DNA of 64,000 nt, from assembly GCF_041242975.1 (NCBI RefSeq), contig NZ_CP162488.1, positions 4,950,001 to 5,014,000 on the forward strand, given 5' to 3'. Below, one piece after another: positions 1 through 64,000 of this stretch (positions are counted from its first letter, which is position 1; every line of letters starts with the position of its first letter). A program made the translations under genes and the position numbers. Source of the DNA: Xanthomonas sp. DAR 35659. GTDB lineage: Bacteria > Pseudomonadota > Gammaproteobacteria > Xanthomonadales > Xanthomonadaceae. Under the pieces are notes generated by a model that saw only the letters and a program-made list of their open reading frames with translations, was not told the DNA's origin and made no database searches.

Positions 1-551
1 ATCGCCAGCGCGATCGCCACCAGCACGGTGAGCTGCTGCAGGAACGGCACGCCCGCGACCACGCCCAGCGACAGCACGATGATCTCGGCGGACAGGATGA
101 AGTCGGTGCGGACCGCGCCCTTGATCTTGTCCTTCTCCAGCGCGACCACGTCCACCTGCGTGTCGGCCAGCGCCTGCAGCTGCTGCGCATGCCGCTGCGC
201 ATCCTCCTCCTTGGAATGCAGGAAGCGGTGCGCCAGCTTCTCCACGCCCTCGAAGCACAGGAACGCGCCGCCGATCATCATCAGCGGAGTGATCGCCCAC
301 GGCAGCCAGGCGCTGATCGCCAGCGCCGCCGGCACCAGGATCGCCTTGTTGAGCAGCGAGCCCTTGGCCACCGCCCATACCACCGGCAGCTCGCGGTCGG
401 CGCTGACCCCGGTCACCTGCTGCGCGTTCAACGCCAGGTCGTCGCCGAGCACGCCGGCGGTCTTCTTCGCCGCCACCTTGGTCAGAACCGCCACGTCGTC
501 GAGCAGGGTGGCGATATCGTCGAGCAGGGTGAACAGGCTGGCGCCGGCCAT
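1..551 (-). CDS. DUF808 (YedI-like) membrane protein, 3' end outside window
   Basis: Reverse reading from the ATG at 551-549 gives 183 codons that stay open to the window edge. The protein begins [19 protein letters not shown] and continues with [18 protein letters not shown], which is the conserved start of the DUF808/YedI family of inner-membrane proteins of unknown function (usually about 300 residues). A hydrophobic stretch at residues 70-100 and another at 155-180 fit membrane segments. The ATG is the natural start because the family N-terminus begins right there. It is divergent from the dihydroxyacetone kinase gene, 137 bp away. The C-terminal third is missing only because the window ends. 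Confidence 0.85.
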
Positions 552-688
552 GGGGGGATTCCATTCGGGGGTGAGCGGAGATTCTCGCCGATTCCGCCGC
601 ACAGGTGGGTGAGCGGCGCGGCCTCAGCCGCGCATAACGCAGGCTCGGTTACCGTGCGCCGCAGACCCGCACCGCACAGGACCTTCGC

Positions 689-2314
689 ATGGACCAGTTC
701 CTCACCGCGCCCCGCGCCATCGTCGACGACGTGCTCGACGCCGTCGCCGCGCTGCAACCGCTGCTGCGTTCGGACCCGGCCAGCGGCACCCGCATCGTGC
801 TGCAGGCCGAGCGCGACCCCGCGCAGGTCGCGGTGCTGTCCGGCGGCGGCGCCGGCCATGAACCGGCGCACGCCGGCTTCGTCGGCCCGGGCATGCTCAG
901 CGGCGCCATCGCCGGCGACCTGTTCGCCTCGCCCGGCGTGGAAGCGGTCCTGGCCGCGATCCGCGCCTGCGCCGACGCGCCCGGGGTGCTGCTGGTGATC
1001 AAGAACTACACCGGCGACCGGCTCAATTTCGGCCTGGCCGCCGAGCGCGCCCGCGCCGAGGGCATCGACGTGGCCAGCATCCTGGTCGCCGACGACATCG
1101 CCCTGCCCGACGCCGCGCAGCCGCGCGGCATCGCCGGCACCGTGCTGGTGCACAAGTACGTCGGCCACCTGGCCCGCGAAGGCGTGGCGCTGGCCGAGCT
1201 GACGCGGCGCGGGCAGGCCTTCGCCGACCGCCTGCTGTCGCTGGGCATGGCCCTGTCCAGTTGCACCGTGCCCGGCCAGCACGCCGGCCGCCGCGCGCCG
1301 GAACTGGGCCTGGGCATCCACAACGAGCCGGGCACGCGCAAGGTGCAGCCGGCCTCGGTCGAGGAGGCGCTGGCCTTAGTGCTGGAGCCGCTGCTGGCCC
1401 AGGCCGATGCGCGCTACGGCGCCGACGCGAAACTGGTGCTGATGCTCAACGACCTCGGCGGCTGCTCCACCCAGGAACTGGGCGTGCTGACCCGGTTGGC
1501 GCTGCAGCACATCGGCGTGGCACGCGTCGCGCTGATGACATTGCCGGCGGCGCTGATGACCTCGATGGACATGCACGGCTTCTCGGTCACCCTGGCGCCG
1601 GCCGACGCCGACGTGCTCGCCGCGCTGCAGGCGCCGGTGCAGACCCTGGGCTGGCCGGGCGTGCGCGTGCCGCATGCGCCCAGCCACTTCGCCCCCGCGT
1701 TGTCGCGCAGCGACGCGCACCGGCATGGCGCCCGCGATGCGCGGCGCGGCGCGGCCCTGGCCCGGGTCGCGCAGGCGCTGATCGCCGCACAGGCGGAGCT
1801 GGACGCGCTCGACGCGCGCACCGGCGACGGCGATGCCGGCAGCACCTTCGCCGCCGGCGCCCGCGCGCTGCAGCAGGCGCTGCACGAGGACGCGCTGGCG
1901 ACGGGCGAGGCCGCCGCGCTGGCGCACGGCCTGGCGGCGACGATCGAACGCAGCATGGGCGGCTCCAGCGGCGTGCTGCTGTCGATCCTGCTCACCACCG
2001 CGGCGACCGAGCTGGAGGCCGGACGCGGCTGGGTGCCGGCGCTGCGGGCCGGCGTGGCGCGGATGCAGCACTACGGCGGCGCGCAAGCGGGCGACCGGAC
2101 CATGCTCGACGCGTTGCTGCCGGCGCTGGAGGCGCTGGCGCGCGGCGACGGTCACGCCGAGGCGGCGCGCGCCGCCCGCGCCGGCGCCGACGCCACCGCA
2201 CGCCTGGACCAAGCCCGTGCCGGCCGCTCGGCGGCGGTACCGGCGGACGCCTTGCGCGGCGTGGTCGATCCGGGCGCCGAGGCCGTGGCGCGCGCCTTCG
2301 CGGCGTGGGAATGA
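689..2314 (+). CDS. dhaKL: Dihydroxyacetone kinase, DhaK-DhaL fusion
   Basis: Single-chain ATP-dependent kinase (541 aa) that makes dihydroxyacetone phosphate. Residues 1-330 are the DhaK domain: SGGGAGHEP at 51-59 forms the substrate pocket, and His211 in GIHNEPG is the residue that binds the ketone covalently in this family. Residues 355-541 are the DhaL domain, with the Mg-ATP motif TGDGDAGSTF at 378-387. Domain fusion with ATP use (rather than PTS-dependent DhaK/L/M) is the Citrobacter/eukaryote arrangement. No other dha gene is adjacent. The product would join the glycerol pool made by the glp operon at 46.6-52 kb. The last 17 bases of the coding region recur downstream at 2876 as part of a duplicated block. 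Confidence 0.93.
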   Translation: MDQFLTAPRAIVDDVLDAVAALQPLLRSDPASGTRIVLQAERDPAQVAVLSGGGAGHEPAHAGFVGPGMLSGAIAGDLFASPGVEAVLAAIRACADAPGVLLVIKNYTGDRLNFGLAAERARAEGIDVASILVADDIALPDAAQPRGIAGTVLVHKYVGHLAREGVALAELTRRGQAFADRLLSLGMALSSCTVPGQHAGRRAPELGLGIHNEPGTRKVQPASVEEALALVLEPLLAQADARYGADAKLVLMLNDLGGCSTQELGVLTRLALQHIGVARVALMTLPAALMTSMDMHGFSVTLAPADADVLAALQAPVQTLGWPGVRVPHAPSHFAPALSRSDAHRHGARDARRGAALARVAQALIAAQAELDALDARTGDGDAGSTFAAGARALQQALHEDALATGEAAALAHGLAATIERSMGGSSGVLLSILLTTAATELEAGRGWVPALRAGVARMQHYGGAQAGDRTMLDALLPALEALARGDGHAEAARAARAGADATARLDQARAGRSAAVPADALRGVVDPGAEAVARAFAAWE

Positions 2315-2516
2315 CCTCTCTCTCGTGCAATTGTTGTGTAGGAGCGGCTTCAGCCGCGACAGGGATCCTGCCGGAAGTTTCTGTCGCGGCTGAAGCCGCT
2401 CCTACAACAGCCTCGATCCGGCGCGATCACGACCGGCTTATTGCGCCTCGGCCGCCTGCGCATCGCGCAGCGCCCGCGCCACCGCCTGCAACGAGCCGTG
2501 TACCGAGCCGGCCTGC
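2292..2516. repeat. Direct repeat copy 1 flanking the low-GC gene
   Basis: This block begins with the 3' end of the kinase gene (GCGCCTTCGCGGCGTGG, 2292-2308). It runs through a REP dyad (2338-2405) and ends with a copy of the 3' end of the XAC2610-like gene (about 2419-2516). The same order recurs at 2876-3108. The REP and the gene-tail part are nearly identical between copies; the short stretch between the kinase tail and the REP has diverged. Confidence 0.8.
2338..2405. repeat. REP dyad
   Basis: Two 23-bp REP units in opposite orientation (2338-2360 and 2383-2405), each starting or ending with TAGGAGCGGCTTCAGCC or its complement, separated by 22 bp. Together they form a long hairpin just after the kinase stop codon. 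By position it could act as a transcription terminator. Confidence 0.85.
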
Positions 2517-2517
2517 T

Positions 2518-2868
2518 TTAGGGCGACTGCAAAAATTTGTGGTCGAGGTAGTCAAAAAGGCTCTCAGCCACGCACTCGGCATGCTCCTTTTTCACAATCA
2601 GCGAAAATACATAATGCTCATCCACTGCCGCATGAGCATCGGGGTGTGATATCAAAAAGAAGTCCAAATACGACTCATATATTTTGCGCACTGATTCTGA
2701 AATTATCTCCAGCGGTACGCGCAAATTTGTCACGTCATAAAACACTCTGCTGTACTCTCCATCCACATCCTCAATTGAAATGAATGGGGATTTATTTCTC
2801 TCGCACCAAAGCCAGTGAGATGCGTCATCGTTTTTCTTGTATGTGAATTTCACCACTGCTCCTGACAT
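2518..2868 (-). CDS. Low-GC orphan protein of unknown function
   Basis: A 116-residue protein (MSGAVVKFTYKKNDDASHW...) with ATG at 2868. Base composition is sharply different from its neighbours: AT-rich codons such as AAA, TAT, ATT and TTT are common. I do not recognise a family. It is soluble, with no signal peptide, an acidic middle (EDVDGEYSRVFYDV) and alternating hydrophobics typical of a small alpha/beta fold. The size and foreign composition fit immunity-type or other horizontally acquired accessory proteins, but nothing in the sequence proves that role. It is bracketed by 225-bp direct repeats (2292-2516 and 2876-3108), so it appears to be a recent insertion between the kinase gene and the XAC2610-like gene. 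Confidence 0.7.
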   Translation of the reverse strand: MSGAVVKFTYKKNDDASHWLWCERNKSPFISIEDVDGEYSRVFYDVTNLRVPLEIISESVRKIYESYLDFFLISHPDAHAAVDEHYVFSLIVKKEHAECVAESLFDYLDHKFLQSP

Positions 2869-2875
2869 TTGAAGT

Positions 2876-3108
2876 GCGCCTTCGCGGCGTGGAGATAGCC
2901 TCCATCCTCCCTGCAGCGGCTTGTGCTTGTGTAGGAGCGGCTTCAGCCGCGACAGGCCCCTTCCGGAAGTTTCTGTCGCGGCTGAAGCCGCTCATACAAC
3001 AGCCGCGATCCGGCGCGATCGCGACCGGCTTATTGCGCCTCGGCCGCCTGCGCATCGCGCAGCGCCCGCGCCACCGCCTGCAACGAGCCGTGCACCGAGC
3101 CGGGCTGC
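2876..3108. repeat. Direct repeat copy 2 flanking the low-GC gene
   Basis: Second copy of the block at 2292-2516: a kinase 3'-end remnant (2876-2892), a REP dyad (2931-2953 and 2975-2997), then the genuine 3' end of the XAC2610-like gene (3030 onward). Here the kinase tail is only a vestige lying next to the low-GC gene, which shows that the whole junction was duplicated when that gene arrived. Confidence 0.8.
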
Positions 3109-4184
3109 AGCGCCAGCGTCTGGGTCTTGCCGCGCACCGCGACCTCCATCCGCTGCGGCGCGCCGTGCGCATCGCCGACGATGCGGTAGGTGGTGTCGCC
3201 GCGGTCGAAACTGAGTACGTGGCGCTCGGCGTCGTAGTCCATGGCCTCGCGTTCGGCGTCCGGATACAGCAGATCGACCCGCTGCTGCGCGCCGAGCGCC
3301 GCGTAGTACGGCCGCGTCGCATCGTTGCCGTTGGTGAACACCACGATGCGCTTGCCGGCCGGCGCCAGGCGGAATTCGAGCAGGATCCTGCGCTCGCCCG
3401 CCGCGGTGCCGCCGTCCTCGTCCCACAGGTAGCGCTTGTCGGCCACGCGCTTGCCGCCCTGGTCGCGGTAGCGCGTCTCCTGGGCCAGCCCCGACGACGC
3501 GCCGGTCGCGTCCTCGACGATCTCGCGCTCCAGCAGTGGCTCGCCGTTGCGCACCGAATAACTCGCGACCTGGTGCCAGCAGCAGCCGTCCTTGCTCATG
3601 GTGCGGATCTCGCGCGCCTGCGCATCCACCTCGAACAGGCCGCAATTGCTCTGCGCCAGCTCGGTGAAGCCGGGGCTGGCCTCGAAACCGTCGGCGCTGC
3701 CCAGGTACACCTGGTAGGAGGGACCGTGGTAGCAGCTGTTCTGCCCGTCCATCAGCGCCAGGTCCTTGATCCCGTCGAAGTTGAAATCGGCGTAGATCAG
3801 CACGCTCTGCTCGCCATAGGGCAATTGCTGCACATTGGCCTTGACCTTGCCGCCCTTGGGGCTGGTGTCCAGCACCAGTTCGGGCGAGGCCACTTCGATC
3901 AGCGGCGTGGCGCTGCCGCGCGCGAACACGCGCACGATGCCCGGACGGAACACCTCGTCGCTGTCCTGCACTTCCAGCGTCGCCCGGTAGCGCTCGGAGA
4001 AATCCTGCACGTCGTAGCTGCGGCGCTTGCTGGCGGCAAAGGCCTGCGCGTCGAACGCCTCGCCGACATAGCGTTCCGTAGGCGCCGCCGTGGCGGCCAG
4101 CGGCAACGCGCACCACAGCGCCAGGCACGCGCACGCCGACCGGAAACCGAAACGACGCAGGACACGCGAAACGACGGAGGACAT
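3030..4184 (-). CDS. XAC2610-like exported protein (possible T4SS-effector immunity type)
   Basis: 384 residues from the ATG at 4184, with a signal peptide (hydrophobic 16-33, Ala-rich cleavage region near residue 34). The region around residue 128 reads YADFNFDGIKDLALMDGQ followed by NSCYHGPSYQVYLG, a calcium-loop/beta-propeller-like motif. I associate it with XAC2610, the periplasmic immunity protein that blocks a lysozyme-like type IV secretion effector in Xanthomonas citri. That family link is from memory of the motif, not a search. No effector gene is next to it in this window. The last 90 bases were copied to 2419-2516. The start is favoured over upstream in-frame codons because it directly precedes the signal peptide. 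Confidence 0.6.
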   Translation of the reverse strand: MSSVVSRVLRRFGFRSACACLALWCALPLAATAAPTERYVGEAFDAQAFAASKRRSYDVQDFSERYRATLEVQDSDEVFRPGIVRVFARGSATPLIEVASPELVLDTSPKGGKVKANVQQLPYGEQSVLIYADFNFDGIKDLALMDGQNSCYHGPSYQVYLGSADGFEASPGFTELAQSNCGLFEVDAQAREIRTMSKDGCCWHQVASYSVRNGEPLLEREIVEDATGASSGLAQETRYRDQGGKRVADKRYLWDEDGGTAAGERRILLEFRLAPAGKRIVVFTNGNDATRPYYAALGAQQRVDLLYPDAEREAMDYDAERHVLSFDRGDTTYRIVGDAHGAPQRMEVAVRGKTQTLALQPGSVHGSLQAVARALRDAQAAEAQ

Positions 4185-4264
4185 GGCGGCAATCCTTGCA
4201 GGTGGCGAAACGCAAAGGGTAAGGCCGGTCGCAACGCCGGAACAGGGGCCGCGGGCCAACGGCG

Positions 4265-4405
4265 TCAGAACAGCATGCGCGACAGGGCCTGCAGGACGCT
4301 GCGCGCCTCGGTGGCGACGCCGCCGCCGTCCTCGCCCAGCCAGGCGACCGCGAGCAGCACCACGACCACCGCCGAGACGCGTAACGCGAGACGGCGCAAG
4401 CTCAT
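4265..4405 (-). CDS. Small single-span membrane protein
   Basis: 46 codons beginning MSLRRLALRVSAVVVVLLAV: two arginines then one strongly hydrophobic helix (residues 10-23), then a polar tail. It lies 80 bp upstream of the XAC2610-like gene on the same strand and could be co-transcribed with it. Too short for firm gene prediction. Support is the typical positive-inside, single-helix layout and GC3-rich codons. No function can be named. Confidence 0.4.
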   Translation of the reverse strand: MSLRRLALRVSAVVVVLLAVAWLGEDGGGVATEARSVLQALSRMLF

Positions 4406-4792
4406 CGCGCGATGCCCATGCCGGCCGGGCGCGTCCGCGCGCACCTGCCGGGTTGCGACAACGCGGCGACCGTCCTGCGACGGCCACCGCCACCTCCTCC
4501 GCTGCCTGGCAGCGTTTCTCATGCTTCGCCCCGCCGCACGGCGTTCTTCCCCATGCATGCCTGCTATCGCTGCGCGGCAGGATAGGCGGCGGCACCGGCT
4601 ATCCCGTGGACAAGCAGGGTGGAAGACGGCCCGCAGCCCGGGCTCGCCGCGCCTGCCGTCGTCGCAGCCGCCAGTACCTGCGCCCGTTGCACGCAAGGCC
4701 ACCATCCCGCACCCGCGCGAAGCGGATTCACCGCGCGACGACCCGTCCGTCGCCACACTCGTCGGCGACTTTCGACCCTGCCCGGAGCCACC
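4406..4792. other. Intergenic region without recognisable gene
   Basis: Divergent promoter region between the small membrane protein (minus) and the UbiB-family gene (plus). I see no REP, no convincing reading frame and no clear regulatory motif. Confidence 0.5.
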
Positions 4793-6481
4793 ATGAGCGC
4801 GACGCCCGACGCTGCGGACACCCCGCACGTGGTCGGTGGCCTCAGCCGCCGTACCCAGATCCTGCGCCTGCTGCTGCGCTACCGCGGTTCCGGGGTGTTC
4901 TCCGGCATGGACGTGGAGGCCGCCGACGCCGAGCACGCGCTACCGGAGGGCACTCCCGAGCAGTTCGTCAGCGACCTGGAAGCGCTCGGCCCGACCTTCG
5001 TCAAGCTCGGGCAGATGCTGTCCACGCGCCCGGACGTGGTGCCGCCGGAATTCGCCACCGCGCTGGAACGGATGCAGGAGAACACCACGCCGATTCCGGC
5101 CGAACGCATCCGCGAGATCGTCGAGGCCGAACTCGGGGTGGCGGTCAACAAGGCCTTCTCCGCCTTCGACGACACCCCGCTGGGCACCGCCTCGCTGGCG
5201 CAGGTGCACCGCGCCGCGTTGCGCGACGGCACGCCGGTGGCGATCAAGGTGCAAAAACCCGAGGTCGCCGCGCAGGTGCGCTCGGACCTGGAGGTGCTGA
5301 AGAGCTTCGCCAACGCCGCCGACAAGCTGACCGGCCTGGGCCGGCGCATCCGCTTCGCCGACTGGCTGGCCGAGTTCGGCAAGGCGCTGCTGGCCGAACT
5401 GAACTACGAGGCGGAGGCGGAGAACCTGGCGCGCTTCGGCGACCACCTCAAGCCGTTCCCGCAGCTGTGGGTGCCGCAGCCGATCTGGGACCTGAGCAGC
5501 CGCCGGGTGCTGACCATGCAACTGGCCGAGGGCGTGCGCGTGGACCGGATTTCCGGCCTGCGCCGCACCGAGCAGCCGATGGACGACCTGGCCGCGGCGC
5601 TGGTGCGCGGCTATCTGGACCAAATGTTCGTGCACGGCGAGATCCATGCCGATCCGCATCCCGGCAACCTGCGCGTGCTCGGCGACGGACGCCTGGCGAT
5701 CTTCGACCTGGGCATGGTCGCGCACGTGCCGCCGAAGCTGCGCGAGCGCCTGCTCAAGCTGCTGTTCGCCGCGGTCGACGGCCGCGGCGAGGAAGTGGCC
5801 GAGGAGACCATCGCGCTGAGCACGCGTCTGGAGAATTTCGACGAGGACCACTACCAGCGCGAGACCGGGCAGATGATCGCGCGCTACGCCGCGCACGACG
5901 CCACCTCCGAGGGCCGCGTGGTGCTGGACCTGGTGCGCATCGCCACCGCCTACGGACTGCGCACGCCGCCGGAGCTGAGCCTGCTCGGCAAGACCCTGCT
6001 GAATCTGGAAGCGGTGTGCCGCGCGCTGTCGCCCCACCTGGACACGCGCAGCGTGGTCGAGGACCAGTTGCAGCACGTGATGCGCGCGCGGCTGAAGAAA
6101 TCGCTGTCGGCGGCGAACCTGGCCAGCGAGGCGATGGAGATGCAGGCGCTGCTGCGCGAGGGGCCGCGCAAGCTGTCGGACATCCTGACCCTGGCCGCGG
6201 AAAACCGGCTGCAGGTGCGCGTGGCGGGGCTGGAGGAATCGCGGCTGATGGAGAGCCTGCAGAAGATCGCCAACCGCGTCGCTGCCGGCATCGTCACCGC
6301 CGCGCTGATCCTGGCCTCCACGCAGATGATGCGCATCGACACCGGCGCCAAGCTGTTCGGCTACCCGGCCATCGCGATGGTGTTGTTCCTGCTCGGCGTG
6401 GTGCTGGGCCTGGGCATCATCGCCAGCGCGGTGCTGTTCGACCGGCGCACGCGGGTGCGCGAGGAACGCGGCCGGCGCTAG
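4793..6481 (+). CDS. ABC1/UbiB-family atypical kinase
   Basis: 562 residues from the ATG at 4793. The start is chosen over upstream in-frame codons because the family N-terminus begins here. Hallmarks of the UbiB/ABC1/COQ8 fold are visible: KLGQMLSTRPDVVP at 71-84 (KxGQ motif), the alanine-rich nucleotide loop TASLAQVH, the lysine of VAIKVQKP, the catalytic-loop equivalent HADPHPGNL, and FDLGMV in place of DFG. Two hydrophobic helices at the C-terminus (about 500-545) would anchor it in the inner membrane. Members support ubiquinone biosynthesis or act as ATPases on isoprenoid lipids. No other ubi gene is adjacent, so this may be a paralogue and not the housekeeping UbiB. Confidence 0.88.
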   Translation: MSATPDAADTPHVVGGLSRRTQILRLLLRYRGSGVFSGMDVEAADAEHALPEGTPEQFVSDLEALGPTFVKLGQMLSTRPDVVPPEFATALERMQENTTPIPAERIREIVEAELGVAVNKAFSAFDDTPLGTASLAQVHRAALRDGTPVAIKVQKPEVAAQVRSDLEVLKSFANAADKLTGLGRRIRFADWLAEFGKALLAELNYEAEAENLARFGDHLKPFPQLWVPQPIWDLSSRRVLTMQLAEGVRVDRISGLRRTEQPMDDLAAALVRGYLDQMFVHGEIHADPHPGNLRVLGDGRLAIFDLGMVAHVPPKLRERLLKLLFAAVDGRGEEVAEETIALSTRLENFDEDHYQRETGQMIARYAAHDATSEGRVVLDLVRIATAYGLRTPPELSLLGKTLLNLEAVCRALSPHLDTRSVVEDQLQHVMRARLKKSLSAANLASEAMEMQALLREGPRKLSDILTLAAENRLQVRVAGLEESRLMESLQKIANRVAAGIVTAALILASTQMMRIDTGAKLFGYPAIAMVLFLLGVVLGLGIIASAVLFDRRTRVREERGRR

Positions 6482-6485
6482 GGGC

Positions 6486-6520
6486 TGGGAGTCGGGAGTC
6501 GGGAGTCGGGAGTCGGGAGT
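6486..6520. repeat. GGGAGTC tandem heptamers
   Basis: About four head-to-tail copies of GGGAGTC just after the UbiB-family stop codon. Related GGGAATC-type runs occur at 23346-23385, 23505-23603, 44095-44125 and 60995-61024, always between genes. Confidence 0.75.
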
Positions 6521-6599
6521 CGAAGCATTCCGAAGCCATCGCCACCATGCAAGCCGGGGTGCACCTCGGCCAAGCAGGCGATCGCGAAGGCGCAGGCGG

Positions 6600-7007
6600 T
6601 TAACCGAGCCACTGATTGTCGAGGGACCGCCGACGCACGTCGGCAAGCAACGGGAACGACGCGCCTGCCAGCCCGGGCAGCTTCTTTTCGTAGTTGTTGA
6701 TGCTGGCTTCGAAGAAGTCGAAGAACGCGCGGCCCATGATCCGGCGCTGCGCGGCCTTGCTTCGCTTGTGCGGAAGCAGGCGCTCCTCTTCGATGGACAC
6801 GTCCAGGACGAGCGTCCTGTCTTTCGCATGGGAGCGGCGGAACGTCGTCCTCCCGATGCTGCGCGGCAGACAGCGCAGGCAGATTCCTAGGTCCCACTCC
6901 AAGGACGGTTAGCGCGTCTCGACGATCGCGCCCAGCGCGGTCAACTCGTCGGCTATCTCGAACACCTTCGTCCAACTCGGCGAATCGGACGTGATGTCTC
7001 ACCGCAT
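6600..7007 (-). pseudogene. Decayed small protein gene with two in-frame stops
   Basis: Reading the minus strand in one frame from ATG at 7007 gives M-R-stop (TGA at 7001-6999), then DITSDSPSWTKVFEIADELT and on to ETR, a second stop (TAA at 6911-6909), then PSLEWDLGICLRCLPRSIG and on to SLDNQWLG with a real stop at 6602-6600. The frame is continuous over 136 codons and the pieces read like one soluble 135-residue protein, so two nonsense changes are the simplest explanation. Only the last 100 codons remain open (alternative TTG start at 6902). I do not recognise the family. Size and style resemble small immunity-type proteins, which is only a suggestion. Confidence 0.6.
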
Positions 7008-7077
7008 ACGCGCCTCCCGCCGCCCTGCTTGAACGCACTGCCCCACGACCCGGCCATCGCGATCGTGCGCCGCGACC

Positions 7078-9522
7078 TCACGCCTCCTTGCGCAGCAGCC
7101 GCACTTCCTGCGGCGACTCCAGCGCGATGCCTTCCTCGGCCAGCCGCTGCAGCAGGCTGAAGAACAGGTCGCTGCGGGTGCCGTAGGCGAGCCGCGGGCT
7201 GGCGACATAGGCGAAGCTGTTGAGGGTGACGTGTCCGCTGGCGATGGAGTCGATGAACACCGACGGCGCCGGATCCTGCAGCACGCCCGGATGCGCGGCA
7301 TACAGCTCCAGCAGCAGCGCGCGCAGCTTGGTCACGTCGGTGCCCAGCGACACCGCGAACTGGATCTGCACCCGCCCCAGCGGCCCAGCCAGGGTCATGT
7401 TGCGCAGGGTCTTGGTGATCAGTTCGGAGTTGGGCACGATCAGGGTGGAGCGGTCGCCGACCTGGATCTCGGTCGAGCGCACGCTGATCTTGCGCACGTC
7501 GCCTTCCTGGTCGCCGATCTTGACCCAGTCGCCAATCTTGACCGGGCGCTCGGCCAGCAGGATCAGGCCGGACACGAAGTTCTGGGTGATCGCCTGCAGG
7601 CCGAAGCCGATGCCCACCGACAGCGCGCTGACCACCAGCGCGATCCGCTCCAGGCCGATGCCCAGCGCGGTCAGCGCCCACAACGCGGCCAGGATGATGC
7701 CGACGTACCGCGCCACGGTGCTGATCGAGTTGCGCGAACCGTCGTCCAGTTCGGTCTTGGGCAGATAGGTCTGGGTCAGCCAGCGATGCAGGTACTGCAT
7801 CACGCCCAGGCCCAGCAACAGCACCAGCACCGCGCGCACGATCTCGCCCGGGTGCAGCACCACCTTGTCGCTGAGGCGGATGCCGTTGGACAGCAGCGAG
7901 AACCAGTCCGAGACGACCGACACGTTGGTGCCGAACGGGATCAGCAACGCGCCGATGCCGATCAGCAGCAACAGCACCCGCAGCAGCGCCGAGGTCAGCA
8001 CGCCGGCCTGCTCCAGGCTGCTCGAGCGCACCCCGAACGCGCCGTTGGCGGCGCGGCCGATGCGGCCTTCGCTGGCGAACAGCCACAGCGCGAAGTCGTC
8101 GGCGAAGGTCATCAGCAGGCGCACCGCGCCGACGATCATGGTGATCCAGATGATCTGCCGGGTAATGAACAGGCCCAGGTGGATATACCCCAGCAGCGCG
8201 GCCAGCAGCGCCACCACCACCACCACCCGCACCAGCACCCCGACCAGCGCCAGCACGCCGCCGTGCGGCCCCGGCGGCGGCGGCTGCGCGTCGGCCAGCG
8301 CCTGCGCCGCCGCCTCGGCGTACTGGCGCCGGCGCAGCCGCGACAGGCTGGTCAGGATCGCCAGGATCAGCGCCGCGTAGGCCAGCGCGATCAGGCCGTC
8401 GGCGGCCACGGTCGCCGACTCGCTGGTCTGGCTGGCGCGGTTGATCACCAGCAGCATGCTGCTCAGCCAGGCCAGCGTCGCGGTGGCCCAGGTGTACTTG
8501 CGCAGGCGCCGCGCGGTGGCGTCGTCGATCGGGAACAGCCGCCACGAGGGCTGGTTCGGCAGCAGCACGCTGGCGCCCAGCGAGCCCATGAACGCGGCGG
8601 CGAAGCTGTACACCACGAAGCCGTGCAGCGCGGTCTCCAGCGCCGCCGGCACCGCGCCGATGCCGCGCAGGGTCTCGGCCAGCACCAGCGCGGCCAGGCC
8701 CGGGGTCAACGTGCCCAGCAGCAGGAACCACAGCGCCAGCCCGGAACGGCGCAGGCGACTGCCCGGCGCGCGCGACACCGCATAGCGCTTGCCCAGCCAG
8801 CGCAGCAGGTAGCGCAACGGGAACAGCAGCACGAACGCGATGACCACGCCGACGCCGAGCGCGCCGGCGCCGTTCTCGGCGACCGCCTCGTCCAGCGCCT
8901 GCGCGCAGAGCCGGGACAGGGCCAGCAGGCGATCGCGATCGGCGGGGAAATCGCTGGCGATCTGCCGCCACAGCGACGGCGACAGCGGCGAAGCCGAGCG
9001 CAGCGACAGCTCCTGGCTGAAGTGCTCGGCCTGCACGCTCTCGATCTGCTCGCCGAGCTGCTTGGCCTCCAGTGCCAGCAACTTGCCGCGCTTGATGTCC
9101 GAATCCAGGCTGGTGTGCTGCTTGGCCAGGTCCTTGCGCTGCGCGCCGATGTCGGAGGCCTCGCCGGGGACGGCCTGGCCCAACTCCGTCAACCGCGCCT
9201 GGACCTGCGCCATCTGCGGCGCCAGCGCCGCCGCCGCGGCCTCGGCGTCGCGCTGCGCATCGGTGACCTTGCCGAGCAGCTCGCGCAGCGCCGTCTGGTC
9301 CTCGGCCGCATCGTCCAGTCCGCGCCGCGCCGTCTTCAGCGTCTGCTCGGCGCCTTCCAGCAAGGCCTGCGGGTCCGGCGGCGGCGGTTCGTCCTGCGGC
9401 TGCGCGGCCGCGGCCGCGCTCAGGCACAGGAACAACGACAGCAGCGCACAGCGCAGCAACGGCAGCACGGCGAAACGGGAAGACAGGCGCACGCGGAGGA
9501 CCGGCGGTGGAGCGCGGACCAC
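7078..9522 (-). CDS. Large MscS-family mechanosensitive channel (DUF3772 type)
   Basis: 814 residues, GTG start at 9522 placed directly before a signal peptide (hydrophobic to about residue 38). A periplasmic coiled-coil region (residues 45-190, many Gln/Leu/Glu, DUF3772-like) is followed by about ten membrane helices. Near the C-terminus lies the MscS pore and beta domain: ALSVGIGFGLQAITQNFVSG (pore helix), then ILLAERPVKIGDWVKIGDQE and STLIVPNSELITKTLRNMT. Such large MscS relatives (MscK/YbiO/YjeP style) release solutes on hypo-osmotic shock. It is monocistronic here, between a pseudogene and a quinone oxidoreductase gene. Confidence 0.9.
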   Translation of the reverse strand: MVRAPPPVLRVRLSSRFAVLPLLRCALLSLFLCLSAAAAAQPQDEPPPPDPQALLEGAEQTLKTARRGLDDAAEDQTALRELLGKVTDAQRDAEAAAAALAPQMAQVQARLTELGQAVPGEASDIGAQRKDLAKQHTSLDSDIKRGKLLALEAKQLGEQIESVQAEHFSQELSLRSASPLSPSLWRQIASDFPADRDRLLALSRLCAQALDEAVAENGAGALGVGVVIAFVLLFPLRYLLRWLGKRYAVSRAPGSRLRRSGLALWFLLLGTLTPGLAALVLAETLRGIGAVPAALETALHGFVVYSFAAAFMGSLGASVLLPNQPSWRLFPIDDATARRLRKYTWATATLAWLSSMLLVINRASQTSESATVAADGLIALAYAALILAILTSLSRLRRRQYAEAAAQALADAQPPPPGPHGGVLALVGVLVRVVVVVALLAALLGYIHLGLFITRQIIWITMIVGAVRLLMTFADDFALWLFASEGRIGRAANGAFGVRSSSLEQAGVLTSALLRVLLLLIGIGALLIPFGTNVSVVSDWFSLLSNGIRLSDKVVLHPGEIVRAVLVLLLGLGVMQYLHRWLTQTYLPKTELDDGSRNSISTVARYVGIILAALWALTALGIGLERIALVVSALSVGIGFGLQAITQNFVSGLILLAERPVKIGDWVKIGDQEGDVRKISVRSTEIQVGDRSTLIVPNSELITKTLRNMTLAGPLGRVQIQFAVSLGTDVTKLRALLLELYAAHPGVLQDPAPSVFIDSIASGHVTLNSFAYVASPRLAYGTRSDLFFSLLQRLAEEGIALESPQEVRLLRKEA

Positions 9523-9603
9523 CGCGCGTGCGGCGCAATATACGGCGTGGGGCTTGAATGGGGCCAGCGCGGCACCGGGGTGATGCGTGGCCGGGAGGTG
9601 GGT

Positions 9604-9626
9604 GTCGCGGCCGAAGCCGCTCCTAC
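9604..9626. repeat. REP unit
   Basis: Single REP unit in reverse orientation, one base changed from consensus (GGCCGAAGCC core). It overlaps the last codons of the oxidoreductase gene, whose C-terminal GAAATAPL it partly encodes. Confidence 0.75.
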
Positions 9627-10666
9627 AGGGGGGCGGTGGCCGCCGCCCCTGGCTCGGCCAGCAACACGATCTTGCCGATGTGCGCGCTGGACTCCATCAG
9701 CGCGTGCGCCTGCGCCGCCTCGGCCAGCGGGAAGCAGCGGTCCAGCTGCGGCTTGATCCGGCCCTGCGCCAGCAGCGGCCACACCTGCTGCTCCAGCTCG
9801 CGCGCGATCGCCGCCTTTTCCGTCACCGAGCGCGGGCGCAGGGTCGAGCCGGTGTGGGTCAGGCGCTTGGCCAGCAGCGGCATCAGGTCCAGCTCGCGCA
9901 CCTTGCCCTGCTGGATGCCGATCTGCACGATGCGCCCGTCCAGCGCCGCGGCCTGGTAGTTGCGCGCCAGGTAGTCGCCGCCGATCAGGTCCACGATCAC
10001 GTCGGCGCCGCGGCCCTCGGTCAGGCGCATCGTCTCGGCGACGAAGTCCTCCTCGCGGTAGAGGATGGCCGCTTCCGCGCCCAGCGCCAGGCTGGCTGCG
10101 CGCTTGTCGGCCGAGCCGACGGTGCTGATCACCCGCGCCCCGAAGGCCCGCCCCAGCAGCGTGGCGACGCTGCCGATGCCGGAGGTGCCGCCGTGCACCA
10201 GCAGGGTCTCGCCGGACTGCAGGCGGCCGCGCTGGAAGACGTTGGTCCACACGGTGAAGAAGGTTTCCGGCAGCGCCGCGGCCTCGGCCAGGCTCAGCGC
10301 CTGCGGCACCGGCAGCGCGTTGCGCTCATGCACCACCGCGTACTCGGCATAGCCGCCACCGGCGACCAGCGCGCAGACCTGGTCGCCCAGGCGATAGCGC
10401 TCCACGCCCTCGCCCAGGCCGACCACCTCGCCGGCGAACTCCAGCCCCGGCAGCGGCGAGGCGCCCGGCGGCGGCGGATAGCTGCCCTGGCGCTGCATCA
10501 CGTCGGGGCGGTTGACGCCGGCCGCGGCCACCCGCACCAGCAGTTCGCCGCGCCCCGGACGCGGCAGCGGCACGCGCACCGGCACCAACACCTCCGGCGC
10601 ACCGGGCTGGCGGATCTCGATCGCGGTCATCGTCTCGGGCAGCGTGGCGGCATAGGTCGGGGACAT
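9623..10666 (-). CDS. NAD(P)H quinone oxidoreductase, PIG3/QOR type
   Basis: 347 residues of the zinc-independent medium-chain dehydrogenase family that reduces quinones with NADPH. Seen: the N-terminal GroES-like domain (PGLEFAGEVVGLGEGVERY), then the Rossmann segment LVHGGTSGIGSVATLLGRAF near residue 155, then GADVIVDLIGGDYL. The zinc ligands of true alcohol dehydrogenases are absent. The start at 10666 gives a 12-residue leader; the second ATG at 10630 (MTAIEIRQPGAPEVL) matches the usual family start better. It stands alone in transcription. Confidence 0.88.
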   Translation of the reverse strand: MSPTYAATLPETMTAIEIRQPGAPEVLVPVRVPLPRPGRGELLVRVAAAGVNRPDVMQRQGSYPPPPGASPLPGLEFAGEVVGLGEGVERYRLGDQVCALVAGGGYAEYAVVHERNALPVPQALSLAEAAALPETFFTVWTNVFQRGRLQSGETLLVHGGTSGIGSVATLLGRAFGARVISTVGSADKRAASLALGAEAAILYREEDFVAETMRLTEGRGADVIVDLIGGDYLARNYQAAALDGRIVQIGIQQGKVRELDLMPLLAKRLTHTGSTLRPRSVTEKAAIARELEQQVWPLLAQGRIKPQLDRCFPLAEAAQAHALMESSAHIGKIVLLAEPGAAATAPL

Positions 10667-11169
10667 GGCGGGGTCCTGGCAGGAGCGCGCGGCGCGTGCA
10701 GGCGTCCGGCGCGGTGGGGGAGTGGCGATGATCGACCTTTCGCGCGAAGGGGTCCGTGACGGCGGATGGCGGTTTCCGCAGCAAGCGGCCCCAGGGAATT
10801 TGGCGAGGCGGCTTCGGTCGCGACGGACATCGTCGGGGACGCCCTGTCGCGGCTGAAGCCGCTCCTACAGCGCATCGACAACGAATCGCTTGACCATCGC
10901 AGCCCCGCACTTTGTAGGAGCGGCTTCAGCCGCGACAGGCACCATCCGAAAGGTCCGGTCGCCGCCGAAGCCCCCACCGCGCATCGGCATGGAACATGGC
11001 AACCGCCCATCCCAGCCCGTCTTTCGCGAGCCGCATGCCATGCGCAGCGTGCTGAACGTTGTGGGAGCGGCTTCAGCCGCGACGGGCATGCCCGGGAACA
11101 TCGATCACCGCACCCGAACACGACGGCGCCCTACACAACACTTGCCCGGCCGCCGACCGCAAGCGCTGG
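10667..11169. other. Intergenic region with several REP units
   Basis: No credible gene. It holds REP units at 10846-10868 (reverse), 10914-10936 (forward) and 11061-11083 (forward, GTGGGAGC variant), plus a degenerate one near 10805-10824. Open frames across this stretch are REP translations. Confidence 0.8.
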
Positions 11170-12525
11170 CTAATCGCGCTGCGGTGCCGCCTGCGCCGGC
11201 CATGCGCTCAGTGGCGGCAGCTCGGCCTGAACCCGCTGCGGATCCAGACGCGCCTGCAGCGCCGGCAACGCGATCGCCAACGGACAGCGCAGGCGCCCAC
11301 CGCATCCGGGCAAGGGCCAGCGCCGCTCGCGCAGGCCACGCCCAGCGAAGCGATTCGCACGCAGCGCCCGCAGGGTCGGCACCACGCTGCGCAGGTCCAG
11401 GAAGTCCTGGCCGTCCTGCCGCACCAGGTCCAGCACCAGCGCCCCACCGGGCGGATACGCGTCCGGCTGGCCGGGCACGGCAGGGTCGATGCCGAACAGG
11501 CCGGCGAGGTGCGCCAGATTGGTGTCGTGACCGAGCAGCACCAGCGCGCGCGCGTCCACCGGCGCCAACGGCGCCACCGCTGGCGGCTGCCCGGCCGCGG
11601 CCTGCAGCGTCGCCAGCAGGTGCGCGAGCAGATTGGAACCGCCCGCGCGCGCGGCCGGCAGCGCGCGCTTGCTGTACGCGAAGGAGGCGTTGTGCAGGCC
11701 GATCAGCCGCTGCAGGGACGCCGCATCGGCACGGCCCCACGCCACCTGCGCCGGCGGCAGGCCCTGCGCGTACTCCAGCATCAGATTCTCGGCCAGGCTG
11801 CCGGCGGTCTTCAGCAGCTTGGCCGCCTGCGCGGGATCGTCCAGCCGCCGCGGATCGTCCACGCGCGGGGTGTCCTGGCCAGGCGCCTGCGCGGCGCAGG
11901 CAGCGCCGCTGCATCCGGACAGGACCCGCTGCAGCGCGCGCAAGCGTGTCCGCGTGGCCGCATTCGGATGCAGCGGCGCAGCCACCGCATCGTCGTCCTT
12001 GTCCTCGTTCGCGCTCTTGTCCTTGCCCGCCGCGTAGTGGAACAACGGATTGTTCTGTTCGGTCGGCAGCGCCAGGTAGTGGGCGCCGCAGCCGGGCTGC
12101 AGGCCTTCGCCGAACGCCGCGGCGCTGGCGTGGTTGCGCGGCGTGCTGTCGGCGATCACCACCATCTGCGCGGCCGCGCAGTCCGGCGCCAGCACACCCT
12201 CGGCCAGCCAGCGCTGCCGGTAGCGCGCGCCCAGCGCCTGCATCCCCGCCGCGCCGTGCGCGGTGAGCATGCCCGGCGCCACCGGCCATTGCGGCCATGG
12301 CTGCGCCGCGTACTTGACCAGCGCCTGTGGATCCTGGGTCGGCGCGCGCACCCCGTGGCGCATCACCACGATGGTCAGGCGCACTTGCGCTGGTGGGCTT
12401 GCGCGGCTGCGTGCCGCGGCCATGGCCGGCAATGCCGCCGCGGTCAGCAGCAACAGCGCCGCCAGGCAATACAGGTGGCGCCGCGCACGCGTGGCGGTGA
12501 CGGGCGCTTCGATGGAGACGCGCAT
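11170..12525 (-). CDS. Periplasmic histidine acid phosphatase (phytase/glucose-1-phosphatase-like)
   Basis: 451 residues with a signal peptide (hydrophobic 20-36, cleavage near AMAAA). The catalytic motif MRHGVRAPT lies near residue 54 and the proton-donor motif GHDTNLAHLAG near residue 335, the two signatures of branch-2 histidine acid phosphatases (AppA phytase, Agp glucose-1-phosphatase). It should hydrolyse phosphate esters in the periplasm. It begins 10 bp after the TonB receptor reading frame ends and is on the same strand, so it is the last gene of the sigma/FecR/receptor operon. Exact substrate cannot be read from the sequence. Confidence 0.87.
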   Translation of the reverse strand: MRVSIEAPVTATRARRHLYCLAALLLLTAAALPAMAAARSRASPPAQVRLTIVVMRHGVRAPTQDPQALVKYAAQPWPQWPVAPGMLTAHGAAGMQALGARYRQRWLAEGVLAPDCAAAQMVVIADSTPRNHASAAAFGEGLQPGCGAHYLALPTEQNNPLFHYAAGKDKSANEDKDDDAVAAPLHPNAATRTRLRALQRVLSGCSGAACAAQAPGQDTPRVDDPRRLDDPAQAAKLLKTAGSLAENLMLEYAQGLPPAQVAWGRADAASLQRLIGLHNASFAYSKRALPAARAGGSNLLAHLLATLQAAAGQPPAVAPLAPVDARALVLLGHDTNLAHLAGLFGIDPAVPGQPDAYPPGGALVLDLVRQDGQDFLDLRSVVPTLRALRANRFAGRGLRERRWPLPGCGGRLRCPLAIALPALQARLDPQRVQAELPPLSAWPAQAAPQRD

Positions 12526-12535
12526 GACCCCGGCC

Positions 12536-15043
12536 TCAGAACTTCAGCGACAGGTCGAGGAACACGCCGCGTCCGGCCAGGCCGAAGTACAGCGGTTGAT
12601 TGTCGGAAGCGCGCGTGCCGGCATAGCCGATCAAGGCGTGCCGATCGAGCAGGTTGTTGACGTCCATGCTGATCGAATAGCCCTTCAACCCGTAGGGGCC
12701 ATGCGTGCTGCGATAGCCCAGCGCCGCATCCAGGCTGGCATAGCCGCCCAGGCGCTGGTCGTTGCCGAACACGGTGGCGCCGCTGGCGTCGGTCGTGTTG
12801 TCCACGCCGTACTGCGCGCCGACCACCTTTTCCATCAACGAGCCGAAGTAGCCGGTGCCGCTGTTGTACAGCACGCCCAACGCGCCGGTCACGCGCGGGG
12901 TACCGGCGACCTGGGTAGTGCTGCGCTTGTAGGTCGCTTCGTTGTAGCTGGCATTGGCGTACAGGCTCAGCGTCGGCGTCAGCGCGTAGGTGGCTTCGGC
13001 CTCGGCGCCGCGGTACACCGCACCGCCGCCGTTGACGTAGGCGCTCTCGGTGCCGCTGTCGGTGGCGACCAGGGTCTGGCTGATGTAGTTGCTGAAATCG
13101 ATGTAGTAGACGTCGGCGCCGAAGGTCAGGCCGCGCGCGGCGTAGCTGGTGCCGAGCTGGTAGTTGCTGGTCAGCTCCGGCTGCAGGCCGCGGCTGCCGT
13201 TGAGTTCGATCACGTCGATCGGCGGCGCCAGGAAGCCGCGCGCGGCCTGCAGGTAGCCGCTCCAGTGCTCGCTGAAGGCGTCGTGCAGGCTCAGCGACGG
13301 CAGCGTCGCGTCGTAGCTGGCGCTGGCGTGGGACGGCGCCGGCGGCGTGCTCTTGTTGAGCTGCGCGTCGAGCTGGCGCTCCACCCGCGAATAGCGCACG
13401 CCGGGGCTGAGGGTCAGCGTATCGCTCAGTTTCCAGTCGTACTGCGCGTACGGCTGCAGCGTGTCGGTGCGGTCCCGCAACTGGTAGTTGTACGGATACC
13501 CGTACTTGGTGCCGCTGGCCGCGCCGGTGCTCATGTCCACCGGCAGCTGATTGCGTTCGTCCAGGTTGCGTTCCACCCACACGCCGGTCTGCACCTGGCC
13601 CGGGCCCAGATCGCGCGCCAGCCGCAACACGTCGCCGAAGGCGTGGTAATCGTTGTCCGACAGTTTGCCGGGCACGTCGATGGCCGCCTTGGACAGCTTC
13701 TTGCCGGTGCTGGAGTAGAAGGTCACGCCGTTGTCGGCGGCGCTCTCGCTGGTGGGGATGCTGCTCTTGGCGGCGGTGTGGTCGAAGCTGTTGTAGTAGA
13801 CCTTGTTGTCGATGTCCCAGTCGCCCAGGCGCGTGCTCAGGCCCAGGTAGCTGAAGCTGGAGTAGTACGCGGCGCTGTTGTAGCCGGTGTAGTTCTGCAG
13901 GATCGGATCGTCGCCCAGGCCGTAGCGCCAGCCGTGCTGCGCGAGTTGCGCGCGGGTGGCGCCCTGCACGGTGTTCTGGTGTTCCTGGTTGTAGCTGCTG
14001 ACGAAGGTCAGCGTGGTCGCCTCGCCCAACTCGGTGACGGTCTTGACGAAGGCGTGCTCGCGGCGGTCGTCGGTGCCTTTCAGGTAGGTGTCGCTGGCTT
14101 CCCTGGACAGGTCGGCGAACACGCGGGTATTGCCGATGTGCTCGTCGGCGCTGACCCCGGTGGATCAGGTGTCCCAGCTGCCGCCGGTGGCGTAGACGGT
14201 GACGCCGTCCACCGTGCTGGGGTTGCGCGTGCGCAGCGCCAGCGTGCCGCCGAAGGTGGCGTTGCCGATGGTGGCGCCGCCGCCGGGGCCGCGGTCGATC
14301 TCGGCCTGGCCGAGCACATGGTTGTTGAAGTACGCCGACGTGGTGTGGTGCAGGTCGCTGGCGTCGCCGAACGGGATGCCGTCGAAGGTGATGTTGAACT
14401 GGCCGTCCTGGAAGCCGCGGATGCTGATGCCTTCGTTCTTGCCAAGGCCGGGGCCTTCCGGCGAGGTGGTGACCACGCTCGGCGCGTACTTGATGATGTC
14501 GTCGTAGTTCGCGTTCAGGCGCAGGCCGTCGCGGATGAAGCGTTCGTCGATCACCGAGGTCGGCTGGCTCGCCTCCAGCGGCGCGGCGCTGGGCGCCAAC
14601 GTGTCGACGCTGTTGGCGGTGACGTTGATCGGCGCCAGTTCGCGCGGGCCGTCGTCGCGGTCGCCCGGGTCGTTGGCCGGCGTGGCGGCGGCGTGCGCCG
14701 CGCGTGGCGCGGCGGCGTTGCGGGGCGCGGCCACGGCGCTGCGCACGATGCTGACCGTGCCCGGCGTCGGCATGCGGTACTCCAGGCTGGTGCCGGCCAG
14801 CAGTTTCTGCAGCTGCTGCGCCGGCACCAGGCCGGCCGGCGCGCCGTTGCTGCGTTGCCCGGCCGCCAGTGCCGGGTCGTACATCAGTTGCAGGCCGCTG
14901 TTGCGGGCGAACCGCTCCAGCGCCTGGTCCAACGGCATCGGCGCGATCGCCGGCGCCGAGGCGGCGAGGGGGGCCGACCAGGCCGGCAACGAGGCGGTGC
15001 TGCCGAGCAGCAGGGCGATGGAAACGACGAGCGTGGTGCGCAT
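12536..15043 (-). pseudogene. FecA-type TonB-dependent receptor interrupted by one in-frame TGA
   Basis: One frame from ATG 15043 to the stop at 12536 (836 codons), broken only by a TGA at 14167-14165. Upstream part: signal peptide, secretin/TonB N-terminal signalling domain (ALERFARNSGLQLMYDPAL, residues 40-90), then plug domain (SVIDERFIRDGLRLN; GISIRGFQDGQFNITFDGIP). Downstream part: beta-barrel ending in GVFLDLSLKF with the terminal Phe used for outer-membrane insertion. The stop falls in GGSWDT-stop-STGVSADE; a TGG tryptophan codon is the likely ancestor. The signalling domain matches the adjacent FecR and sigma factor. It may be a true pseudogene, a recent mutation, or a base-call error. 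An internal start at 14122 would not give a working receptor. Confidence 0.85.
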
Positions 15044-15160
15044 GGGACGTGTTACCGGAGGGGAGAGGGAGGCGGCCGTGCGCGTCCTGCACGACGGCCA
15101 TGCCTACCTAGGACGGCCGCACAGCGCCGCGCGGCTACCGGTATTTGCATGAATTTTTTC

Positions 15161-16249
15161 TTACAGCGGCCCCGGCGCGCTGCGGATCGTCACCGCCTGC
15201 GCGTCGCGCTGCACCTGCACGTTCGGCAGGCTGCCCAGGTAGGCGACGAAGGCATCCGGATCGCGCAGGTGGAATACGCCGCTGATGCGGCGCGCGGCCA
15301 ATGCCGGGTCGGCGATGCGCAACGGCCGCGTGGTGTAGGCGTTGAACAGCCGCGCCACCTCGCCCACGCTGCGGTCGCGCACGCCGACCTGGGCCGGTAG
15401 CCAGGCGGTGGCGCCGGCGATGTCGGCATGCGCGTCCATGTCCAGCAGCCGCCCGCGCGCGTCCAGCCGCGCCTGCTGGCCGCCGCCCAGGTCCGCCAAC
15501 TGCGCGCCTTCGCTGGGCAGCACGCTGCGCCGCCACCACGGATGCGCGCCGCGCAGCACGTGCACGCGTCCCTGCAGCACGGTGACGCGGGTGGCGCCAT
15601 CGTGCTGGTCGACGCCGAACACGGTGCCGATATCGCGCAGCACCAGTGCGCCGACGCTGACCCGCAGCGGCCGTGCCGGATCGTGGCCGAGGTCGAACAG
15701 CGCCTTGCCGCGCAGCAGTGCGATATCGCGGCGCTGTGTGCCGTAGCGCACGGCGATGGCGCTGCCGCGGTCCAGGCGCACCACGCTGCCGTCGGCCAGC
15801 GCCACCTCGCGCCCGGCATCGTCGCCGGCGGCGTAGACCGTCACCGCGACCGGGTCCGGCGCCGCCAGATGCGCGGTCACGCCGATCGCCGACAACGCCA
15901 GCACGGCGGCCAGGCCGAACGCCCAGCGCCGGCGGTGCTGGCGCTGGCGTGGCGCCGGCGCCGCCTGCGGTCGCGGTGGCCTCGCCTGCCCGAACTCGGG
16001 CCGCAACGGCACCACCACCGCGCCGCTGCGGCGCGCATGCGCACACAGTTCGTCGCTGCTGGCCTGCTGCGATTGCGCCGCGGACCGCAGGTCCTGGTGC
16101 AGGTGCGCGACGGCCAGGTATTCGGCCACGTGCGCGGGCGATTGCCGCAGCCAGGCCAGGAACTCGGCCTGCTGCAGCGGCGCCAGCGGCGCTTCGCGGT
16201 GCGCCAGATACCAGGTCGCGGCCGCCGCGGCGATCGGCGATTCACGCAT
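15161..16249 (-). CDS. FecR-family anti-sigma/sigma regulator
   Basis: 362 residues. The N-terminus (AATWYLAHREAPLAPLQQAE, FLAWLRQSPAHVAEYL) is the FecR/DUF4880 cytoplasmic domain that binds the sigma factor. One membrane helix follows near residues 112-130 (WAFGLAAVLALSAIGV). The periplasmic part contains the FecR fold (REVALADGSVVRLDRGSAI; ALFDLGHDPARPLRV) and a C-terminal STN-like domain that contacts the receptor. It passes the ligand signal from the TonB receptor to the ECF sigma factor. Its start overlaps the sigma-factor end by 8 bp, indicating translational coupling. Confidence 0.92.
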   Translation of the reverse strand: MRESPIAAAAATWYLAHREAPLAPLQQAEFLAWLRQSPAHVAEYLAVAHLHQDLRSAAQSQQASSDELCAHARRSGAVVVPLRPEFGQARPPRPQAAPAPRQRQHRRRWAFGLAAVLALSAIGVTAHLAAPDPVAVTVYAAGDDAGREVALADGSVVRLDRGSAIAVRYGTQRRDIALLRGKALFDLGHDPARPLRVSVGALVLRDIGTVFGVDQHDGATRVTVLQGRVHVLRGAHPWWRRSVLPSEGAQLADLGGGQQARLDARGRLLDMDAHADIAGATAWLPAQVGVRDRSVGEVARLFNAYTTRPLRIADPALAARRISGVFHLRDPDAFVAYLGSLPNVQVQRDAQAVTIRSAPGPL

Positions 16250-16757
16250 AGCGCGCCATGCCCTGCCGGCACACCGCCAGGCCCTTGATGATGTATTTCT
16301 TGACCATGTGGCTGGAGATCTGCAACCGCTCGGCGATGTCCTGGTAGCCGAGTTCGTCGCGATAGCGCAGCACCATCGCCGCGCGGCATTTCGGAGGCAG
16401 CCGCGCCATCAGTTCGGCCAGGCGCTGCCGGCGTTGCGCGCGGTGCACGTGCGCATCCGCGTCGCACGGCACCGCCAGCCGCTCCAGCACGTCGTCCAGG
16501 CAGGTGTCGCGCTGCGTGCTGCGCTGGTTGAGCAGCGCGTGCTCGCGCATCAGGTTGGCGGCGATGGTGAACAGGTAGGCCTCCGGATTGGCGATCTCCG
16601 GCGCGTGCGCCTCGCTGCGCTGCAGGCGCAGCCACACTTCCTGCACCAGGTCCTCGGCGTCCCATGCCGCGGCGCGGCGACGCAGGAAGTAGCGGCTCAG
16701 CGACGGTCGCCATTGCAGGAACAGCCGCGACAGGGCCGGCAAGGGTTCGGGACGCAC
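16242..16757 (-). CDS. ECF sigma factor, FecI type
   Basis: 171 residues. Region 2 is visible at 27-75 (AAAWDAEDLVQEVWLRLQRS; EAYLFTIAANLMREH) and region 4 at 112-165 (LPPKCRAAMVLRYRDELGYQ, then the helix-turn-helix DIAERLQISSHMVKKYI). This is the iron-starvation/FecI class that drives its own receptor operon after cell-surface signalling. First gene of the operon sigma-FecR-receptor-phosphatase. The GTG/ATG choice is not critical; ATG at 16757 gives a standard family length. Confidence 0.93.
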   Translation of the reverse strand: MRPEPLPALSRLFLQWRPSLSRYFLRRRAAAWDAEDLVQEVWLRLQRSEAHAPEIANPEAYLFTIAANLMREHALLNQRSTQRDTCLDDVLERLAVPCDADAHVHRAQRRQRLAELMARLPPKCRAAMVLRYRDELGYQDIAERLQISSHMVKKYIIKGLAVCRQGMARYA

Positions 16758-17241
16758 CAGACGCTCGCAGGGTCGAAGGGCCTGCGATGCTGGTCACGGC
16801 AGATGACAGTCCAGTGACGCGCCGGCAACGCAGGCGCGGATAGCGGATTGCGCTCCAGCCGGCATTCAGGTGCGCGTCGCCGCGCCGTGACCAGGGAAGC
16901 CGAGGTGGCGCATCCAGCGTTTTCCTTGCGGGACGGAAGGTCGCCGCCTCCCTCTCGGCGGCGTTCGCGCGAAGGACCGCTACATGACCGACCCCTCTTC
17001 CAGATCACGACGCTGGGCGTCCCTGCGCCACGCGCGACGCGTCAACGCCACAAGCGCAGACGGATGGTGAAGCGATGGCGGGCCGCGGTCGGCTTCACCG
17101 GCGGGTCCCGCGCACCTGAAGCCGGTCCTGCCTGTATCGGCCGATGCGCGCGACGGGCGCTGGCGTCAGCGGCACCCTGGTACCGGCCGCGGCGACAGGC
17201 GCGTAGGATCGCAGACAGCCTCGCCAGGGAAGCAACGCCGC
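16758..17241. other. Divergent promoter region without gene
   Basis: Separates the sigma-factor operon from the AraC gene. I see no credible reading frame and no REP. Both promoters should be here, but I cannot pick boxes with confidence. Confidence 0.5.
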
Positions 17242-18006
17242 ATGCTCGCCACTCCGCTGCCGCTGCGCCTGCAGCGCTACGCCGCCGGCGCGACCATGCC
17301 CGGCCATGCGCACGATGACCCATGGCTGTGCCTGGTGCTGGCCGGCGGCTACGAGGAATCGACCCTGGGCCGCCGCCGCTTCCACGGCGTGGGCGATCTG
17401 TTGTTCTGCCCCGCGCAGACCGAGCACAGCCAGCGCTTCGGCGCCGACGGGGCGTTCAAGCTGTTGCTGGCGCCGCCGCCGCAGTGGCTGGACTACCTGC
17501 GCGAGCGCGGCGTGGCGCTGGCGCAGGCGCCGCATCTGCGCGGTTCGGCGCAGGCCCTGCGCATCGGCCGGCAACTGCGCCTGGAGCAGGCGACCGACGA
17601 TGCCTATTCGGCGCTGGTGCGCGAAGGCCTGGCGCTGGAACTGCTGGCGAGCCTGGGCCGCGGCCAGGCCGATGGCGGGCCGAACAGCGCCCCGCCCTGG
17701 CTGCGCCGCGTGCGCCAATGCCTGGACGAGGCGCCCGCCGACCTCGACCTGGCCGAACTGGCGCGGATCGCGCAGCGGCATCCGGCGCACCTGGCGCGCG
17801 CCTTCCGCGCCTGCTACGGCTGCACGCCCGGCGACTACCGGCGACGCGCGCAGGCCGATCGCGCCGCCGCGTTGCTGCGCGGCTCACGACACCCGTTGCT
17901 GGAGATCGCCCTGGCCTGCGGCTACGGCAGCGCCGCGCATTTCTCGCGCTCGTTCAAGGCCGCCTACGGGGTGACGCCCTCGCGCTACCGGGATGGCAGC
18001 CGGTAG
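17242..18006 (+). CDS. AraC-family transcriptional regulator
   Basis: 254 residues. An N-terminal cupin-like sensing region (PGHAHDDPWLCLVLAGGYEE) is followed by the AraC DNA-binding domain at about 155-250 with two helix-turn-helix units: DLAELARIAQRHPAHLARAF and LLEIALACGYGSAAHFSRSF, then the family end GVTPSRYR. Ligand unknown. It lies upstream of the pirin gene on the same strand, but 365 bp of gap makes a shared transcript uncertain. Confidence 0.88.
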   Translation: MLATPLPLRLQRYAAGATMPGHAHDDPWLCLVLAGGYEESTLGRRRFHGVGDLLFCPAQTEHSQRFGADGAFKLLLAPPPQWLDYLRERGVALAQAPHLRGSAQALRIGRQLRLEQATDDAYSALVREGLALELLASLGRGQADGGPNSAPPWLRRVRQCLDEAPADLDLAELARIAQRHPAHLARAFRACYGCTPGDYRRRAQADRAAALLRGSRHPLLEIALACGYGSAAHFSRSFKAAYGVTPSRYRDGSR

Positions 18007-18371
18007 CGCCGCCACGGCGATTCGAGGGGGAGCATCGATCCGGGGCGCGTACGACGGTTCCGCAAACGCCTGCCGCCACGACGGCGATCCAGCGCGCCCC
18101 TGCGGTCGTCGTCGCAGCCGGGAGATGGCCGGCAGCAGGCCGGCAAGAGACTCGAAAGCCGCACTCGCACGGACGCCACGCCGACCCCCGGGGCGATGCC
18201 GCCGCGCCTGCGCCGCGCTCGCGCCGATGCCGCGTCGACACCGCGCCGATCGGCGGCGTTCCGCGTGCGGGACAGGATGTCCTCCGCACCGGCCTTCCTT
18301 TCCCACGCCCCTGCCCCATCCTTCTGGGATGCCGCATCCATCCTTGGCCGGCGCCGCAACGAGGAGCTTCC
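18007..18371. other. Intergenic region without recognisable gene
   Basis: Between the AraC and pirin genes. Reading frames here are shadows with skewed codon use. A good Shine-Dalgarno (GAGGAG, 18361-18366) precedes the pirin ATG. Confidence 0.5.
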
Positions 18372-19439
18372 ATGACCGACCCCATCGTCCAGATCAAGCC
18401 GCTCGGCTTTCCGTGGGCCACGATCGACCCGTTCCTGTTCTGCGTCCACCACGACGACGCCTATCCCGCCGGCAACGACGCGATGGGGCCGGCGGTGCCG
18501 CTGGACGACCGCGACCTCGGCCAGGACTTCAGCCGCAAGGACGGCTGGAGCATGTATCACGGCGAGGAGGTGCCGGGCTTTCCCGGCCACCCGCACCGCG
18601 GCTTCGAGACCGTGACCATCGTGCGCCAGGGCCTGATCGACCACGCCGACTCGCTGGGCGCGGCGGCGCGCTTCGGCGCCGGCGACGTGCAATGGGTGAC
18701 CGCCGGTGCCGGCATCGTGCATTCGGAGATGTTCCCGCTGCTCGACGCGCAGGCGCCGAACCGGCTCGAACTGTTCCAGATCTGGCTCAACCTGCCGGCG
18801 CGCAACAAGCTGGTGGCGCCGCACTTCACCATGTTCTGGGCCGAGAACCTGCCGCGCTTCACCGCCACCGACGCCGCCGGCCGCGGCACCGAGGTCGCCT
18901 GCGTGGCCGGCCGCATCGGCCCCGTCGCGGGCGCACCCGGCACCCCGGGCGGCCCGCTCGCGCCGCCGCCGGATTCGTGGGCCGCGCAGGACGACGCCGA
19001 CGTGGCCATCTGGACCATCCGCATGGCGCCCGGCGCGCGCTGGACGCTGCCGGCGGCGCAAGGCCGCGGCACGCGCCGCAGCCTGTACTTCTTCAAGGGC
19101 GCGGCGGTGACCGTCGGTGGCCGCGACATCGCCCAGCACGCCGCCATCGAGTTGCGCGCCGACCAGGCGGTCGAACTGGTCAACGGCGATACGCAGGCCA
19201 GCGAATTCCTGGTGCTGCAGGGCCGACCGATCGCCGAACCGGTGGCGCAATACGGGCCGTTCGTGATGAACACCCAGGCCGAGATCGCCCAGGCCATGAC
19301 CGACTACCGCCGCACCCAGTTCGGCGGCTGGCCGTGGCAGGACGCGGCGCCGGTGCACGGGCGCGACCCGCAGCGTTTCGCGCGCCATCCGGATGGGCGC
19401 GAGGAACGGCCGGGGACGGTGACCGAAGGCAGCGGCTGA
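18372..19439 (+). CDS. Pirin-family cupin protein
   Basis: 355 residues from ATG 18372, set 5 bp after GAGGAG. The N-terminal cupin holds the metal ligands of pirins: HPHRGFETVTIV near residue 75 and GAGIVHSEMFP near 115. The C-terminal cupin (SLYFFKGAAVTVGGRDIAQH) follows. Some bacterial pirins have quercetin 2,3-dioxygenase activity; others bind regulators. It is longer than the classical form (about 290) owing to a Pro/Gly-rich insert around residues 185-210 and a C-terminal extension. Confidence 0.88.
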   Translation: MTDPIVQIKPLGFPWATIDPFLFCVHHDDAYPAGNDAMGPAVPLDDRDLGQDFSRKDGWSMYHGEEVPGFPGHPHRGFETVTIVRQGLIDHADSLGAAARFGAGDVQWVTAGAGIVHSEMFPLLDAQAPNRLELFQIWLNLPARNKLVAPHFTMFWAENLPRFTATDAAGRGTEVACVAGRIGPVAGAPGTPGGPLAPPPDSWAAQDDADVAIWTIRMAPGARWTLPAAQGRGTRRSLYFFKGAAVTVGGRDIAQHAAIELRADQAVELVNGDTQASEFLVLQGRPIAEPVAQYGPFVMNTQAEIAQAMTDYRRTQFGGWPWQDAAPVHGRDPQRFARHPDGREERPGTVTEGSG

Positions 19440-19758
19440 GCGCGCTTCCGGCACCGTCACGCGCGTTGCCGGGTGACAGCGGCAACGTCGGGCGGCGGCG
19501 GCCGGAACAAGGGCGATGCCGCTCCCGTGGCGCTTGTGGGTTTGGACTCACGCGCATGGCTGCCCGCACCTGGATACGCTACGGCCCGCAGCCCGGCTGG
19601 GTAGCGCTCGCCGACCTGGGCGGCCGACAAGCGCCGGGGGGCGGTTCATCGCCGATCGCCATGTCGCCACGCAACGAGCGTGCAAGAACGCTGCTGGCGC
19701 GCAAGCGCGCGGCGGTCGCCGGCCGTACAGTGGCCGCTCCGGACCGCCGCCCACTGCC
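19440..19758. other. Intergenic region without recognisable gene
   Basis: Leader region of the metallopeptidase gene. I see no REP and no coding pattern. Confidence 0.45.
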
Positions 19759-21621
19759 ATGCGCATCGCCTGCATCATCAGCCTCTCCGTGCTGCTCGGC
19801 AGCATCGCCACCGTGGCGAACGCCGCGCCCGCCGCGCCGGCGCCCCTGTCGGCGCGCATCGACGAAACCGCGTACTTCGCCACGCCGCATATCGAGCGTA
19901 CGCAGCGCGCCTCCCTGATCGCGGCGATCGACGCCTTCGCCGCGCAGCCGGCGCCGTCCATCGCGCAGTTGGATGCCTACATGGCCCAAGCCGCCGCGCT
20001 GCTCGAGCGCGGCCGCCGCCACGACGCCTACCTGCACCTGCTGGCCGCGCGCGACCTCGACGACAGCGCCAGCGAAGCCGCGCAAAGCGACACCGACAAT
20101 GCCATCGGACGGCTGCGCCGCGCGGTCGATGCGAGCCTGCGCGGCATCGCCCGGCAAGGCGTGCCGGGCACGGCGGCGGCGTCGCGCTACGCCTACCTAC
20201 TGCAACAGGCGCAGCGCCGGCAACCGCACGAACTGCCCGCCGATCAGGCCGCGCTCGTCGATGCGCTGGCCGACCCGGCCGCGTCCAGCGATTGGGCCGT
20301 GTACCAGCAGCTCCGGCGCAGCACGCCGCCGCTCAGGATCGCCACGGCCAGCGGCGAACGCGACGCCAACCGCGATGCCGACCTGCTCGCCGGCGACCCG
20401 CAACGCAGCGTGCGCCAGGCGGCCTGGGAGCGACGCTGGGACGGTTACGCGGCGCAGGGCGAGGTGTACGCGGCGCTGTTGCTGGGCAGGTTGCGCCTGA
20501 CCGCCGCGACCGCGCAGCTGCGCCACTTCGCCAGCGCGCCCGATGCCGCCTACTTCGGCCGCGGGTTCGACCGCGCCGATGTCGCGCGCACGCTGGCCGT
20601 GGTCAAGGCCGGCGCCGCGCATTACCTCCAGTACCAGCGCATGCGCGCCGCGCATGTGCAGGCCGTGCAGCACCTCGACAGCGCCGCGCCGTGGGACATG
20701 AAGCTGTCGGAACCCGGCTTCGCCGTGCCGCAGTTCACGCTGGCGCAGGGGCGCGCGGCGGCGATCGCCGCGGTGCAGCCGCTGGGCGGCGACTACGTCG
20801 CGCAGTTGCGCGCCCTGCTCGATCCGGCGCAGCGCCGCTTCGATGTCGACGGCGCGCAAGGCCATCGCGTCGACGACGGCTTTTCGCTCAGCGCCGCGGG
20901 CGTGCCGTCCGGTCTGTTCGTCGGCCGCTATCCCACGTCGATCGAGGGGCCGCGCGTGCTCATCCACGAAGGCGGCCATGCCGTCCACCAGCAACTGATG
21001 AGCGAGCGCGGCCTGTCGCCGTTCTACCGCAATGGGCCGAGCTGGCTGTTCGAGAGCTACGCGATCCTCAACGAGATGCTGCTGTACGACCACCTGTACC
21101 GCAGCAGCACCGATCCGCGCGCCAAGGCCTACTACCTGCAGGCGCTGATCGACGATCTGGCGTTCCAGATCTTCACCTCGGCCGAGGAGACCGAACTGGA
21201 GCAGTCGATCTACGACGGCGTGGCCGCCGACACCTTGCACAACGCCGACGACTTCGACGCGCTGACCGCGCGCATCTGGGGCCAGTACGGCGACTGGCAG
21301 GCGCGCTACCCGCAAAACCGGCATGCCTGGATGGGCAAGCGACTGCTGTACCAGGATCCGCTGTACCTGGTGAACTACCTGTACGCCGGCCTGTTGGCGA
21401 GCAGCCTGTACGACCAGGCCAGCGCCGGCTCGCCGGATTTCCCGTCGCGCTACCGCACGCTGCTCAGCGACGGCTTCGCCGCGCCGCCGGACGCCCTGCT
21501 CGGCACGTTCTTCGGCCATCCGGTGACGCCGCAGGAACTGATGCAACAGGCGATGGCGGTGTTCGACGCGCGCGTGCGCGAACTGGCGCAGCTGTACGCC
21601 ACGTTGCCGCCGGCGCGGTGA
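19759..21621 (+). CDS. Secreted M3-like oligoendopeptidase
   Basis: 620 residues from ATG 19759, which directly precedes a signal peptide (MRIACIISLSVLLGSIATVA, cleavage after NAA). Zinc site: HEGGHAVH at residues 403-410 (HExxH), with a downstream Glu in WLFESYAILNEMLLYDHL as the third ligand. This is the gluzincin arrangement of the M3/oligoendopeptidase F group, though HEGGH replaces the usual HEFGH. Likely a periplasmic or secreted peptidase. No neighbour suggests a specific substrate. Upstream in-frame starts were rejected because they would bury the signal peptide. Confidence 0.85.
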   Translation: MRIACIISLSVLLGSIATVANAAPAAPAPLSARIDETAYFATPHIERTQRASLIAAIDAFAAQPAPSIAQLDAYMAQAAALLERGRRHDAYLHLLAARDLDDSASEAAQSDTDNAIGRLRRAVDASLRGIARQGVPGTAAASRYAYLLQQAQRRQPHELPADQAALVDALADPAASSDWAVYQQLRRSTPPLRIATASGERDANRDADLLAGDPQRSVRQAAWERRWDGYAAQGEVYAALLLGRLRLTAATAQLRHFASAPDAAYFGRGFDRADVARTLAVVKAGAAHYLQYQRMRAAHVQAVQHLDSAAPWDMKLSEPGFAVPQFTLAQGRAAAIAAVQPLGGDYVAQLRALLDPAQRRFDVDGAQGHRVDDGFSLSAAGVPSGLFVGRYPTSIEGPRVLIHEGGHAVHQQLMSERGLSPFYRNGPSWLFESYAILNEMLLYDHLYRSSTDPRAKAYYLQALIDDLAFQIFTSAEETELEQSIYDGVAADTLHNADDFDALTARIWGQYGDWQARYPQNRHAWMGKRLLYQDPLYLVNYLYAGLLASSLYDQASAGSPDFPSRYRTLLSDGFAAPPDALLGTFFGHPVTPQELMQQAMAVFDARVRELAQLYATLPPAR

Positions 21622-21667
21622 GAGTTTCACCGCGCCGCGGCCGCGATCCGGCGGCGCGCGCGCTGGC

Positions 21668-22270
21668 CTAGTAGCGCGCCGAGGCCAGCGCCTGCGCGCG
21701 TTCGAGCTGTTCGGCGATGCGCTTGCGCGCCTGCTGCAGTTCCTGCTTGGTCGCCTCCTGTTGCGCCGCCGGCACCAGTTCGGCGTCGATCACCGCCAGC
21801 GCGTCGGAATAGCTGCGCACCATGGTCGCGATGTAGCTGTTCATGTAGGCCGAATCGTCCTTTTCCTGCGCCAGGGCCTGCAACTGCGCCTGGCCCTTGG
21901 CCACCTGCGCGGCGATCTTGTCCTCTTCGCCGGCACCGCCCTTGCCGGCGTGCGCCACCGTGGCGCCCTGATGCGCGGCGACCACCTCGCGGGCGAAATC
22001 GGCGACGCTGGCGCTGACGTTGCGCGACAGTGCCTGCTGCGACAACGCCACCGCATTGCCTTCCAGCACCTGCAGCATCGCCTTGGCCGAGGCGTCGTCG
22101 GCGATCGGGGCACGCCCGCTTTCGCCGCCGACCGGTGCCGCGGTCGGCGCGGGCGAGGTGGCGGGTGCGGTGCGCGAACTCTGGTCGCCCGGCTTGCCGC
22201 AGCCGCTCAGTGCGACGGCGGCCAGCGCCGCGAGAAGCGAAAGCCGGGGCGTGATGGACCTCGGGGTCAT
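21668..22270 (-). CDS. DUF4142 lipoprotein
   Basis: 200 residues from ATG 22270 with a lipoprotein signal: hydrophobic 10-20, lipobox LSGC with Cys24. A Pro/Ala/Thr linker (25-55) leads to a helical DUF4142 (ferritin-like) domain, with AKAMLQVLEGNAVALSQQAL and VADFAREVVAAHQGATV. Function of the family is unknown; members are often induced by envelope stress. Convergent with the metallopeptidase gene. Confidence 0.85.
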   Translation of the reverse strand: MTPRSITPRLSLLAALAAVALSGCGKPGDQSSRTAPATSPAPTAAPVGGESGRAPIADDASAKAMLQVLEGNAVALSQQALSRNVSASVADFAREVVAAHQGATVAHAGKGGAGEEDKIAAQVAKGQAQLQALAQEKDDSAYMNSYIATMVRSYSDALAVIDAELVPAAQQEATKQELQQARKRIAEQLERAQALASARY

Positions 22271-22413
22271 GGGGTACTCCTGGTTTGCCAGCGTCCACCT
22301 TGCCCAGGCCGCATGCAAACCCGCGTGAATCGCCACGCCGTTCCGTGACGCGGCGTTGACGCGGCCAGGCGCACGCCAGGCGTGCCGCAACCGCGGCATC
22401 GCGGAGACCGCAC

Positions 22414-22554
22414 ATGGCGAACAACGAGAAAACCGGCGCCAAGGCCGGCAACGCCGCCTCCAAGGTGCTCAAGGACGGGCGCACCGGAAAGGACAGCAAG
22501 ACCGCCGCCGCATCGGCGCTGGCGCAATGGCCGGACAAAAAGCGGGGAAAATGA
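22414..22554 (+). CDS. 46-residue Lys/Ala-rich conserved-type small protein
   Basis: ATG at 22414 opens MANNEKTGAKAGNAASKVLK, then DGRTGKDSKTAAASALAQ and ends WPDKKRGK before TGA at 22552-22554. The pattern AASKVL...DSKTAAASALAQ is one I recall from small uncharacterised proteins across Proteobacteria. Lysine and alanine dominate; it is soluble and basic. A plausible ribosome site (GCGGAGA, 22401-22407) precedes it. Monocistronic between the DUF4142 and GntR genes. Confidence 0.7.
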   Translation: MANNEKTGAKAGNAASKVLKDGRTGKDSKTAAASALAQWPDKKRGK

Positions 22555-22645
22555 CGGCGACACGGGCACGCCGCGGCGGCGTGTCGCGGCGGCCGCTAGA
22601 ATGACGGCATCGCCGAGACCGGCTCCAGAGCATTGCGATCCGCCG

Positions 22646-23386
22646 ATGACCCTCGCGCCCGACACCCGCACGCCGCGCAAGCGCGTGGCGCTGTACGAAG
22701 ACGTGGCCGAGCGGCTGCGGCAGAAGATCTACGAGTACGTGCTGCCGCCGGGCGAGTGGATCGACGAACCGGCGCTGGTCGCCGAACTGGGCATCAGCCG
22801 CACGCCGCTGCGCGAGAGCCTGAAGCTGCTCGCCGCCGAGGGCCTGGTGCAGATCGAGCCCGGCCGCGGCGCGCGCGTGACCCGGCTGACCCTGGAGGAC
22901 CTCAACGAACTGTTCCCGGTGATGGCGCTGCTGGAAGGCCGCTGCGCCTACGAAGCCGTGCGCAAGGTCGACGCCGCCGGCCTGGCGCGCCTGGAAACGC
23001 TGCACGCGCGCATGGAGCAGGCCGCCGACGAGGGCGACCTGGCCGAGTACTACCGGCAGAACTACCTTATCCACGAATCGGTGCAGGAATTCGCCGGCAA
23101 TCCGTGGCTGATCCGCGTCACCCACGACCTGCACCGCATCCTCAAGATGCACCGCGGCCGGCAACTGCTGGCGCCGGGACGCATGCAGCAATCGTTGTCC
23201 GAACACCGCGAACTGATGGACTGCTTCCGCCGCGGCGACGCCGAAGGCGCCGAGCGCACCATGAACCGCCACCTGCAGAGCCAGGGCAACGCCCTGGCGC
23301 TGTACGTGGCCGCGGGCGGCAAGTTGAATGTGCCGGCGCCATTGCCTAGGGGCCGGGAGTTGGGAATGGGGAATGGGGAATCGTAA
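22646..23386 (+). CDS. GntR/FCD-family regulator, candidate malonate regulator
   Basis: 246 residues. Winged helix at 15-80 (ALYEDVAERLRQKIYEYVLP; ISRTPLRESLKLLAAEGLVQ), then an all-helical FCD ligand domain (90-225) with metal-type His residues in YLIHESVQEF and SLSEHRELMDC. It ends facing the last malonate gene matC, so by position it is a candidate for the MdcY-type repressor that controls malonate operons in Acinetobacter. The last dozen codons run into a GGGAATGG simple repeat, so the C-terminus (PRGRELGMGNGES) is repeat-derived and not conserved protein. Confidence 0.87.
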   Translation: MTLAPDTRTPRKRVALYEDVAERLRQKIYEYVLPPGEWIDEPALVAELGISRTPLRESLKLLAAEGLVQIEPGRGARVTRLTLEDLNELFPVMALLEGRCAYEAVRKVDAAGLARLETLHARMEQAADEGDLAEYYRQNYLIHESVQEFAGNPWLIRVTHDLHRILKMHRGRQLLAPGRMQQSLSEHRELMDCFRRGDAEGAERTMNRHLQSQGNALALYVAAGGKLNVPAPLPRGRELGMGNGES

Positions 23387-23603
23387 GAGCGGGTCTGCGC
23401 GATCGAATCGGCATTCCTTAGCGTTCCAAACAGCATCGGCCCCGAAGGGCCGATGCTGCAGAGAGAGAACCGGTGGAGCGTCCGCTCGCAGGACCGCTTA
23501 CCCCATTCCCGATTCCCGGCTCCCCATTCCCGGCTCAGAGCATCCGCACGCGGGAACCGCTTAAACCCATTCCCGATTCCCGAATCCCCATTCCCAGCTC
23601 AAA
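23346..23603. repeat. GGGAATC/GATTCCC repeat cluster between convergent genes
   Basis: Forward-oriented GGGAATGG units at 23358-23385 and reverse-oriented CCATTCCCGATTCCC units at about 23500-23530 and 23565-23600 form a potential large hairpin between the convergent GntR and matC genes. The cluster supplies the stop codon and the last codons of the GntR gene. Confidence 0.7.
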
Positions 23604-24954
23604 GCCATCCCGGCACCACCAGCAGCAACCACGCCAGCAGCGGGCCGAACAGGACCACCAAGCCGCTGTAGATCAGGAAGCGCTTGTACAGCGCTTCGCG
23701 CTCGTCCGGGGCCGCCGAGGCCACCACCAGCGCGCCGTTGGTCGAGAACGGGCTCACGTCGACCACGGTGGAGGAGATCGCCAGTGCGCAGATCACCCCG
23801 GCCGCGCCGAGATGGCCCTGCAGCAGGAACGGCACCGCCAGCGGGATGGTCGCGCCCAGCACCGCCGCCGAGGAGGCGAACGCGGACACGATACCGCCGA
23901 CGTAGCACACCAGCAGCGCACCCAGCAGCGGGATGCCGATGCTGGACACGCCGTTGCCGATGTAGTCCACCGCCCCGCCCTTCTCCAGCACCGCCACGTA
24001 GGTGACCACGCCGCTGATCAGCAGCACCGTGGACCAGCTGATGCCGTCCACCGCGCCCTTCTGCGCCTTCGGCGACAGCAGCGCCAGCACCACCGCCACG
24101 GTCATCGACACCAGGCCGACGTTGAGGTTGTAGATCAGCGAAGCGATGCCCAGGCCGAGCAGGCCGAACAGGGTCAGCACGCGGTCGCGGTTGAGGCTCA
24201 CCGCCTCCAGCGCCACCGGATCGGTCGACAGCGTGCCGCCGCCGGCGGACAGCAGCGCGCCGTGGCCCTCGATCGCGAACTGGCGATGCGAGGACACGTC
24301 GCCGACCGGCACGTACTCGGCGCTGGCCAGCGACGGCACCTGGCCGCGCCGCAGCAACGCCAGGCCGCCGAAGGCGAAGAAGCAGATCAGCGCCATCAGC
24401 AGGTTGAAGCCGAGGCTGGTCAGGAACACCGCCATCTCGGTCACGTCCAGCCCGGCCTTCTCCACCACCTTGTTGGTGATGCCGCCGTACACGCTGATCG
24501 GCGAGAACCCGCCGGCCTGCGCGCCGTGGATCACCAGCAGGCCCATCAGCAACGGATTGATCCTGTACTGCTTGGCGAAGCGCAGCGCGACCGGGCCGAT
24601 GATCGCCACCGCCGCCGGGCCGAGCGCGCCGAACGCGGTCAGCACCGCGGTGACCACGAACATCACCCACGGAATCGCCACGATCTTGCCGCGCACCGCG
24701 CGCACCGCCCAATGCACCAGCAGGTCGATGGTGCCGTTGTTGCGCGCGATCGCGAACAGGTAGGTGATGCCGACCAGGGTCAGGAACAGGTCGCCCGGGA
24801 ACCCGGCCAGGACCTCCTTCCCATCCATGCCGACCCACAGGCCACCGACGATGAAGGCCAACGCGAACGCGACCGCGCCCATGTTGACCGGCAACGCCGT
24901 GGCCACGATGAACATGACGATCAAGCCGATGATCGTCGCGATTTGTGGACTCAT
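23599..24954 (-). CDS. matC: MatC-like malonate/dicarboxylate carrier
   Basis: 451 residues, about twelve membrane helices, from ATG 24954. The N-terminal helix set (IATIIGLIVMFIVATALPVN, MGAVAFALAFIVGG) and the signature GAQAGGFSPISVYGGITNKV point to the SLC13/MatC carrier group. Final gene of the malonate operon, 113 bp after mdcH, so malonate import is the likely job. This operon uses a MatC-type single-chain carrier instead of the MdcL/MdcM pair found in other mdc operons. Confidence 0.85.
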   Translation of the reverse strand: MSPQIATIIGLIVMFIVATALPVNMGAVAFALAFIVGGLWVGMDGKEVLAGFPGDLFLTLVGITYLFAIARNNGTIDLLVHWAVRAVRGKIVAIPWVMFVVTAVLTAFGALGPAAVAIIGPVALRFAKQYRINPLLMGLLVIHGAQAGGFSPISVYGGITNKVVEKAGLDVTEMAVFLTSLGFNLLMALICFFAFGGLALLRRGQVPSLASAEYVPVGDVSSHRQFAIEGHGALLSAGGGTLSTDPVALEAVSLNRDRVLTLFGLLGLGIASLIYNLNVGLVSMTVAVVLALLSPKAQKGAVDGISWSTVLLISGVVTYVAVLEKGGAVDYIGNGVSSIGIPLLGALLVCYVGGIVSAFASSAAVLGATIPLAVPFLLQGHLGAAGVICALAISSTVVDVSPFSTNGALVVASAAPDEREALYKRFLIYSGLVVLFGPLLAWLLLVVPGWL

Positions 24955-25067
24955 GCGCCCTCCCGAGCTTGCTGATCCGTACCACTGCCGCGAATGGCCA
25001 CCCGCCATCCTGGGTCGATCGCCGATTGCCTGGCGCCGGCGCGGCGGCTCCCATCGCCGCGCCGGCC

Positions 25068-25988
25068 TCACTCCATGCGTTGCTGCGCCTGCCGCACCCA
25101 CGCCGCCGCGGCGGCGAGGCTGCCGAACTCCTCCACCGAGCGCGCCTGGCAGTCCGGCAGCAGCGCGCGCGCCATGCGCGCCAATGCCGCGCCCGGACCC
25201 AGTTCCAGGAACACACGTGCGCCGCGCTCGGCGGCCTGGCGCAGCGTGCCGGCCCAATCCAGCGTCGTCGCCAGCTGCGCCGCCAAGGCGGCGATGGCCT
25301 CGTCGCGGTCGCCGATGCGGCGCCCGTCGATGCCGGCCAACACCGTGCGACGCGGTGCGGCCAACGCCGCGGCGCGCAGATCGTCGGCGAAGCCGCGTGC
25401 CGCCTCCGCCAGCAAGGGCGTATGCGCCGCCACCGCCACCGGCAGGCGCGTGACCCGCGCGTGCTGCGCGCGCGCCTGCCGCTCGCCCTGCGCCAGCGCG
25501 TCGGCATGGCCGCCGAGAATCAGATGGTCGTCGCCGTTGACGATCGCCACATGCAGGCCGGTCTGCGCGCACAGGGCCTCGACGGCGTCGCGCAACAGGC
25601 CCTGCACGGCGATCAGGCCATCGCCGTCGCGGCTGGCGGCATCCATGCGCTGCGCACGCCGCACCGCCAACGCCAGGCAGGTGGAGGCCTGCAGACCACC
25701 ACCCAGGGCGTGCGCGGCCAGTTCGCCGATGCTGTAGCCGAGCAATAGCGCCGGCGGCGGCAACTGCGGCAGCACCGCCGCGGCATTGGCCAGCGCCGCG
25801 GCGCAGACCAGCGGCTGCGCGACCGCGTTGTCGTAGCGCGCATCGGTGCCGGCCAGCGCGCGCGGATCGGCACCGAGCGTCTGCGCCGCGGCGGCCAGCA
25901 CCGCCTCGGCCGCGGGGACACCGGCGACGTAGTCGAACATCGCCGGATGTTGCGCGCCCTGCCCCGGGCATAGCAGGGCCAGGCTCAT
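25068..25988 (-). CDS. mdcH: Malonate decarboxylase epsilon subunit (malonyl-CoA:ACP transacylase)
   Basis: 306 residues of the FabD fold: LLCPGQGAQHPAMF at the N-terminus, the nucleophile elbow GYSIGEL near residue 86 (GHSxGE in most transacylases) and VAVAAHTPLLAEAARGF containing the second catalytic His. It charges the MdcC carrier with malonate to start or repair the cycle. Its ATG (25988-25986) overlaps the mdcB stop at 25985-25987, showing tight coupling. Confidence 0.92.
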   Translation of the reverse strand: MSLALLCPGQGAQHPAMFDYVAGVPAAEAVLAAAAQTLGADPRALAGTDARYDNAVAQPLVCAAALANAAAVLPQLPPPALLLGYSIGELAAHALGGGLQASTCLALAVRRAQRMDAASRDGDGLIAVQGLLRDAVEALCAQTGLHVAIVNGDDHLILGGHADALAQGERQARAQHARVTRLPVAVAAHTPLLAEAARGFADDLRAAALAAPRRTVLAGIDGRRIGDRDEAIAALAAQLATTLDWAGTLRQAAERGARVFLELGPGAALARMARALLPDCQARSVEEFGSLAAAAAWVRQAQQRME

Positions 25989-27148
25989 GGCTGCTCCTGG
26001 CGCTGCAGGAACCAGGCGCAGGCGAGCAGGTCGGCGCTGCCGCCCGGACTCAACCTGCGCGCGACGAAGGCCGTGCCCAGGCGGACGAGTTGCGGGCGCC
26101 AGTCGGGCTGGCGCACGCCGCCGGCCGCCAGGAAGGCGTGTGCGCGGCGCTGCGCGAAACGCAGGCCGTCGCGGCCGCCGCGGTGCAGCAGGTTGAGGTC
26201 GTCGGTATGCGCGATCAAGTGCAGCAGGGTTTGGGCCATGGCCGCGTCGTGCCCGAGGCCATCGCGCCGGGCGCCGCGCAGGGCCGGCAGCGCCACCTCG
26301 CGCAACAGCGGGAAGCCCGCGGCGGCCTGCTCGCGCACGCCGGCCACGCCGTGCAGGCGGCGCATGCGCTGGCCATGGCTGTGCGGGTCCAGCGGCGCGT
26401 CCAGCAGCGCATCGCGCCACGTGGCCACCGCGGCGCAGACCGCCTCGCCGGTGGGTGGCGTGGTGGCGCCGGAACGCAGACGCGCAGCCGCGGCGACAAG
26501 CAGACCGAGGCTGAAGATCGCGCCGCGATGGGTGTTGATGCCGCAGGTGGCGCGCAGCATCGCGCGCTCGGCGTCGATGCCGAGCTGGCGCAACGTGGCG
26601 AAGGGCGCGTCGGCAGCACCGGCGGCGGCGATCGCGACGAAGTAGCCGCGCAAGGCGAACAGGCTGCGCATGAACGTGCCCGCGTCCATGTCCTCGTGGC
26701 TGCCGCGGTCGAACGGTGTGACCAGGCCGGGCTTGTGCGCGCAGGCCAGCTCGGCGTGCAGGCTGGCGACGGCGAGGCGGCCGAGGCGATGTGCGTGGGA
26801 GGTGCTGCCGGGGTTGCCACCGGCGGCGTTCGCCTGGGGCGACGGCGCTGGCGTCGCGTTGGAGATGTGGGCTGTTGATTGAGCTTCGGCGCCGATTGCT
26901 TTCGGGACCTGGACGATCTGTGCTTCGTTCGTCGCGGCTGAAGCCGCTCCTACAGGGGGGCGCGGAGCGCTGGCCATGTGCGCTGTGGGAGGGACTTCAG
27001 TCCCGACGGGTTCCGGCATCGGAAAAATGGACGCTGTACGCATTGCGCCCAAAGCCGCTTGTGCTGCGAACGCCATGCGCGTTGCGGACGATGCGATCCC
27101 CGCCGGGAAGTCGTTGCCTTCCACACCGCGCAGCGCCTGCACTTCCAT
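25985..27148 (-). CDS. mdcB: Triphosphoribosyl-dephospho-CoA synthase with REP-derived N-terminal insert
   Basis: 387 residues. The catalytic core starts near residue 105 (LGRLAVASLHAELACAHKPG; then TPFDRGSHEDMDAGTF), typical of MdcB/CitG enzymes that make the prosthetic-group precursor for MdcC. The start is ATG 27148, sharing one base with the mdcG stop (TGATG). The first 100 residues are unusual. They include two REP units read in frame, at 26985-27007 (PVGTEVPPTAH) and 26931-26953 (VGAASAATNEA). Members I know are about 280-300 residues, so the excess of roughly 90-100 residues matches the REP-bearing segment. Either the real start lies downstream, or the extra segment is tolerated. Confidence 0.85.
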   Translation of the reverse strand: MEVQALRGVEGNDFPAGIASSATRMAFAAQAALGAMRTASIFPMPEPVGTEVPPTAHMASAPRPPVGAASAATNEAQIVQVPKAIGAEAQSTAHISNATPAPSPQANAAGGNPGSTSHAHRLGRLAVASLHAELACAHKPGLVTPFDRGSHEDMDAGTFMRSLFALRGYFVAIAAAGAADAPFATLRQLGIDAERAMLRATCGINTHRGAIFSLGLLVAAAARLRSGATTPPTGEAVCAAVATWRDALLDAPLDPHSHGQRMRRLHGVAGVREQAAAGFPLLREVALPALRGARRDGLGHDAAMAQTLLHLIAHTDDLNLLHRGGRDGLRFAQRRAHAFLAAGGVRQPDWRPQLVRLGTAFVARRLSPGGSADLLACAWFLQRQEQP

Positions 27149-27804
27149 CACGCCGCTCCCCATGCCTGCAGCACGTCCGCGCGCGGTTGCAGCCGGCAGT
27201 CGTGCCGCGCCTTGACCAGCAGTTGCGCGCTGCTGCCGGCCAGTTCGCGCCAGCTCACCGCGCTGCCACCGGGCAGCAGCACCTCGCCATCGGCACGCTG
27301 GCCATGACGCTGCTCCCAGTGCGCCAGGTCGGCGAACAACGCCGCCGCCTGCGCCGGCGACGGCACCCGCCACAGCAGGTCGATGTCCGAACCCACCCGA
27401 ACATAAGGCAGCCCGGTCAGCGCCTGCCAGGCGAAGGCGCCGAACACGCGCGGCGCCAGGCCATGGCCAGCGGCCAGCGCCTGCAACGCGATCAACGGCG
27501 TCTGCCAATCGGAGACGTCCCGCACCTGCGCGCAGACCTCGTCCAACGTCGGTGGCGCGCGCCAACGCGTCACCGCCGCGCGCTCGACCGACAGCGACAG
27601 CCGCTGCTTGCCCTCGGCCGGCGGCAGCGGGACGCCCAGGCGCAGTCGCTGCGCGTCGTCGTGGTGATCGCCGCGCGCGACGATCGCTGGATGCCCGGCC
27701 GCGAACCAGGCATGCAGCCGCGCCTGCGCGCCCGGCGTGTGCGCCTGCCACGGCGCATCGGCCGCCAGCCACACCAGATCGTGCCGGGCGAGCGGCTCAT
27801 GCAT
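27148..27804 (-). CDS. mdcG: Malonate decarboxylase holo-ACP synthase (phosphoribosyl-dephospho-CoA transferase)
   Basis: 218 residues from ATG 27804 (MHEPLARHDLVWLAADAPW). The nucleotidyltransferase-like signature GLPYVRVGSDIDLLWRV contains the acidic pair (DID) expected to bind metal. It attaches the 2'-(5''-phosphoribosyl)-3'-dephospho-CoA group to a serine of MdcC. It starts 8 bp inside the mdcE gene and ends in a TGATG overlap with mdcB, so these genes are translationally coupled. Confidence 0.92.
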   Translation of the reverse strand: MHEPLARHDLVWLAADAPWQAHTPGAQARLHAWFAAGHPAIVARGDHHDDAQRLRLGVPLPPAEGKQRLSLSVERAAVTRWRAPPTLDEVCAQVRDVSDWQTPLIALQALAAGHGLAPRVFGAFAWQALTGLPYVRVGSDIDLLWRVPSPAQAAALFADLAHWEQRHGQRADGEVLLPGGSAVSWRELAGSSAQLLVKARHDCRLQPRADVLQAWGAA

Positions 27805-28501
27805 GGCCGGCCGCCACCTGCGCGGCGATCGGCGCGGCGAGCAGGCGGCCGTTGCGCTCGGCGCCGCGTTGCGCGCGCTCATCGCCGTGCAGCGGCGCCT
27901 GTAGCGCCGCGACCAGCGCCTGCGCCAGGTCGCCCTCCCACAGCGCCTGCACCGCGCCCATCGCCACGTAGTTCTCCACGCCCGGCGCGAACACCGGCGA
28001 GTGCTGGCTCAACGCCTGCAGCTTCTCCAGCGGTTGCTTGGTGACCCGCGCCATCGCACGCAGGTCCATCACCCGCACCTGCGCGTCGGGCAGCGCGTAG
28101 ATCGCGTCGGCCATCAGCCCGAAGGCGAGGAAGCCGCCGCTGACCGATTCGCCGTAGACCAGCGTCAGCAAGCGCGCGCCACGCCGCCGCGCCAGGTCCA
28201 GGCATTGCGCCAGGTGGCCGAAGTAGCCATTGATGCCGAGCAGTTCGTCCTTGCGCGACGGCCGTTGCCCGGCGGTATCGACCAGCATCACGATCGGCCG
28301 CCGCGGATGCGCGCGGGTGCTGTCCAGCACCGCCGCCGCCAGCGCCAGCGCGTGCTCCACACCCACTTCCAGCTTGTCCGCGCTGCCGATCACGGTGACC
28401 TCGCCCAGCGCGGTGCTGGCGCTGCCGCCGATCACGCCGTCGCGCACCTCGACCTGGTGGCCGAGCGGGAACAGCTTCTCCAGCAAGGGGATCAGGTCCA
28501 T
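27797..28501 (-). CDS. mdcE: Malonate decarboxylase gamma subunit
   Basis: 234 residues of the crotonase/carboxyltransferase fold: FPLGHQVEVRDGVIGGSAST, then PIVMLVDTAGQRPSRKDELL and YGESVSGGFLAFGLMADAIY. It pairs with MdcD to decarboxylate the malonyl thioester carried on MdcC. ATG at 28501 shares one base with the mdcD stop (TGATG). An in-frame upstream extension to 28810 is just the shadow of mdcD. Confidence 0.93.
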   Translation of the reverse strand: MDLIPLLEKLFPLGHQVEVRDGVIGGSASTALGEVTVIGSADKLEVGVEHALALAAAVLDSTRAHPRRPIVMLVDTAGQRPSRKDELLGINGYFGHLAQCLDLARRRGARLLTLVYGESVSGGFLAFGLMADAIYALPDAQVRVMDLRAMARVTKQPLEKLQALSQHSPVFAPGVENYVAMGAVQALWEGDLAQALVAALQAPLHGDERAQRGAERNGRLLAAPIAAQVAAGHA

Positions 28502-29418
28502 CACGGCGTCCTCCGGTCGGCGACGGCCGCCAGGAAGGCGGCGGTGTCCAGCAGCGGCAACGCGTCCGGGTCGGCGATGCCCTGGCGACTCCAGATTTCC
28601 GTGCCGTCGCGGCAATCGCCGTAGGCCTGCAGGCGCCGACGCAGCGCCGCGTGCTCGGCGGCGATACGTTCCAGGCCGGCGTCGTCTTCGGCCGCGGGCG
28701 CGGTCGCCAGCGCGGCGATCGCCGCGGCGCGGAACGCGTCGATGGCGTCGGCGACCAGCGCCTGCGCCTCGCCGAGCAGATAGCGATGCTTGCCGCCGGT
28801 GACGCGCCACACCAGAGCGCGATCGCGCGCGTCGAATTCCTCCACGCCACGCACCGTCTCGATCACTTCCGGTCCCGAAAGGCCCAGGCGCCCTTCTTCG
28901 GACATGACGATGCGCGTGCAGCAGCGGCTGACGATGCCCATGCCGCCGAAGCAGCCGTTGCCGCTGCCGATCAGCGCCAGTACCGGCACGCCGGCAGCGC
29001 GCGCGTCGAGGGTGGCGCGCATGATCTCGGAGATCGCGATCAACCCGGCGTTGGCCTCGTGCAGGCGCACACCGCCGGTGTCGGGCAGCAGCAGCACCGC
29101 CGCCGGCCTGGTTGCCGCGGCGCGGCGCAACAGTCCGGTGAGCTTGGCGCCGTGCACCTCGCCGACCGCGCCGCCCATGAACTGGCCTTGCTGTGCGGCG
29201 ATCAGCACGGTGCGCCCGTCGAGCCGGCCTTCGCCGACCACGATGCCGTCGTCGAAGGCGCCGGGCTGGTCCAGTTGCGTCAGGTGCGGACTCATCGCGC
29301 GTTGGCGCGGGCCGACGAATTCGCGGAACGAGCCGGGGTCGAGCACGCCGGCGATGCGCTCACGCGCGTCGGCCTCGTAGAAGCTGCGCGGACGACGGTT
29401 GTTCGGGATCGCGCTCAT
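28501..29418 (-). CDS. mdcD: Malonate decarboxylase beta subunit
   Basis: 305 residues. Carboxyltransferase-type segments are clear: SFYEADARERIAGVLDPGSF, GQFMGGAVGEVHGAKLTGLL, LLPDTGGVRLHEANAGLIAI and LIGSGNGCFGGMGIVSRCC. With MdcE it forms the decarboxylating enzyme of the complex. It is separated from mdcC by a 360-bp REP cluster, so transcription must read through repeats to reach it. Confidence 0.94.
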   Translation of the reverse strand: MSAIPNNRRPRSFYEADARERIAGVLDPGSFREFVGPRQRAMSPHLTQLDQPGAFDDGIVVGEGRLDGRTVLIAAQQGQFMGGAVGEVHGAKLTGLLRRAAATRPAAVLLLPDTGGVRLHEANAGLIAISEIMRATLDARAAGVPVLALIGSGNGCFGGMGIVSRCCTRIVMSEEGRLGLSGPEVIETVRGVEEFDARDRALVWRVTGGKHRYLLGEAQALVADAIDAFRAAAIAALATAPAAEDDAGLERIAAEHAALRRRLQAYGDCRDGTEIWSRQGIADPDALPLLDTAAFLAAVADRRTP

Positions 29419-29776
29419 GCGCAGCTCCGGTGTGGGGGGATGACTCCCCGAATGGGCCGCGCGGGACCATCGTGCATCGCTTGCGTCTGGATCGCGGCCA
29501 TCCAGGCGCTGCCGGAGGATCGCGTCGGGGCCGAAGCCCGTCCCACAAGGTTCCTCTCACGCATGTGCTGCCTTGTGGGAGCGGCTTCAGTCGCGACGAA
29601 CGAAGCGCGGGCTGCCGCAGACGCTCTCGCAACGCCTCGAACAAGGACGATGCTCCCTGTAGGAGCGGCTTCAGCCGCGACAGTGTCCGGCACCGGCGAG
29701 ATTTCAGCTGCGTTCGTCGCGGCTGAAGCCGCTCCTACAGAGAGCGCGGCGATTGCAGATGTACGGACTCGACGCA
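29419..29776. repeat. REP cluster inside the malonate operon
   Basis: Four REP units between mdcC and mdcD: 29524-29546 (reverse, GGGGCCGAAGCCC variant), 29575-29597 (forward), 29659-29681 (forward) and 29716-29738 (reverse). The last two form a dyad able to fold into a stable RNA hairpin. A 121-codon open frame across it is REP translation (repeated VGAASAATN and AAEAAPT), not a gene. Confidence 0.85.
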
Positions 29777-30097
29777 TCACGCATCCTCCTGCAAGGCTTC
29801 CACCGCCTGATCCAGGCGCAGTCCGACCACCGCCGGCGTAGCGCCGACGTCGTTGATCGAAATCCGCACGTCGCGCAGCGGATGGCGGGCGGCGAAGTCG
29901 TCCAGCACCGCCTGCCAGATCCCCCCGAAGCCGTCGGCGGCGGTGACGATCTCGATCTGCATCGCCCCGCCCAGGTCCTGCGGTTCGATCAGCACTTCCA
30001 GGTTGCCGGAAGACACCACTCCGACCAGCACATGGTCGAGCCGGCCGTTTGGCGCCAGGCGCCCGTCGTAGCGATAGCGGAGGGTTTCCATCGACAT
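29777..30097 (-). CDS. mdcC: Malonate decarboxylase acyl carrier protein (delta subunit)
   Basis: 106 residues. VVSSGNLEVL at 27-36 carries the serine (Ser29 or Ser30) that receives the phosphoribosyl-dephospho-CoA arm. The rest (VTAADGFGGIWQAVLDDFAA; RISINDVGATPAVVGLRLDQ) matches the MdcC fold. The malonyl thioester on this arm is the substrate decarboxylated by MdcD/E and then swapped by MdcA. It starts 3 bp after the mdcA stop. Confidence 0.93.
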   Translation of the reverse strand: MSMETLRYRYDGRLAPNGRLDHVLVGVVSSGNLEVLIEPQDLGGAMQIEIVTAADGFGGIWQAVLDDFAARHPLRDVRISINDVGATPAVVGLRLDQAVEALQEDA

Positions 30098-30100
30098 CCC

Positions 30101-31744
30101 TTACCAGTTGCGGAAACGTTGCGGCGGCGCGTACAGGCCGCCGGACCAGCGCACCAGGTCCTTGACGCTACGCGCGGCCAGCAGGTCGCGACTGGCGTCG
30201 CGCAGGCGGATGCCGAGGTCGTCGGGGCGGCGGATCACGCCGCGGTCGCGCAGGTTCTCGACCATGCGCCTGTCGCGGCCCAGGCCCACCGCGGTGTAGC
30301 CGGCCACGCCGCGGATCGCCTGTTCGCGCTCCTCCGGCGTGCGGCACAGCAGCAGGTTGGCGATGCCTTCCTCGGTCAGCACATGGCTGACGTCGTCGCC
30401 GTAGATCATCACCGGCGGCAGCGGCATGTCGGCGCGCTCGGCCAGCTCCCAGGCATCGAGCCGATCGACGAAGGCCGGCGCCATGTGTTCGCGGAAGGTC
30501 TCCACCATCTGCACCACCAGCTTGCGCCCGCGCGGCATCTCGCCGGGGCGCGCGGCTTCGCGTCCGGCCTTGAGCCAGGCGGCGCTGCCGTGGCGGCGGC
30601 CGCGCGCATCCGAGCCCATGTTCGGCGCGCCGCCGAAGCCGGCGATGCGGTCGCGGGTGGCGGTGGAACTGTTGCCCTGCAGATCTATCTGCAGCGTGGA
30701 GCCGATGAACATGTCGCAGGCGTACAGGCCGGCGGTCTGCGAGAACGCGCGATTGGAACGCATCGAACCGTCGGGGCCGGCGAAGAACACGTCGGCGCGC
30801 GCGGCAATGTACTTCTCCATGCCGAGCTCCGAGCCGAACGAATGCACCGATTTGACGAAGCCCGACTCGATCGCCGGGATCAGCGCCGGATGCGGATTCA
30901 GCGCCCAATGCCGGCAGATCTTGCCGCGCAGGCCGAGCGACTCGGCATAGGTCGGCAGCAGCAGTTCGATCGCTGCGGTGTCGAAGCCGATGCCGTGGTT
31001 GAGCCGGTCCACGCCGTACTCGGCGTAGATGCCCTTGATCGCCATCATCGCCATCAGCACCTGGATCTCGGAGATCTGCGCCGGGTCGCGGGTGAACAGC
31101 GGTTCGATGTAGTGCGGGCGCGGCGCCTGCACCACGTAGCCGATCCAGTCGGCGGGGATGTCCACGCGCGGCAGCGTGTCCACGATCTCGTTGACCTGGG
31201 CGATGACGATGCCGCCCTTGAACGCGGTGGCCTCGGCGATCACCGGCGTGTCCTCGGTGTTCGGCCCGGTGTAGAGATTGCCGTGGCGATCGGCGGCCTG
31301 CGCGGCGACCAGCGCCACGCGCGGGGTCAGATCGACGAAGTAGCGGCCGAACAGTTCCAGGTAGGTGTGGATCGCGCCGATCTCGATGCGCTTGTCGGCG
31401 ACCAGCCGCGCCAGGCGCAATGCCTGCGGCCCGGAAAAGGAGAAGTCCAGGCGCTGCGCGATGCCGCGTTCGAACACGTCCAGGTGCGACGGCAGCGCCA
31501 GTACCGACTGCAGCAGGTGCAGCCCATGCACCCGCGCCGGATCGACCTCGGTCAGGCACTGCGACAGGAAATCGGCCTGTTTCTGGTTGTTGCCCTCCAC
31601 GCACACGCGGTCGCCGGGCTCGATCACCGCCTCCAGCAGCGCCACCGCGTCCTTGGCCTCCACCAGACGCCCGCGCGCCAACCCTTCGGCGCGCTGCAGA
31701 CGTTGCCGGCGATTGTCGGCGAGCGTGTTCCAGTCCTGAGGCAT
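30101..31744 (-). CDS. mdcA: Malonate decarboxylase alpha subunit (acetyl-ACP:malonate transferase)
   Basis: 547 residues from ATG 31744 (MPQDWNTLADNRRQRLQRAE), the usual family length. An in-frame extension to 31852 would cross the promoter region and was rejected. CoA-transferase-like segments are seen: VCVEGNNQKQADFLSQCLTE, ALVAAQAADRHGNLYTGPNT, FGSELGMEKYIAARADVFFA and GFGGAPNMGSDARGRRHGSA. It exchanges acetyl for malonyl on MdcC. First gene of the operon. Confidence 0.94.
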   Translation of the reverse strand: MPQDWNTLADNRRQRLQRAEGLARGRLVEAKDAVALLEAVIEPGDRVCVEGNNQKQADFLSQCLTEVDPARVHGLHLLQSVLALPSHLDVFERGIAQRLDFSFSGPQALRLARLVADKRIEIGAIHTYLELFGRYFVDLTPRVALVAAQAADRHGNLYTGPNTEDTPVIAEATAFKGGIVIAQVNEIVDTLPRVDIPADWIGYVVQAPRPHYIEPLFTRDPAQISEIQVLMAMMAIKGIYAEYGVDRLNHGIGFDTAAIELLLPTYAESLGLRGKICRHWALNPHPALIPAIESGFVKSVHSFGSELGMEKYIAARADVFFAGPDGSMRSNRAFSQTAGLYACDMFIGSTLQIDLQGNSSTATRDRIAGFGGAPNMGSDARGRRHGSAAWLKAGREAARPGEMPRGRKLVVQMVETFREHMAPAFVDRLDAWELAERADMPLPPVMIYGDDVSHVLTEEGIANLLLCRTPEEREQAIRGVAGYTAVGLGRDRRMVENLRDRGVIRRPDDLGIRLRDASRDLLAARSVKDLVRWSGGLYAPPQRFRNW

Positions 31745-31800
31745 AAGGCTTTCCGTCGGCGGTGGGAGGGCGGGGGCGCCACGTGGCGCGCCCACCCGAA

Positions 31801-31822
31801 TCGTAATTACGATGTAATTATG
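31801..31822. promoter_or_regulatory. Candidate operator of the malonate operon
   Basis: TCGTAATTACGA at 31801-31812 is a perfect 12-bp palindrome. The core GTAATTA (31803-31809) recurs 11 bp on at 31814-31820, one helical turn away. It lies 57 bp before the mdcA start, in an AT-rich patch of otherwise very GC-rich DNA. Size and position fit a binding site for a dimeric GntR-type regulator such as the one at 22646. Confidence 0.55.
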
Positions 31823-32088
31823 AAACAGTGAGCAATGCACGCTGCGCCGCAACAGGGGCTCCTGCGCGCATCATCAGCGGCTGAAATGCGCGGCGATGCC
31901 CACGCGACTCACGACTCGCACGCGCCAACCGGCAGGTCGGCAAGCGCTGGGGTGGTCGGGTCACTCGCCGCCGCGATGGGGGCTGCGCCGTCCGGCCCGC
32001 AGGCCAGGGGTGCCCCTCGCCTGGGTGCCCCGCTCTCCAGCACCGCCTGCCTGTCAGACAGCGCGTCGCCAGGGACCAATGCCCTGCC
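31823..32088. other. Intergenic region without recognisable gene
   Basis: Upstream of the malonate promoter and downstream of the hypothetical gene at 32089. Lower coding character; no REP. Apparent frames have no family-like pattern. Confidence 0.45.
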
Positions 32089-32541
32089 CTAGACCGTCTC
32101 GGGCGAAGCGCCGAATACGCGCCGATAGGTGGCGCGATCGAAGCGCAGCACGGCACGCACGCGCTGCTCGGTCAGCGGCCGCACGACCCACTGCACCTCG
32201 ATCCGCCCGTGCCGCGCGCTCACCGACGGAATCGCCAGGAACCAGCGCCCGCCAGGGCCACTGCAGTACCAGAACGCATTGCTGCCGTTCATGGCATCGC
32301 GTTCGAACATCAAGGACGCGTCGTAGTTGGCGTCCATGAACTGCTGCACCCGCTTCACCACCACCAGGTCCGCGCCAGTGAGGCGCACGCCGTCACTGGT
32401 CACGGACATTCGGCGAAAGGACTGTTCAACCGCCCGCTCCATTCGGTGATCGCGGCGACGCTGCAACCAGACGAGCCACGCCGCAAGGGCGATGGCCGCG
32501 CCGAGAGCGGCGGCTACGACGATGTCATGCGCTGCGCTCAA
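32089..32541 (-). CDS. Membrane-anchored hypothetical protein
   Basis: 150 residues. One hydrophobic helix at 9-26 (VVAAALGAAIALAAWLVWLQ) is followed by an Arg-rich stop-transfer and a soluble domain with MDANYDASLMFERDAMNGSN and FWYCSGPGGRWFLAIPSVSA. The start is TTG at 32541; no ATG occurs before the helix. I do not recognise the family. It is 87 bp downstream of the IclR stop codon and could share its transcript. Confidence 0.65.
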   Translation of the reverse strand: MSAAHDIVVAAALGAAIALAAWLVWLQRRRDHRMERAVEQSFRRMSVTSDGVRLTGADLVVVKRVQQFMDANYDASLMFERDAMNGSNAFWYCSGPGGRWFLAIPSVSARHGRIEVQWVVRPLTEQRVRAVLRFDRATYRRVFGASPETV

Positions 32542-32628
32542 CGGCGTCCGCCCCCGCGTGTGTCGCCGTCGTCATGCAACGGCGGTTGCACCGCACACAG
32601 CGCGGCCCTGCGCACGGCGTGCGCCCGC

Positions 32629-33387
32629 CTATCCGCCCAACGCCGCGGTGATCTCGGCCGCCGCCGCGCACACCGCTTGCATCGCCGCCTGCGCATCGAT
32701 CTGCTGCGGGCGGCGTTCGATGAAGGGCACGGTGAGCGTGTAGCTGGCGCTGCCGTGCTGCAGGATCGGCGCGGTCAGGTCGATCACCCCGACCACCGCT
32801 TCGCTGGCATGGATGCTGTAACCCAGCGTGCGCACCTGGGCGGCGGCGGCGAGGAACGTCGCGCGCTCGTAAGGCACGTCGCTGGCGTCCAGGCGCTGCA
32901 GCAGCCGCGCCTGCGCGTCCGGCTGCTGGAAGGCGAACAGCACCAGCCCGGAGGTGGAATGCGCGAGCGGGCGGCGGTGGCCGGGACGCACCACCAGCCC
33001 CAGGTCGCTGGGCACGTCCACTTGCGCGATCACCACGATCTGGTCGTCCGACGGCGCCACCAGGTGGCAGGGCTGGCGGATCGCATCGGCCAGGCGCCGC
33101 ATCACCGGCAGCGCCAGTTCGGTGACGTTCTGCACCTGCGGCTGTTGCATGCCGAGCATGAACAGGCGGTTGGTCAGCACGTAGCCGCCCTCGCCCGGCC
33201 CGCCCTTGCTCAGGTAGCCGCGCTCCTCCAGCACCTGCAGCATGCGGAAGATCTCCCCGCGCGAACGGCCGATGCCCTGCGAAATCTCGCTCATCGTCAT
33301 CGGCCGCGCGTCGCGCGCCAGCAATTCCAGGATATCCAGGCCCTTGTCCAGGGCGGGGGCGCGGTACTTGGGCGGGGGCGTAGTCAT
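32629..33387 (-). CDS. IclR-family regulator, candidate L-fucose regulator
   Basis: 252 residues from ATG 33387. N-terminal winged helix (ALDKGLDILELLARDARPMT; EISQGIGRSRGEIFRMLQVL), then the IclR ligand domain (HLVAPSDDQIVVIAQVDVPS; TLGYSIHASEAVVGVIDLTA). It is divergent from fucP and 298 bp away, with an excellent dyad between them, so it is the likely local regulator of fucose genes. A longer frame to 33687 would run through that dyad and was rejected. Confidence 0.88.
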   Translation of the reverse strand: MTTPPPKYRAPALDKGLDILELLARDARPMTMSEISQGIGRSRGEIFRMLQVLEERGYLSKGGPGEGGYVLTNRLFMLGMQQPQVQNVTELALPVMRRLADAIRQPCHLVAPSDDQIVVIAQVDVPSDLGLVVRPGHRRPLAHSTSGLVLFAFQQPDAQARLLQRLDASDVPYERATFLAAAAQVRTLGYSIHASEAVVGVIDLTAPILQHGSASYTLTVPFIERRPQQIDAQAAMQAVCAAAAEITAALGG

Positions 33388-33581
33388 TCCGTCGAGGCCC
33401 GGCTGGGGGTGGAAGGGCGCTAGGGTACAGGGAATGCCGACGCACGCAGCGCGTCGATCCGGCCTGTGCGACGGCCCATGCAATCGCTTGGGCGCAACGC
33501 GGCCACCGTGCGTTCCGGTCACGACGCTTGGTGCGGAGCCAGTCCGCGCGGAACAGCCCAAGGTCCGAATCGCACCGCCGA

Positions 33582-33613
33582 TGCACATATAAACACGAAT
33601 TTTATATTTGCAT
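33582..33613. promoter_or_regulatory. Candidate operator between the IclR regulator and fucP
   Basis: ATGCACATATAAA (33582-33594), six bases (CACGAA), then TTTATATTTGCAT (33601-33613): a 13-6-13 inverted repeat with one mismatch in an AT-rich patch, 73 bp before the fucP start. The layout fits a site for a dimeric or tetrameric regulator such as the divergent IclR protein. A less symmetrical AT-rich patch with TTCGT and GCA ends occurs near 44036-44057, before the enzyme operon. Confidence 0.55.
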
Positions 33614-33685
33614 GACGGCGGCGGCCGCAGTACGCTCCGGCGACAACCCAACGCGACGCGGCACATCCTGGGAGGGGTAGGCGGC

Positions 33686-35005
33686 ATGCACTACAGCAGC
33701 GACACCGCGGCAGCGGCGCGCGGCGGCCTGGCGCGCACCGCCATCGCGCCGCTGGTCCTGATCGTCAGCCTGTTCTTTCTCTGGGGCATGGCGAACAACC
33801 TCAACGACATCCTGATCAAGCAATTCAAGAAGGCGTTCGAACTGACCGACCTGCAGGCCGGGCTGGTGCAGAGCGCGTTCTATCTAGGCTACTTCGTGTT
33901 CGCGATCCCGGCGGCGATGTTCATGCGCCGCTTCAGCTACAAGGCCGCGGTGGTGCTGGGGCTAGGGCTGTACGCGGCCGGCGCGTTCCTGTTCTATCCG
34001 GCCGCGCAGGAGCACACCTATGGACTGTTCCTGCTGGCGCTGTTCGTGATCGCCAGCGGCCTGGCCTTCCTGGAAACCACGGCCAACCCGTTGGTCACCG
34101 TGCTCGGACCGACCGAAGGCGCGGCGCGACGGTTGAACCTGGCGCAGGCGTTCAACCCGCTCGGCTCGATCACCGGCGTGCTGATCGGCCAGCACTTCAT
34201 CCTGTCCGGCGTGGAGCACACGCCGCAGGAGCTCGCGGCGATGACGCCGGCCGCGCGCGCCGGCTTCTTCGCCGCCGAATCGGCGGCGGTGCAGACGCCC
34301 TACCTGGTCATCGGCGCGGTGGTGGTGCTGTGGGCGCTGCTGATCGCCATGACCCGTTTCCCGGCGACGCGCGACACGGGCGACGCCGCCGGCAAGGGCG
34401 GCGGCAAGGCAGACTTCGGTGCGTTGCTGCGCAACCGCCGGTTCGTGTTCGCGGTGGTGGCGCAGTTCTTCTACGTCGGCGCGCAGGTCGGCATCTGGAG
34501 CTACCTGATCCGCTACCTGCAGGACGCGGTGCCCGGCACCCCGGAAAAGACCGCGGCCAGCTTCCTCACCGTCTCGCTGGTGCTGTTCATGGCCGGCCGC
34601 TTCATCGGCACCGCCTTGCTGCGCTTCGTATCGCCGGCGGTGCTGCTGGGTGCGTTCGCCCTGCTCAACCTGCTGCTGTGCGGCGTGGCGATCGCGTTGC
34701 CGGGCTGGACCGGCCTGTACGCGCTGGTGGCCAGCAGCGCGTTCATGTCGGTGATGTTCCCGACCATCTTCGCGCTGGGCCTCGAGGGCTTGAACGACGA
34801 TGCGCGCAAGCTCGGCTCGTCGTTGATCGTGATGGCGATCATCGGCGGCGCGGCGCTGACCGCGTTGATGGGCGCGGTGTCCGACCACGCCGGCATCCAT
34901 TGGGCGATGGCCGTGCCGACGCTGTGCTTCGCGGTGATCCTGGCGTTCGCCGCCTACGCGCGCGACCTCGCGGCCGCGGCGCCCGCCCCTGCCACCGGAG
35001 CCTGA
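33686..35005 (+). CDS. fucP: L-fucose:H+ symporter, MFS
   Basis: 439 residues, twelve predicted helices. The FucP signature is clear: LFFLWGMANNLNDILIKQFK near residue 32, then LVQSAFYLGYFVFAIPAAMF, then LETTANPLVTVLGP and LNLAQAFNPLGSITGVLIGQ. It imports L-fucose with protons. The start ATG 33686 is preceded by GGGAGGGG (33671-33678). The mutarotase gene follows after 1 bp, so the two are co-expressed. Confidence 0.92.
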   Translation: MHYSSDTAAAARGGLARTAIAPLVLIVSLFFLWGMANNLNDILIKQFKKAFELTDLQAGLVQSAFYLGYFVFAIPAAMFMRRFSYKAAVVLGLGLYAAGAFLFYPAAQEHTYGLFLLALFVIASGLAFLETTANPLVTVLGPTEGAARRLNLAQAFNPLGSITGVLIGQHFILSGVEHTPQELAAMTPAARAGFFAAESAAVQTPYLVIGAVVVLWALLIAMTRFPATRDTGDAAGKGGGKADFGALLRNRRFVFAVVAQFFYVGAQVGIWSYLIRYLQDAVPGTPEKTAASFLTVSLVLFMAGRFIGTALLRFVSPAVLLGAFALLNLLLCGVAIALPGWTGLYALVASSAFMSVMFPTIFALGLEGLNDDARKLGSSLIVMAIIGGAALTALMGAVSDHAGIHWAMAVPTLCFAVILAFAAYARDLAAAAPAPATGA

Positions 35006-35006
35006 G

Positions 35007-35384
35007 ATGCCGCGCCACTGCTACCTGCTCGATCTGCACGACGACCCCGCACTGATCGCCGAATACGAACGCTGGCACCGCGCCGACACGGTGTGGCCGG
35101 AGATCGTCGCCTCGCTGCGCGACGCGGGCATCCGCGAACTGGATATCCACCGCTGCGGCGACCGCCTGGTGATGCTGATGGAGGTGGACGACACGTATTC
35201 GCCCGAGGCCAAGGCCGCCGCGGACGCCGCCGATCCGCGCGTGCAGGCCTGGGAGGAATTGATGTGGCGCTTCCAGAAGCCGCTGCCCGGTTCGGCGCCG
35301 GGGGAGAAATGGCGCGAGGCGGTGCGGATCTTTTCGCTGCAGGCGGCGATAGCGGAGCAGGCGCGGAGACAGGAGCGAAGCTGA
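35007..35384 (+). CDS. Sugar mutarotase, RhaM/DUF718 type (L-fucose mutarotase role)
   Basis: 125 residues: MPRHCYLLDLHDDPALIAEY, ERWHRADTVWPEIVASLRDA, GIRELDIHRCGDRLVMLMEV and WEELMWRFQKPLPGSAPGEK. The conserved His and the MWRFQ motif are those of the L-rhamnose mutarotase family. Next to fucP it should interconvert L-fucose anomers ahead of the dehydrogenase. In Xanthomonas this family is found in the fucose cluster. Confidence 0.9.
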   Translation: MPRHCYLLDLHDDPALIAEYERWHRADTVWPEIVASLRDAGIRELDIHRCGDRLVMLMEVDDTYSPEAKAAADAADPRVQAWEELMWRFQKPLPGSAPGEKWREAVRIFSLQAAIAEQARRQERS

Positions 35385-35898
35385 GGCATCGGCCGGCGCC
35401 GCCGAAGCACGTGTCCGCCGACTTGGCCGCACCTGGATCAGTCGACAGGCGGCGCATCCCCATCAAGGGATACCAGGACGAACGCAACACACGCCAACAG
35501 GCGCAAGCATGCTTGTGCCCCCGCATCACTGCGGCAGGAGCCAACGGGGTACCGGGCCGCGATGATACTCACGTGCCCGGCATGCCTGACGGCAGCGGCC
35601 AAGTCTCCGGCGACGATCGGCGTTCCGATCAGCGAAACACCGCAGCGGCGCCGCCCGCTTCCAGAAATGAATTGAGATCAGCACCTATGGCGCTGACAAC
35701 GCATGGCGCCGCATCGCTATCGGGAGGCATGCCGACTGGCCGCATGTTGCCCACATGACCATAGGCGGACGACCGAACCAATGCATCGGCTAAAATTACT
35801 TGGGCAAGCGCTAAAGCCGAAAGCAGATTGGCCGAGCAAAGCTTGGCAAAAGTGCGAAGAGAGCAACTGATGATAGATTCTTGTGGAAGTGCCAGGCA
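35385..35898. other. Intergenic, lower-GC leader of the accessory island
   Basis: Marks the left edge of a block with weaker GC3 bias than the fucose genes. A minus-strand frame (35629-35874) has somewhat protein-like composition (LLSALALAQVILADALVRSS; SDAAPCVVSAIGADLNSFLE) and might be a remnant, but support is weak. No REP is present. Confidence 0.4.
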
Positions 35899-36795
35899 AT
35901 GATGTTCAAGGATGTCGGTTACCGCTACCGAAGCGGAGCTGTACGCTACGGCGACCTTGCCTACGTGTTGTGCATCGATCCCGATCTTGCGGCGGACGGC
36001 CTGCCGCATACGTCCTTCTATGCCTGGGACAATGGCGGCTGGGGCATGTATGAAATAGGGCGCTGGAACGCCCACTCGATCTGCATCACCCAGATCCCGA
36101 AAGACCAGGCCATCGCGCTGGGCGAACATGGCGACGTCCGGGTAATGGGCAACAACGACGATTACGACGAGCGGATCTCGTGTCCTGGGGTCACGCTCAG
36201 CACCATGCGGGAGATACGCAATATCGGCGGCTTCGCCTATGTCTGCGGCATGGATCGCCAGGTCTTCAAGCGAGGCAGCCCGGGCAACTGGATGGCGCTA
36301 CACGGCGACATGCCCAGCCATCCAGCCAAGGACATGGTGTTCGGATTCGAATCCGTTCATGGCTACAGCGAACAGGACATCTACGCTGTTGGCTGGCATG
36401 GCGAGATCTGGCATTTCGACGGCGCCACCTGGAGGAACTGCGCCAGTCCCACCAACATCATCCTGACGCGCGTGTGCTGTGCCGAAGACGGCTGGGTCTA
36501 TGCCTGCGGAATGCGGGGCGTTCTTTTGCGCGGCAGAAGAGACCAGTGGGAGGTCATCGACCATGGGGCGACCGATGCGGATTTCTGGGACCTCGAGTGG
36601 TTCGCCGGCAAGCTGTATGTTTCCACATTGCATGCGCTGTACTGGCTCGACGATGACCGACTCGAGTTGGTCGACCTCGGCGATCTGACCGCCAGCAGCT
36701 ACCATAGTTTGAGTAGTGCCGATGGGCTGCTCTGGTCAGTCGGGGAGAACGACATTCTGGCCTTCGACGGCACCTTCTGGACGCGTATCGAGTAG
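35899..36795 (+). CDS. Beta-propeller-like protein, paralogue 1
   Basis: 298 residues from ATG 35899 (MMFKDVGYRYRSGAVRYGDL), after GGAAG at 35885. It contains repeated short blades of the type GGFAYVCGMDRQVFKRGSPG, DIYAVGWHGEIWHFDGATWR, GWVYACGMRGVLLRGRRDQW and KLYVSTLHALYWLDDDRLEL. Each ends in a hydrophobic strand plus W/F, suggesting a five- to seven-bladed propeller. No signal peptide. The same blade set occurs in the next gene, so the pair arose by duplication. Related propellers are often found as accessory or immunity proteins near secretion-system effectors; I see no effector here. Confidence 0.75.
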   Translation: MMFKDVGYRYRSGAVRYGDLAYVLCIDPDLAADGLPHTSFYAWDNGGWGMYEIGRWNAHSICITQIPKDQAIALGEHGDVRVMGNNDDYDERISCPGVTLSTMREIRNIGGFAYVCGMDRQVFKRGSPGNWMALHGDMPSHPAKDMVFGFESVHGYSEQDIYAVGWHGEIWHFDGATWRNCASPTNIILTRVCCAEDGWVYACGMRGVLLRGRRDQWEVIDHGATDADFWDLEWFAGKLYVSTLHALYWLDDDRLELVDLGDLTASSYHSLSSADGLLWSVGENDILAFDGTFWTRIE

Positions 36796-36849
36796 TCACG
36801 CTGCTCGTGGAGGCACCGCAGCATCACCTAAGCTCTCAAGGACGAACCC

Positions 36850-37758
36850 ATGTCGAATGCCTACACCTTTCTCCATGGCTGCATGCAGAATCGCAACATC
36901 GGCCGCGTCATCGCGCAGATCGATGTCCTCACGCAGAGCGGCTCAACGTTGTCGACGTTATTGAAGTGGGACAGATCCCAGAACCGTTGGTTTTCCTTCA
37001 AGACCGATTGGCACGCGTCGCGCATTAGCGCATTCGAGACGCCCGAAATCACCGTGTTGGCCACCGGCCCGGACGGCATCGTATCAGCCAGCACGCTGGC
37101 CGGCCCGACCAAAGAAGAGATCGACGCCTCCGCGGACGGACCTGCCCGACGCGGCCCCATCCGCGACCTTCAACTCATCGCAGGCGTGCCCTACGCGGTG
37201 GGCATGGGCCGTCAGGTCTACCGCCGTGACGGTGCCGACAACTGGACCCGCCAGGACGAAGGGGTCGTCCTGCCGCGAGGCGAAATTCAACTCTGTGGCT
37301 TCAACGCGATCGATGGCCTGAACGAGGACGCGATCTACGCAGTAGGCTTCAATGGCGAAATCTGGTTGCGCAACCACGGCACATGGCAACAGCAGGACAG
37401 TCCGACCCGCCTCGTGCTGCACAAGGTCAAGGTGGTGCGCGACGATCTTGTCTTCGCCTGCGGGCAGATTGGGACGTTGCTGCGCAGCGATGGCGACCAC
37501 TGGGAAAGCATCGCGCAGGATGCGACCACCGATGATCTGTGGGGCATGGAGTGGTTCGAAGGCGAGCTGTACGTGGCTTGCGACAGCGGACTCTTCAAGC
37601 TCGACAGCACGGATCGGCTGGTCGAGGTGGATATGCGGCTCTCGCCCAAGCCAAGCTGTCGCCACCTGCACGCCAACGACGGGGTCCTCTGGTCGTGCGG
37701 GCCCAAGCACGTGACCTGGACGGAAGACGGCCGGAACTGGGTTGACGTGACGCCATGA
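36850..37758 (+). CDS. Beta-propeller-like protein, paralogue 2
   Basis: 302 residues, ATG 36850 with AAGGA at 36838-36842. Blades align with paralogue 1: GVPYAVGMGRQVYRRDGADN, AIYAVGFNGEIWLRNHGTWQ, DLVFACGQIGTLLRSDGDHW and ELYVACDSGLFKLDSTDRLV. Shared landmarks are a Dx(I)YAVG.(H/N)GEIW blade, the -WGMEWFEGELYV/-WDLEWFAGKLYV pair and a final LWS.G blade. No signal peptide. Separated from paralogue 1 by 54 bp, so the two are in one transcript. Function unknown. Confidence 0.77.
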   Translation: MSNAYTFLHGCMQNRNIGRVIAQIDVLTQSGSTLSTLLKWDRSQNRWFSFKTDWHASRISAFETPEITVLATGPDGIVSASTLAGPTKEEIDASADGPARRGPIRDLQLIAGVPYAVGMGRQVYRRDGADNWTRQDEGVVLPRGEIQLCGFNAIDGLNEDAIYAVGFNGEIWLRNHGTWQQQDSPTRLVLHKVKVVRDDLVFACGQIGTLLRSDGDHWESIAQDATTDDLWGMEWFEGELYVACDSGLFKLDSTDRLVEVDMRLSPKPSCRHLHANDGVLWSCGPKHVTWTEDGRNWVDVTP

Positions 37759-38033
37759 AGCCGGTGATCTTCGGCGAAGACCTGATGTTGGCCACCAGCC
37801 CCGACCAGAATGCCGAAGCATCCATCTTCACTGCTGATGTGCCCTGGAAACCAGGCCGGATCGACCTTGAAATTGCACGCAGTTGCACATGGCAGCGAAT
37901 GCCGGCACTTCACACGAAGACACTACGGATGCCTACAAGCAAGATCGGCCATCAGCGAGTTCGAAAACTGACATTGCGTTTCGCGATGCCCGCCCTTCTA
38001 CGAAAGCACCGACCCGGTGGGGAGCGACCTTGA
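37755..38033 (+). CDS. Possible gene remnant after paralogue 2
   Basis: An ATG overlapping the previous stop (ATGA at 37755-37758) opens MKPVIFGEDLMLATSPDQNA and EASIFTADVPWKPGRI. The first 40 residues look like a genuine protein start; the rest (ARSCTWQRMPALHTKTLRMP and on) does not. I read it as the 5' stub of a gene whose remainder was lost or shifted, not as a working 92-residue protein. Alternatively it is a chance frame. Confidence 0.3.
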   Translation: MKPVIFGEDLMLATSPDQNAEASIFTADVPWKPGRIDLEIARSCTWQRMPALHTKTLRMPTSKIGHQRVRKLTLRFAMPALLRKHRPGGERP

Positions 38034-38500
38034 ACCGCAAATCGCCATTTTTGTACGCACTGCTTCTTATCGGACTACTGACCCAGGGTCACGCCATGGC
38101 TATCTCCAAGACGCTCTACTTGTTTTCCGAGGTCGAAGGCACCGTCCTGCTGGACGGCAAACCTGTTCAGGGCGTGGAGATCGAGCAGGCCTATCACTGG
38201 CACTGGAAAGATCGGCAGGGCACGAAGAACGCGAAGACCGACATGCTTGGGCGCTTCCACCTTCCGGCAGTGACAGACACCTCGTTGACCGCGAGCTTGA
38301 TGCCGCACGAGCCGGTGATCGGCCAACGCATTACGCTGCGCTATCAAGGCAGGGAACACAAAGGCTGGGTATTCACCAAGCACAACTACGAAGCGTCCGG
38401 TGAAGTGAAGGGCCGGCCACTGAAGTTCATCTGCGAGTTGAATAGCGAACCCGTCGCACATCCTGAAACAGAGACCTTTGGGATCTGCGTTCTTCAGTAG
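38030..38500 (+). CDS. Small exported protein with a carboxypeptidase-regulatory-like fold (DUF6795-like)
   Basis: 156 residues from a TTG start at 38030, chosen because GGGGAG (38018-38023) sits at proper spacing and a signal peptide follows at once (LNRKSPFLYALLLIGLL, cleavage near THAMA). The mature part has EVEGTVLLDGKPVQGVEIEQ, then TKNAKTDMLGRFHLPAV: the 'gene product G.V..A.V.T d..G.F.' pattern of beta-sandwich domains. I link it by memory to DUF6795 proteins seen in type VI secretion islands; not verified. Third gene of the accessory island. Confidence 0.65.
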   Translation: MNRKSPFLYALLLIGLLTQGHAMAISKTLYLFSEVEGTVLLDGKPVQGVEIEQAYHWHWKDRQGTKNAKTDMLGRFHLPAVTDTSLTASLMPHEPVIGQRITLRYQGREHKGWVFTKHNYEASGEVKGRPLKFICELNSEPVAHPETETFGICVLQ

Positions 38501-38579
38501 CGCCAGCTCTCACCAGACGAGGATGATCGGTCCGTCGCCACAGCTATCGTCGGGAGCTGTTAGCGCACCCTCTTCGTTC

Positions 38580-38712
38580 GTCGCGGCTGAAGCCGCTCCT
38601 ACAGGAACTTGCGGCGAGCCGGCTGGGTGCACTGTGGGAGGACTGCAGTCCCGACGGCTTCCGGAGCCGTCGAGTCCGAAGCTTCGTTCGTCGCGGCTGA
38701 AGCCGCTCCTAC
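38580..38712. repeat. Three REP units at the right edge of the island
   Basis: REP units at 38580-38602 (reverse), 38634-38655 (forward, GTGGGAGGACTGCAGTCCC variant) and 38690-38712 (reverse), between the convergent island gene and the fuconate dehydratase gene. Confidence 0.82.
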
Positions 38713-38750
38713 AGTAGGCGCGCGCGACACTGGGCGCGACGTTCGTCGCG

Positions 38751-40070
38751 TCAGGCCTGCTGTGCCGCCAGGTCCGCGCTCCAGAACGGGCCGTCCGGGT
38801 AAAGGTACTGGGTGACCGATTCCGCATGCATCTCGGCCGAGAAGCCGGGCTGAGTCGGGGCTAGGTAACGGCCATGGTCGATGCGCACCGGGTCGACGAA
38901 GTGCTGGTGCAGGTGGTCGACGAATTCGATCGCGCGGTCCTCCATCTTGCCGGTGATGGCGACGAAGTCGGCCATCGCCAAGTGCTGCACCAGTTCGCAC
39001 AGGCCCACGCCGCCGGCATGCGGGAACACGCGCACGCCGAACTTCGCCGCCAGCAGCAGGATCGCCAGGTTCTCGTTGACCCCGCCCACGCGTGCCGCGT
39101 CGATCTGGATCAGGTCCACCGCGCCGGCCTGCAGCAGCTGCTTGAACACCACCCGGTTCTGGGTGTGCTCGCCGGTGGACACCGGCACCGGGGCGATGCC
39201 GCGGCGGATCGCGGCGTGGCCGAGCACGTCGTCGGGGCTGGTCGGCTCCTCGATCCAGGCGATGTCGAAGTCGGCCAGTTGGCGCATCCAGGCGATCGCC
39301 GGACCCACGTCCCAGCGCTGGTTGGCGTCCACCGCCATCGCGATGTCCGGGCCGATCGCTTCGCGCGCCAGGCGGCAGCGACGGATGTCGTCCTCCACAT
39401 TGGCGCCGACCTTGAGCTTGATCGTGCGAAAGCCCTCGGCCACCGCGTCCTTGGCCAGGCGCACCAGCTTCTCGTCCGAGTAGCCGAGCCAGCCGGGCGA
39501 GGTGGTATAGGCCGGATAGCCCTGCTCGAGCAGCGTGCGCATGCGCTCGGCGCGCAACGGCTCGGCCGCGCGCAACAGTGCCAGCGCTTCGTCGGGGGTG
39601 AGCGCGTCGGTGAGATAGCGGAAGTCGATCGTCGCCACCAGCTGTTCCGGCGACAGCTCGGCGATGTAGCGCCACAGCGGCTTGCCGGCGCGTCGCGCGG
39701 CCAGGTCCCAGGCGGCGTTGATCACGCCGCCGATGGCCATGTGCATCACGCCCTTCTCCGGGCCCAGCCAGCGCAGTTGCGAATCGTCGGTGAGGCTGCG
39801 CGCGAACCCGCCCAGGTCGCCGATCACCTCCTCCACCTCGCGCCCGACCACGTGATGCGACAGCGCCGCGATCGCCGCGCTCTGCACATCGTTGCCGCGG
39901 CCGATGGTGAACACCAGGCCGTAGCCGGCCAGGCCGTCGTCGGCATCGGTGCGCAGGCGCAGGTAGGCGGCGGAATAGTCCGGATCCGGATTCATCGCAT
40001 CGGAACCGTCCAGTTCGCGCGAGGTGGGGAAACGCACGTCGAAGGTGTCGAGGGCGACGATTTTGCTCAT
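38751..40070 (-). CDS. fucD: L-fuconate dehydratase (enolase superfamily)
   Basis: 439 residues from ATG 40070 ([20 protein letters not shown]); upstream in-frame codons translate a palindromic repeat and were rejected. Enolase-superfamily residues are visible: the KxK base in [14 protein letters not shown], metal ligands in [23 protein letters not shown] and [13 protein letters not shown] (His base). Length and motifs fit the Xanthomonas fuconate dehydratase, which removes water from L-fuconate to give 2-keto-3-deoxy-L-fuconate. Last gene of the fucose enzyme operon. Confidence 0.93.
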
Positions 40071-40116
40071 GGGGATCCTGGTGGGTGGTGCGGACGAGTA
40101 GAAATGCAGTGAAGAA

Positions 40117-40325
40117 AGCCCCTCTCCCCCCGGGAGAGGGGTTGGGGTGAGGGTGCGGGAGTGCACGACTGTCGCCGCCCCCGCAAATCACGAACGAAGT
40201 AAAAACACGTAGCCGTGTTGCACACGCGAGATGAGAAGGCGCGAGCGAGGACCGCACCCAGATGGATCGCGAGTGGCTTCGCCCCGTACCCTCACCCCCA
40301 CCCCTCTCCCGAGGGGAGAGGGGCT
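40117..40325. repeat. Inverted pair of CCCTCTCCC-type palindromic repeats
   Basis: Two copies of a GC-rich palindromic element, CCCCTCTCCC...GGGAGAGGGG followed by TTGGGGTGAGGG, at 40117-40155 and in opposite orientation at 40288-40325. They fill the gap between the FAH-type and fuconate dehydratase genes inside one operon. Related copies cluster at 61672-61992. Confidence 0.75.
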
Positions 40326-41180
40326 TTACAGGTCGCGGGAATGGGCGACCACGGCCTGGCGCTGCTCGCCCAGTCCTTCGATGCCCAGCGTCATCACGTC
40401 GCCCGGCTTGAGGTACACCGGCGGCTTCTGCCCCAGGCCCACGCCAGGCGGCGTGCCGGTGCTGATCACGTCGCCCGGCATCAGCGTCATGTAGCGGCTG
40501 ATGTGGCTGACCAGGTCGGCCACGCCGAACACCATCGTGCGCGTGCTGCCGTTCTGGTAGCGGTGGCCATTGACCTCCAGCCACATCGCCAGGTTCTGCG
40601 GGTCCGGCACGTCGTCGCGGGTGACCAGCCACGGACCGATCGGGCCGAAGCCGTCGCAGCTCTTGCCCTTGACCCACTGCCCGCCGTGTTCGAGCTGGAA
40701 GGCGCGCTCGGACAGGTCGTTGATCACGGCATAACCGGCGACGTGGTGCATCGCCTCCTCCACGCTCACGTCGCGGGCGATGTCGCCGATCACCACGCCC
40801 AGTTCCACTTCCCAGTCGCTCTTCTGCGAGCCGCGCGGGAGGGTCACGGTGTCGTTGGGGCCGCTGATCGCGGTGGTCGCCTTCATGAAGAGGATCGGCA
40901 TTTCCGGCACCGCCATGCCCGATTCGGCGGCATGGTCGGCATAGTTCAGGCCGATGCAGATGAACTTGCCGACCCGGCCCACCGCCGGTCCGTAGCGCAC
41001 CTCGCCGTCGACCTTGGGCAAGGTCGACGTATCGAGTGCGCGCAGCCGGCCCAGGCCGGCGGCGGTGAGGTGGTCGCCGGCGACGTCGTCGATCACCGCC
41101 GACAGGTCGCGCAGGTGGCCGTCGGCGTCGAGCAGGGCCGGACGTTCGTGGCCGGGTTCGCCGTAGCGCAGCAGTTTCAT
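40326..41180 (-). CDS. FAH-family hydrolase (2,4-diketo-3-deoxy-L-fuconate hydrolase role)
   Basis: 284 residues. Fumarylacetoacetate-hydrolase signature: FICIGLNYADHAAESGMAVP, LFMKATTAISGPNDTVTLP, SDWEVELGVVIGDIARDVSV (metal ligands E/E/D) and STGTPPGVGLGQKPPVYLKP. In the Xanthomonas fucose pathway the FAH member splits 2,4-diketo-3-deoxy-L-fuconate into pyruvate and L-lactate. Located 33 bp downstream of the dehydrogenase gene in the same operon. Confidence 0.9.
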   Translation of the reverse strand: MKLLRYGEPGHERPALLDADGHLRDLSAVIDDVAGDHLTAAGLGRLRALDTSTLPKVDGEVRYGPAVGRVGKFICIGLNYADHAAESGMAVPEMPILFMKATTAISGPNDTVTLPRGSQKSDWEVELGVVIGDIARDVSVEEAMHHVAGYAVINDLSERAFQLEHGGQWVKGKSCDGFGPIGPWLVTRDDVPDPQNLAMWLEVNGHRYQNGSTRTMVFGVADLVSHISRYMTLMPGDVISTGTPPGVGLGQKPPVYLKPGDVMTLGIEGLGEQRQAVVAHSRDL

Positions 41181-41213
41181 GGGATGTCCTCCGTCAGGTA
41201 GGGAGAGCCGCGG

Positions 41214-41960
41214 TCAGTTCGACCAGCCGCCGTCGATGATGTGGGTCTGCCCGGTGGTGAACGACGATTCGTCCGAGGCCAGGTACACCACCAGTTGCGC
41301 GATCTCGCGCGGGTCGCCGAGGCGGCCCATCGGCTGGCGATCGGTGAAGCTCTTCCACACCGCCTGCTCGTCGCCGCCCAGCGCCTTGACCCGCTCGCCC
41401 AGCGACGGCGTCTTGATCGTGCCCGGGCAGATCGCGTTGCAGCGGATGCCCTTGGCCACGTAGTCGGCGGCGATGGCCTTGCTCAACCCGATCACCGCCG
41501 CCTTGGTCACGCCGTAGGCGAAACGGTTGGGCACGCCCTTGATGCTGGAGGCCACCGAGGACATGTTGACGATGCTGCCGCGGCCCTGCGCCAGCATGCC
41601 CGGCAGCACCGCCTGGCACAGGTAGTACATCGCATCGACGTTGATCGCGAACGAGCGCCGCCACGCCGGTTCGTCGCAGTCGAGGATGCTGCCCTGGTGC
41701 ACGTAGCCGGCGCAGTTGAACAGCACGTCGAACGGCGCGTTCGCCGCCACCAGCGCCTGGATCGCGGCGGCGTCGGTGACGTCCAGCGCCTGCGTGGCGA
41801 TCGTGGCGGATTCGGCGGCCAGCGCCTGCAACGCGGCAGCGTCGATGTCGGTGGCCAGCACCTGCGCGCCTTCGCGCGCGCAGGCCAGCGCGCTCTCGCG
41901 GCCGATGCCGGCGCCGGCGGCGGTGATCAGGCAGCGCTTGCCGTGCAGGCGGCCGCTCAT
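41214..41960 (-). CDS. SDR dehydrogenase (2-keto-3-deoxy-L-fuconate 4-dehydrogenase role)
   Basis: 248 residues from ATG 41960 (MSGRLHGKRCLITAAGAGIG). Short-chain dehydrogenase motifs: TAAGAGIGRE cofactor loop, NCAGYVHQG, catalytic Ser in NMSSVASSIKG and YGVTK. By pathway order it oxidises 2-keto-3-deoxy-L-fuconate to the diketo acid with NAD. A weak ribosome site (CCGGAG) precedes the ATG. There is no stop codon between this gene and the lactonase gene upstream, so it can also be read as the C-terminal domain of a fusion (see 41214-42854). Confidence 0.9.
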   Translation of the reverse strand: MSGRLHGKRCLITAAGAGIGRESALACAREGAQVLATDIDAAALQALAAESATIATQALDVTDAAAIQALVAANAPFDVLFNCAGYVHQGSILDCDEPAWRRSFAINVDAMYYLCQAVLPGMLAQGRGSIVNMSSVASSIKGVPNRFAYGVTKAAVIGLSKAIAADYVAKGIRCNAICPGTIKTPSLGERVKALGGDEQAVWKSFTDRQPMGRLGDPREIAQLVVYLASDESSFTTGQTHIIDGGWSN

Positions 41961-42854
41961 GTGCGGCTCCGGAGGTGAAGGATCATCGTGGCAGTTCCGT
42001 GCGGGGGAAGGAGGGAATTCGGGCAGGTGGTAGAACCGTCGCGCGGTGCCGGCGAACACGTCGGCGGCATGCGCGGCGGCGTGGCGCGCGACCAGCGCCC
42101 GCGCCTGCGCGAGCCAGTCGCCGTAGCCGGCGCGCTGGGTCAGCACCGGCCAGTCGCTGCCCCACATCACCCGCTGCGCGCCGAAGCAGGCGAACACTTG
42201 CGCCACGTATGGCGCGATCGCGGCGGCAGCGGCACCGTCCGGCAGTTCGGTGAGCAGGCCGGACAGCTTGCACAGCACGGTCGGGTGCCGCGCCAATTGC
42301 GCCAGGCCGTCGGCCCACGCGGCGAAGCCGTCGCCGCCGATCGCCGGCTTGGCGGCGTGGTCGAGCACCACGCGCAGCTGAGGGTGGCGCTGCAGGCGCG
42401 CCTGCAGCGCCGGCAGATGCAGGGGCTTGACCAACGCGTCGAACGCCAGGTCGTGCCGCAGCAGCGCATCGAACGCGGGGTCCAGCGACGGCCGCGCCAG
42501 CCACTGCGGATCGGCCAGGTCCTGCACCATCGGCCGCAGGCCCTTGAGCAGGCCACCGCCCTCGGCGCACAGCGCGGCGATGCGCGCGGCGGCATCGGCG
42601 GCGTCGAAGTCGACCCAGCCGACCACGCCGGCGATGCGCGGCTGCGCGCGCGCCAGTTGCAACAGGTAGCGTGTCTCCGCCTCGGTCTGCGCCGCCTGCA
42701 CCGCGACGATCGCGTCCACGCCATGCGCATCGAGCGTGGCGATCAGGTCGTCGGGCACGAAGTCGCGGTACAGCGTGGCGAGGTCGGGCGTCAGCCAGGC
42801 GTAGTCGCCGCGCGCCAGCCGCCAGAAGTGCACGTGGGCGTCGACCACGGTCAC
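41214..42854 (-). CDS. L-fucono-lactonase (amidohydrolase), open through into the SDR domain
   Basis: GTG start at 42854 overlaps the stop of the upstream reductase gene (GTGA). Residues 1-285 are an amidohydrolase of the lactonase type: VDAHVHFWRLARGDYAWLTP, GWVDFDAADAAARI, VLDHAAKPAIGGDGF and VMWGSDWPVLTQRAGYGDW (metal and catalytic His/Asp). It should open L-fucono-1,5-lactone. The normal end (GTARRFYHL) is not followed by a stop. The frame continues through PEFPPSPARNCHDDPSPPEP into the SDR start, giving 546 codons. I checked each codon of the junction. Lost stop with internal SDR restart, or a true bifunctional enzyme, are both possible. Confidence 0.8.
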   Translation of the reverse strand: MTVVDAHVHFWRLARGDYAWLTPDLATLYRDFVPDDLIATLDAHGVDAIVAVQAAQTEAETRYLLQLARAQPRIAGVVGWVDFDAADAAARIAALCAEGGGLLKGLRPMVQDLADPQWLARPSLDPAFDALLRHDLAFDALVKPLHLPALQARLQRHPQLRVVLDHAAKPAIGGDGFAAWADGLAQLARHPTVLCKLSGLLTELPDGAAAAAIAPYVAQVFACFGAQRVMWGSDWPVLTQRAGYGDWLAQARALVARHAAAHAADVFAGTARRFYHLPEFPPSPARNCHDDPSPPEPHMSGRLHGKRCLITAAGAGIGRESALACAREGAQVLATDIDAAALQALAAESATIATQALDVTDAAAIQALVAANAPFDVLFNCAGYVHQGSILDCDEPAWRRSFAINVDAMYYLCQAVLPGMLAQGRGSIVNMSSVASSIKGVPNRFAYGVTKAAVIGLSKAIAADYVAKGIRCNAICPGTIKTPSLGERVKALGGDEQAVWKSFTDRQPMGRLGDPREIAQLVVYLASDESSFTTGQTHIIDGGWSN

Positions 42855-43882
42855 GGCGTCGGCACCTGCGCCTGCAACAGGCCCTGGTTGCGCAGGTCGC
42901 GCCACAGCGCGCGCGGGATCGCGGCGTGCAGGCGTTCGGCGGCGCTGGCCACCTCGGCCGGGGTGCGCATGCCGGCGACCACGCTGGCGACCGCCGGATG
43001 CGCCAGCGGGAACTGCAGCGCCGCCGCGCCCACGTCCACCGCGTGCGCGGCGCAGGCCGCGAACAGGTGCTGCGCATGCTGCAGCGTGCGCGGATCCACC
43101 GGCGCGTAGTTGTAGGTCGCGCCGGGACCGCGCGCGTCGCCGAGCAGGCCCGAACTGTACGGGCCGGCGACCAGGATGCCGACCTGCCGGCGCAGTGCCT
43201 CGGCCATGAGCCTCTGCGCCGCATGCTGTTCGAGCAGGGTGTAGCGGCCGGCCAGCATCACGCAATCCAGCGGGAACAGCGGCAGCAATTCCAGCGCGAT
43301 GTCTTCCTCGTTGACGCCGATGCCGATCGCGCCACAGGCGCCGCTGGCCTTGAGCTCGGCCATCGCCGGCAGGGCCTCGTCGAGCGCCTGGCGCAGCATC
43401 GCCGGGTGGCGCTCGCCGTGGGTGAGGCGGCCGATGTCGTGCAGCAGCAGGATGTCGACATGGTCGGTGCCGAGCCGCTGCAGGCTGCCCTCGAGCGCAC
43501 GCAGCACGCCGTCGCGGCTGTAGTCGAAGGCGGCGCCGCGCCCGGCCACGGCGAAGCCGTCGCGCCCCGGCGCGGCGCCGGGATCGTCGTAGACGCGGCG
43601 CCCGACCTTGGTCGAGAGCGTGTAGCTGGCGCGCGGCAGCCCGCGCAGGCCGTCTCCGAGCCGGCGCTCGCTCAATCCATAGCCGTAGTAAGGCGCGGTG
43701 TCGAAATGGCGGATGCCGGCGGCGTGCGCCGCGGCCACCGCGGCCAGCGCCACCGCCTCGTCCACTTCGGTGTAGAGGTTGCCGATCGGCGCGGCGCCGA
43801 AGCCGAGCGTGGCGATCCGCACCGCGCTTTGGCCCAACGGGCGCATCGCGATGGTCGCCGCCGCGGCATCGGTCAATGGCAT
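42851..43882 (-). CDS. Aldo/keto reductase-family L-fucose dehydrogenase
   Basis: 343 residues from ATG 43882. AKR landmarks: TLGFGAAPIGNLYTEVDEAV, HFDTAPYYGYGLSERRLGDG (catalytic Asp and Tyr), LSTKVGRRVYD (Lys), ILLLHDIGRLTHGERH (His). It is close to the AKR-type fucose/pyridoxal dehydrogenases that oxidise L-fucose to L-fucono-1,5-lactone. First gene of the operon dehydrogenase, lactonase, SDR, FAH hydrolase, dehydratase. An in-frame extension to 44056 has no family match. Confidence 0.9.
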   Translation of the reverse strand: MPLTDAAAATIAMRPLGQSAVRIATLGFGAAPIGNLYTEVDEAVALAAVAAAHAAGIRHFDTAPYYGYGLSERRLGDGLRGLPRASYTLSTKVGRRVYDDPGAAPGRDGFAVAGRGAAFDYSRDGVLRALEGSLQRLGTDHVDILLLHDIGRLTHGERHPAMLRQALDEALPAMAELKASGACGAIGIGVNEEDIALELLPLFPLDCVMLAGRYTLLEQHAAQRLMAEALRRQVGILVAGPYSSGLLGDARGPGATYNYAPVDPRTLQHAQHLFAACAAHAVDVGAAALQFPLAHPAVASVVAGMRTPAEVASAAERLHAAIPRALWRDLRNQGLLQAQVPTP

Positions 43883-44224
43883 CGGCGCGGCCCTGCGCCG
43901 CGGACCGGCACCGAACACCGGCGCGAACGCCACGACCGGGTGCTGCTGGAATTGCACATGCCACGCCTCCGCCCACCGGGGCCAGGATCGGATGGGACCG
44001 AACGCGACGCGATGATAGCCACGCCGCCTACCGGTGTTCGTATATGAATATAGCAATCATAAGTGAACAATCCACGACGCGGTGCAGCATGGGGCGGGGA
44101 ATCGGGAATGGAGAATCGGGAATGGGGAGAAGCGGCCCCCTGGCGCGGCGGGATTGCCAGCGGACAGGCCGCGCAGAGGGCCGGATCGGAGTTGCGAGTT
44201 CGGCCCGGTAGGGCCAGGCGGCGA
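43883..44224. other. Promoter region of the fucose enzyme operon
   Basis: AT-rich patch at 44036-44078 in a GC-rich region, with TATATGAATATA (44041-44052, dyad) and a TTCGT...GCA frame. This is the likely promoter/operator of the enzyme operon. A GGGAATGG simple repeat follows at 44095-44125. No gene is seen. Confidence 0.5.
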
Positions 44225-44869
44225 TCAGGCCGGAATGGGCAGGCCCAGCCGGTCCCACACGTCGGCTGGACGCCGCAGCAACGGCAGCGGCGTGTGCGGT
44301 TGCAGCGCGTGCGGCAAGGTGTAGCCCCAGCCGACGCCGGCGAAGGCGATGCCGGCCTGGCGCGCGGCATTGGCGTCGCGGATCTCGTCGCCCACGCACA
44401 GGGCGCGCGCGGCCGGCACGCCGCACGCCTTGAGCGCGGCGCGCAGCTTGCGGCGCTTGCCCAGCACCGCGGCGCCGCAGTCGATGTGGCGGAAGCGCGC
44501 GGCCAGTTCGGTCCCGAGCACGCGCTCGACGTTGTCGCGGCTGTTGGACGTCACCAGGGCCAACTGCACGCCGGCCCCGGCGAGCGCGTCGAGCAATTCG
44601 GCCACGCCGTCGAACAACGCGATGCGCTCGATCTGCGCGGCCATCAGCGCGCGCATGCGCCGCGCCACCGCCGGCACGCGCCACCAGCGGATGCCGCTGC
44701 GCGCCATCAGTTCGCGCGCGCTCAGGCTGCGGATTTCCTGCAGGCGCGCCGGCTCGAAGCGGCGGAAGCCGAATTCGTCGGCGACGTCGTTGATGGTGTC
44801 CAGGAACCAGGCGAAGGAATCGGCCAGGGTGCCGTCGAAGTCGAAGATGATCAGGTCGTAGCGGCACAT
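44225..44869 (-). CDS. HAD-superfamily phosphatase (phosphoglycolate phosphatase-like)
   Basis: 214 residues. Motif I DFDGTLADSFAWFLDT (nucleophile Asp), motif II LVTSNSRDN, motif III Lys in GKRRKL and motif IV CVGDEIRDANAARQAG. A helical cap lies between residues 17 and 90. Substrate cannot be set; the GPH/HAD-IA class usually acts on small sugar or glycolate phosphates. Not obviously linked to neighbours. Confidence 0.88.
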   Translation of the reverse strand: MCRYDLIIFDFDGTLADSFAWFLDTINDVADEFGFRRFEPARLQEIRSLSARELMARSGIRWWRVPAVARRMRALMAAQIERIALFDGVAELLDALAGAGVQLALVTSNSRDNVERVLGTELAARFRHIDCGAAVLGKRRKLRAALKACGVPAARALCVGDEIRDANAARQAGIAFAGVGWGYTLPHALQPHTPLPLLRRPADVWDRLGLPIPA

Positions 44870-44964
44870 GCCGGCGCAGCATGCCGCAGCCGCGGCCACG
44901 CGACCAGCGCGGCCTGTGCAAGCGTCGACGCCGGAGCCGGCCGCCGCCGGCCCCGGCGTACGGC

Positions 44965-45180
44965 TCAACCGCAGCAGTAGCAGGTCAGCGGCTGGCCGGG
45001 ACCGCCCGGCCCCAACTGGCCGCCGAACGGCGCGCACTCCTTCTCGCATTGCCAGGCGCTGCACGCCGCGTCCTTCTCGATCCCGTCGCCCGCGGTCGCC
45101 TGGACCGCGCCGAAGCCCATGCAGGCCAGGAACACGGCCGCGGCCATCCCGTTGCGCAATGCTGTCCAACGCTGTTTCAT
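44965..45180 (-). CDS. Small exported six-cysteine peptide
   Basis: 71 residues. A signal peptide (MKQRWTALRNGMAAAVFLAC, cleavage near VQATA) leads to a mature chain of about 41 residues: DAACSAWQCEKECAPFGGQL, then GPGGPGQPLTCYCCG. Six cysteines in the mature part, spaced C-x5-C-x3-C, then C-x-C-C near the end, suggest three disulfides or a metal site. It begins 4 bp after the TlpA-like gene on the same strand, so the two are coupled. I do not recognise the family. Confidence 0.65.
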   Translation of the reverse strand: MKQRWTALRNGMAAAVFLACMGFGAVQATAGDGIEKDAACSAWQCEKECAPFGGQLGPGGPGQPLTCYCCG

Positions 45181-45184
45181 GAGT

Positions 45185-45775
45185 TCACTCCTCGACAGTT
45201 GCCAAAGCCGCCGGCGCTTCCGTGCGTCGCACCGCGGCCACCAGGTCCTGCACCCGCTCCGTGGTATCGAAGACGCCGACGCGCGCGTAGCGCACCCGTC
45301 CATCGCGGTCCAGCGCCAGCATCAGCGGCACGTTGCGCGCGCGGAACAGCATCAGCGCGCGGCGCTCGGTGAGCGTGGTTACCGGGAAGGCGAACCGGTG
45401 ATCGGCGGCGTAGCGGCGCGCCTGCTCCGGGCTGCACTGGCACACGCCCAGCACCTGCACGCGGCCGCCACCCTGCTCGGCCAGGCGCTGCGCCGCCTGC
45501 ACCACGCTGGGCGCCGAGCGCCGGCAATACGGGCAGGTGGTGGTGAAGAAGAACAGCACTTGGTAGTCCGCCGCCGGCACGCCCAGGGTCAACGGCGTGC
45601 CGTCCAGCGCGGTGGCCGCGATCTTCGGCAGGTACATGCCCAGGTACGGCTCGGTGGTGCGGGTCACCAGCCAGCGTCGCTCCTCGCGCAGCGTGCGGTT
45701 CTGCCACGCCAGCACCGCCACCAGCGCGCAGGCCGCGAGCAGCGCCAACCAACTCCAGGGAAAACGCCGTGCCAT
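45185..45775 (-). CDS. TlpA-like membrane-anchored thioredoxin
   Basis: 196 residues from ATG 45775: one N-terminal anchor helix (ARRFPWSWLALLAACALVAV) and a periplasmic thioredoxin fold with the redox motif FFFTTTCPYCRRSAPSVVQA, the second strand VLGVCQCSPEQARRYAADH and cis-Pro region RNVPLMLALDRDGRVRYARV. The CPYC centre suggests a disulfide reductase or oxidase. Its partner is probably the six-cysteine peptide 4 bp downstream. A longer frame to 45886 adds no family-like sequence. Confidence 0.82.
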   Translation of the reverse strand: MARRFPWSWLALLAACALVAVLAWQNRTLREERRWLVTRTTEPYLGMYLPKIAATALDGTPLTLGVPAADYQVLFFFTTTCPYCRRSAPSVVQAAQRLAEQGGGRVQVLGVCQCSPEQARRYAADHRFAFPVTTLTERRALMLFRARNVPLMLALDRDGRVRYARVGVFDTTERVQDLVAAVRRTEAPAALATVEE

Positions 45776-46301
45776 GCGTGGGATCCAAGCGCCCGTGTCC
45801 GCAGCAGGCTGCGCAGCCACGCCGCCGCGGTCAACGCCTGGCGTGCGCTTTTTGCGACCGCGTGGCGATGCTGGGGAAACAATCACGCTTGCCGCGGGCG
45901 CGCATTCCAGTGGCGTGCGGTGCGCGATCGCATGCGAAGCGACGGCGCATGCGTCGATCGCTTGTCTGCGCTGCGCGTCCTTCCGCGATCGTCCGTTGGC
46001 AGCATGCGCCGCTGGGAGCAGGTGGCCGGGATAGCGTCGGCCTCAGGGCATGCGCGGCGGCATCCTGCACCTGCGCGATAGCGCGCTCAGGCAATGTGTC
46101 CCAGCGGCGGATTCACCACGCCAGGTTGCCTGACTGATGACTTCACGGTGTGCGCATCGCGGTTCGATGGTCTGACCGCAGGCGGTCCACCACGCGCCGC
46201 TATCGCAGCGGTCTCTTCATCCACTCTTGCCATCGGCTTCACCCGCTGCGCCTGGCATCACGCGCACGGTGTCCGCTCACGCCCCACCGATGGAGACATG
46301 C
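45776..46301. other. Intergenic region without recognisable gene
   Basis: Divergent promoters of the TlpA-like and proline-rich genes. Frames here are shadows with poor codon use. No REP. Confidence 0.5.
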
Positions 46302-46520
46302 ATGCAGATGCAAAACCCCAACCCCGGCCAAGACCCGCAACAACCACCGAACGAGGTGCCCGGCCAAGTACCCAACCCCGGCGTGGACCCCACGCCCGAC
46401 CGTCCGGTGGATCCGGTGCCGGACCAGCCCATCGATCCGACCATTCCGCCGATCCGCGATCCGGTGGGCGATGGCGATGCGCCGGTACCGGGACCGCGCG
46501 GGCCGACGCAGTACGTGTAG
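46302..46520 (+). CDS. Proline/aspartate-rich small protein
   Basis: 72 residues from ATG 46302 with GGAG at 46292-46295: MQMQNPNPGQDPQQPPNEVP, GQVPNPGVDPTPDRPVDPVP, DQPIDPTIPPIRDPVGDGDA. Proline makes up about a third and there are repeated V/I-DP-T/V-P units, so the chain is disordered. No signal peptide. Two in-frame ATGs lie upstream (46290, 46227), but the ribosome site favours this one. Function unknown. Confidence 0.6.
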   Translation: MQMQNPNPGQDPQQPPNEVPGQVPNPGVDPTPDRPVDPVPDQPIDPTIPPIRDPVGDGDAPVPGPRGPTQYV

Positions 46521-46542
46521 CACCAGAAAGAAGCGAAAACCT

Positions 46543-46610
46543 GTAGGAGCGGCTTCAGCCGCGACCGGGCGTTATCGGTAAGGCCCGGTCGCGGCTGAAG
46601 CCGCTCCTAC
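46543..46610. repeat. REP dyad between convergent genes
   Basis: Units 46543-46565 (forward) and 46588-46610 (reverse) with an extended complementary spacer (CCGGGC / GCCCGG), giving an almost perfect 68-bp hairpin between the convergent proline-rich and glpK genes. Probably serves both as terminator. Confidence 0.88.
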
Positions 46611-46633
46611 AGGGCGCACAGGCGCATCGTGGC

Positions 46634-48226
<1,593 letters not shown>

Positions 48227-49045
48227 TCAGGTCCGGCGCGACGCCGCCTCTTCCTCCAGCGCCTTCACCCGCGCCGGCAGGAACGGATAGATCAGCAGCT
48301 GATAGGCGCCGCCGCCGATCACGCCGCCGATCAGCGGACCGACGATCGGAATCCACCAGTAGCTGTTGGCCGACGGCAGCGCCGAGGAACCCCAGCCGGC
48401 GAAGTAGGCGAACAGGCGCGGCCCGAAATCGCGCGCGGGATTGATCGCCCACGCTTCCAGGTAGCCCATCGAGGCGCCGATGGTCGCCACCAGCAGGCCG
48501 ATGATCAGCGCGCCGGAATTGGCGGTGGGCGCGGCCTCGTTGTAGCGCTCGGTGATGGCAAAGATGCCGAAGATCAGGAACGCGGTCAGAATCACCTGGT
48601 CGCGCAACGCGTGCATCGGGGTGATCGCCAGGCCCGGCGCGGTGAAGAACACGCCGGCTGCGCCGCCCGCCTCGCGGGTCAGCTGGTGGGCCTGGTTGTA
48701 GTGGTCGATCACCGGCGCGAACAGCAGGTAGACGATGCCCGCGCCGAGGAAGGCGCCGACCACCTGCGCCGCCCAGTACGGCAGCACCTTGTTCCAGGCG
48801 AAGCCGCGGAACACGGCCAGCGCCAGGGTCACCGCCGGATTGGCGTGGGTGCCTGACACCGAACCGGTGACGTAGATCGCGATCGTCACCGCCAGGCCCC
48901 AGGCGATGCACACGCCCCAGTAGGCGTTCTGGTACGGGCTGGGGTCGTACAGCACGTACATGCACGCCACCGAACAGCCGAAGGCGATGATGATCAGCAT
49001 CGCCACCGCTTCGGAAATCAATTCGCCAAGCAATTGCCGGTTCAT
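48227..49045 (-). CDS. glpF: Glycerol facilitator (aquaglyceroporin)
   Basis: 272 residues from ATG 49045. Six membrane helices and both channel motifs are visible: [20 protein letters not shown] (first NPA) and [18 protein letters not shown] (second, NPARD, the glycerol-facilitator variant). Passive uptake of glycerol. It ends 94 bp before glpK on the same strand. Confidence 0.95.
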
Positions 49046-49232
49046 GCGCGCCACTCCCGCGCCGCTGTCCGCGTCGTGCCGCCGCTCTCGCTGCTGTCGC
49101 TCGTTGTCGTGTACATGCCTGCCACCCTCCACGGTCGTTCCCAGGTTCGCGCGCGGCGGCGGGGGCCGACGCGCACGGCGATTGCGCACCCGGCCGGCGC
49201 CCACGACGGGAACGCCGGCCGCGGTGCTTGCC

Positions 49233-50747
49233 TCATGCAGGCGCGGCGGCCACCGCGGCCGGCGCCTGTTGCAGATAGTCGGCCAGGCGCTGGCGCCCGG
49301 TCGCGTCGATGCGCAGGCCGAGCTTGCTGCGCCGCCACAGCAGGTCGTCGGCCTGGGTCACCCATTCGTGGGCGCGCAGGTAGTCCACCTCGGCCTGGTA
49401 CAGGTCGGCGCCGAAATGCGTGCCCAGGTCCTGCAGCGAGGCGGCGTTGCCCAGCAGTACCTCGGCGCGGGTGCCGTAGTTGCGCGCCAGCCGCGCGGCG
49501 GTCGCCTCGCCCAGCCATGGCCGCGTCGCGCGCAACTCCTGCGCCAGCGCGCGGATGTCGCGGCGCTCGCCACCGGGCAGCGGCGCGCCGCGCGCGGTCC
49601 ACGCCGGCGCCTTGCGCCCGCTGTGCGCCACCAGCCGATCCACCGCTTCCTCGGCCAGTTTGCGGTACGTGGTGAGCTTGCCGCCGAACACGTTGAGCAG
49701 CGCCGCGCCGCCGGCCGCGTCCAGTTCCAGCAGGTAGTCGCGGGTGACCTCGGCGGCGTTGTCCTCTTCGTCCTCCAGCAACGGGCGCACGCCGCTGTAG
49801 CTCCACACCACGTCGCTGGGCGCGATCTGCTTGAGGAAGTAGCGGTTGGCGGCCTCGCACAGGTAGCGGGTTTCGTCGGCGTCGATCTTCGGCGTGGACG
49901 GATCGGCGCGGTAGTCCACGTCGGTGGTACCGATCAGGGTGAAATCGTGTTCGTAGGGGATGGCGAACACGATGCGCCGGTCCGGCTGCTGGAAGATGTA
50001 GGCGTGGTCGTGCTCGAACAGGCGCGGCACCACGATATGGCTACCCTTGACCAGACGCAGCGCGTGGTCGTGCCCGACCTTGGCCACCTCGTCCAGGAAC
50101 TGCACCGCCCACGGCCCGGCCGCGTTGACCAACGCGCGCGCGCGCACGTCCTGGCGGCGGCCGTCGGCATGCTGCAACTGCACCTGCCAGACGCCGTCGA
50201 CGCGGCGCGCGCCGACGCAGGCGGTGCGGGTCAGGATGCGGGCGCCGCGCTGCGCCGCATCCATCGCATTGAGCGCCACCAGCCGCGCATCCTGCACCCA
50301 GGCGTCGGAGTAGACGAAGCCGGTGCGGAATTCCTCGCGCAGCGGCGCGCCGACCGGGTCCGCGCGCAGCGCCATGCGCTTGGAGCCAGGCAGGGTGCGG
50401 CGGCCGCGGCCGAGATGGTCGTACAGGAACAGGCCGGTGCGGATCATCCACGCCGGGCGCAGATGCGGCTGGTGCGGCAGCAGGAAACGCAGCGGCCAGA
50501 TGATGTGCGGGGCCAGGCGCAGCAGCACCTCTCGCTCGGCCAGCGCCTTGCCGACCAGGGCGAACTCGTACTGCTCCAGGTAGCGCAGCCCGCCGTGGAT
50601 CAGCTTGGTGCTGGCGCTGGAGGTGTGCGAGGCCAGGTCGTCGCGCTCGCACAGGCACACCGACAGGCCACGGCCGACCGCGTCGCGGGCGATGCCCACA
50701 CCGTTGATGCCGCCACCGACCACCAGCACATCGTAGATCTCGCTCAT
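49233..50747 (-). CDS. glpD: Aerobic glycerol-3-phosphate dehydrogenase
   Basis: 504 residues. N-terminal FAD fold VVGGGINGVGIARDAVGRGL, then STKLIHGGLRYLEQYEFALV, YSDAWVQDARLVALNAMDAA and IGTTDVDYRADPSTPKIDAD. It oxidises glycerol 3-phosphate to dihydroxyacetone phosphate and passes electrons to the quinone pool at the membrane. CGAACAT half-sites lie 67-83 bp upstream of its start. Confidence 0.96.
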   Translation of the reverse strand: MSEIYDVLVVGGGINGVGIARDAVGRGLSVCLCERDDLASHTSSASTKLIHGGLRYLEQYEFALVGKALAEREVLLRLAPHIIWPLRFLLPHQPHLRPAWMIRTGLFLYDHLGRGRRTLPGSKRMALRADPVGAPLREEFRTGFVYSDAWVQDARLVALNAMDAAQRGARILTRTACVGARRVDGVWQVQLQHADGRRQDVRARALVNAAGPWAVQFLDEVAKVGHDHALRLVKGSHIVVPRLFEHDHAYIFQQPDRRIVFAIPYEHDFTLIGTTDVDYRADPSTPKIDADETRYLCEAANRYFLKQIAPSDVVWSYSGVRPLLEDEEDNAAEVTRDYLLELDAAGGAALLNVFGGKLTTYRKLAEEAVDRLVAHSGRKAPAWTARGAPLPGGERRDIRALAQELRATRPWLGEATAARLARNYGTRAEVLLGNAASLQDLGTHFGADLYQAEVDYLRAHEWVTQADDLLWRRSKLGLRIDATGRQRLADYLQQAPAAVAAAPA

Positions 50748-51059
50748 TGCCTGACTCCGGAAGCTCGTGTCCCGAGACGGATCAGCGACCGCCGGGGACG
50801 AAAAGATCGTAAACGAACATTTCCGAACATATCACGCTGCAGTGCAGCGAAATGTGTCCGACGAGCTAGCTTTGTCGCGAAATGGTGAATTAGGCGTTAG
50901 TCCTGTGGTCAGGCAGCGATATGCCCAGCCCACCGGCAACACGATTTAACGCCACAATAACGAAATAATACGAACACAACCGCACATCCAGGCGAAACGC
51001 GCCCAGGACGACGCCGGCGCCAGGTCCAGGCCGTCAACGCCCTGGCCACGAGCCATCGC
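50748..51059. promoter_or_regulatory. glpD promoter region with candidate GlpR operators
   Basis: Two sites with half-sites 10 bp apart: CGAACAT at 50814-50820 and 50824-50830; and CGAA-type half-sites at 50961 (CGAAATA) and 50971 (CGAACAC). The E. coli GlpR operator also contains CGAACA half-sites. The two sites, about 147 bp apart, would allow looping by the repressor. The rest has no gene; AT content is high around 50940-50975. Confidence 0.55.
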
Positions 51060-51908
51060 TCAGTCCGGGTCCGGCTCGGCCTCACCGGCAGCCGTCGCAT
51101 CGGCCGGATCCTCGCCCTCGGCGACGAACACGCGCGTGCCGGCCTCGGCCAGCACCGCGGCCAGTTCCGGCGGCGGCGCGCGATCGGTGAACCAGGCCTG
51201 GACCCGCGCGATCGACCCCAGCCGCACCATCGCGTTGCGGCCGAGCTTGCTGTGGTCGGCGGCCAGGAACACCTGCCGCGAATGCTCGATGATCGCCTGC
51301 GCCACCCGCACCTCGTGGAAATCGAAGTCCAGCAGGGTGCCGTCCGGGTCGATGCCGGAAATGCCGATCACGCCGAAATCCACCTTGAACTGGCGGATCA
51401 ACTCGATGGTCGCCTCGCCGGTCACGCCCTGGTCGCGGCCACGCACGCGCCCGCCGGCCACCATCACCTCGAAGCTGGGATTGGCGCTCATCATCACCGC
51501 CACGTTGAGGTTGTTGGTGATCACGCGCAGGCCGCTGTGGCCCATCAGCGCGCGCGCCACGTCCTCGTTGGTGGTGCCGATGTTGATGAACAACGAGGCG
51601 TCGTCGGGAATGTGCTGCGCCAGCAGCGTGGCGATGCGCCGCTTCTCCTGCGCCTGCAGCGTCTTGCGCGCGGTGTAGGCCAGGTTCTCCACGCTCGACG
51701 GCAGGCTGACCCCGCCGTGGTAGCGGCGCAGCACGCCGGCCTCGCACAACAGCGTCAGGTCGCGGCGGATGGTCTGCGGGGTCACGTCGAAGCGCGTCGC
51801 CAGCCCATCCACCTCGGCGTAGCCCTGCTGCCGCACCAGCGCCACCAATTGCTCCTGGCGCGGATTGAGCGCGGGCACCGCGCCCATCTTGGGAATCGTG
51901 TTGTCCAT
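51060..51908 (-). CDS. glpR: Glycerol regulon repressor, DeoR family
   Basis: 282 residues from ATG 51908 (MDNTIPKMGAVPALNPRQEQ). The DeoR helix-turn-helix is at 18-70 (YAEVDGLATRFDVTPQTIRR), followed by the sugar-phosphate-binding domain (INIGTTNEDVARALMGHSGL; VITNNLNVAVMMSANPSFEV; VFLAADHSKLGRNAMV). Binding of glycerol 3-phosphate should release DNA. Located just upstream of glpD. The C-terminal tail is Asp/Glu/Pro-rich. Confidence 0.92.
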   Translation of the reverse strand: MDNTIPKMGAVPALNPRQEQLVALVRQQGYAEVDGLATRFDVTPQTIRRDLTLLCEAGVLRRYHGGVSLPSSVENLAYTARKTLQAQEKRRIATLLAQHIPDDASLFINIGTTNEDVARALMGHSGLRVITNNLNVAVMMSANPSFEVMVAGGRVRGRDQGVTGEATIELIRQFKVDFGVIGISGIDPDGTLLDFDFHEVRVAQAIIEHSRQVFLAADHSKLGRNAMVRLGSIARVQAWFTDRAPPPELAAVLAEAGTRVFVAEGEDPADATAAGEAEPDPD

Positions 51909-51986
51909 GCGCCGATGATGGCGCATGCGCGCACGGATGCAAACGCCGGCGCGGTGGCGCACCTACCCGGCCACGGACGACACGGC

Positions 51987-52087
51987 CTAGGGCGTGTCCC
52001 CACTGCCCGAGCATGCCGCGCGCAACCGCGGCCCTTCGGGTTGGGCCTGGCAACGCGGCATACCCGGGGAGTGGGAACACGCCCTAG
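51987..52087. mobile_element. MITE-like palindromic element
   Basis: A 101-bp segment with 18-bp terminal inverted repeats: CTAGGGCGTGTCCCCACT at 51987-52004 and AGTGGGAACACGCCCTAG at 52070-52087 (17 of 18 match). The inside has further complementary parts (ATGCCGCG / CGCGGCAT). It has no coding capacity and sits between glpR and the DUF1456 gene. The ends and size fit a miniature inverted-repeat element or a large REP-like unit. Confidence 0.6.
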
Positions 52088-52131
52088 ACTACGCACCCCG
52101 CCGGACGCCACCCGGCAGCACCGGACCGGCC

Positions 52132-52605
52132 ATGATCAACAACGACGTATTGCGCTCCATTCGCTACATGCTCGACCTCAGCGACCAAATGATCGTCGAT
52201 CTGGCGCAGCTCGCCGATCCCGCCTTCCCGCTCGACAAATCGCAGGTGCCGGCCTATCTGAAGAAGGAGGACGAGGATGGCTTCGTCGAATGCAGCGACC
52301 AGGTGCTGGCGCACGTCCTCGACGGGCTGGTGTTCCACTTCCGCGGCCGCGACGACAGCCTGCCGGCGCGCCCGGTGGAGACGCGCGTGACCAACAACGT
52401 GGTGCTCAAGAAGCTGCGCGTGGCGTTCCAGCTCAAGGACGTGGACATGCACCAGATCTTCGCCGACGCCGGCTTCCCGGTCTCCAAGCCGGAACTGTCG
52501 GCGCTGTTCCGGCAGCCGGAGCACAAGAACTTCCGCCCGTGCGGCGATCAGTTGCTGCGCAATTTCCTCAAGGGCCTGACCTTGCGCGTGCGCGCGGCGG
52601 GTTGA
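52132..52605 (+). CDS. DUF1456 (YehS-like) protein
   Basis: 157 residues from ATG 52132 (MINNDVLRSIRYMLDLSDQM). It has two copies of an about 70-residue unit: VLRSIRYMLDLSDQMIVDLA and VLKKLRVAFQLKDVDMHQIF, each followed by a conserved YLKKED / LFRQPEHKNF segment. Typical of YehS/DUF1456 proteins; function unknown. Starts 45 bp after the MITE-like element. Confidence 0.9.
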   Translation: MINNDVLRSIRYMLDLSDQMIVDLAQLADPAFPLDKSQVPAYLKKEDEDGFVECSDQVLAHVLDGLVFHFRGRDDSLPARPVETRVTNNVVLKKLRVAFQLKDVDMHQIFADAGFPVSKPELSALFRQPEHKNFRPCGDQLLRNFLKGLTLRVRAAG

Positions 52606-52632
52606 GGCGCGGCACGCCTGGGTTTGCCTTCT

Positions 52633-52655
52633 GTAGGAGGGGCTTCAGCCCCGAC
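52633..52655. repeat. REP unit, GGGGCTTCAGCCCC variant
   Basis: A variant REP with a GGGGCTTCAGCCCC palindrome core (consensus GCGGCTTCAGCCGC): both arms changed together, so the hairpin is kept. Confidence 0.8.
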
Positions 52656-52789
52656 AGGACCGATGCCGATGCGCTCGCCGCACGCGGCATCGCGGTTGAG
52701 ATCGGTACTCGGTACCGCCGTCGCTGACGGCATGCCGCTGTGTCGCTGCCTGGACACCGTTCAACGCCGTCGGGTTCGGCGCTTCGCTC

Positions 52790-52810
52790 GTCGCGGCTGA
52801 AGCCGCTCCT
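52790..52810. repeat. REP unit interrupted by the IS110 element
   Basis: GTCGCGGCTGAAGCCGCTCC plus T, the left 21 bp of a REP, stops exactly at the element start. Its last two bases (AC) and the usual following AG resume at 54040. Joined, they give an intact REP, so the element inserted into a REP after its CT core. Confidence 0.88.
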
Positions 52811-52818
52811 TGTATCTG

Positions 52819-53010
52819 GACATGAGGCCCACGTGGCCTTATGTCTTCCGACTGATCATCGGAGCAGTGCGGGAAGCCCAGTCGCTCCTAAAGCCACGAG
52901 CTTGCATTGTAGATTGGCTCCCGCATTGCATATGCTGGCCCATCGGTGTCCGTACGGTATCCAGAGTCCGCCGCAGGCGTGAACTCGCATCCACAAGGCA
53001 GGACCGGGCG
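52819..53010 (+). ncRNA. Bridge RNA of the IS110 element
   Basis: Folded by eye. A 5' hairpin 52819-52845 (GACATGAGGCC / GGCCTTATGTC, one G-U). Target loop: stem GGGAAGCC (52871-52878) with GGCTCCC (52916-52922). Left guide GTCGCTCCT (52881-52889), equal to the REP left target with one G-U. Inner hairpin AAGC/GCTT (52891-52903). Right guide TGTAG (52908-52912), complementary to CTACA across the core. Donor loop: stem CGGTGTCC (52944-52951) with GGACCG (53001-53006). Left donor guide ACGGTATC (52954-52961), identical to the element's right end (54031-54038). Right donor guide ACAAG (52993-52997), complementary to CTTGT at the left end. Exact RNA ends are not known. Confidence 0.8.
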
Positions 53011-53050
53011 CAGCGGTGATCGTGTTCACCCTACGATGGAGGAATTCCCC

Positions 53051-54022
53051 ATGTCCCCAGTCGTCGGTATCGACGTCGCCAAACACCGTTTCGACCTGGC
53101 CATCGACCTGGCCAACGGCAAGTACCGCACCAAGGCCAAGCTTTCCAACGATCCGAAGGGGTTCCAGGCCCTACGGACGTGGCTGCAGAGCCATGCGCAG
53201 GCGGACAGCTGGATCGTGATGGAAGCCACCGGCACCTACCACGAGGCCCTGGCTGAGTTCGTGCACGCCTTGGGCTACCGCGTATGCGTCCTCAACCCGG
53301 CGCAGACGGCGCTGTATGCGCGCAGCCAGCTGACCCGGGTCAAGACCGACCGGAGCGATGCCAAGCTGATCGCCAGCTACGGCCTGCGCCATGCGTCGCA
53401 ATTGCGGCCGTGGCAGTCCGATCCGCCGGCGCTCAAGCACCTCAAGGCGCTGGTGCGTCGGCGCGAGGACCTGCTGCAGATGCTGCAGATGGAGCGCAAC
53501 CGCCTGGACGTCGCCGCGCCGGTGGTGCGCGACTCGCTGCTGGAGATCATCGGCCAGTTGCAAGCGAACATCGCCCAGATCGAACGGGCCATCGACGACC
53601 AGATCGACAAGGATCCTACCCTGCGCGGGCAGCGCGAGCTGCTGGTCAGCATCGACGGCATCGCCGAGAGGAGCGCGGCGCTGTTGCTGGCCGAGCTCGG
53701 CGACGTGGAGCGCTTCTCCCAGGCCTCGGCGGTGACCGCCTTCGCCGGGTTGAATCCACGGCTGCAGGAGTCCGGCAAGCGCAAGGGGCAGGTCTGCATC
53801 TCCCGTACCGGCTCCCCACGCCTGCGCGCCGGCCTGTTCCTGCCGGCCTTGGTCGCCATGACCCACAACCCGGTCGTGCGTGCGCTGAAACAACGCCTGC
53901 GCGAACGCGGCAAGGCCAACAAGCAGATCATCTGCGCCGCCATGCGCAAGCTGCTGCATATCGCCTACGGCGTGCTCAAATCGCGCACGCCCTTCGACCC
54001 TCAAAAGGCCCTTGCCTGTTAG
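53051..54022 (+). CDS. IS110-family serine-RuvC recombinase
   Basis: 323 residues from ATG 53051 with GGAGGAA at 53038-53044. DEDD RuvC-like domain: VVGIDVAKHRFDLAI (Asp), VMEATGTYHEAL (Glu), RVKTDRSDAKLIASYG (Asp, Asp). A coiled-coil middle part follows (LQMLQMERNRLDVAAPVVRD). C-terminal Tnp domain: LVSIDGIAERSAALLLAELG, ASAVTAFAGLNPRLQESGKR and CISRTGSPRLRAGLFLPALV, with the presumed catalytic Ser in SRTGSPRLR. The frame is intact, so the element could be active. Confidence 0.95.
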   Translation: MSPVVGIDVAKHRFDLAIDLANGKYRTKAKLSNDPKGFQALRTWLQSHAQADSWIVMEATGTYHEALAEFVHALGYRVCVLNPAQTALYARSQLTRVKTDRSDAKLIASYGLRHASQLRPWQSDPPALKHLKALVRRREDLLQMLQMERNRLDVAAPVVRDSLLEIIGQLQANIAQIERAIDDQIDKDPTLRGQRELLVSIDGIAERSAALLLAELGDVERFSQASAVTAFAGLNPRLQESGKRKGQVCISRTGSPRLRAGLFLPALVAMTHNPVVRALKQRLRERGKANKQIICAAMRKLLHIAYGVLKSRTPFDPQKALAC

Positions 54023-54143
54023 GGGGGAAGACGGTATCTACAGGGAAGCGACAGCGCGCCGTGAGGCCGGATGGCGGTCGCTGCCGCCACAGCACCGTTG
54101 GCGTCCGACGCTGCCTACAGCAGCGACGCCGGATGCGAGCCGC

Positions 54144-54650
54144 TCAGCGGATCCGGTACACCCGCGCCTTCGGCAGGTCTTCGTCCACCTGCAGGAACCA
54201 GCGTCCGGCGATGCCGGGCACGACCTTGGTCGCCGGCGACGCCAGTGCGGTGCGCAGGGTCATGCTGCCCTTGAGCACCTTCCATTGCTGGCCGTTGTCC
54301 AGCACGAACACGGTGCCCGGCGCCCAGCCGGCGACCTCGCCCTGGACGCGGGCACTGATCGGGCCGTCGTCCAAGCCGATCAGCATGCCCTGCTCGGCCT
54401 GGGCGTCGCTGGCCGACACCGCCGTCGACGCAGGCGCGGGCGCAGCCTTGGGACGTGGCGGCGCCTGGGCCGCGTCGCGCGCGTCGGCGTCGCGCAGCAG
54501 GCGGTTGAGCGTGGCCAGTTGCGCCGGGGTCAAGCCGACCTCGCGCAGTTGCTCGGCGCTGAGCCGGCGCTCGATCTCCACATATCCCGACTGCGCCAGC
54601 GCTGCCGGAGCCGCCAGGGCGCATGCCAGCGCCAGCACTACGTATTTCAT
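54144..54650 (-). CDS. Exported hypothetical protein
   Basis: 168 residues with a signal peptide (MKYVVLALACALAAPAALA, cleavage before QSGYVE). Residues 24-50 hold IERRLSAEQLREVGLTPAQL, a helix pair; a Pro/Ala linker (60-80) leads to a small beta domain: MLIGLDDGPISARVQGEVAG, TVFVLDNGQQWKVLKGSMTL, WFLQVDEDLPKARVYRIR. The last part resembles uncharacterised Xanthomonas exported proteins, but I cannot name a family. Confidence 0.7.
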   Translation of the reverse strand: MKYVVLALACALAAPAALAQSGYVEIERRLSAEQLREVGLTPAQLATLNRLLRDADARDAAQAPPRPKAAPAPASTAVSASDAQAEQGMLIGLDDGPISARVQGEVAGWAPGTVFVLDNGQQWKVLKGSMTLRTALASPATKVVPGIAGRWFLQVDEDLPKARVYRIR

Positions 54651-55225
54651 CGTTCGATCCTGCCGCCTGCGCGGATGAGAAAAAGCCGCGCGGCCCGACG
54701 GGGCCGGCGCCCGGTACGGCGAGTTTGGGTCAGTTCGGTGACAGTGCGGTGACATCGTCCGCGCGGTGATGCGAAGACGCGCAGAAGCACGGCGACGGCG
54801 GCCGCAGCGTTGTCGATTGCGGTGCAGCCGAGGCCGGGGCGTGCGGACCACTGCGGCGGCTGCGGCTGCGGCTGCGGCTGCGGCTGCGGCTGCGGCTGCG
54901 GCTGCTGCGGCGGCGGCGGCGGCGGCGGTTGCGGCTTTGTGGCAGTGGCAGTGGCAGTGGCAGTAGCAGTAGCAGTAGCGGTAGCAGTGGCGGTGGCGGT
55001 GGCGGTGGCGGCGGCGGCGGCGGCGGCATGAAGATAACGATGACGTGGCGGTGGCGGCGGCGGCGGCATGAAGATAACGATGACGTGGCGGTGGCGACAG
55101 CGCCGACCAAGCTCAACACCCAGCCGCGCCGCCCCGCTTTCAGCCGGCGGCATGACCTGGGCGGACGCAGTCCAGTGATGCCCTGACTTACCGCGTGGAC
55201 GCGTAGCGGATCGAGGATGGCGCGC
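54651..55225. repeat. Simple-sequence and minisatellite region
   Basis: 54853-54930 holds GCGGCT hexamers (about ten), then GCGGCG runs. 54942-55020 holds GGCAGT/GGCGGT hexamers. 55021-55060 and 55061-55096 are two copies of a 40-bp unit beginning CGGCGGCATGAAGATAACGA. Open frames on both strands are poly-Ala, poly-Gly or Pro-Gln repeats and I do not count them as genes. Confidence 0.75.
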
Positions 55226-55858
55226 TCATCGATCGCGTTCTTGCGAGTATCGATACAAGCCGGCGATATCCGACGAACACAGCAGCGGCATGGCCTGCTC
55301 GAGGCGATCCAGCGGCCAGTCCCACCATGCCATGTCCAGCAGCATCGCGATGTCTGCTTCGCAAAAGCGCTTCCTGATCGGCTTGGCAGGGTTTCCGCCG
55401 ACGATGGTGTAGGGCTCGACGTCCTTGCTCACCAGGGCGCGGCTGGCGATGACCGCACCGTGACCGATGCTGACACCCGGCATGATCATGGCCTCGGAAC
55501 CGATCCACACGTCGCTGCCGACGACCGTGTCGCCCGCGCGCCGAAAGGCATCGCGCGATTGCGCGAACGCCGGCTCGTCGTCCAGGTAGAAGAACGGGAA
55601 GGAGCTGATCCAGTCGTAACGATGGCCCTGGTTGCCCGCCATCATGAACACCGCTCCGCTGCCGATGGAACAGAAGCTGCCGATGATCAAGCGATCGACG
55701 TCGTCGCGGTCCGGCAGGAGATAGCGCGCGCACTCGTCGAACGCGTGGCCATGGTAGTAACCCGAGTAGTAGCTGTAGCGCCCCACCTGGATGTTGGGGT
55801 TCTCGACCTGCTCGGCCAGCGGCTTGCCCTTGAAGGGGCTCTGGAAGTAGTTGTTCAT
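55226..55858 (-). CDS. CatB-type (xenobiotic) O-acetyltransferase
   Basis: 210 residues from ATG 55858: [80 protein letters not shown] (His base) and hexapeptide repeats [20 protein letters not shown]. Nearly the whole length matches type B chloramphenicol acetyltransferases (left-handed beta helix, acetyl-CoA). Intrinsic chromosomal copies of this kind are common; resistance depends on expression. An in-frame extension upstream has no support. Confidence 0.92.
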
Positions 55859-56482
55859 AACGCCTGCGATGAAGTTTCCGGCACGATGCCGATGCCTGCC
55901 GTTCGCTCGAGGAAGCGTGTCGATCGAAAGGCAATGCATCGCCTGAGCGCTTGAAGATAGCCTCACTGCCGCAGGAAAGGCCATGCTTGCGGATCCTGGA
56001 CATTGCCCGCTCGGATGTGGGGTCCTGCTTGTCGCCGCGTGCGCCTGATCCTCCGCGTCAGCACCGATCCGGCGGCCGGCGGCGGCGGCACATCGCCGCC
56101 TTTGCCGCTGCGCTCTTCGTGCTCAAGCCCACCACCTGCGACATCGCGCCATACCCCGGGCGGGCACAGCGGTATCGCCGACCACGTCCGCCTGCCAGCG
56201 GGCGCGCAGCCGCGGGAAGGCGCCACGCGCCGTACTCATGCGAATGTCGCCGTCGGTATCGGCGCCGGTCGCCGCGTGCCGCGGCGGACAGCGAACGCCG
56301 GCGCGCTGGCGATGGTTGTCCACCAGGGAGACGCGCTGTCCAGATGGCACCGGCAGGATGCAGCGTAGGCGAGATGTGCACGCCGCCCGCCACGATTCGG
56401 TCTACGATGCGCGGGCTGCGCCGCCCTCCGGCGGGCGCCGCCCGCCGGCGGCGGGCCTTCCCCGTTCTGTCTTGAGGTCTCC
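55859..56482. other. Intergenic region without recognisable gene
   Basis: No convincing coding frame on either strand. A GC-rich hairpin-like stretch (GGCGGGCGCC, 56430-56455) lies just before the HDOD gene. It may be degenerate former coding sequence, but I cannot name it. Confidence 0.45.
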
Positions 56483-57301
56483 ATGAAACTAGAGGTGCTG
56501 TTCGACCAGTTGCACACCCTGCCGACCATCCCCAAGGTGGCGCAGGACCTGATCCTGCAATTCGACAATCCCACCACCAGCCTGGACAGCGTGGCGCGCA
56601 GCATCGAGCGCGATCCGGTGATCGCGGCCAAGGTACTGCGCCTGGCCAACTCGGCGCGCTTCCGCGGCGCGCGCGATTCCACCAGCGTCGAGGACGCGGC
56701 CCTGCGCCTGGGTTTCAACACCCTGCGCACCCTGGTGCTGGCCTCGTCGATGACGGACGCGTTCCACGCCCCCGCGCATTTCGACCTGCGCGCGTTTTGG
56801 CTGCACAGCTTCGAGGTCGCCGGCGTCTGCCGGCTGCTGGCCAAGCAGAAGGGCCTGGACGCGGAAACCGCGTTCACCTGCGGCATGATGCACAACATCG
56901 GCGAACTGCTGATCCAGACCGGCGCGCCGGATTACGCGGCGCAACTGCATCCGGACGCGTCCTCCAGCGGCCGCGCCGCCGAGGAGACCGTGCAACTGGG
57001 CTTCGGCTACCCGGAAGTGGGCGCCGAACTGGCGCGGCGCTGGCACCTGCCGCAGGTGATCCAGACGGCGATCGCCTACCAGGCGCGGCCGCTGCAGGCG
57101 CCGGAAGGCGAGCCGATGCCGCGCGTGGTGGCGCAGGCGGCGCTGGTCGCCGATGCATTGGAGCGCCACGGCGGCGCCACGCCGGAAGCGCGGCAGGCGG
57201 TCAGCGGCCCGCTGCTGGACGACGTGGACCTGGACGCGCTGTTCGACGCCCTGCCGGCCGTGATCGAAGCCGACCGCGCGTTCACCGAGATGCTGCGCTA
57301 G
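56483..57301 (+). CDS. HDOD-domain signalling protein
   Basis: 272 residues. The HDOD domain spans 8-205: LPTIPKVAQDLILQFDNPTT, SIERDPVIAAKVLRLANSAR, RLGFNTLRTLVLASSMTDAF and AFTCGMMHNIGELLIQTGAP. The metal-site His-Asp pair of true HD phosphodiesterases is changed, as is typical for HDOD. These proteins take part in two-component or c-di-GMP-related signalling as scaffolds. Single domain; no response-regulator partner is seen. Confidence 0.88.
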   Translation: MKLEVLFDQLHTLPTIPKVAQDLILQFDNPTTSLDSVARSIERDPVIAAKVLRLANSARFRGARDSTSVEDAALRLGFNTLRTLVLASSMTDAFHAPAHFDLRAFWLHSFEVAGVCRLLAKQKGLDAETAFTCGMMHNIGELLIQTGAPDYAAQLHPDASSSGRAAEETVQLGFGYPEVGAELARRWHLPQVIQTAIAYQARPLQAPEGEPMPRVVAQAALVADALERHGGATPEARQAVSGPLLDDVDLDALFDALPAVIEADRAFTEMLR

Positions 57302-57325
57302 GCACGCACGCTGCCGGTCTCCCCT

Positions 57326-57390
57326 GTAGGAGCGGCTTCAGCCGCGACGCTTTCCCGATGACGCCCGGTCGCAGCTGAAGCCGCTCCTAC
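57326..57390. repeat. REP dyad between convergent genes
   Basis: Units 57326-57348 (forward) and 57368-57390 (reverse, one change: GCAGCTGAAGC) form a hairpin between the convergent HDOD and FAD oxidoreductase genes; likely a bidirectional terminator. Confidence 0.82.
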
Positions 57391-57414
57391 AGGTCGTGAC
57401 CACGGGCGCTGGCG

Positions 57415-58803
57415 CTAGCCGCCTGTGGCCTGCGTCTGCAACGCACCGACCACGCTCGGCCACAGCTCCGACACGGTCGGGTGGATCGGCACCGCCCATT
57501 GCAAGGTTTCGAACGGCTGTTCGGCGTTGATCAGGTCGAGCACGCCGTGGATGGCCTCGTCGCCGTTGATGCCGAGGATCGCCGCGCCGAGGATGCGGTG
57601 GGTCTGCGCATCGGCGATCAGTTTCATGAAGCCGGCGGTCTCGCCGTTCTCGCGGGCGCGCCCGACCTGGGTCATCGGCCGCTTGGCCAGCAGCAGCGGG
57701 CGGCCGCTGGCGCGCGCCTGCGCCTCGGTCAGGCCGACCCGGCCCAGTGGCGGATCGGTGTACAACGCATAGCCGGGCACGCGCTGCGACACCCGGCGCT
57801 GGCCGCCGTCGAGCAGGTTGGCGGCGACGATCTCGTAGTCGTTGTAGGCGGTGTGGGTGAACGCGCCGCGGCCGTTGCAGTCGCCCAGCGCCCACACGCC
57901 GGCGGCGCTGGTCGCCAGGGAGTCGTCGACCACGATGTAGCCGCGCGCGTCGGTGGCGATGCCGGCGTGTTCCAGGCCCAGCTCGTCGGTATTGGGCTGA
58001 CGCCCCATCGCCAGCAGCACATGGCTGGCGACCACTTCCGGCGCGCCGTCCTGGCAATCGACCCGTACCGCCACGCCCTGCGCATGCGGCGCGAAGGCGA
58101 TGCAGTGCGCGCCGGTGCGCACGGTCACGCCCTCGCCTTCCAGTACGCTGCGGATACAGTCGGAAACGTCCTCGTCCTCGCGCGCGATCAACCGCGCTTG
58201 CTGCTCGACCACGGTGACCTGCGCGCCCAACCGACGGAAGATCTGCGCGAATTCCAGGCCGATGTAGCTGCCGCCGACCACCGCCAGGTGCGACGGCACC
58301 TCGCGCAACCGCAGGATCGAGGTATTGGTGAGATAGGCGATGCGTTCCACGCCCGGCAGCGCCGGCACGTGCGCGCGGCCACCGACGTTGAGGAAGATCT
58401 TCGGCGCGGTGATGCAGACCTCGCCCACGCGCAGCCGTTGCGGCGCCTCGAAGCGGGCATGCCCGCGCAACAGGGTGAGCCCGGGCATACCGCCCAGCCA
58501 TTGTTCCAGGTTGTCGCGCGCGTCGTGGGTGACCGCATGCGCGCGCGCCATCACCCGCGCGATGTCGATGCCGACCTCGCCCTGCACCTGCACACCGTAG
58601 TCGGCGGCGCGGCGCGCCAGATGCGCCACGCGCGCGCTGGCGACCAGGGTCTTGGTCGGCATGCAGCCGGTGTTGACGCAGGTGCCGCCAACCAGGTGCC
58701 GCTCGACCAGCGCCACCTGCATGCCGGCCGCGACCAGGCGCGCAGCCAGCGCGGGCCCGGCCTGGCCGGCGCCGACCACGATCGCATCGAAGGCGCGGCT
58801 CAT
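57415..58803 (-). CDS. Pyridine nucleotide-disulfide oxidoreductase (mercuric reductase-like)
   Basis: 462 residues: FAD fold AIVVGAGQAGPALAARLVAA, redox disulfide GGTCVNTGCMPTKTLVASAR (42-51), NAD fold LAVVGGSYIGLEFAQIFRRL, second FAD motif GVWALGDCNGRGAFTHTAYN, and the dimer domain YTDPPLGRVGLTEAQAR. No N-terminal heavy-metal domain and no C-terminal Cys pair, so mercury reduction is unlikely; a general thiol/disulfide or NADPH-linked role is more likely. The start overlaps the following gene's stop in ATGA. Confidence 0.88.
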   Translation of the reverse strand: MSRAFDAIVVGAGQAGPALAARLVAAGMQVALVERHLVGGTCVNTGCMPTKTLVASARVAHLARRAADYGVQVQGEVGIDIARVMARAHAVTHDARDNLEQWLGGMPGLTLLRGHARFEAPQRLRVGEVCITAPKIFLNVGGRAHVPALPGVERIAYLTNTSILRLREVPSHLAVVGGSYIGLEFAQIFRRLGAQVTVVEQQARLIAREDEDVSDCIRSVLEGEGVTVRTGAHCIAFAPHAQGVAVRVDCQDGAPEVVASHVLLAMGRQPNTDELGLEHAGIATDARGYIVVDDSLATSAAGVWALGDCNGRGAFTHTAYNDYEIVAANLLDGGQRRVSQRVPGYALYTDPPLGRVGLTEAQARASGRPLLLAKRPMTQVGRARENGETAGFMKLIADAQTHRILGAAILGINGDEAIHGVLDLINAEQPFETLQWAVPIHPTVSELWPSVVGALQTQATGG

Positions 58804-59264
58804 CGCAGCAGCGCCATCGCCAGCACGCCCAGCGCGATCGCCGCGGCGTCCTCGAGCAGGGCCGCCGGTTGGTCGCGACCGAAACGGCGCGCCATCGCCG
58901 CGCGCGCCGCGGCGCCGCCGAAGGTGCCGAGCACCGCGCCCAGCGCACCGGCGACCAGCGCCGTCACCCACAGCCCGCCGGCCATGCCCACGGCCGCGCC
59001 GCATAGCCCGCCCACCGCGATGCGCGTGGCGAACTGCAGCGGCACCGTACGGCTGGGCGTGCGCGGCAACTGGTCGGCGATCAGTTCGCCGATGGCCAGC
59101 AATGAGATCAGCCAGGGCGTGGCGCGCCACCCGAGAAAGGCCAGCGGCGTGCCCATCAGCGGCAGCACGCCGAGGCTGGCGGCCCAACTGACCACCGCCG
59201 GGGCCGTCATCGCGCGCATGCCGGCGACGACCCCGATCAACAACGCGACCACAAGCAGGTGCAT
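58800..59264 (-). CDS. DUF4126 membrane protein
   Basis: 154 residues, mostly hydrophobic: MHLLVVALLIGVVAGMRAMT, APAVVSWAASLGVLPLMGTP, AVGGLCGAAVGMAGGLWVTA and LVAGALGAVLGTFGGAAARA. About four helices. Start ATG 59264. Its stop overlaps the start of the FAD oxidoreductase (ATGA, 58800-58803), so the pair is one operon. Function unknown; the link to a redox enzyme is suggestive. Confidence 0.82.
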   Translation of the reverse strand: MHLLVVALLIGVVAGMRAMTAPAVVSWAASLGVLPLMGTPLAFLGWRATPWLISLLAIGELIADQLPRTPSRTVPLQFATRIAVGGLCGAAVGMAGGLWVTALVAGALGAVLGTFGGAAARAAMARRFGRDQPAALLEDAAAIALGVLAMALLR

Positions 59265-59410
59265 GGCGGCGACTCCGGCAAACGGCGAGAGGACATCCGG
59301 AACATCCTGACGCGTGCGCCGCGTGGTCCGCGGCGGCGATGCACGAGTATAGGCAGCGCCGCGTGGCAGCCGCAGTGCGCAGGCCAGTTGCGCACGCGCA
59401 TGCAATGCGC

Positions 59411-60688
59411 TCAGGAGGACGGAGCCGGCTTCGCACGCCTGGTGGACCGGCTCTGTTTCGCCGGCCTGGCCGGCGCGGTCGCTCCGGGGGTTTTCGCCGG
59501 CGGCGTTGCTTTGGTTGCCTTGGTTGCTTTGCCTGTCTTGGTTGTCTTGGAAGCTCTGGTCGATTTGGTCGCGCCGCTTGCCTTGGATGCCTTGGTGCTC
59601 TTCACGGCTTTGACGGTCTTGGCCTTGCTGCTCGGCTCGACTGCCTTGCTCGCCTTCGTCCCGGCCGTCGGCGCCGGCTTGGACCGCTGCTTGTTCAAAG
59701 GCATCCTGACCGCCCTGCGCGCTTTCGACAGCGCGGACGGTACCGTCGCGTCCGACACCTCGACCGCCTTGGCGGAAGCGGACGACGCACGCACGGGGCG
59801 TTTCGGCCTGGCCGGCGCCGCGCCGGATCGCCCGGTGGCGGTCCTGTCGCCTTTCGCCGGGCGATCGACCTTCCGCGTGGGCACCGCGGCACCCGCGCGT
59901 GGGGCCGGCGCCTTCAGCGCGATCCAGGTCGGCGCGTGGTCGCTGGCATGCGGCAGATCGCGCACCCAGCGATCCACGCCGGCATCGCGCAGGCGCGCGG
60001 CCAACGGCGGATTCAACAGCAGGTGGTCGATGCGCAGGCCCGCATCGCGCTGCCAGTGTTGCCGGAAGTAATCCCAGAACGTGTAGATCCGGCGGTCGCC
60101 GTGCACCTGGCGCAGGCTGTCGGTCCAGCCCTGCGCCAGCAGGTCCGCATACGCCTGGCGGCTCTCCGGCTGCAGCAGCGCATCGCGGCGCCACGAGGCC
60201 GGATCGTAGATGTCCGTATCCGTGGGCACGACGTTGAAATCGCCGATCAGCGCGACCGGATGCGGCAACGCCACCAGTTGCCGCGCATGCCGCTGCAAGC
60301 GCGCGAACCAGTCCAGCTTGTAGTCGAACTTCGGCCCCGGGCGCGGATTGCCGTTGGGCAGGTACAGGCAGCCGACCAGCACGCCGTGCGCCATCGCTTC
60401 CAGGTAGCGGCTTTGCGTGTCGCGTGGGTCGCCCGGCAGGCCGCGCCGGCTTTCCACCGGATCGCAGCCCTTGGCCAGGATCGCCACGCCGTTCCACGAC
60501 GACTGCCCCAGCCACAGCGCGCCGTAGCCGGCGGCATGCAGTTCGCCGATCGGAAAACCGGCGTCCACGCTCTTGAGTTCCTGCAGCCCGACGATGTCCG
60601 GCGCCTCGCGCCGCAACCACTCCAGCAACTGCGGCAGACGGCTGCGGATGCCGTTGACGTTGTAGGTCGCGATCCTGAGCGTGTTCAT
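59411..60688 (-). CDS. xthA: Exonuclease III-type AP endonuclease with a long basic C-terminal tail
   Basis: 425 residues. Residues 1-257 are a complete exonuclease III: MNTLRIATYNVNGIRSRLPQ, IVGLQELKS (Glu), PVALIGDFNVVPTDTDIYDP (Asp, Asn), YTFWDYFRQHWQRDAGLRID and LPHASDHAPTWIAL (catalytic His). Residues 265-425 are a Lys/Ala/Thr/Ser-rich tail with repeats such as KASKASGATKSTRASKTTKT, resembling histone H1-like domains. The typical enzyme is 255-270 residues, so this tail is an unusual addition. It is in the same frame with no stop, at 59414-59900 on the plus axis. Confidence 0.88.
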   Translation of the reverse strand: MNTLRIATYNVNGIRSRLPQLLEWLRREAPDIVGLQELKSVDAGFPIGELHAAGYGALWLGQSSWNGVAILAKGCDPVESRRGLPGDPRDTQSRYLEAMAHGVLVGCLYLPNGNPRPGPKFDYKLDWFARLQRHARQLVALPHPVALIGDFNVVPTDTDIYDPASWRRDALLQPESRQAYADLLAQGWTDSLRQVHGDRRIYTFWDYFRQHWQRDAGLRIDHLLLNPPLAARLRDAGVDRWVRDLPHASDHAPTWIALKAPAPRAGAAVPTRKVDRPAKGDRTATGRSGAAPARPKRPVRASSASAKAVEVSDATVPSALSKARRAVRMPLNKQRSKPAPTAGTKASKAVEPSSKAKTVKAVKSTKASKASGATKSTRASKTTKTGKATKATKATPPAKTPGATAPARPAKQSRSTRRAKPAPSS

Positions 60689-60764
60689 CGCTTGCGCCGT
60701 TGCAGAGCCGGTCATCACCTTGCCCGGGCTAGGCTCGGCGCATCGTGAAAGCCCGGAGCGCCGC

Positions 60765-60962
60765 ATGACCCCACTGGACAAGCCGTTGCGCCGGGAACTG
60801 GATATCGACGGCACCCTGTACACGCTGACCATCGACCCGGAGGGCCTGAAACTCACCGAGAAGGGCCGCCGCAAGGGCCTCGCCTTGCGCTGGAGCGAAC
60901 TGGTCAGCGGCGATGCGGCGCTGGCGAGCGCGCTGCAGGCCTCGCTCGCCGCCAGCAAGTGA
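60765..60962 (+). CDS. Small hypothetical protein
   Basis: 65 residues from ATG 60765 with GGAG at 60755-60758: MTPLDKPLRRELDIDGTLYT, LTIDPEGLKLTEKGRRKGLA and LRWSELVSGDAALASALQAS. Reads like a beta hairpin plus a helix and has good GC3 codons, so it is likely real. Function unknown. A longer frame from 60681 is not needed. Confidence 0.68.
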   Translation: MTPLDKPLRRELDIDGTLYTLTIDPEGLKLTEKGRRKGLALRWSELVSGDAALASALQASLAASK

Positions 60963-60994
60963 GGCGGGCGATCCGGGACCCGCGGTGCCGAATC

Positions 60995-61024
60995 CCGGGA
61001 GTGGGGAATCGGGAATCGGGAATG
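60995..61024. repeat. GGGAATCGGGAATC simple repeat
   Basis: About four GGGAATC-type heptamers downstream of the small protein; same family as those at 6486 and 23346. Confidence 0.7.
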
Positions 61025-61159
61025 GCGACGGCAGGCGCGGGGGCGGGCGCCCAAGATGACGGAGCGACCGGGGCAATGTCGTTGTTTGTCGATATGCCAC
61101 GCCCTGGCACGTCGTAAACGCGAAGGCGCCCATCCGGCGCGCCGATCGAGGAGGTTTCC

Positions 61160-61516
61160 ATGTCGTATGTCGATGGTTTCGTACTGGCCGTGCCCACCGC
61201 CAACAAGCAGGCGTTCCTCGAACACGCGCGCATCGACGCGGTGTTCATCGAATACGGCGCGCTGCGCGTGCTCGAATGCTGGGGCGAGGACGTGGCGCGC
61301 GGCCAGCACACCGATTTCTTCCGCGCGGTGGACGCCAAGGACGACGAGACCGTGGTGTTCTCGTGGATCGAATGGCCGGACAAGGCCACCCGCGACGCCG
61401 GCATGCAGCGGATCATGGACGACCCGCGCATGGACCCGGCCAACAACCCGATGCCGTTCGACGGCAAGCGCATGATCTACGGCGGCTTCGTGCCGGTGCT
61501 GGAGGTGAAGCGATAG
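61160..61516 (+). CDS. DUF1428 protein (YbaA-like)
   Basis: 118 residues from ATG 61160 with GAGGAGG at 61149-61155: MSYVDGFVLAVPTANKQAFL, GALRVLECWGEDVARGQHTD, VVFSWIEWPDKATRDAGMQR and PFDGKRMIYGGFVPVLEV. A ferredoxin-like dimeric barrel fold is typical of this family; no enzyme activity known. Monocistronic. Confidence 0.9.
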   Translation: MSYVDGFVLAVPTANKQAFLEHARIDAVFIEYGALRVLECWGEDVARGQHTDFFRAVDAKDDETVVFSWIEWPDKATRDAGMQRIMDDPRMDPANNPMPFDGKRMIYGGFVPVLEVKR

Positions 61517-62112
61517 GTGTGGCGTACCGTATGGATGACGGCGCATTCGCCGCGGTCTCGCCACCGGGCGGGAAGTTCCTTCCTCCCTGCGGGAGAAGGT
61601 GCTCCAAAAGGGGCGGATGAGGGTGCGTGCGCAGCCTCGTGCATTCAAACTCCGCGAGTCGCTTCGCGCCGTACCCTCACCCCAACCCCTCTCCCGAGGG
61701 GAGAGGGGCTCACGGCTGTTCCCTTCTCCCTGCGGGAGAAGGTGCCCCGCAGGGGCGGATGAGGGTACGGGCGTAGCCTCGTGCACCCAACTCCGCGAGT
61801 CGCTTCGCGCCGGACCCTCACCCCAACCCCTCTCCCGGCGGGAGAGGGGCTCACGGCCGTTCCCTTCTCCCCTCGGGAGAAGGTGCCCCGCAGGGGCGGA
61901 TGCGGGTACGGGCGGAGCTTCGTGCGTCCAACTTCGCGAGTCGCTTCGCGCCGCACCCTCACCCCAACCCCTCTCCCGGCGGGAGAGGGGCTTTTGAGCC
62001 ACCGACAGTTCGCTGCATCGCGCTTGAGCATGCCGCCACGCTGCGCGGCCGACAGCGGTCGGCATCGCAGGTAAACTGCGCGGCATTCAGCGCCGCCCCG
62101 TCACTCCACGCC
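61517..62112. repeat. 141-bp tandem repeat of palindromic elements
   Basis: The phrase GCGAGTCGCTTCGCGCC recurs with a 141-bp spacing (unit starts at 61651, 61792 and 61933). Each unit contains CCCTCACCCCAACCCC, a CTCTCCC...GGGAGAG palindrome and a CTTCTCCC...GGGAGAAGG palindrome, with small differences. About 2.7 units. No gene in the whole stretch; open frames are repeat translations. Confidence 0.8.
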
Positions 62113-62934
62113 ATGCCCCCTGTTCCCCCTCGGCCCGCGTCGCATTCCCTCTTCGCCAACCTGCGCAGCGCCGTCCGGCTCGCCGCGTTCGTGCTGGTCA
62201 GCGTGCTGCTGATACCGCTGCAGTGGCTGCTGATGCGCGTCATCCGCGGACGTGGCGCCTTCGTGCTGCCTCGGCTGTGGTTCGCCTGCCTGCGCACACT
62301 GCTGGGCATCCGTGTGGAGACGGTGGGCACGCCGCGCCGCGGCGGCGGCACGCTGTTCGTCGGCAACCACATCTCGCATTTCGATATCGTGGTGCTGGGC
62401 AGCCTGCTGCACGCGCGCTTCATCGCCAAGAACGACATGGAACGCTGGCCCGGCATGCGCCATATCGGTGCGCTGGCGCAGACCGTGTTCATCAGCCGCC
62501 GCCGGCTCGACGCGGCCCAGGTCGCCGCCGCAGTCGCCGCGCAGATCCGGCCCGAGCACGACGTGGTGCTGTTCGCCGAAGGCACCACGTCCTCCGGCGA
62601 GCGCGTCGCCCCGTTCAAGTCGAGCCTGTTCTCGCTGTTCCTGGGTGGCGACGCCGCCGCGCGGCCATGGACGCTGCAGCCGTTCACCCTGGACGTGTTG
62701 TCCGTCGATGGCCGCCGCCTGGCGCACGGTGGCGACCGCGACGCCTACGCGTTCTACGGCACGATGCAGGCCGGCGCGCATGTCGCGCAGTTCCTGCGCC
62801 TGTCCGGCGCGGTGGTGCGGGTCACCTTCCATACGCCGATCGCGATCGCCGCCGGCAGCGACCGCAAGGCGCTGGCGCAGCAGGTGCACGCGATCGTGGC
62901 CTCGGCGCTGGCAGCGCCCGACGGCGCGCCCTAG
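62113..62934 (+). CDS. 1-Acyl-glycerol-phosphate-type acyltransferase (PlsC family)
   Basis: 273 residues from ATG 62113: N-terminal membrane helix (LAAFVLVSVLLIPLQWLL), catalytic motif NHISHFD (Hx4D) near residue 95, then FIAKNDMERWPGMRHIGALA (motif II/III) and LFAEGTTSSGERVAPFKSSL (EGTTS). Transfers an acyl group to lysophospholipids, possibly the OlsA branch for ornithine lipids; the substrate cannot be decided here. Standard length. Confidence 0.87.
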   Translation: MPPVPPRPASHSLFANLRSAVRLAAFVLVSVLLIPLQWLLMRVIRGRGAFVLPRLWFACLRTLLGIRVETVGTPRRGGGTLFVGNHISHFDIVVLGSLLHARFIAKNDMERWPGMRHIGALAQTVFISRRRLDAAQVAAAVAAQIRPEHDVVLFAEGTTSSGERVAPFKSSLFSLFLGGDAAARPWTLQPFTLDVLSVDGRRLAHGGDRDAYAFYGTMQAGAHVAQFLRLSGAVVRVTFHTPIAIAAGSDRKALAQQVHAIVASALAAPDGAP

Positions 62935-62970
62935 GCCGGACCACTGCGCCGACGCGGCGCCACGCCACGC

Positions 62971-63396
62971 CTAGGGATCGATCGGCTGGCTGCGCGAACA
63001 GGTGGCGATGAAATCCGCGGCGCCATTGAAGAACAACCGCCAATGCCTGCGCAAACGGCCGTTGCGGTTGCTGGCGCTCAGCGGCTGGACCACGCGCTGC
63101 CCGCACATGGCGGGAGACACCGTGGTCCGGGTTTCGAACGTCTGCGCGAGCGCCAACGGTCCGCGCATGGACCGCGTTACCTTCCAGCGCACCACCTCGA
63201 CCACAGGCGCCAGCGGCAGCACGGCGTCGACCGATTCCTCGTACCGCAGCGACAGCATCTCCGCCTCGACCGCGATCGGCGCACGCTGCTCCGCGTCTTC
63301 CGGACTGTCGTACATCACGCAACTGCACGCCGCGGCGGCGAACGGCAGCAGGCTCAACAGCAGGGCGCACAGCGTCCTCGCCGGTGCCGCCGTCAT
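62971..63396 (-). CDS. Exported protein beginning ACSC (NTR/TIMP-like N-terminus)
   Basis: 141 residues from ATG 63396: signal MTAAPARTLCALLLSLLPFA, then AAACSCVMYDSPEDAEQRAP. The mature start CSC and following strand pattern (IAVEAEMLSLRYEESVDAV; VEVVRWKVTRSMRGP) resemble bacterial netrin/TIMP-like domains, whose first Cys is free; alternatively it is a lipoprotein with Cys after AAA. Start overlaps the next gene's stop by 4 bp (63393-63396), so the two are one operon. Confidence 0.68.
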   Translation of the reverse strand: MTAAPARTLCALLLSLLPFAAAACSCVMYDSPEDAEQRAPIAVEAEMLSLRYEESVDAVLPLAPVVEVVRWKVTRSMRGPLALAQTFETRTTVSPAMCGQRVVQPLSASNRNGRLRRHWRLFFNGAADFIATCSRSQPIDP

Positions 63397-64000
63397 GCAT
63401 GCCCCTCGGACGCCAGGTCGTGCGCAGGCGGCGCAGCCAGCGGTTCGGGCGGAAACACCACCACGTACTGCTTGCGGAACTCGAGCCCGGCATACGCCGG
63501 CCAGGTGGCGGCATAGCGACGCAGGCATGCGGCGCCCTCGGGGAAATCGACGCCATTGATCCGGCAATCGGCCGCGATCTCGCCCGCGGCGTCGCGCGTG
63601 GCGAACAGACGGATGCCGAGCATGCGCGTGTCGCCTTCCAGCAGCGGCAGGAACGCCTCCAGGCTCTGGGTGAACAGGCAGCACGGGCAGAACGCGTGCG
63701 CCTGCTCGTCGTCGTCTTCGTCGTCTTCGTCTTCGTCTTCGTCTTCATCGTCATCGACGTCATCGTCGACGTTGCCCTCGCCGTCGAAATCTTCGTCGTC
63801 GTCTTCGAAGTCGTCTTCGTCTTCGTCTTCGTCATCGCCGACGGCGCAGGACGCGGCCGGCACAGCACCCCCCAGGCGTGCGACCGGCCCGAGCACGACC
63901 TCGCGCAGATGCGCGGCCGGCGGCGGCAACTCCAAGCGCATGGTCATGCAGCGACGGTCCTTCCGCGCCACCGACACCGCCTCGGAAAGCGCGAGCAGGT
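63393..64000 (-). CDS. Acidic-linker hypothetical protein, start probably outside window
   Basis: The frame stays open to the window edge; inner starts are GTG 63977 and ATG 63947 (MTMRLELPPPAAHL). A poly-Asp/Glu stretch of 45-50 residues (DDEDEDEDDFEDDDEDFDGE) is coded by GTC/TTC triplet repeats on the plus strand (63700-63840). After it come FCPCCLFTQSLEAFLPLLEG (possible metal site), CRINGVDFPEGAACLRRYAA and LEFRKQYVVVFPP. The last part reminds me of DUF6348, unverified. The acidic stretch may vary in length by slippage. Confidence 0.62.
   Translation of the reverse strand, partial: LLALSEAVSVARKDRRCMTMRLELPPPAAHLREVVLGPVARLGGAVPAASCAVGDDEDEDEDDFEDDDEDFDGEGNVDDDVDDDEDEDEDEDDEDDDEQAHAFCPCCLFTQSLEAFLPLLEGDTRMLGIRLFATRDAAGEIAADCRINGVDFPEGAACLRRYAATWPAYAGLEFRKQYVVVFPPEPLAAPPAHDLASEGHA

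Follow-up and report, generated by a model that had tools for sequence, protein, structure and literature searches.

An IS621-like IS110-group element of Xanthomonas sp. DAR 35659, its predicted bridge RNA and the REP that it interrupts

Introduction

IS110 elements inserted in REPs have been described (PMC1525189), as have bridge or seeker RNAs (PMC11208160, PMC11187229), and REP heads have been defined as GTAG or GTGG (PMC3686654, PMC2817692). The closest described system is IS621 of E. coli (PDB 8wt6), an IS110-group element with a CT core, a two-loop bridge RNA in its left end, a DEDD motif with S241 in its recombinase, and REPs as its target. An IS621 copy lies between a REP ending ATCAGGC-CT and the bases ACG, its ends being TGTAT and CAGTATCT, and its left end contains CGTAG, which fits that ACG. 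Within the same family, ISPpu9 and ISPpu10 of P. putida are each reported with all 7 of their copies at the same point in a REP (PMC1525189, in the part cited), and we liken them to the present element by description only. ISPa11 of P. aeruginosa also targets REPs, and an RNA has been found with its transposase, although it belongs to the IS1111 group and, according to the part of PMC11187229 cited here, its RNA is encoded downstream of the gene rather than upstream as in the element described below.

The DNA considered here is a window of 64,000 nucleotides from Xanthomonas sp. DAR 35659 (“the window” means this whole stretch), of which positions 52811-54039 are an IS621-like IS110-group element of an already known kind. 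Because both REP-inserted IS110 elements and bridge RNAs have been published, the element is a further case of that kind; our interest is in how its guides, and those of its relatives, compare with the repeats of their hosts.

Results

The element and the REP that it occupies

The features of the IS110 family, a DEDD RuvC-like domain and a Tnp (Transposase_20) domain, are both present in the recombinase, which matches Pfam families PF01548 with 112.2 bits and PF02371 (Transposase_20) with 73.7 bits. When it is aligned with that of IS621, its residues D8, E58, D100, D103 and S241 fall on D11, E60, D102, D105 and S241, the residues given a catalytic role in the part of PMC11208158 that we cite. 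The two differ nonetheless, with 41.9% amino acid identity over 310 positions and a different REP stem at the target, and a DNA search of E. coli genomes with the element gave no match. Among solved structures, the best match is the ISCro4 transposase (PDB 9t56; E 3.9e-64, query residues 5-318), a likeness by protein alone. Membership of the IS1111 group was considered and rejected, given a right end of 17 bases, as against 240 at the left, and a predicted RNA upstream of the gene. The coordinates of all features are collected in Table 1.

Table 1. Features of the element and of the interrupted REP, in window coordinates
Feature	Position	Strand	Basis
IS110-group insertion sequence, 1,229 bp	52811-54039	+	Five full genome copies, sharp ends
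Left part of interrupted REP, palindrome through CT core	52790-52810	+	Sequence; REP family with 422 exact members
CT core, target side	52809-52810	+	Sequence
Left end, 240 bp, encoding predicted bridge RNA	52811-53050	+	Alignment of 22 left ends
5′ stem-loop of predicted bridge RNA	52818-52846	+	RNA fold of 52817-53010, z -2.74
Predicted bridge RNA body (short hairpin, then the stem-loops that bind target and donor)	52846-53021	+	Covariance model from other genera
Left target guide GTCGCTCCT	52881-52889	+	Sequence, shuffles, own-flank pairing
Inner AAGC/GCTT hairpin of target loop	52891-52903	+	Compensatory changes in 2 of 4 pairs
Right target guide TGTAG, complementary to CTACA of the top strand	52908-52912	+	Sequence, shuffles
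Left donor guide ACGGTATC, identical to element right end 54031-54038	52954-52961	+	Identical in all 22 aligned left ends
Right donor guide ACAAG, complementary to CT-TGT at the circle junction	52993-52997	+	Sequence
IS110 recombinase, 323 aa, RuvC-like DEDD and Tnp domains; D8, E58, D100, D103, S241	53051-54022	+	PF01548, PF02371; PDB matches ISCro4 and IS621; IS621 alignment
Candidate -35 TTGCCT of a promoter forming only in the circle	54012-54017	+	-10 TATCTT = 54035-54039 joined to 52811, spacer 17 bp
CT core, element's right end	54038-54039	+	Sequence
Right target ACA, rest of REP head; other strand reads TGTAG	54040-54042	+	Sequence; 6 of 6 genome right junctions are ACA

A first-pass annotation of this DNA, made from its letters, had the element splitting a REP exactly, with the right part resuming at 54040, and these coordinates hold: the element lies between the T of the CT core and the ACA of the REP (GCCGCTC-CT^ACA), and the flanks, when joined, read as one REP with a single CT core. 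The repeat has the marks of a REP, namely a GTAG/GTGG head, a palindrome and high copy number (GTAGGAGCGGCTTCAGCCGC type), its pattern GCGGCTNNAGCCGCTCCTACA occurring exactly 422 times in the genome as against 0 for a reversed-pattern control. The annotation had also spoken of 20-plus REPs in this DNA; at up to three mismatches the window has 20 matches, the interrupted REP included (0 in shuffles), and 13 exact occurrences of GCGGCTNNAGCCGCTCCTAC.

Two other repeats lie close to the element. On the minus strand at 52632-52652, about 140 bp from the interrupted REP, the REP-like sequence GGGGCTGAAGCCCCTCCTACA forms an inverted doublet with it. Positions 51987-52087 are occupied by a repeat of another type, inverted and imperfect (CTAGGGCGTGTCC...GGAACACGCCCTAG), part of which (52017-52052) recurs at several sites in this genome and in congeners.

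Structure and guides of the predicted bridge RNA

The left end was aligned with its counterparts in related elements, giving 22 left ends in all. Six of these belong to the window's genus and one to a different genus in the same family; Pseudomonas or Stutzerimonas contribute 14 and a Rhodoferax MAG one. A covariance model built from the 15 Pseudomonas/Stutzerimonas and Rhodoferax left ends, all of them outside the window's family, matches the window at 52846-53021 with 130.5 bits (E 1.6e-32) and the IS621 of E. coli more weakly, with 38.5 bits. The one other match in the window, at 33760-33930 on the minus strand (13.9 bits, E 0.033), is in an open reading frame that was read by eye as a transporter, and it was put down to chance. 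A search of 52500-54300 against Rfam gave no match at E<=1.

The two guide-bearing loops proposed for this end in the first-pass annotation are supported by covariation. Specifically, of 613 cells across the 15 left ends, 95.9% have the pairing of the 42-pair structure, as against 26-46% in slid controls, and changes on both sides of a pair are found at 16 pairs and in 46 cells, where shuffled alignments average 8.9 and 14.4 and none of 500 shuffles reached as high. This support falls in the helices that frame the target and donor loops; of the five covariation measures, one points the opposite way, with 26 further pair types where shuffles give 30.6 and all 500 are as high. The 5′ hairpin appears in 21 of the 22 left ends when each is folded singly and judged by eye, the exception being L026. 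Judging by sequence and covariation, the two loops pair with target and donor across the CT core; when the free RNA is folded, the left target guide is partly paired.

All four guides, as well as the inner AAGC/GCTT hairpin, lie at the positions first assigned to them, and their occurrence together and in order was matched by 0 of 20,000 dinucleotide shuffles of the 240-bp left end. The 9-nucleotide left target guide, with G-U allowed, arises in 1.7% of 20,000 shuffles, and the left and right target guides at fitting spacing arise in 0.15% of the same number. Taken singly, the shorter guides are not rare in shuffles (43% and 99% for the 5-nucleotide right guides, 6.5% for the 8-nucleotide left donor guide), and for the right donor guide the same loose search on the real sequence picks 52973, not 52993. 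Of the two core bases, the left donor guide matches the first only.

The right guide and the REP dialects of the hosts

In its letters the right target guide is a REP head, (T/C)GTAG, which is the reverse complement of CT-AC and the next base; the same is true of IS621, with CGTAG and a right target of ACG. One element, L024, has CATAG. The first base of the guide can be compared with the third base of the target in 84 readable rows, five rows with a cut right target being omitted, and the pairs are U-A in 27, U-G in 1, C-G in 41, C-A in 12 and C-C in 3.

It is informative to set the guides beside the repeats of the genomes that carry them. Genome-wide, ACG makes up 0.4-19% of the targets in the five hosts with a U guide (ACA:ACG of 423:12 in G000, 538:8 in G004, 333:2 in G006, 73:17 in P. 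shirazensis and 461:2 in P. putida W15Oct28) and 44-88% in the 11 hosts with a C guide (150:131 in G003, 118:211 in G018, 78:118 in G010, 10:8 in G012, 63:61 in G036, 28:72 in BN417, 9:66 in S. chloritidismutans, 32:246 in P. daroniae, 6:11 and 7:29 in P. oryzihabitans, and 6:45 in S. xanthomarina). Three C-guide hosts (G003, G012 and G036) have ACG in the minority, and the rows of G036 and P. shirazensis are weak because the reversed control for CCGCTCCTACG is as high as the count (67 to 61 and 20 to 17, respectively). Three genomes stand outside this table of 16 hosts: G108, with mixed guides; G107, whose own target was uncounted; and G005, whose guide is absent from its contigs and which is still counted as a C-guide genome among the 39 insertions considered below.

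For six further hosts, whose own left target is missing from the genome-wide patterns, samples of about 400 kb each were used. Two of these agree with the dialect reading, namely G101 (U guide; ACA 7, ACG 1) and G105 (C guide; ACG 10, ACA 4), and a third, G111 (C guide), agrees on three sites (ACG 3, ACA 0, of 20 occurrences), eight other CTAC 12-mers being commoner there. G114 (C guide; ACA 7, ACG 3) dissents. G100 and G106, both with a C guide, have too few sites (ACG 2 and ACG 1), and with 15 and 104 commoner 12-mers, respectively, the guide matches no leading repeat of the sample.

The full separation of five hosts from 11 would have p 0.0002 if the hosts were independent. On the tree it comes down to two independent contrasts on starred branches, both agreeing; with four more hosts, one of them dissenting, there are two contrasts on starred branches (three on all), of which on average 1.6 agree and 0.4 show no difference. 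Two or three phylogenetically independent contrasts are too few for a test. Within the genus, insertions in U-guide genomes are followed by ACA in 21 of 21 cases, in a REP pool that is already 97-99% ACA, and those in C-guide genomes by ACG in 29 of 39, where 22.1 would be expected from the REP pool (P 0.017), which makes the first base of the right guide a weak determinant.

Read together, these sequences suggest that the first base of the right guide follows the CTACA or CTACG dialect of the host REPs, the guides mostly varying along with the repeats of the host; in the open-licence literature searched, we found no report of right guides following REP dialects. One way to account for this agreement, to which we give nearly an even chance, is shared ancestry or sorting: lineages of the element would have stayed, or persisted, in hosts of one dialect, and the guide would not have adapted. 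The small number of independent contrasts (two on starred branches, three on all) favors this account, as does the finding that the two guide states are sister groups in the window's genus. Against it, the U guide is also found outside the genus, in elements of P. shirazensis/P. putida, P. oryzagri and Rhodoferax, and in P. oryzagri the REP type used by the element shows ACA 7 and ACG 1, in a sample of 400 kb where ACG closes the commonest of the CTAC 12-mers. Our own proposal is tentative, and we hold it to be somewhat short of even: bridge RNAs of the IS621 clade may be two-part REP readers, in which the right guide copies the RAYT-recognised head (T/C)GTAG and the left guide copies the host REP stem, both guides drifting along with the host dialect, the guide thus coevolving with the host repeat, and each insertion splitting the head of the REP concerned.

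The left guide and its flank across related elements

In 86 of 89 rows, each a full copy from this or a related genome, all 9 positions of the left target guide pair with the left flank of the same copy, G-U allowed; the exceptions are L027 (7 of 9), L035 and L164 (8 of 9 each). Among the 89 rows there are nine from BN417 in which the copy lies at a contig edge, so that one insertion may count twice, from both sides, and for four BN417 rows, with a left flank of fewer than 12 bases in the per-copy table, a separately read flank was substituted. That table gives a flank for 85 rows, and in 29 of them guide and flank are identical without any G-U.

All 55 full copies examined in the genus have the left guide GTCGCTCCT, and their left flanks read GCCGCTCCT in 51 cases, GTCGCTCCT in three (one of these being another copy's guide) and GCTGCTCCT in one. 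Since GTCGCTCCT thus stands mostly against GCCGCTCCT, one U-G pair is the rule there, and the genus guide is imperfect against the commonest REP, with U opposite G. As to whether this U serves REPs of the GTCGCTCCT variant, such REPs are present at 7 places in G000, 2 in G004, 4 in G003, 1 in G018, 2 in G010, 0 in G012 and 21 in G006, and they took 2 of the 55 genus insertions in REPs. In the congener G013, where no copy turned up, 104 REPs are of the GTCGCTCCT type; against these the genus left guide would need no wobble pair.

The case in which the flank is a guide is L190 (G018:C1:3587320-3588760). At its bases 1-230, a REP is followed by a partial left end up to CCAGTCGCTCCT and then by a full element, which thus sits where another copy has its left target guide and whose right flank is ACGG, not the remaining left end. 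This looks like an insertion into guide DNA itself, after which the remainder of the earlier copy disappeared.

In other hosts the guides, matched to their flanks, are TTCCACCCT, ATCCACCCT, GTCCACCCT, GCCCACCCT, ACCCATCCT, GACCGCCCT, GCAGCGGCT, TTCGCCCCT or GCCGCTCCT. Guide and target thus covary among natural elements: in the 14 distinct combinations of guide and flank, pairing is found at 92 of 98 non-core positions, where permuted combinations average 61.1 and 0 of 20,000 permutations are as high. This test took 21 of 27 rows (14 distinct), including the misframed L034, which lowers the score. The same variation bears on the possibility that REP specificity comes from the protein or from the palindromic shape of the REP, the guide matches being incidental. 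Transposases of other IS families do likewise target REPs (PMC1525189, in the part cited); a left guide that changes with its left flank (CCACCCT, GCCGCTCCT, GCAGCGGCT and TTCGCCCCT types) and loops that covary as a structure make this explanation very improbable.

Copies in the genome and the orthologous place in congeners

In the genome, a single contig of 5.4 Mb, the element is present as five full copies and one fragment of 280 bases. The claim that the element is programmed for this REP family, which had been coupled with a proposal to look for non-REP sites at other copies, gains support from their flanks: 5 of 5 full copies lie at the same REP position, with the CT core, ACAGG to its right and, to its left, a stem that ends in GCCGCTCCT. 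The truncated sixth copy keeps its CT-ACA right junction and lacks the left end, so that ACA follows the core in 6 of the 6 right junctions found by a pattern that demanded RCV after the core and that other right targets would escape. Three of the five full copies are identical and the other two carry 13 and 14 substitutions, the left end being unchanged.

Empty sites in relatives, another of the early suggestions, do exist as element-free orthologous places. Both flanking genes are present on the stretch in 9 of the 19 congeners from which it was fetched, and in L199 and L200 the interval between the genes was read as containing intact REPs, of this type or one close to it; the intergenic sequence of the congeners has diverged, so the orthologous place is not a base-for-base empty site. 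That the copies spread as REP-plus-element segments through homologous recombination, with shared REP flanks inherited and not chosen, would suit the three identical copies but is the least probable explanation of all, since the flanks of the five copies diverge left of the REP and right of ACAGG and the element is absent at this place from 19 of 19 congener stretches.

Elsewhere in the genus, a Xanthomonas sacchari plasmid carries a relative almost identical in protein to the copies of congeners. In G001, a congener poor in REPs (21 of the exact type), matches to the element are mostly partial, and the longest of them, L119, has an altered left junction, CGTACCTGG instead of TGTATCTGG.

Discussion

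Modelled on the mechanism of IS621 as given in the cited parts of PMC11208160 and PMC11208158, the locus is almost certainly an intact-looking IS621-type element whose left-end bridge RNA pairs with the REP around the CT core and with the circle junction, and whose DEDD/serine recombinase joins the two. Transcription of the RNA, the circle and catalysis are steps that we infer, as is any selective cause of the guide tracking. By analogy with IS621, excision would give a circle in which the joined right and left ends create a promoter for the bridge RNA, and a TTG at the spacing of the candidate -35 (Table 1) is found in 23 of the 24 virtual junctions listed. The target loop, with left guide GUCGCUCCU and right guide UGUAG, would pair with both strands of the REP around the CT core, the donor loop would pair with the circle junction, and the two loops would thereby bring REP and circle together for the recombinase to exchange the strands adjoining CT. 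In such a scheme, the left guide would read the host-specific REP stem and the right guide the REP head, which is GTAG on the REP strand and CTAC on the target strand. Insertion parts that head, GT from AG on the REP strand, and should therefore spoil it for RAYT.

Nature has supplied pairs of bridge RNAs within one genus that have the same left guide and either UGUAG or CGUAG as the right guide, and whose usual targets differ at one base; with such pairs, the drift of guides and the drift of host repeats can be studied together. Furthermore, the other strand of CT-AC is the GTAG head of REPs, which suggests a possible reason why the clade keeps CT-AC.
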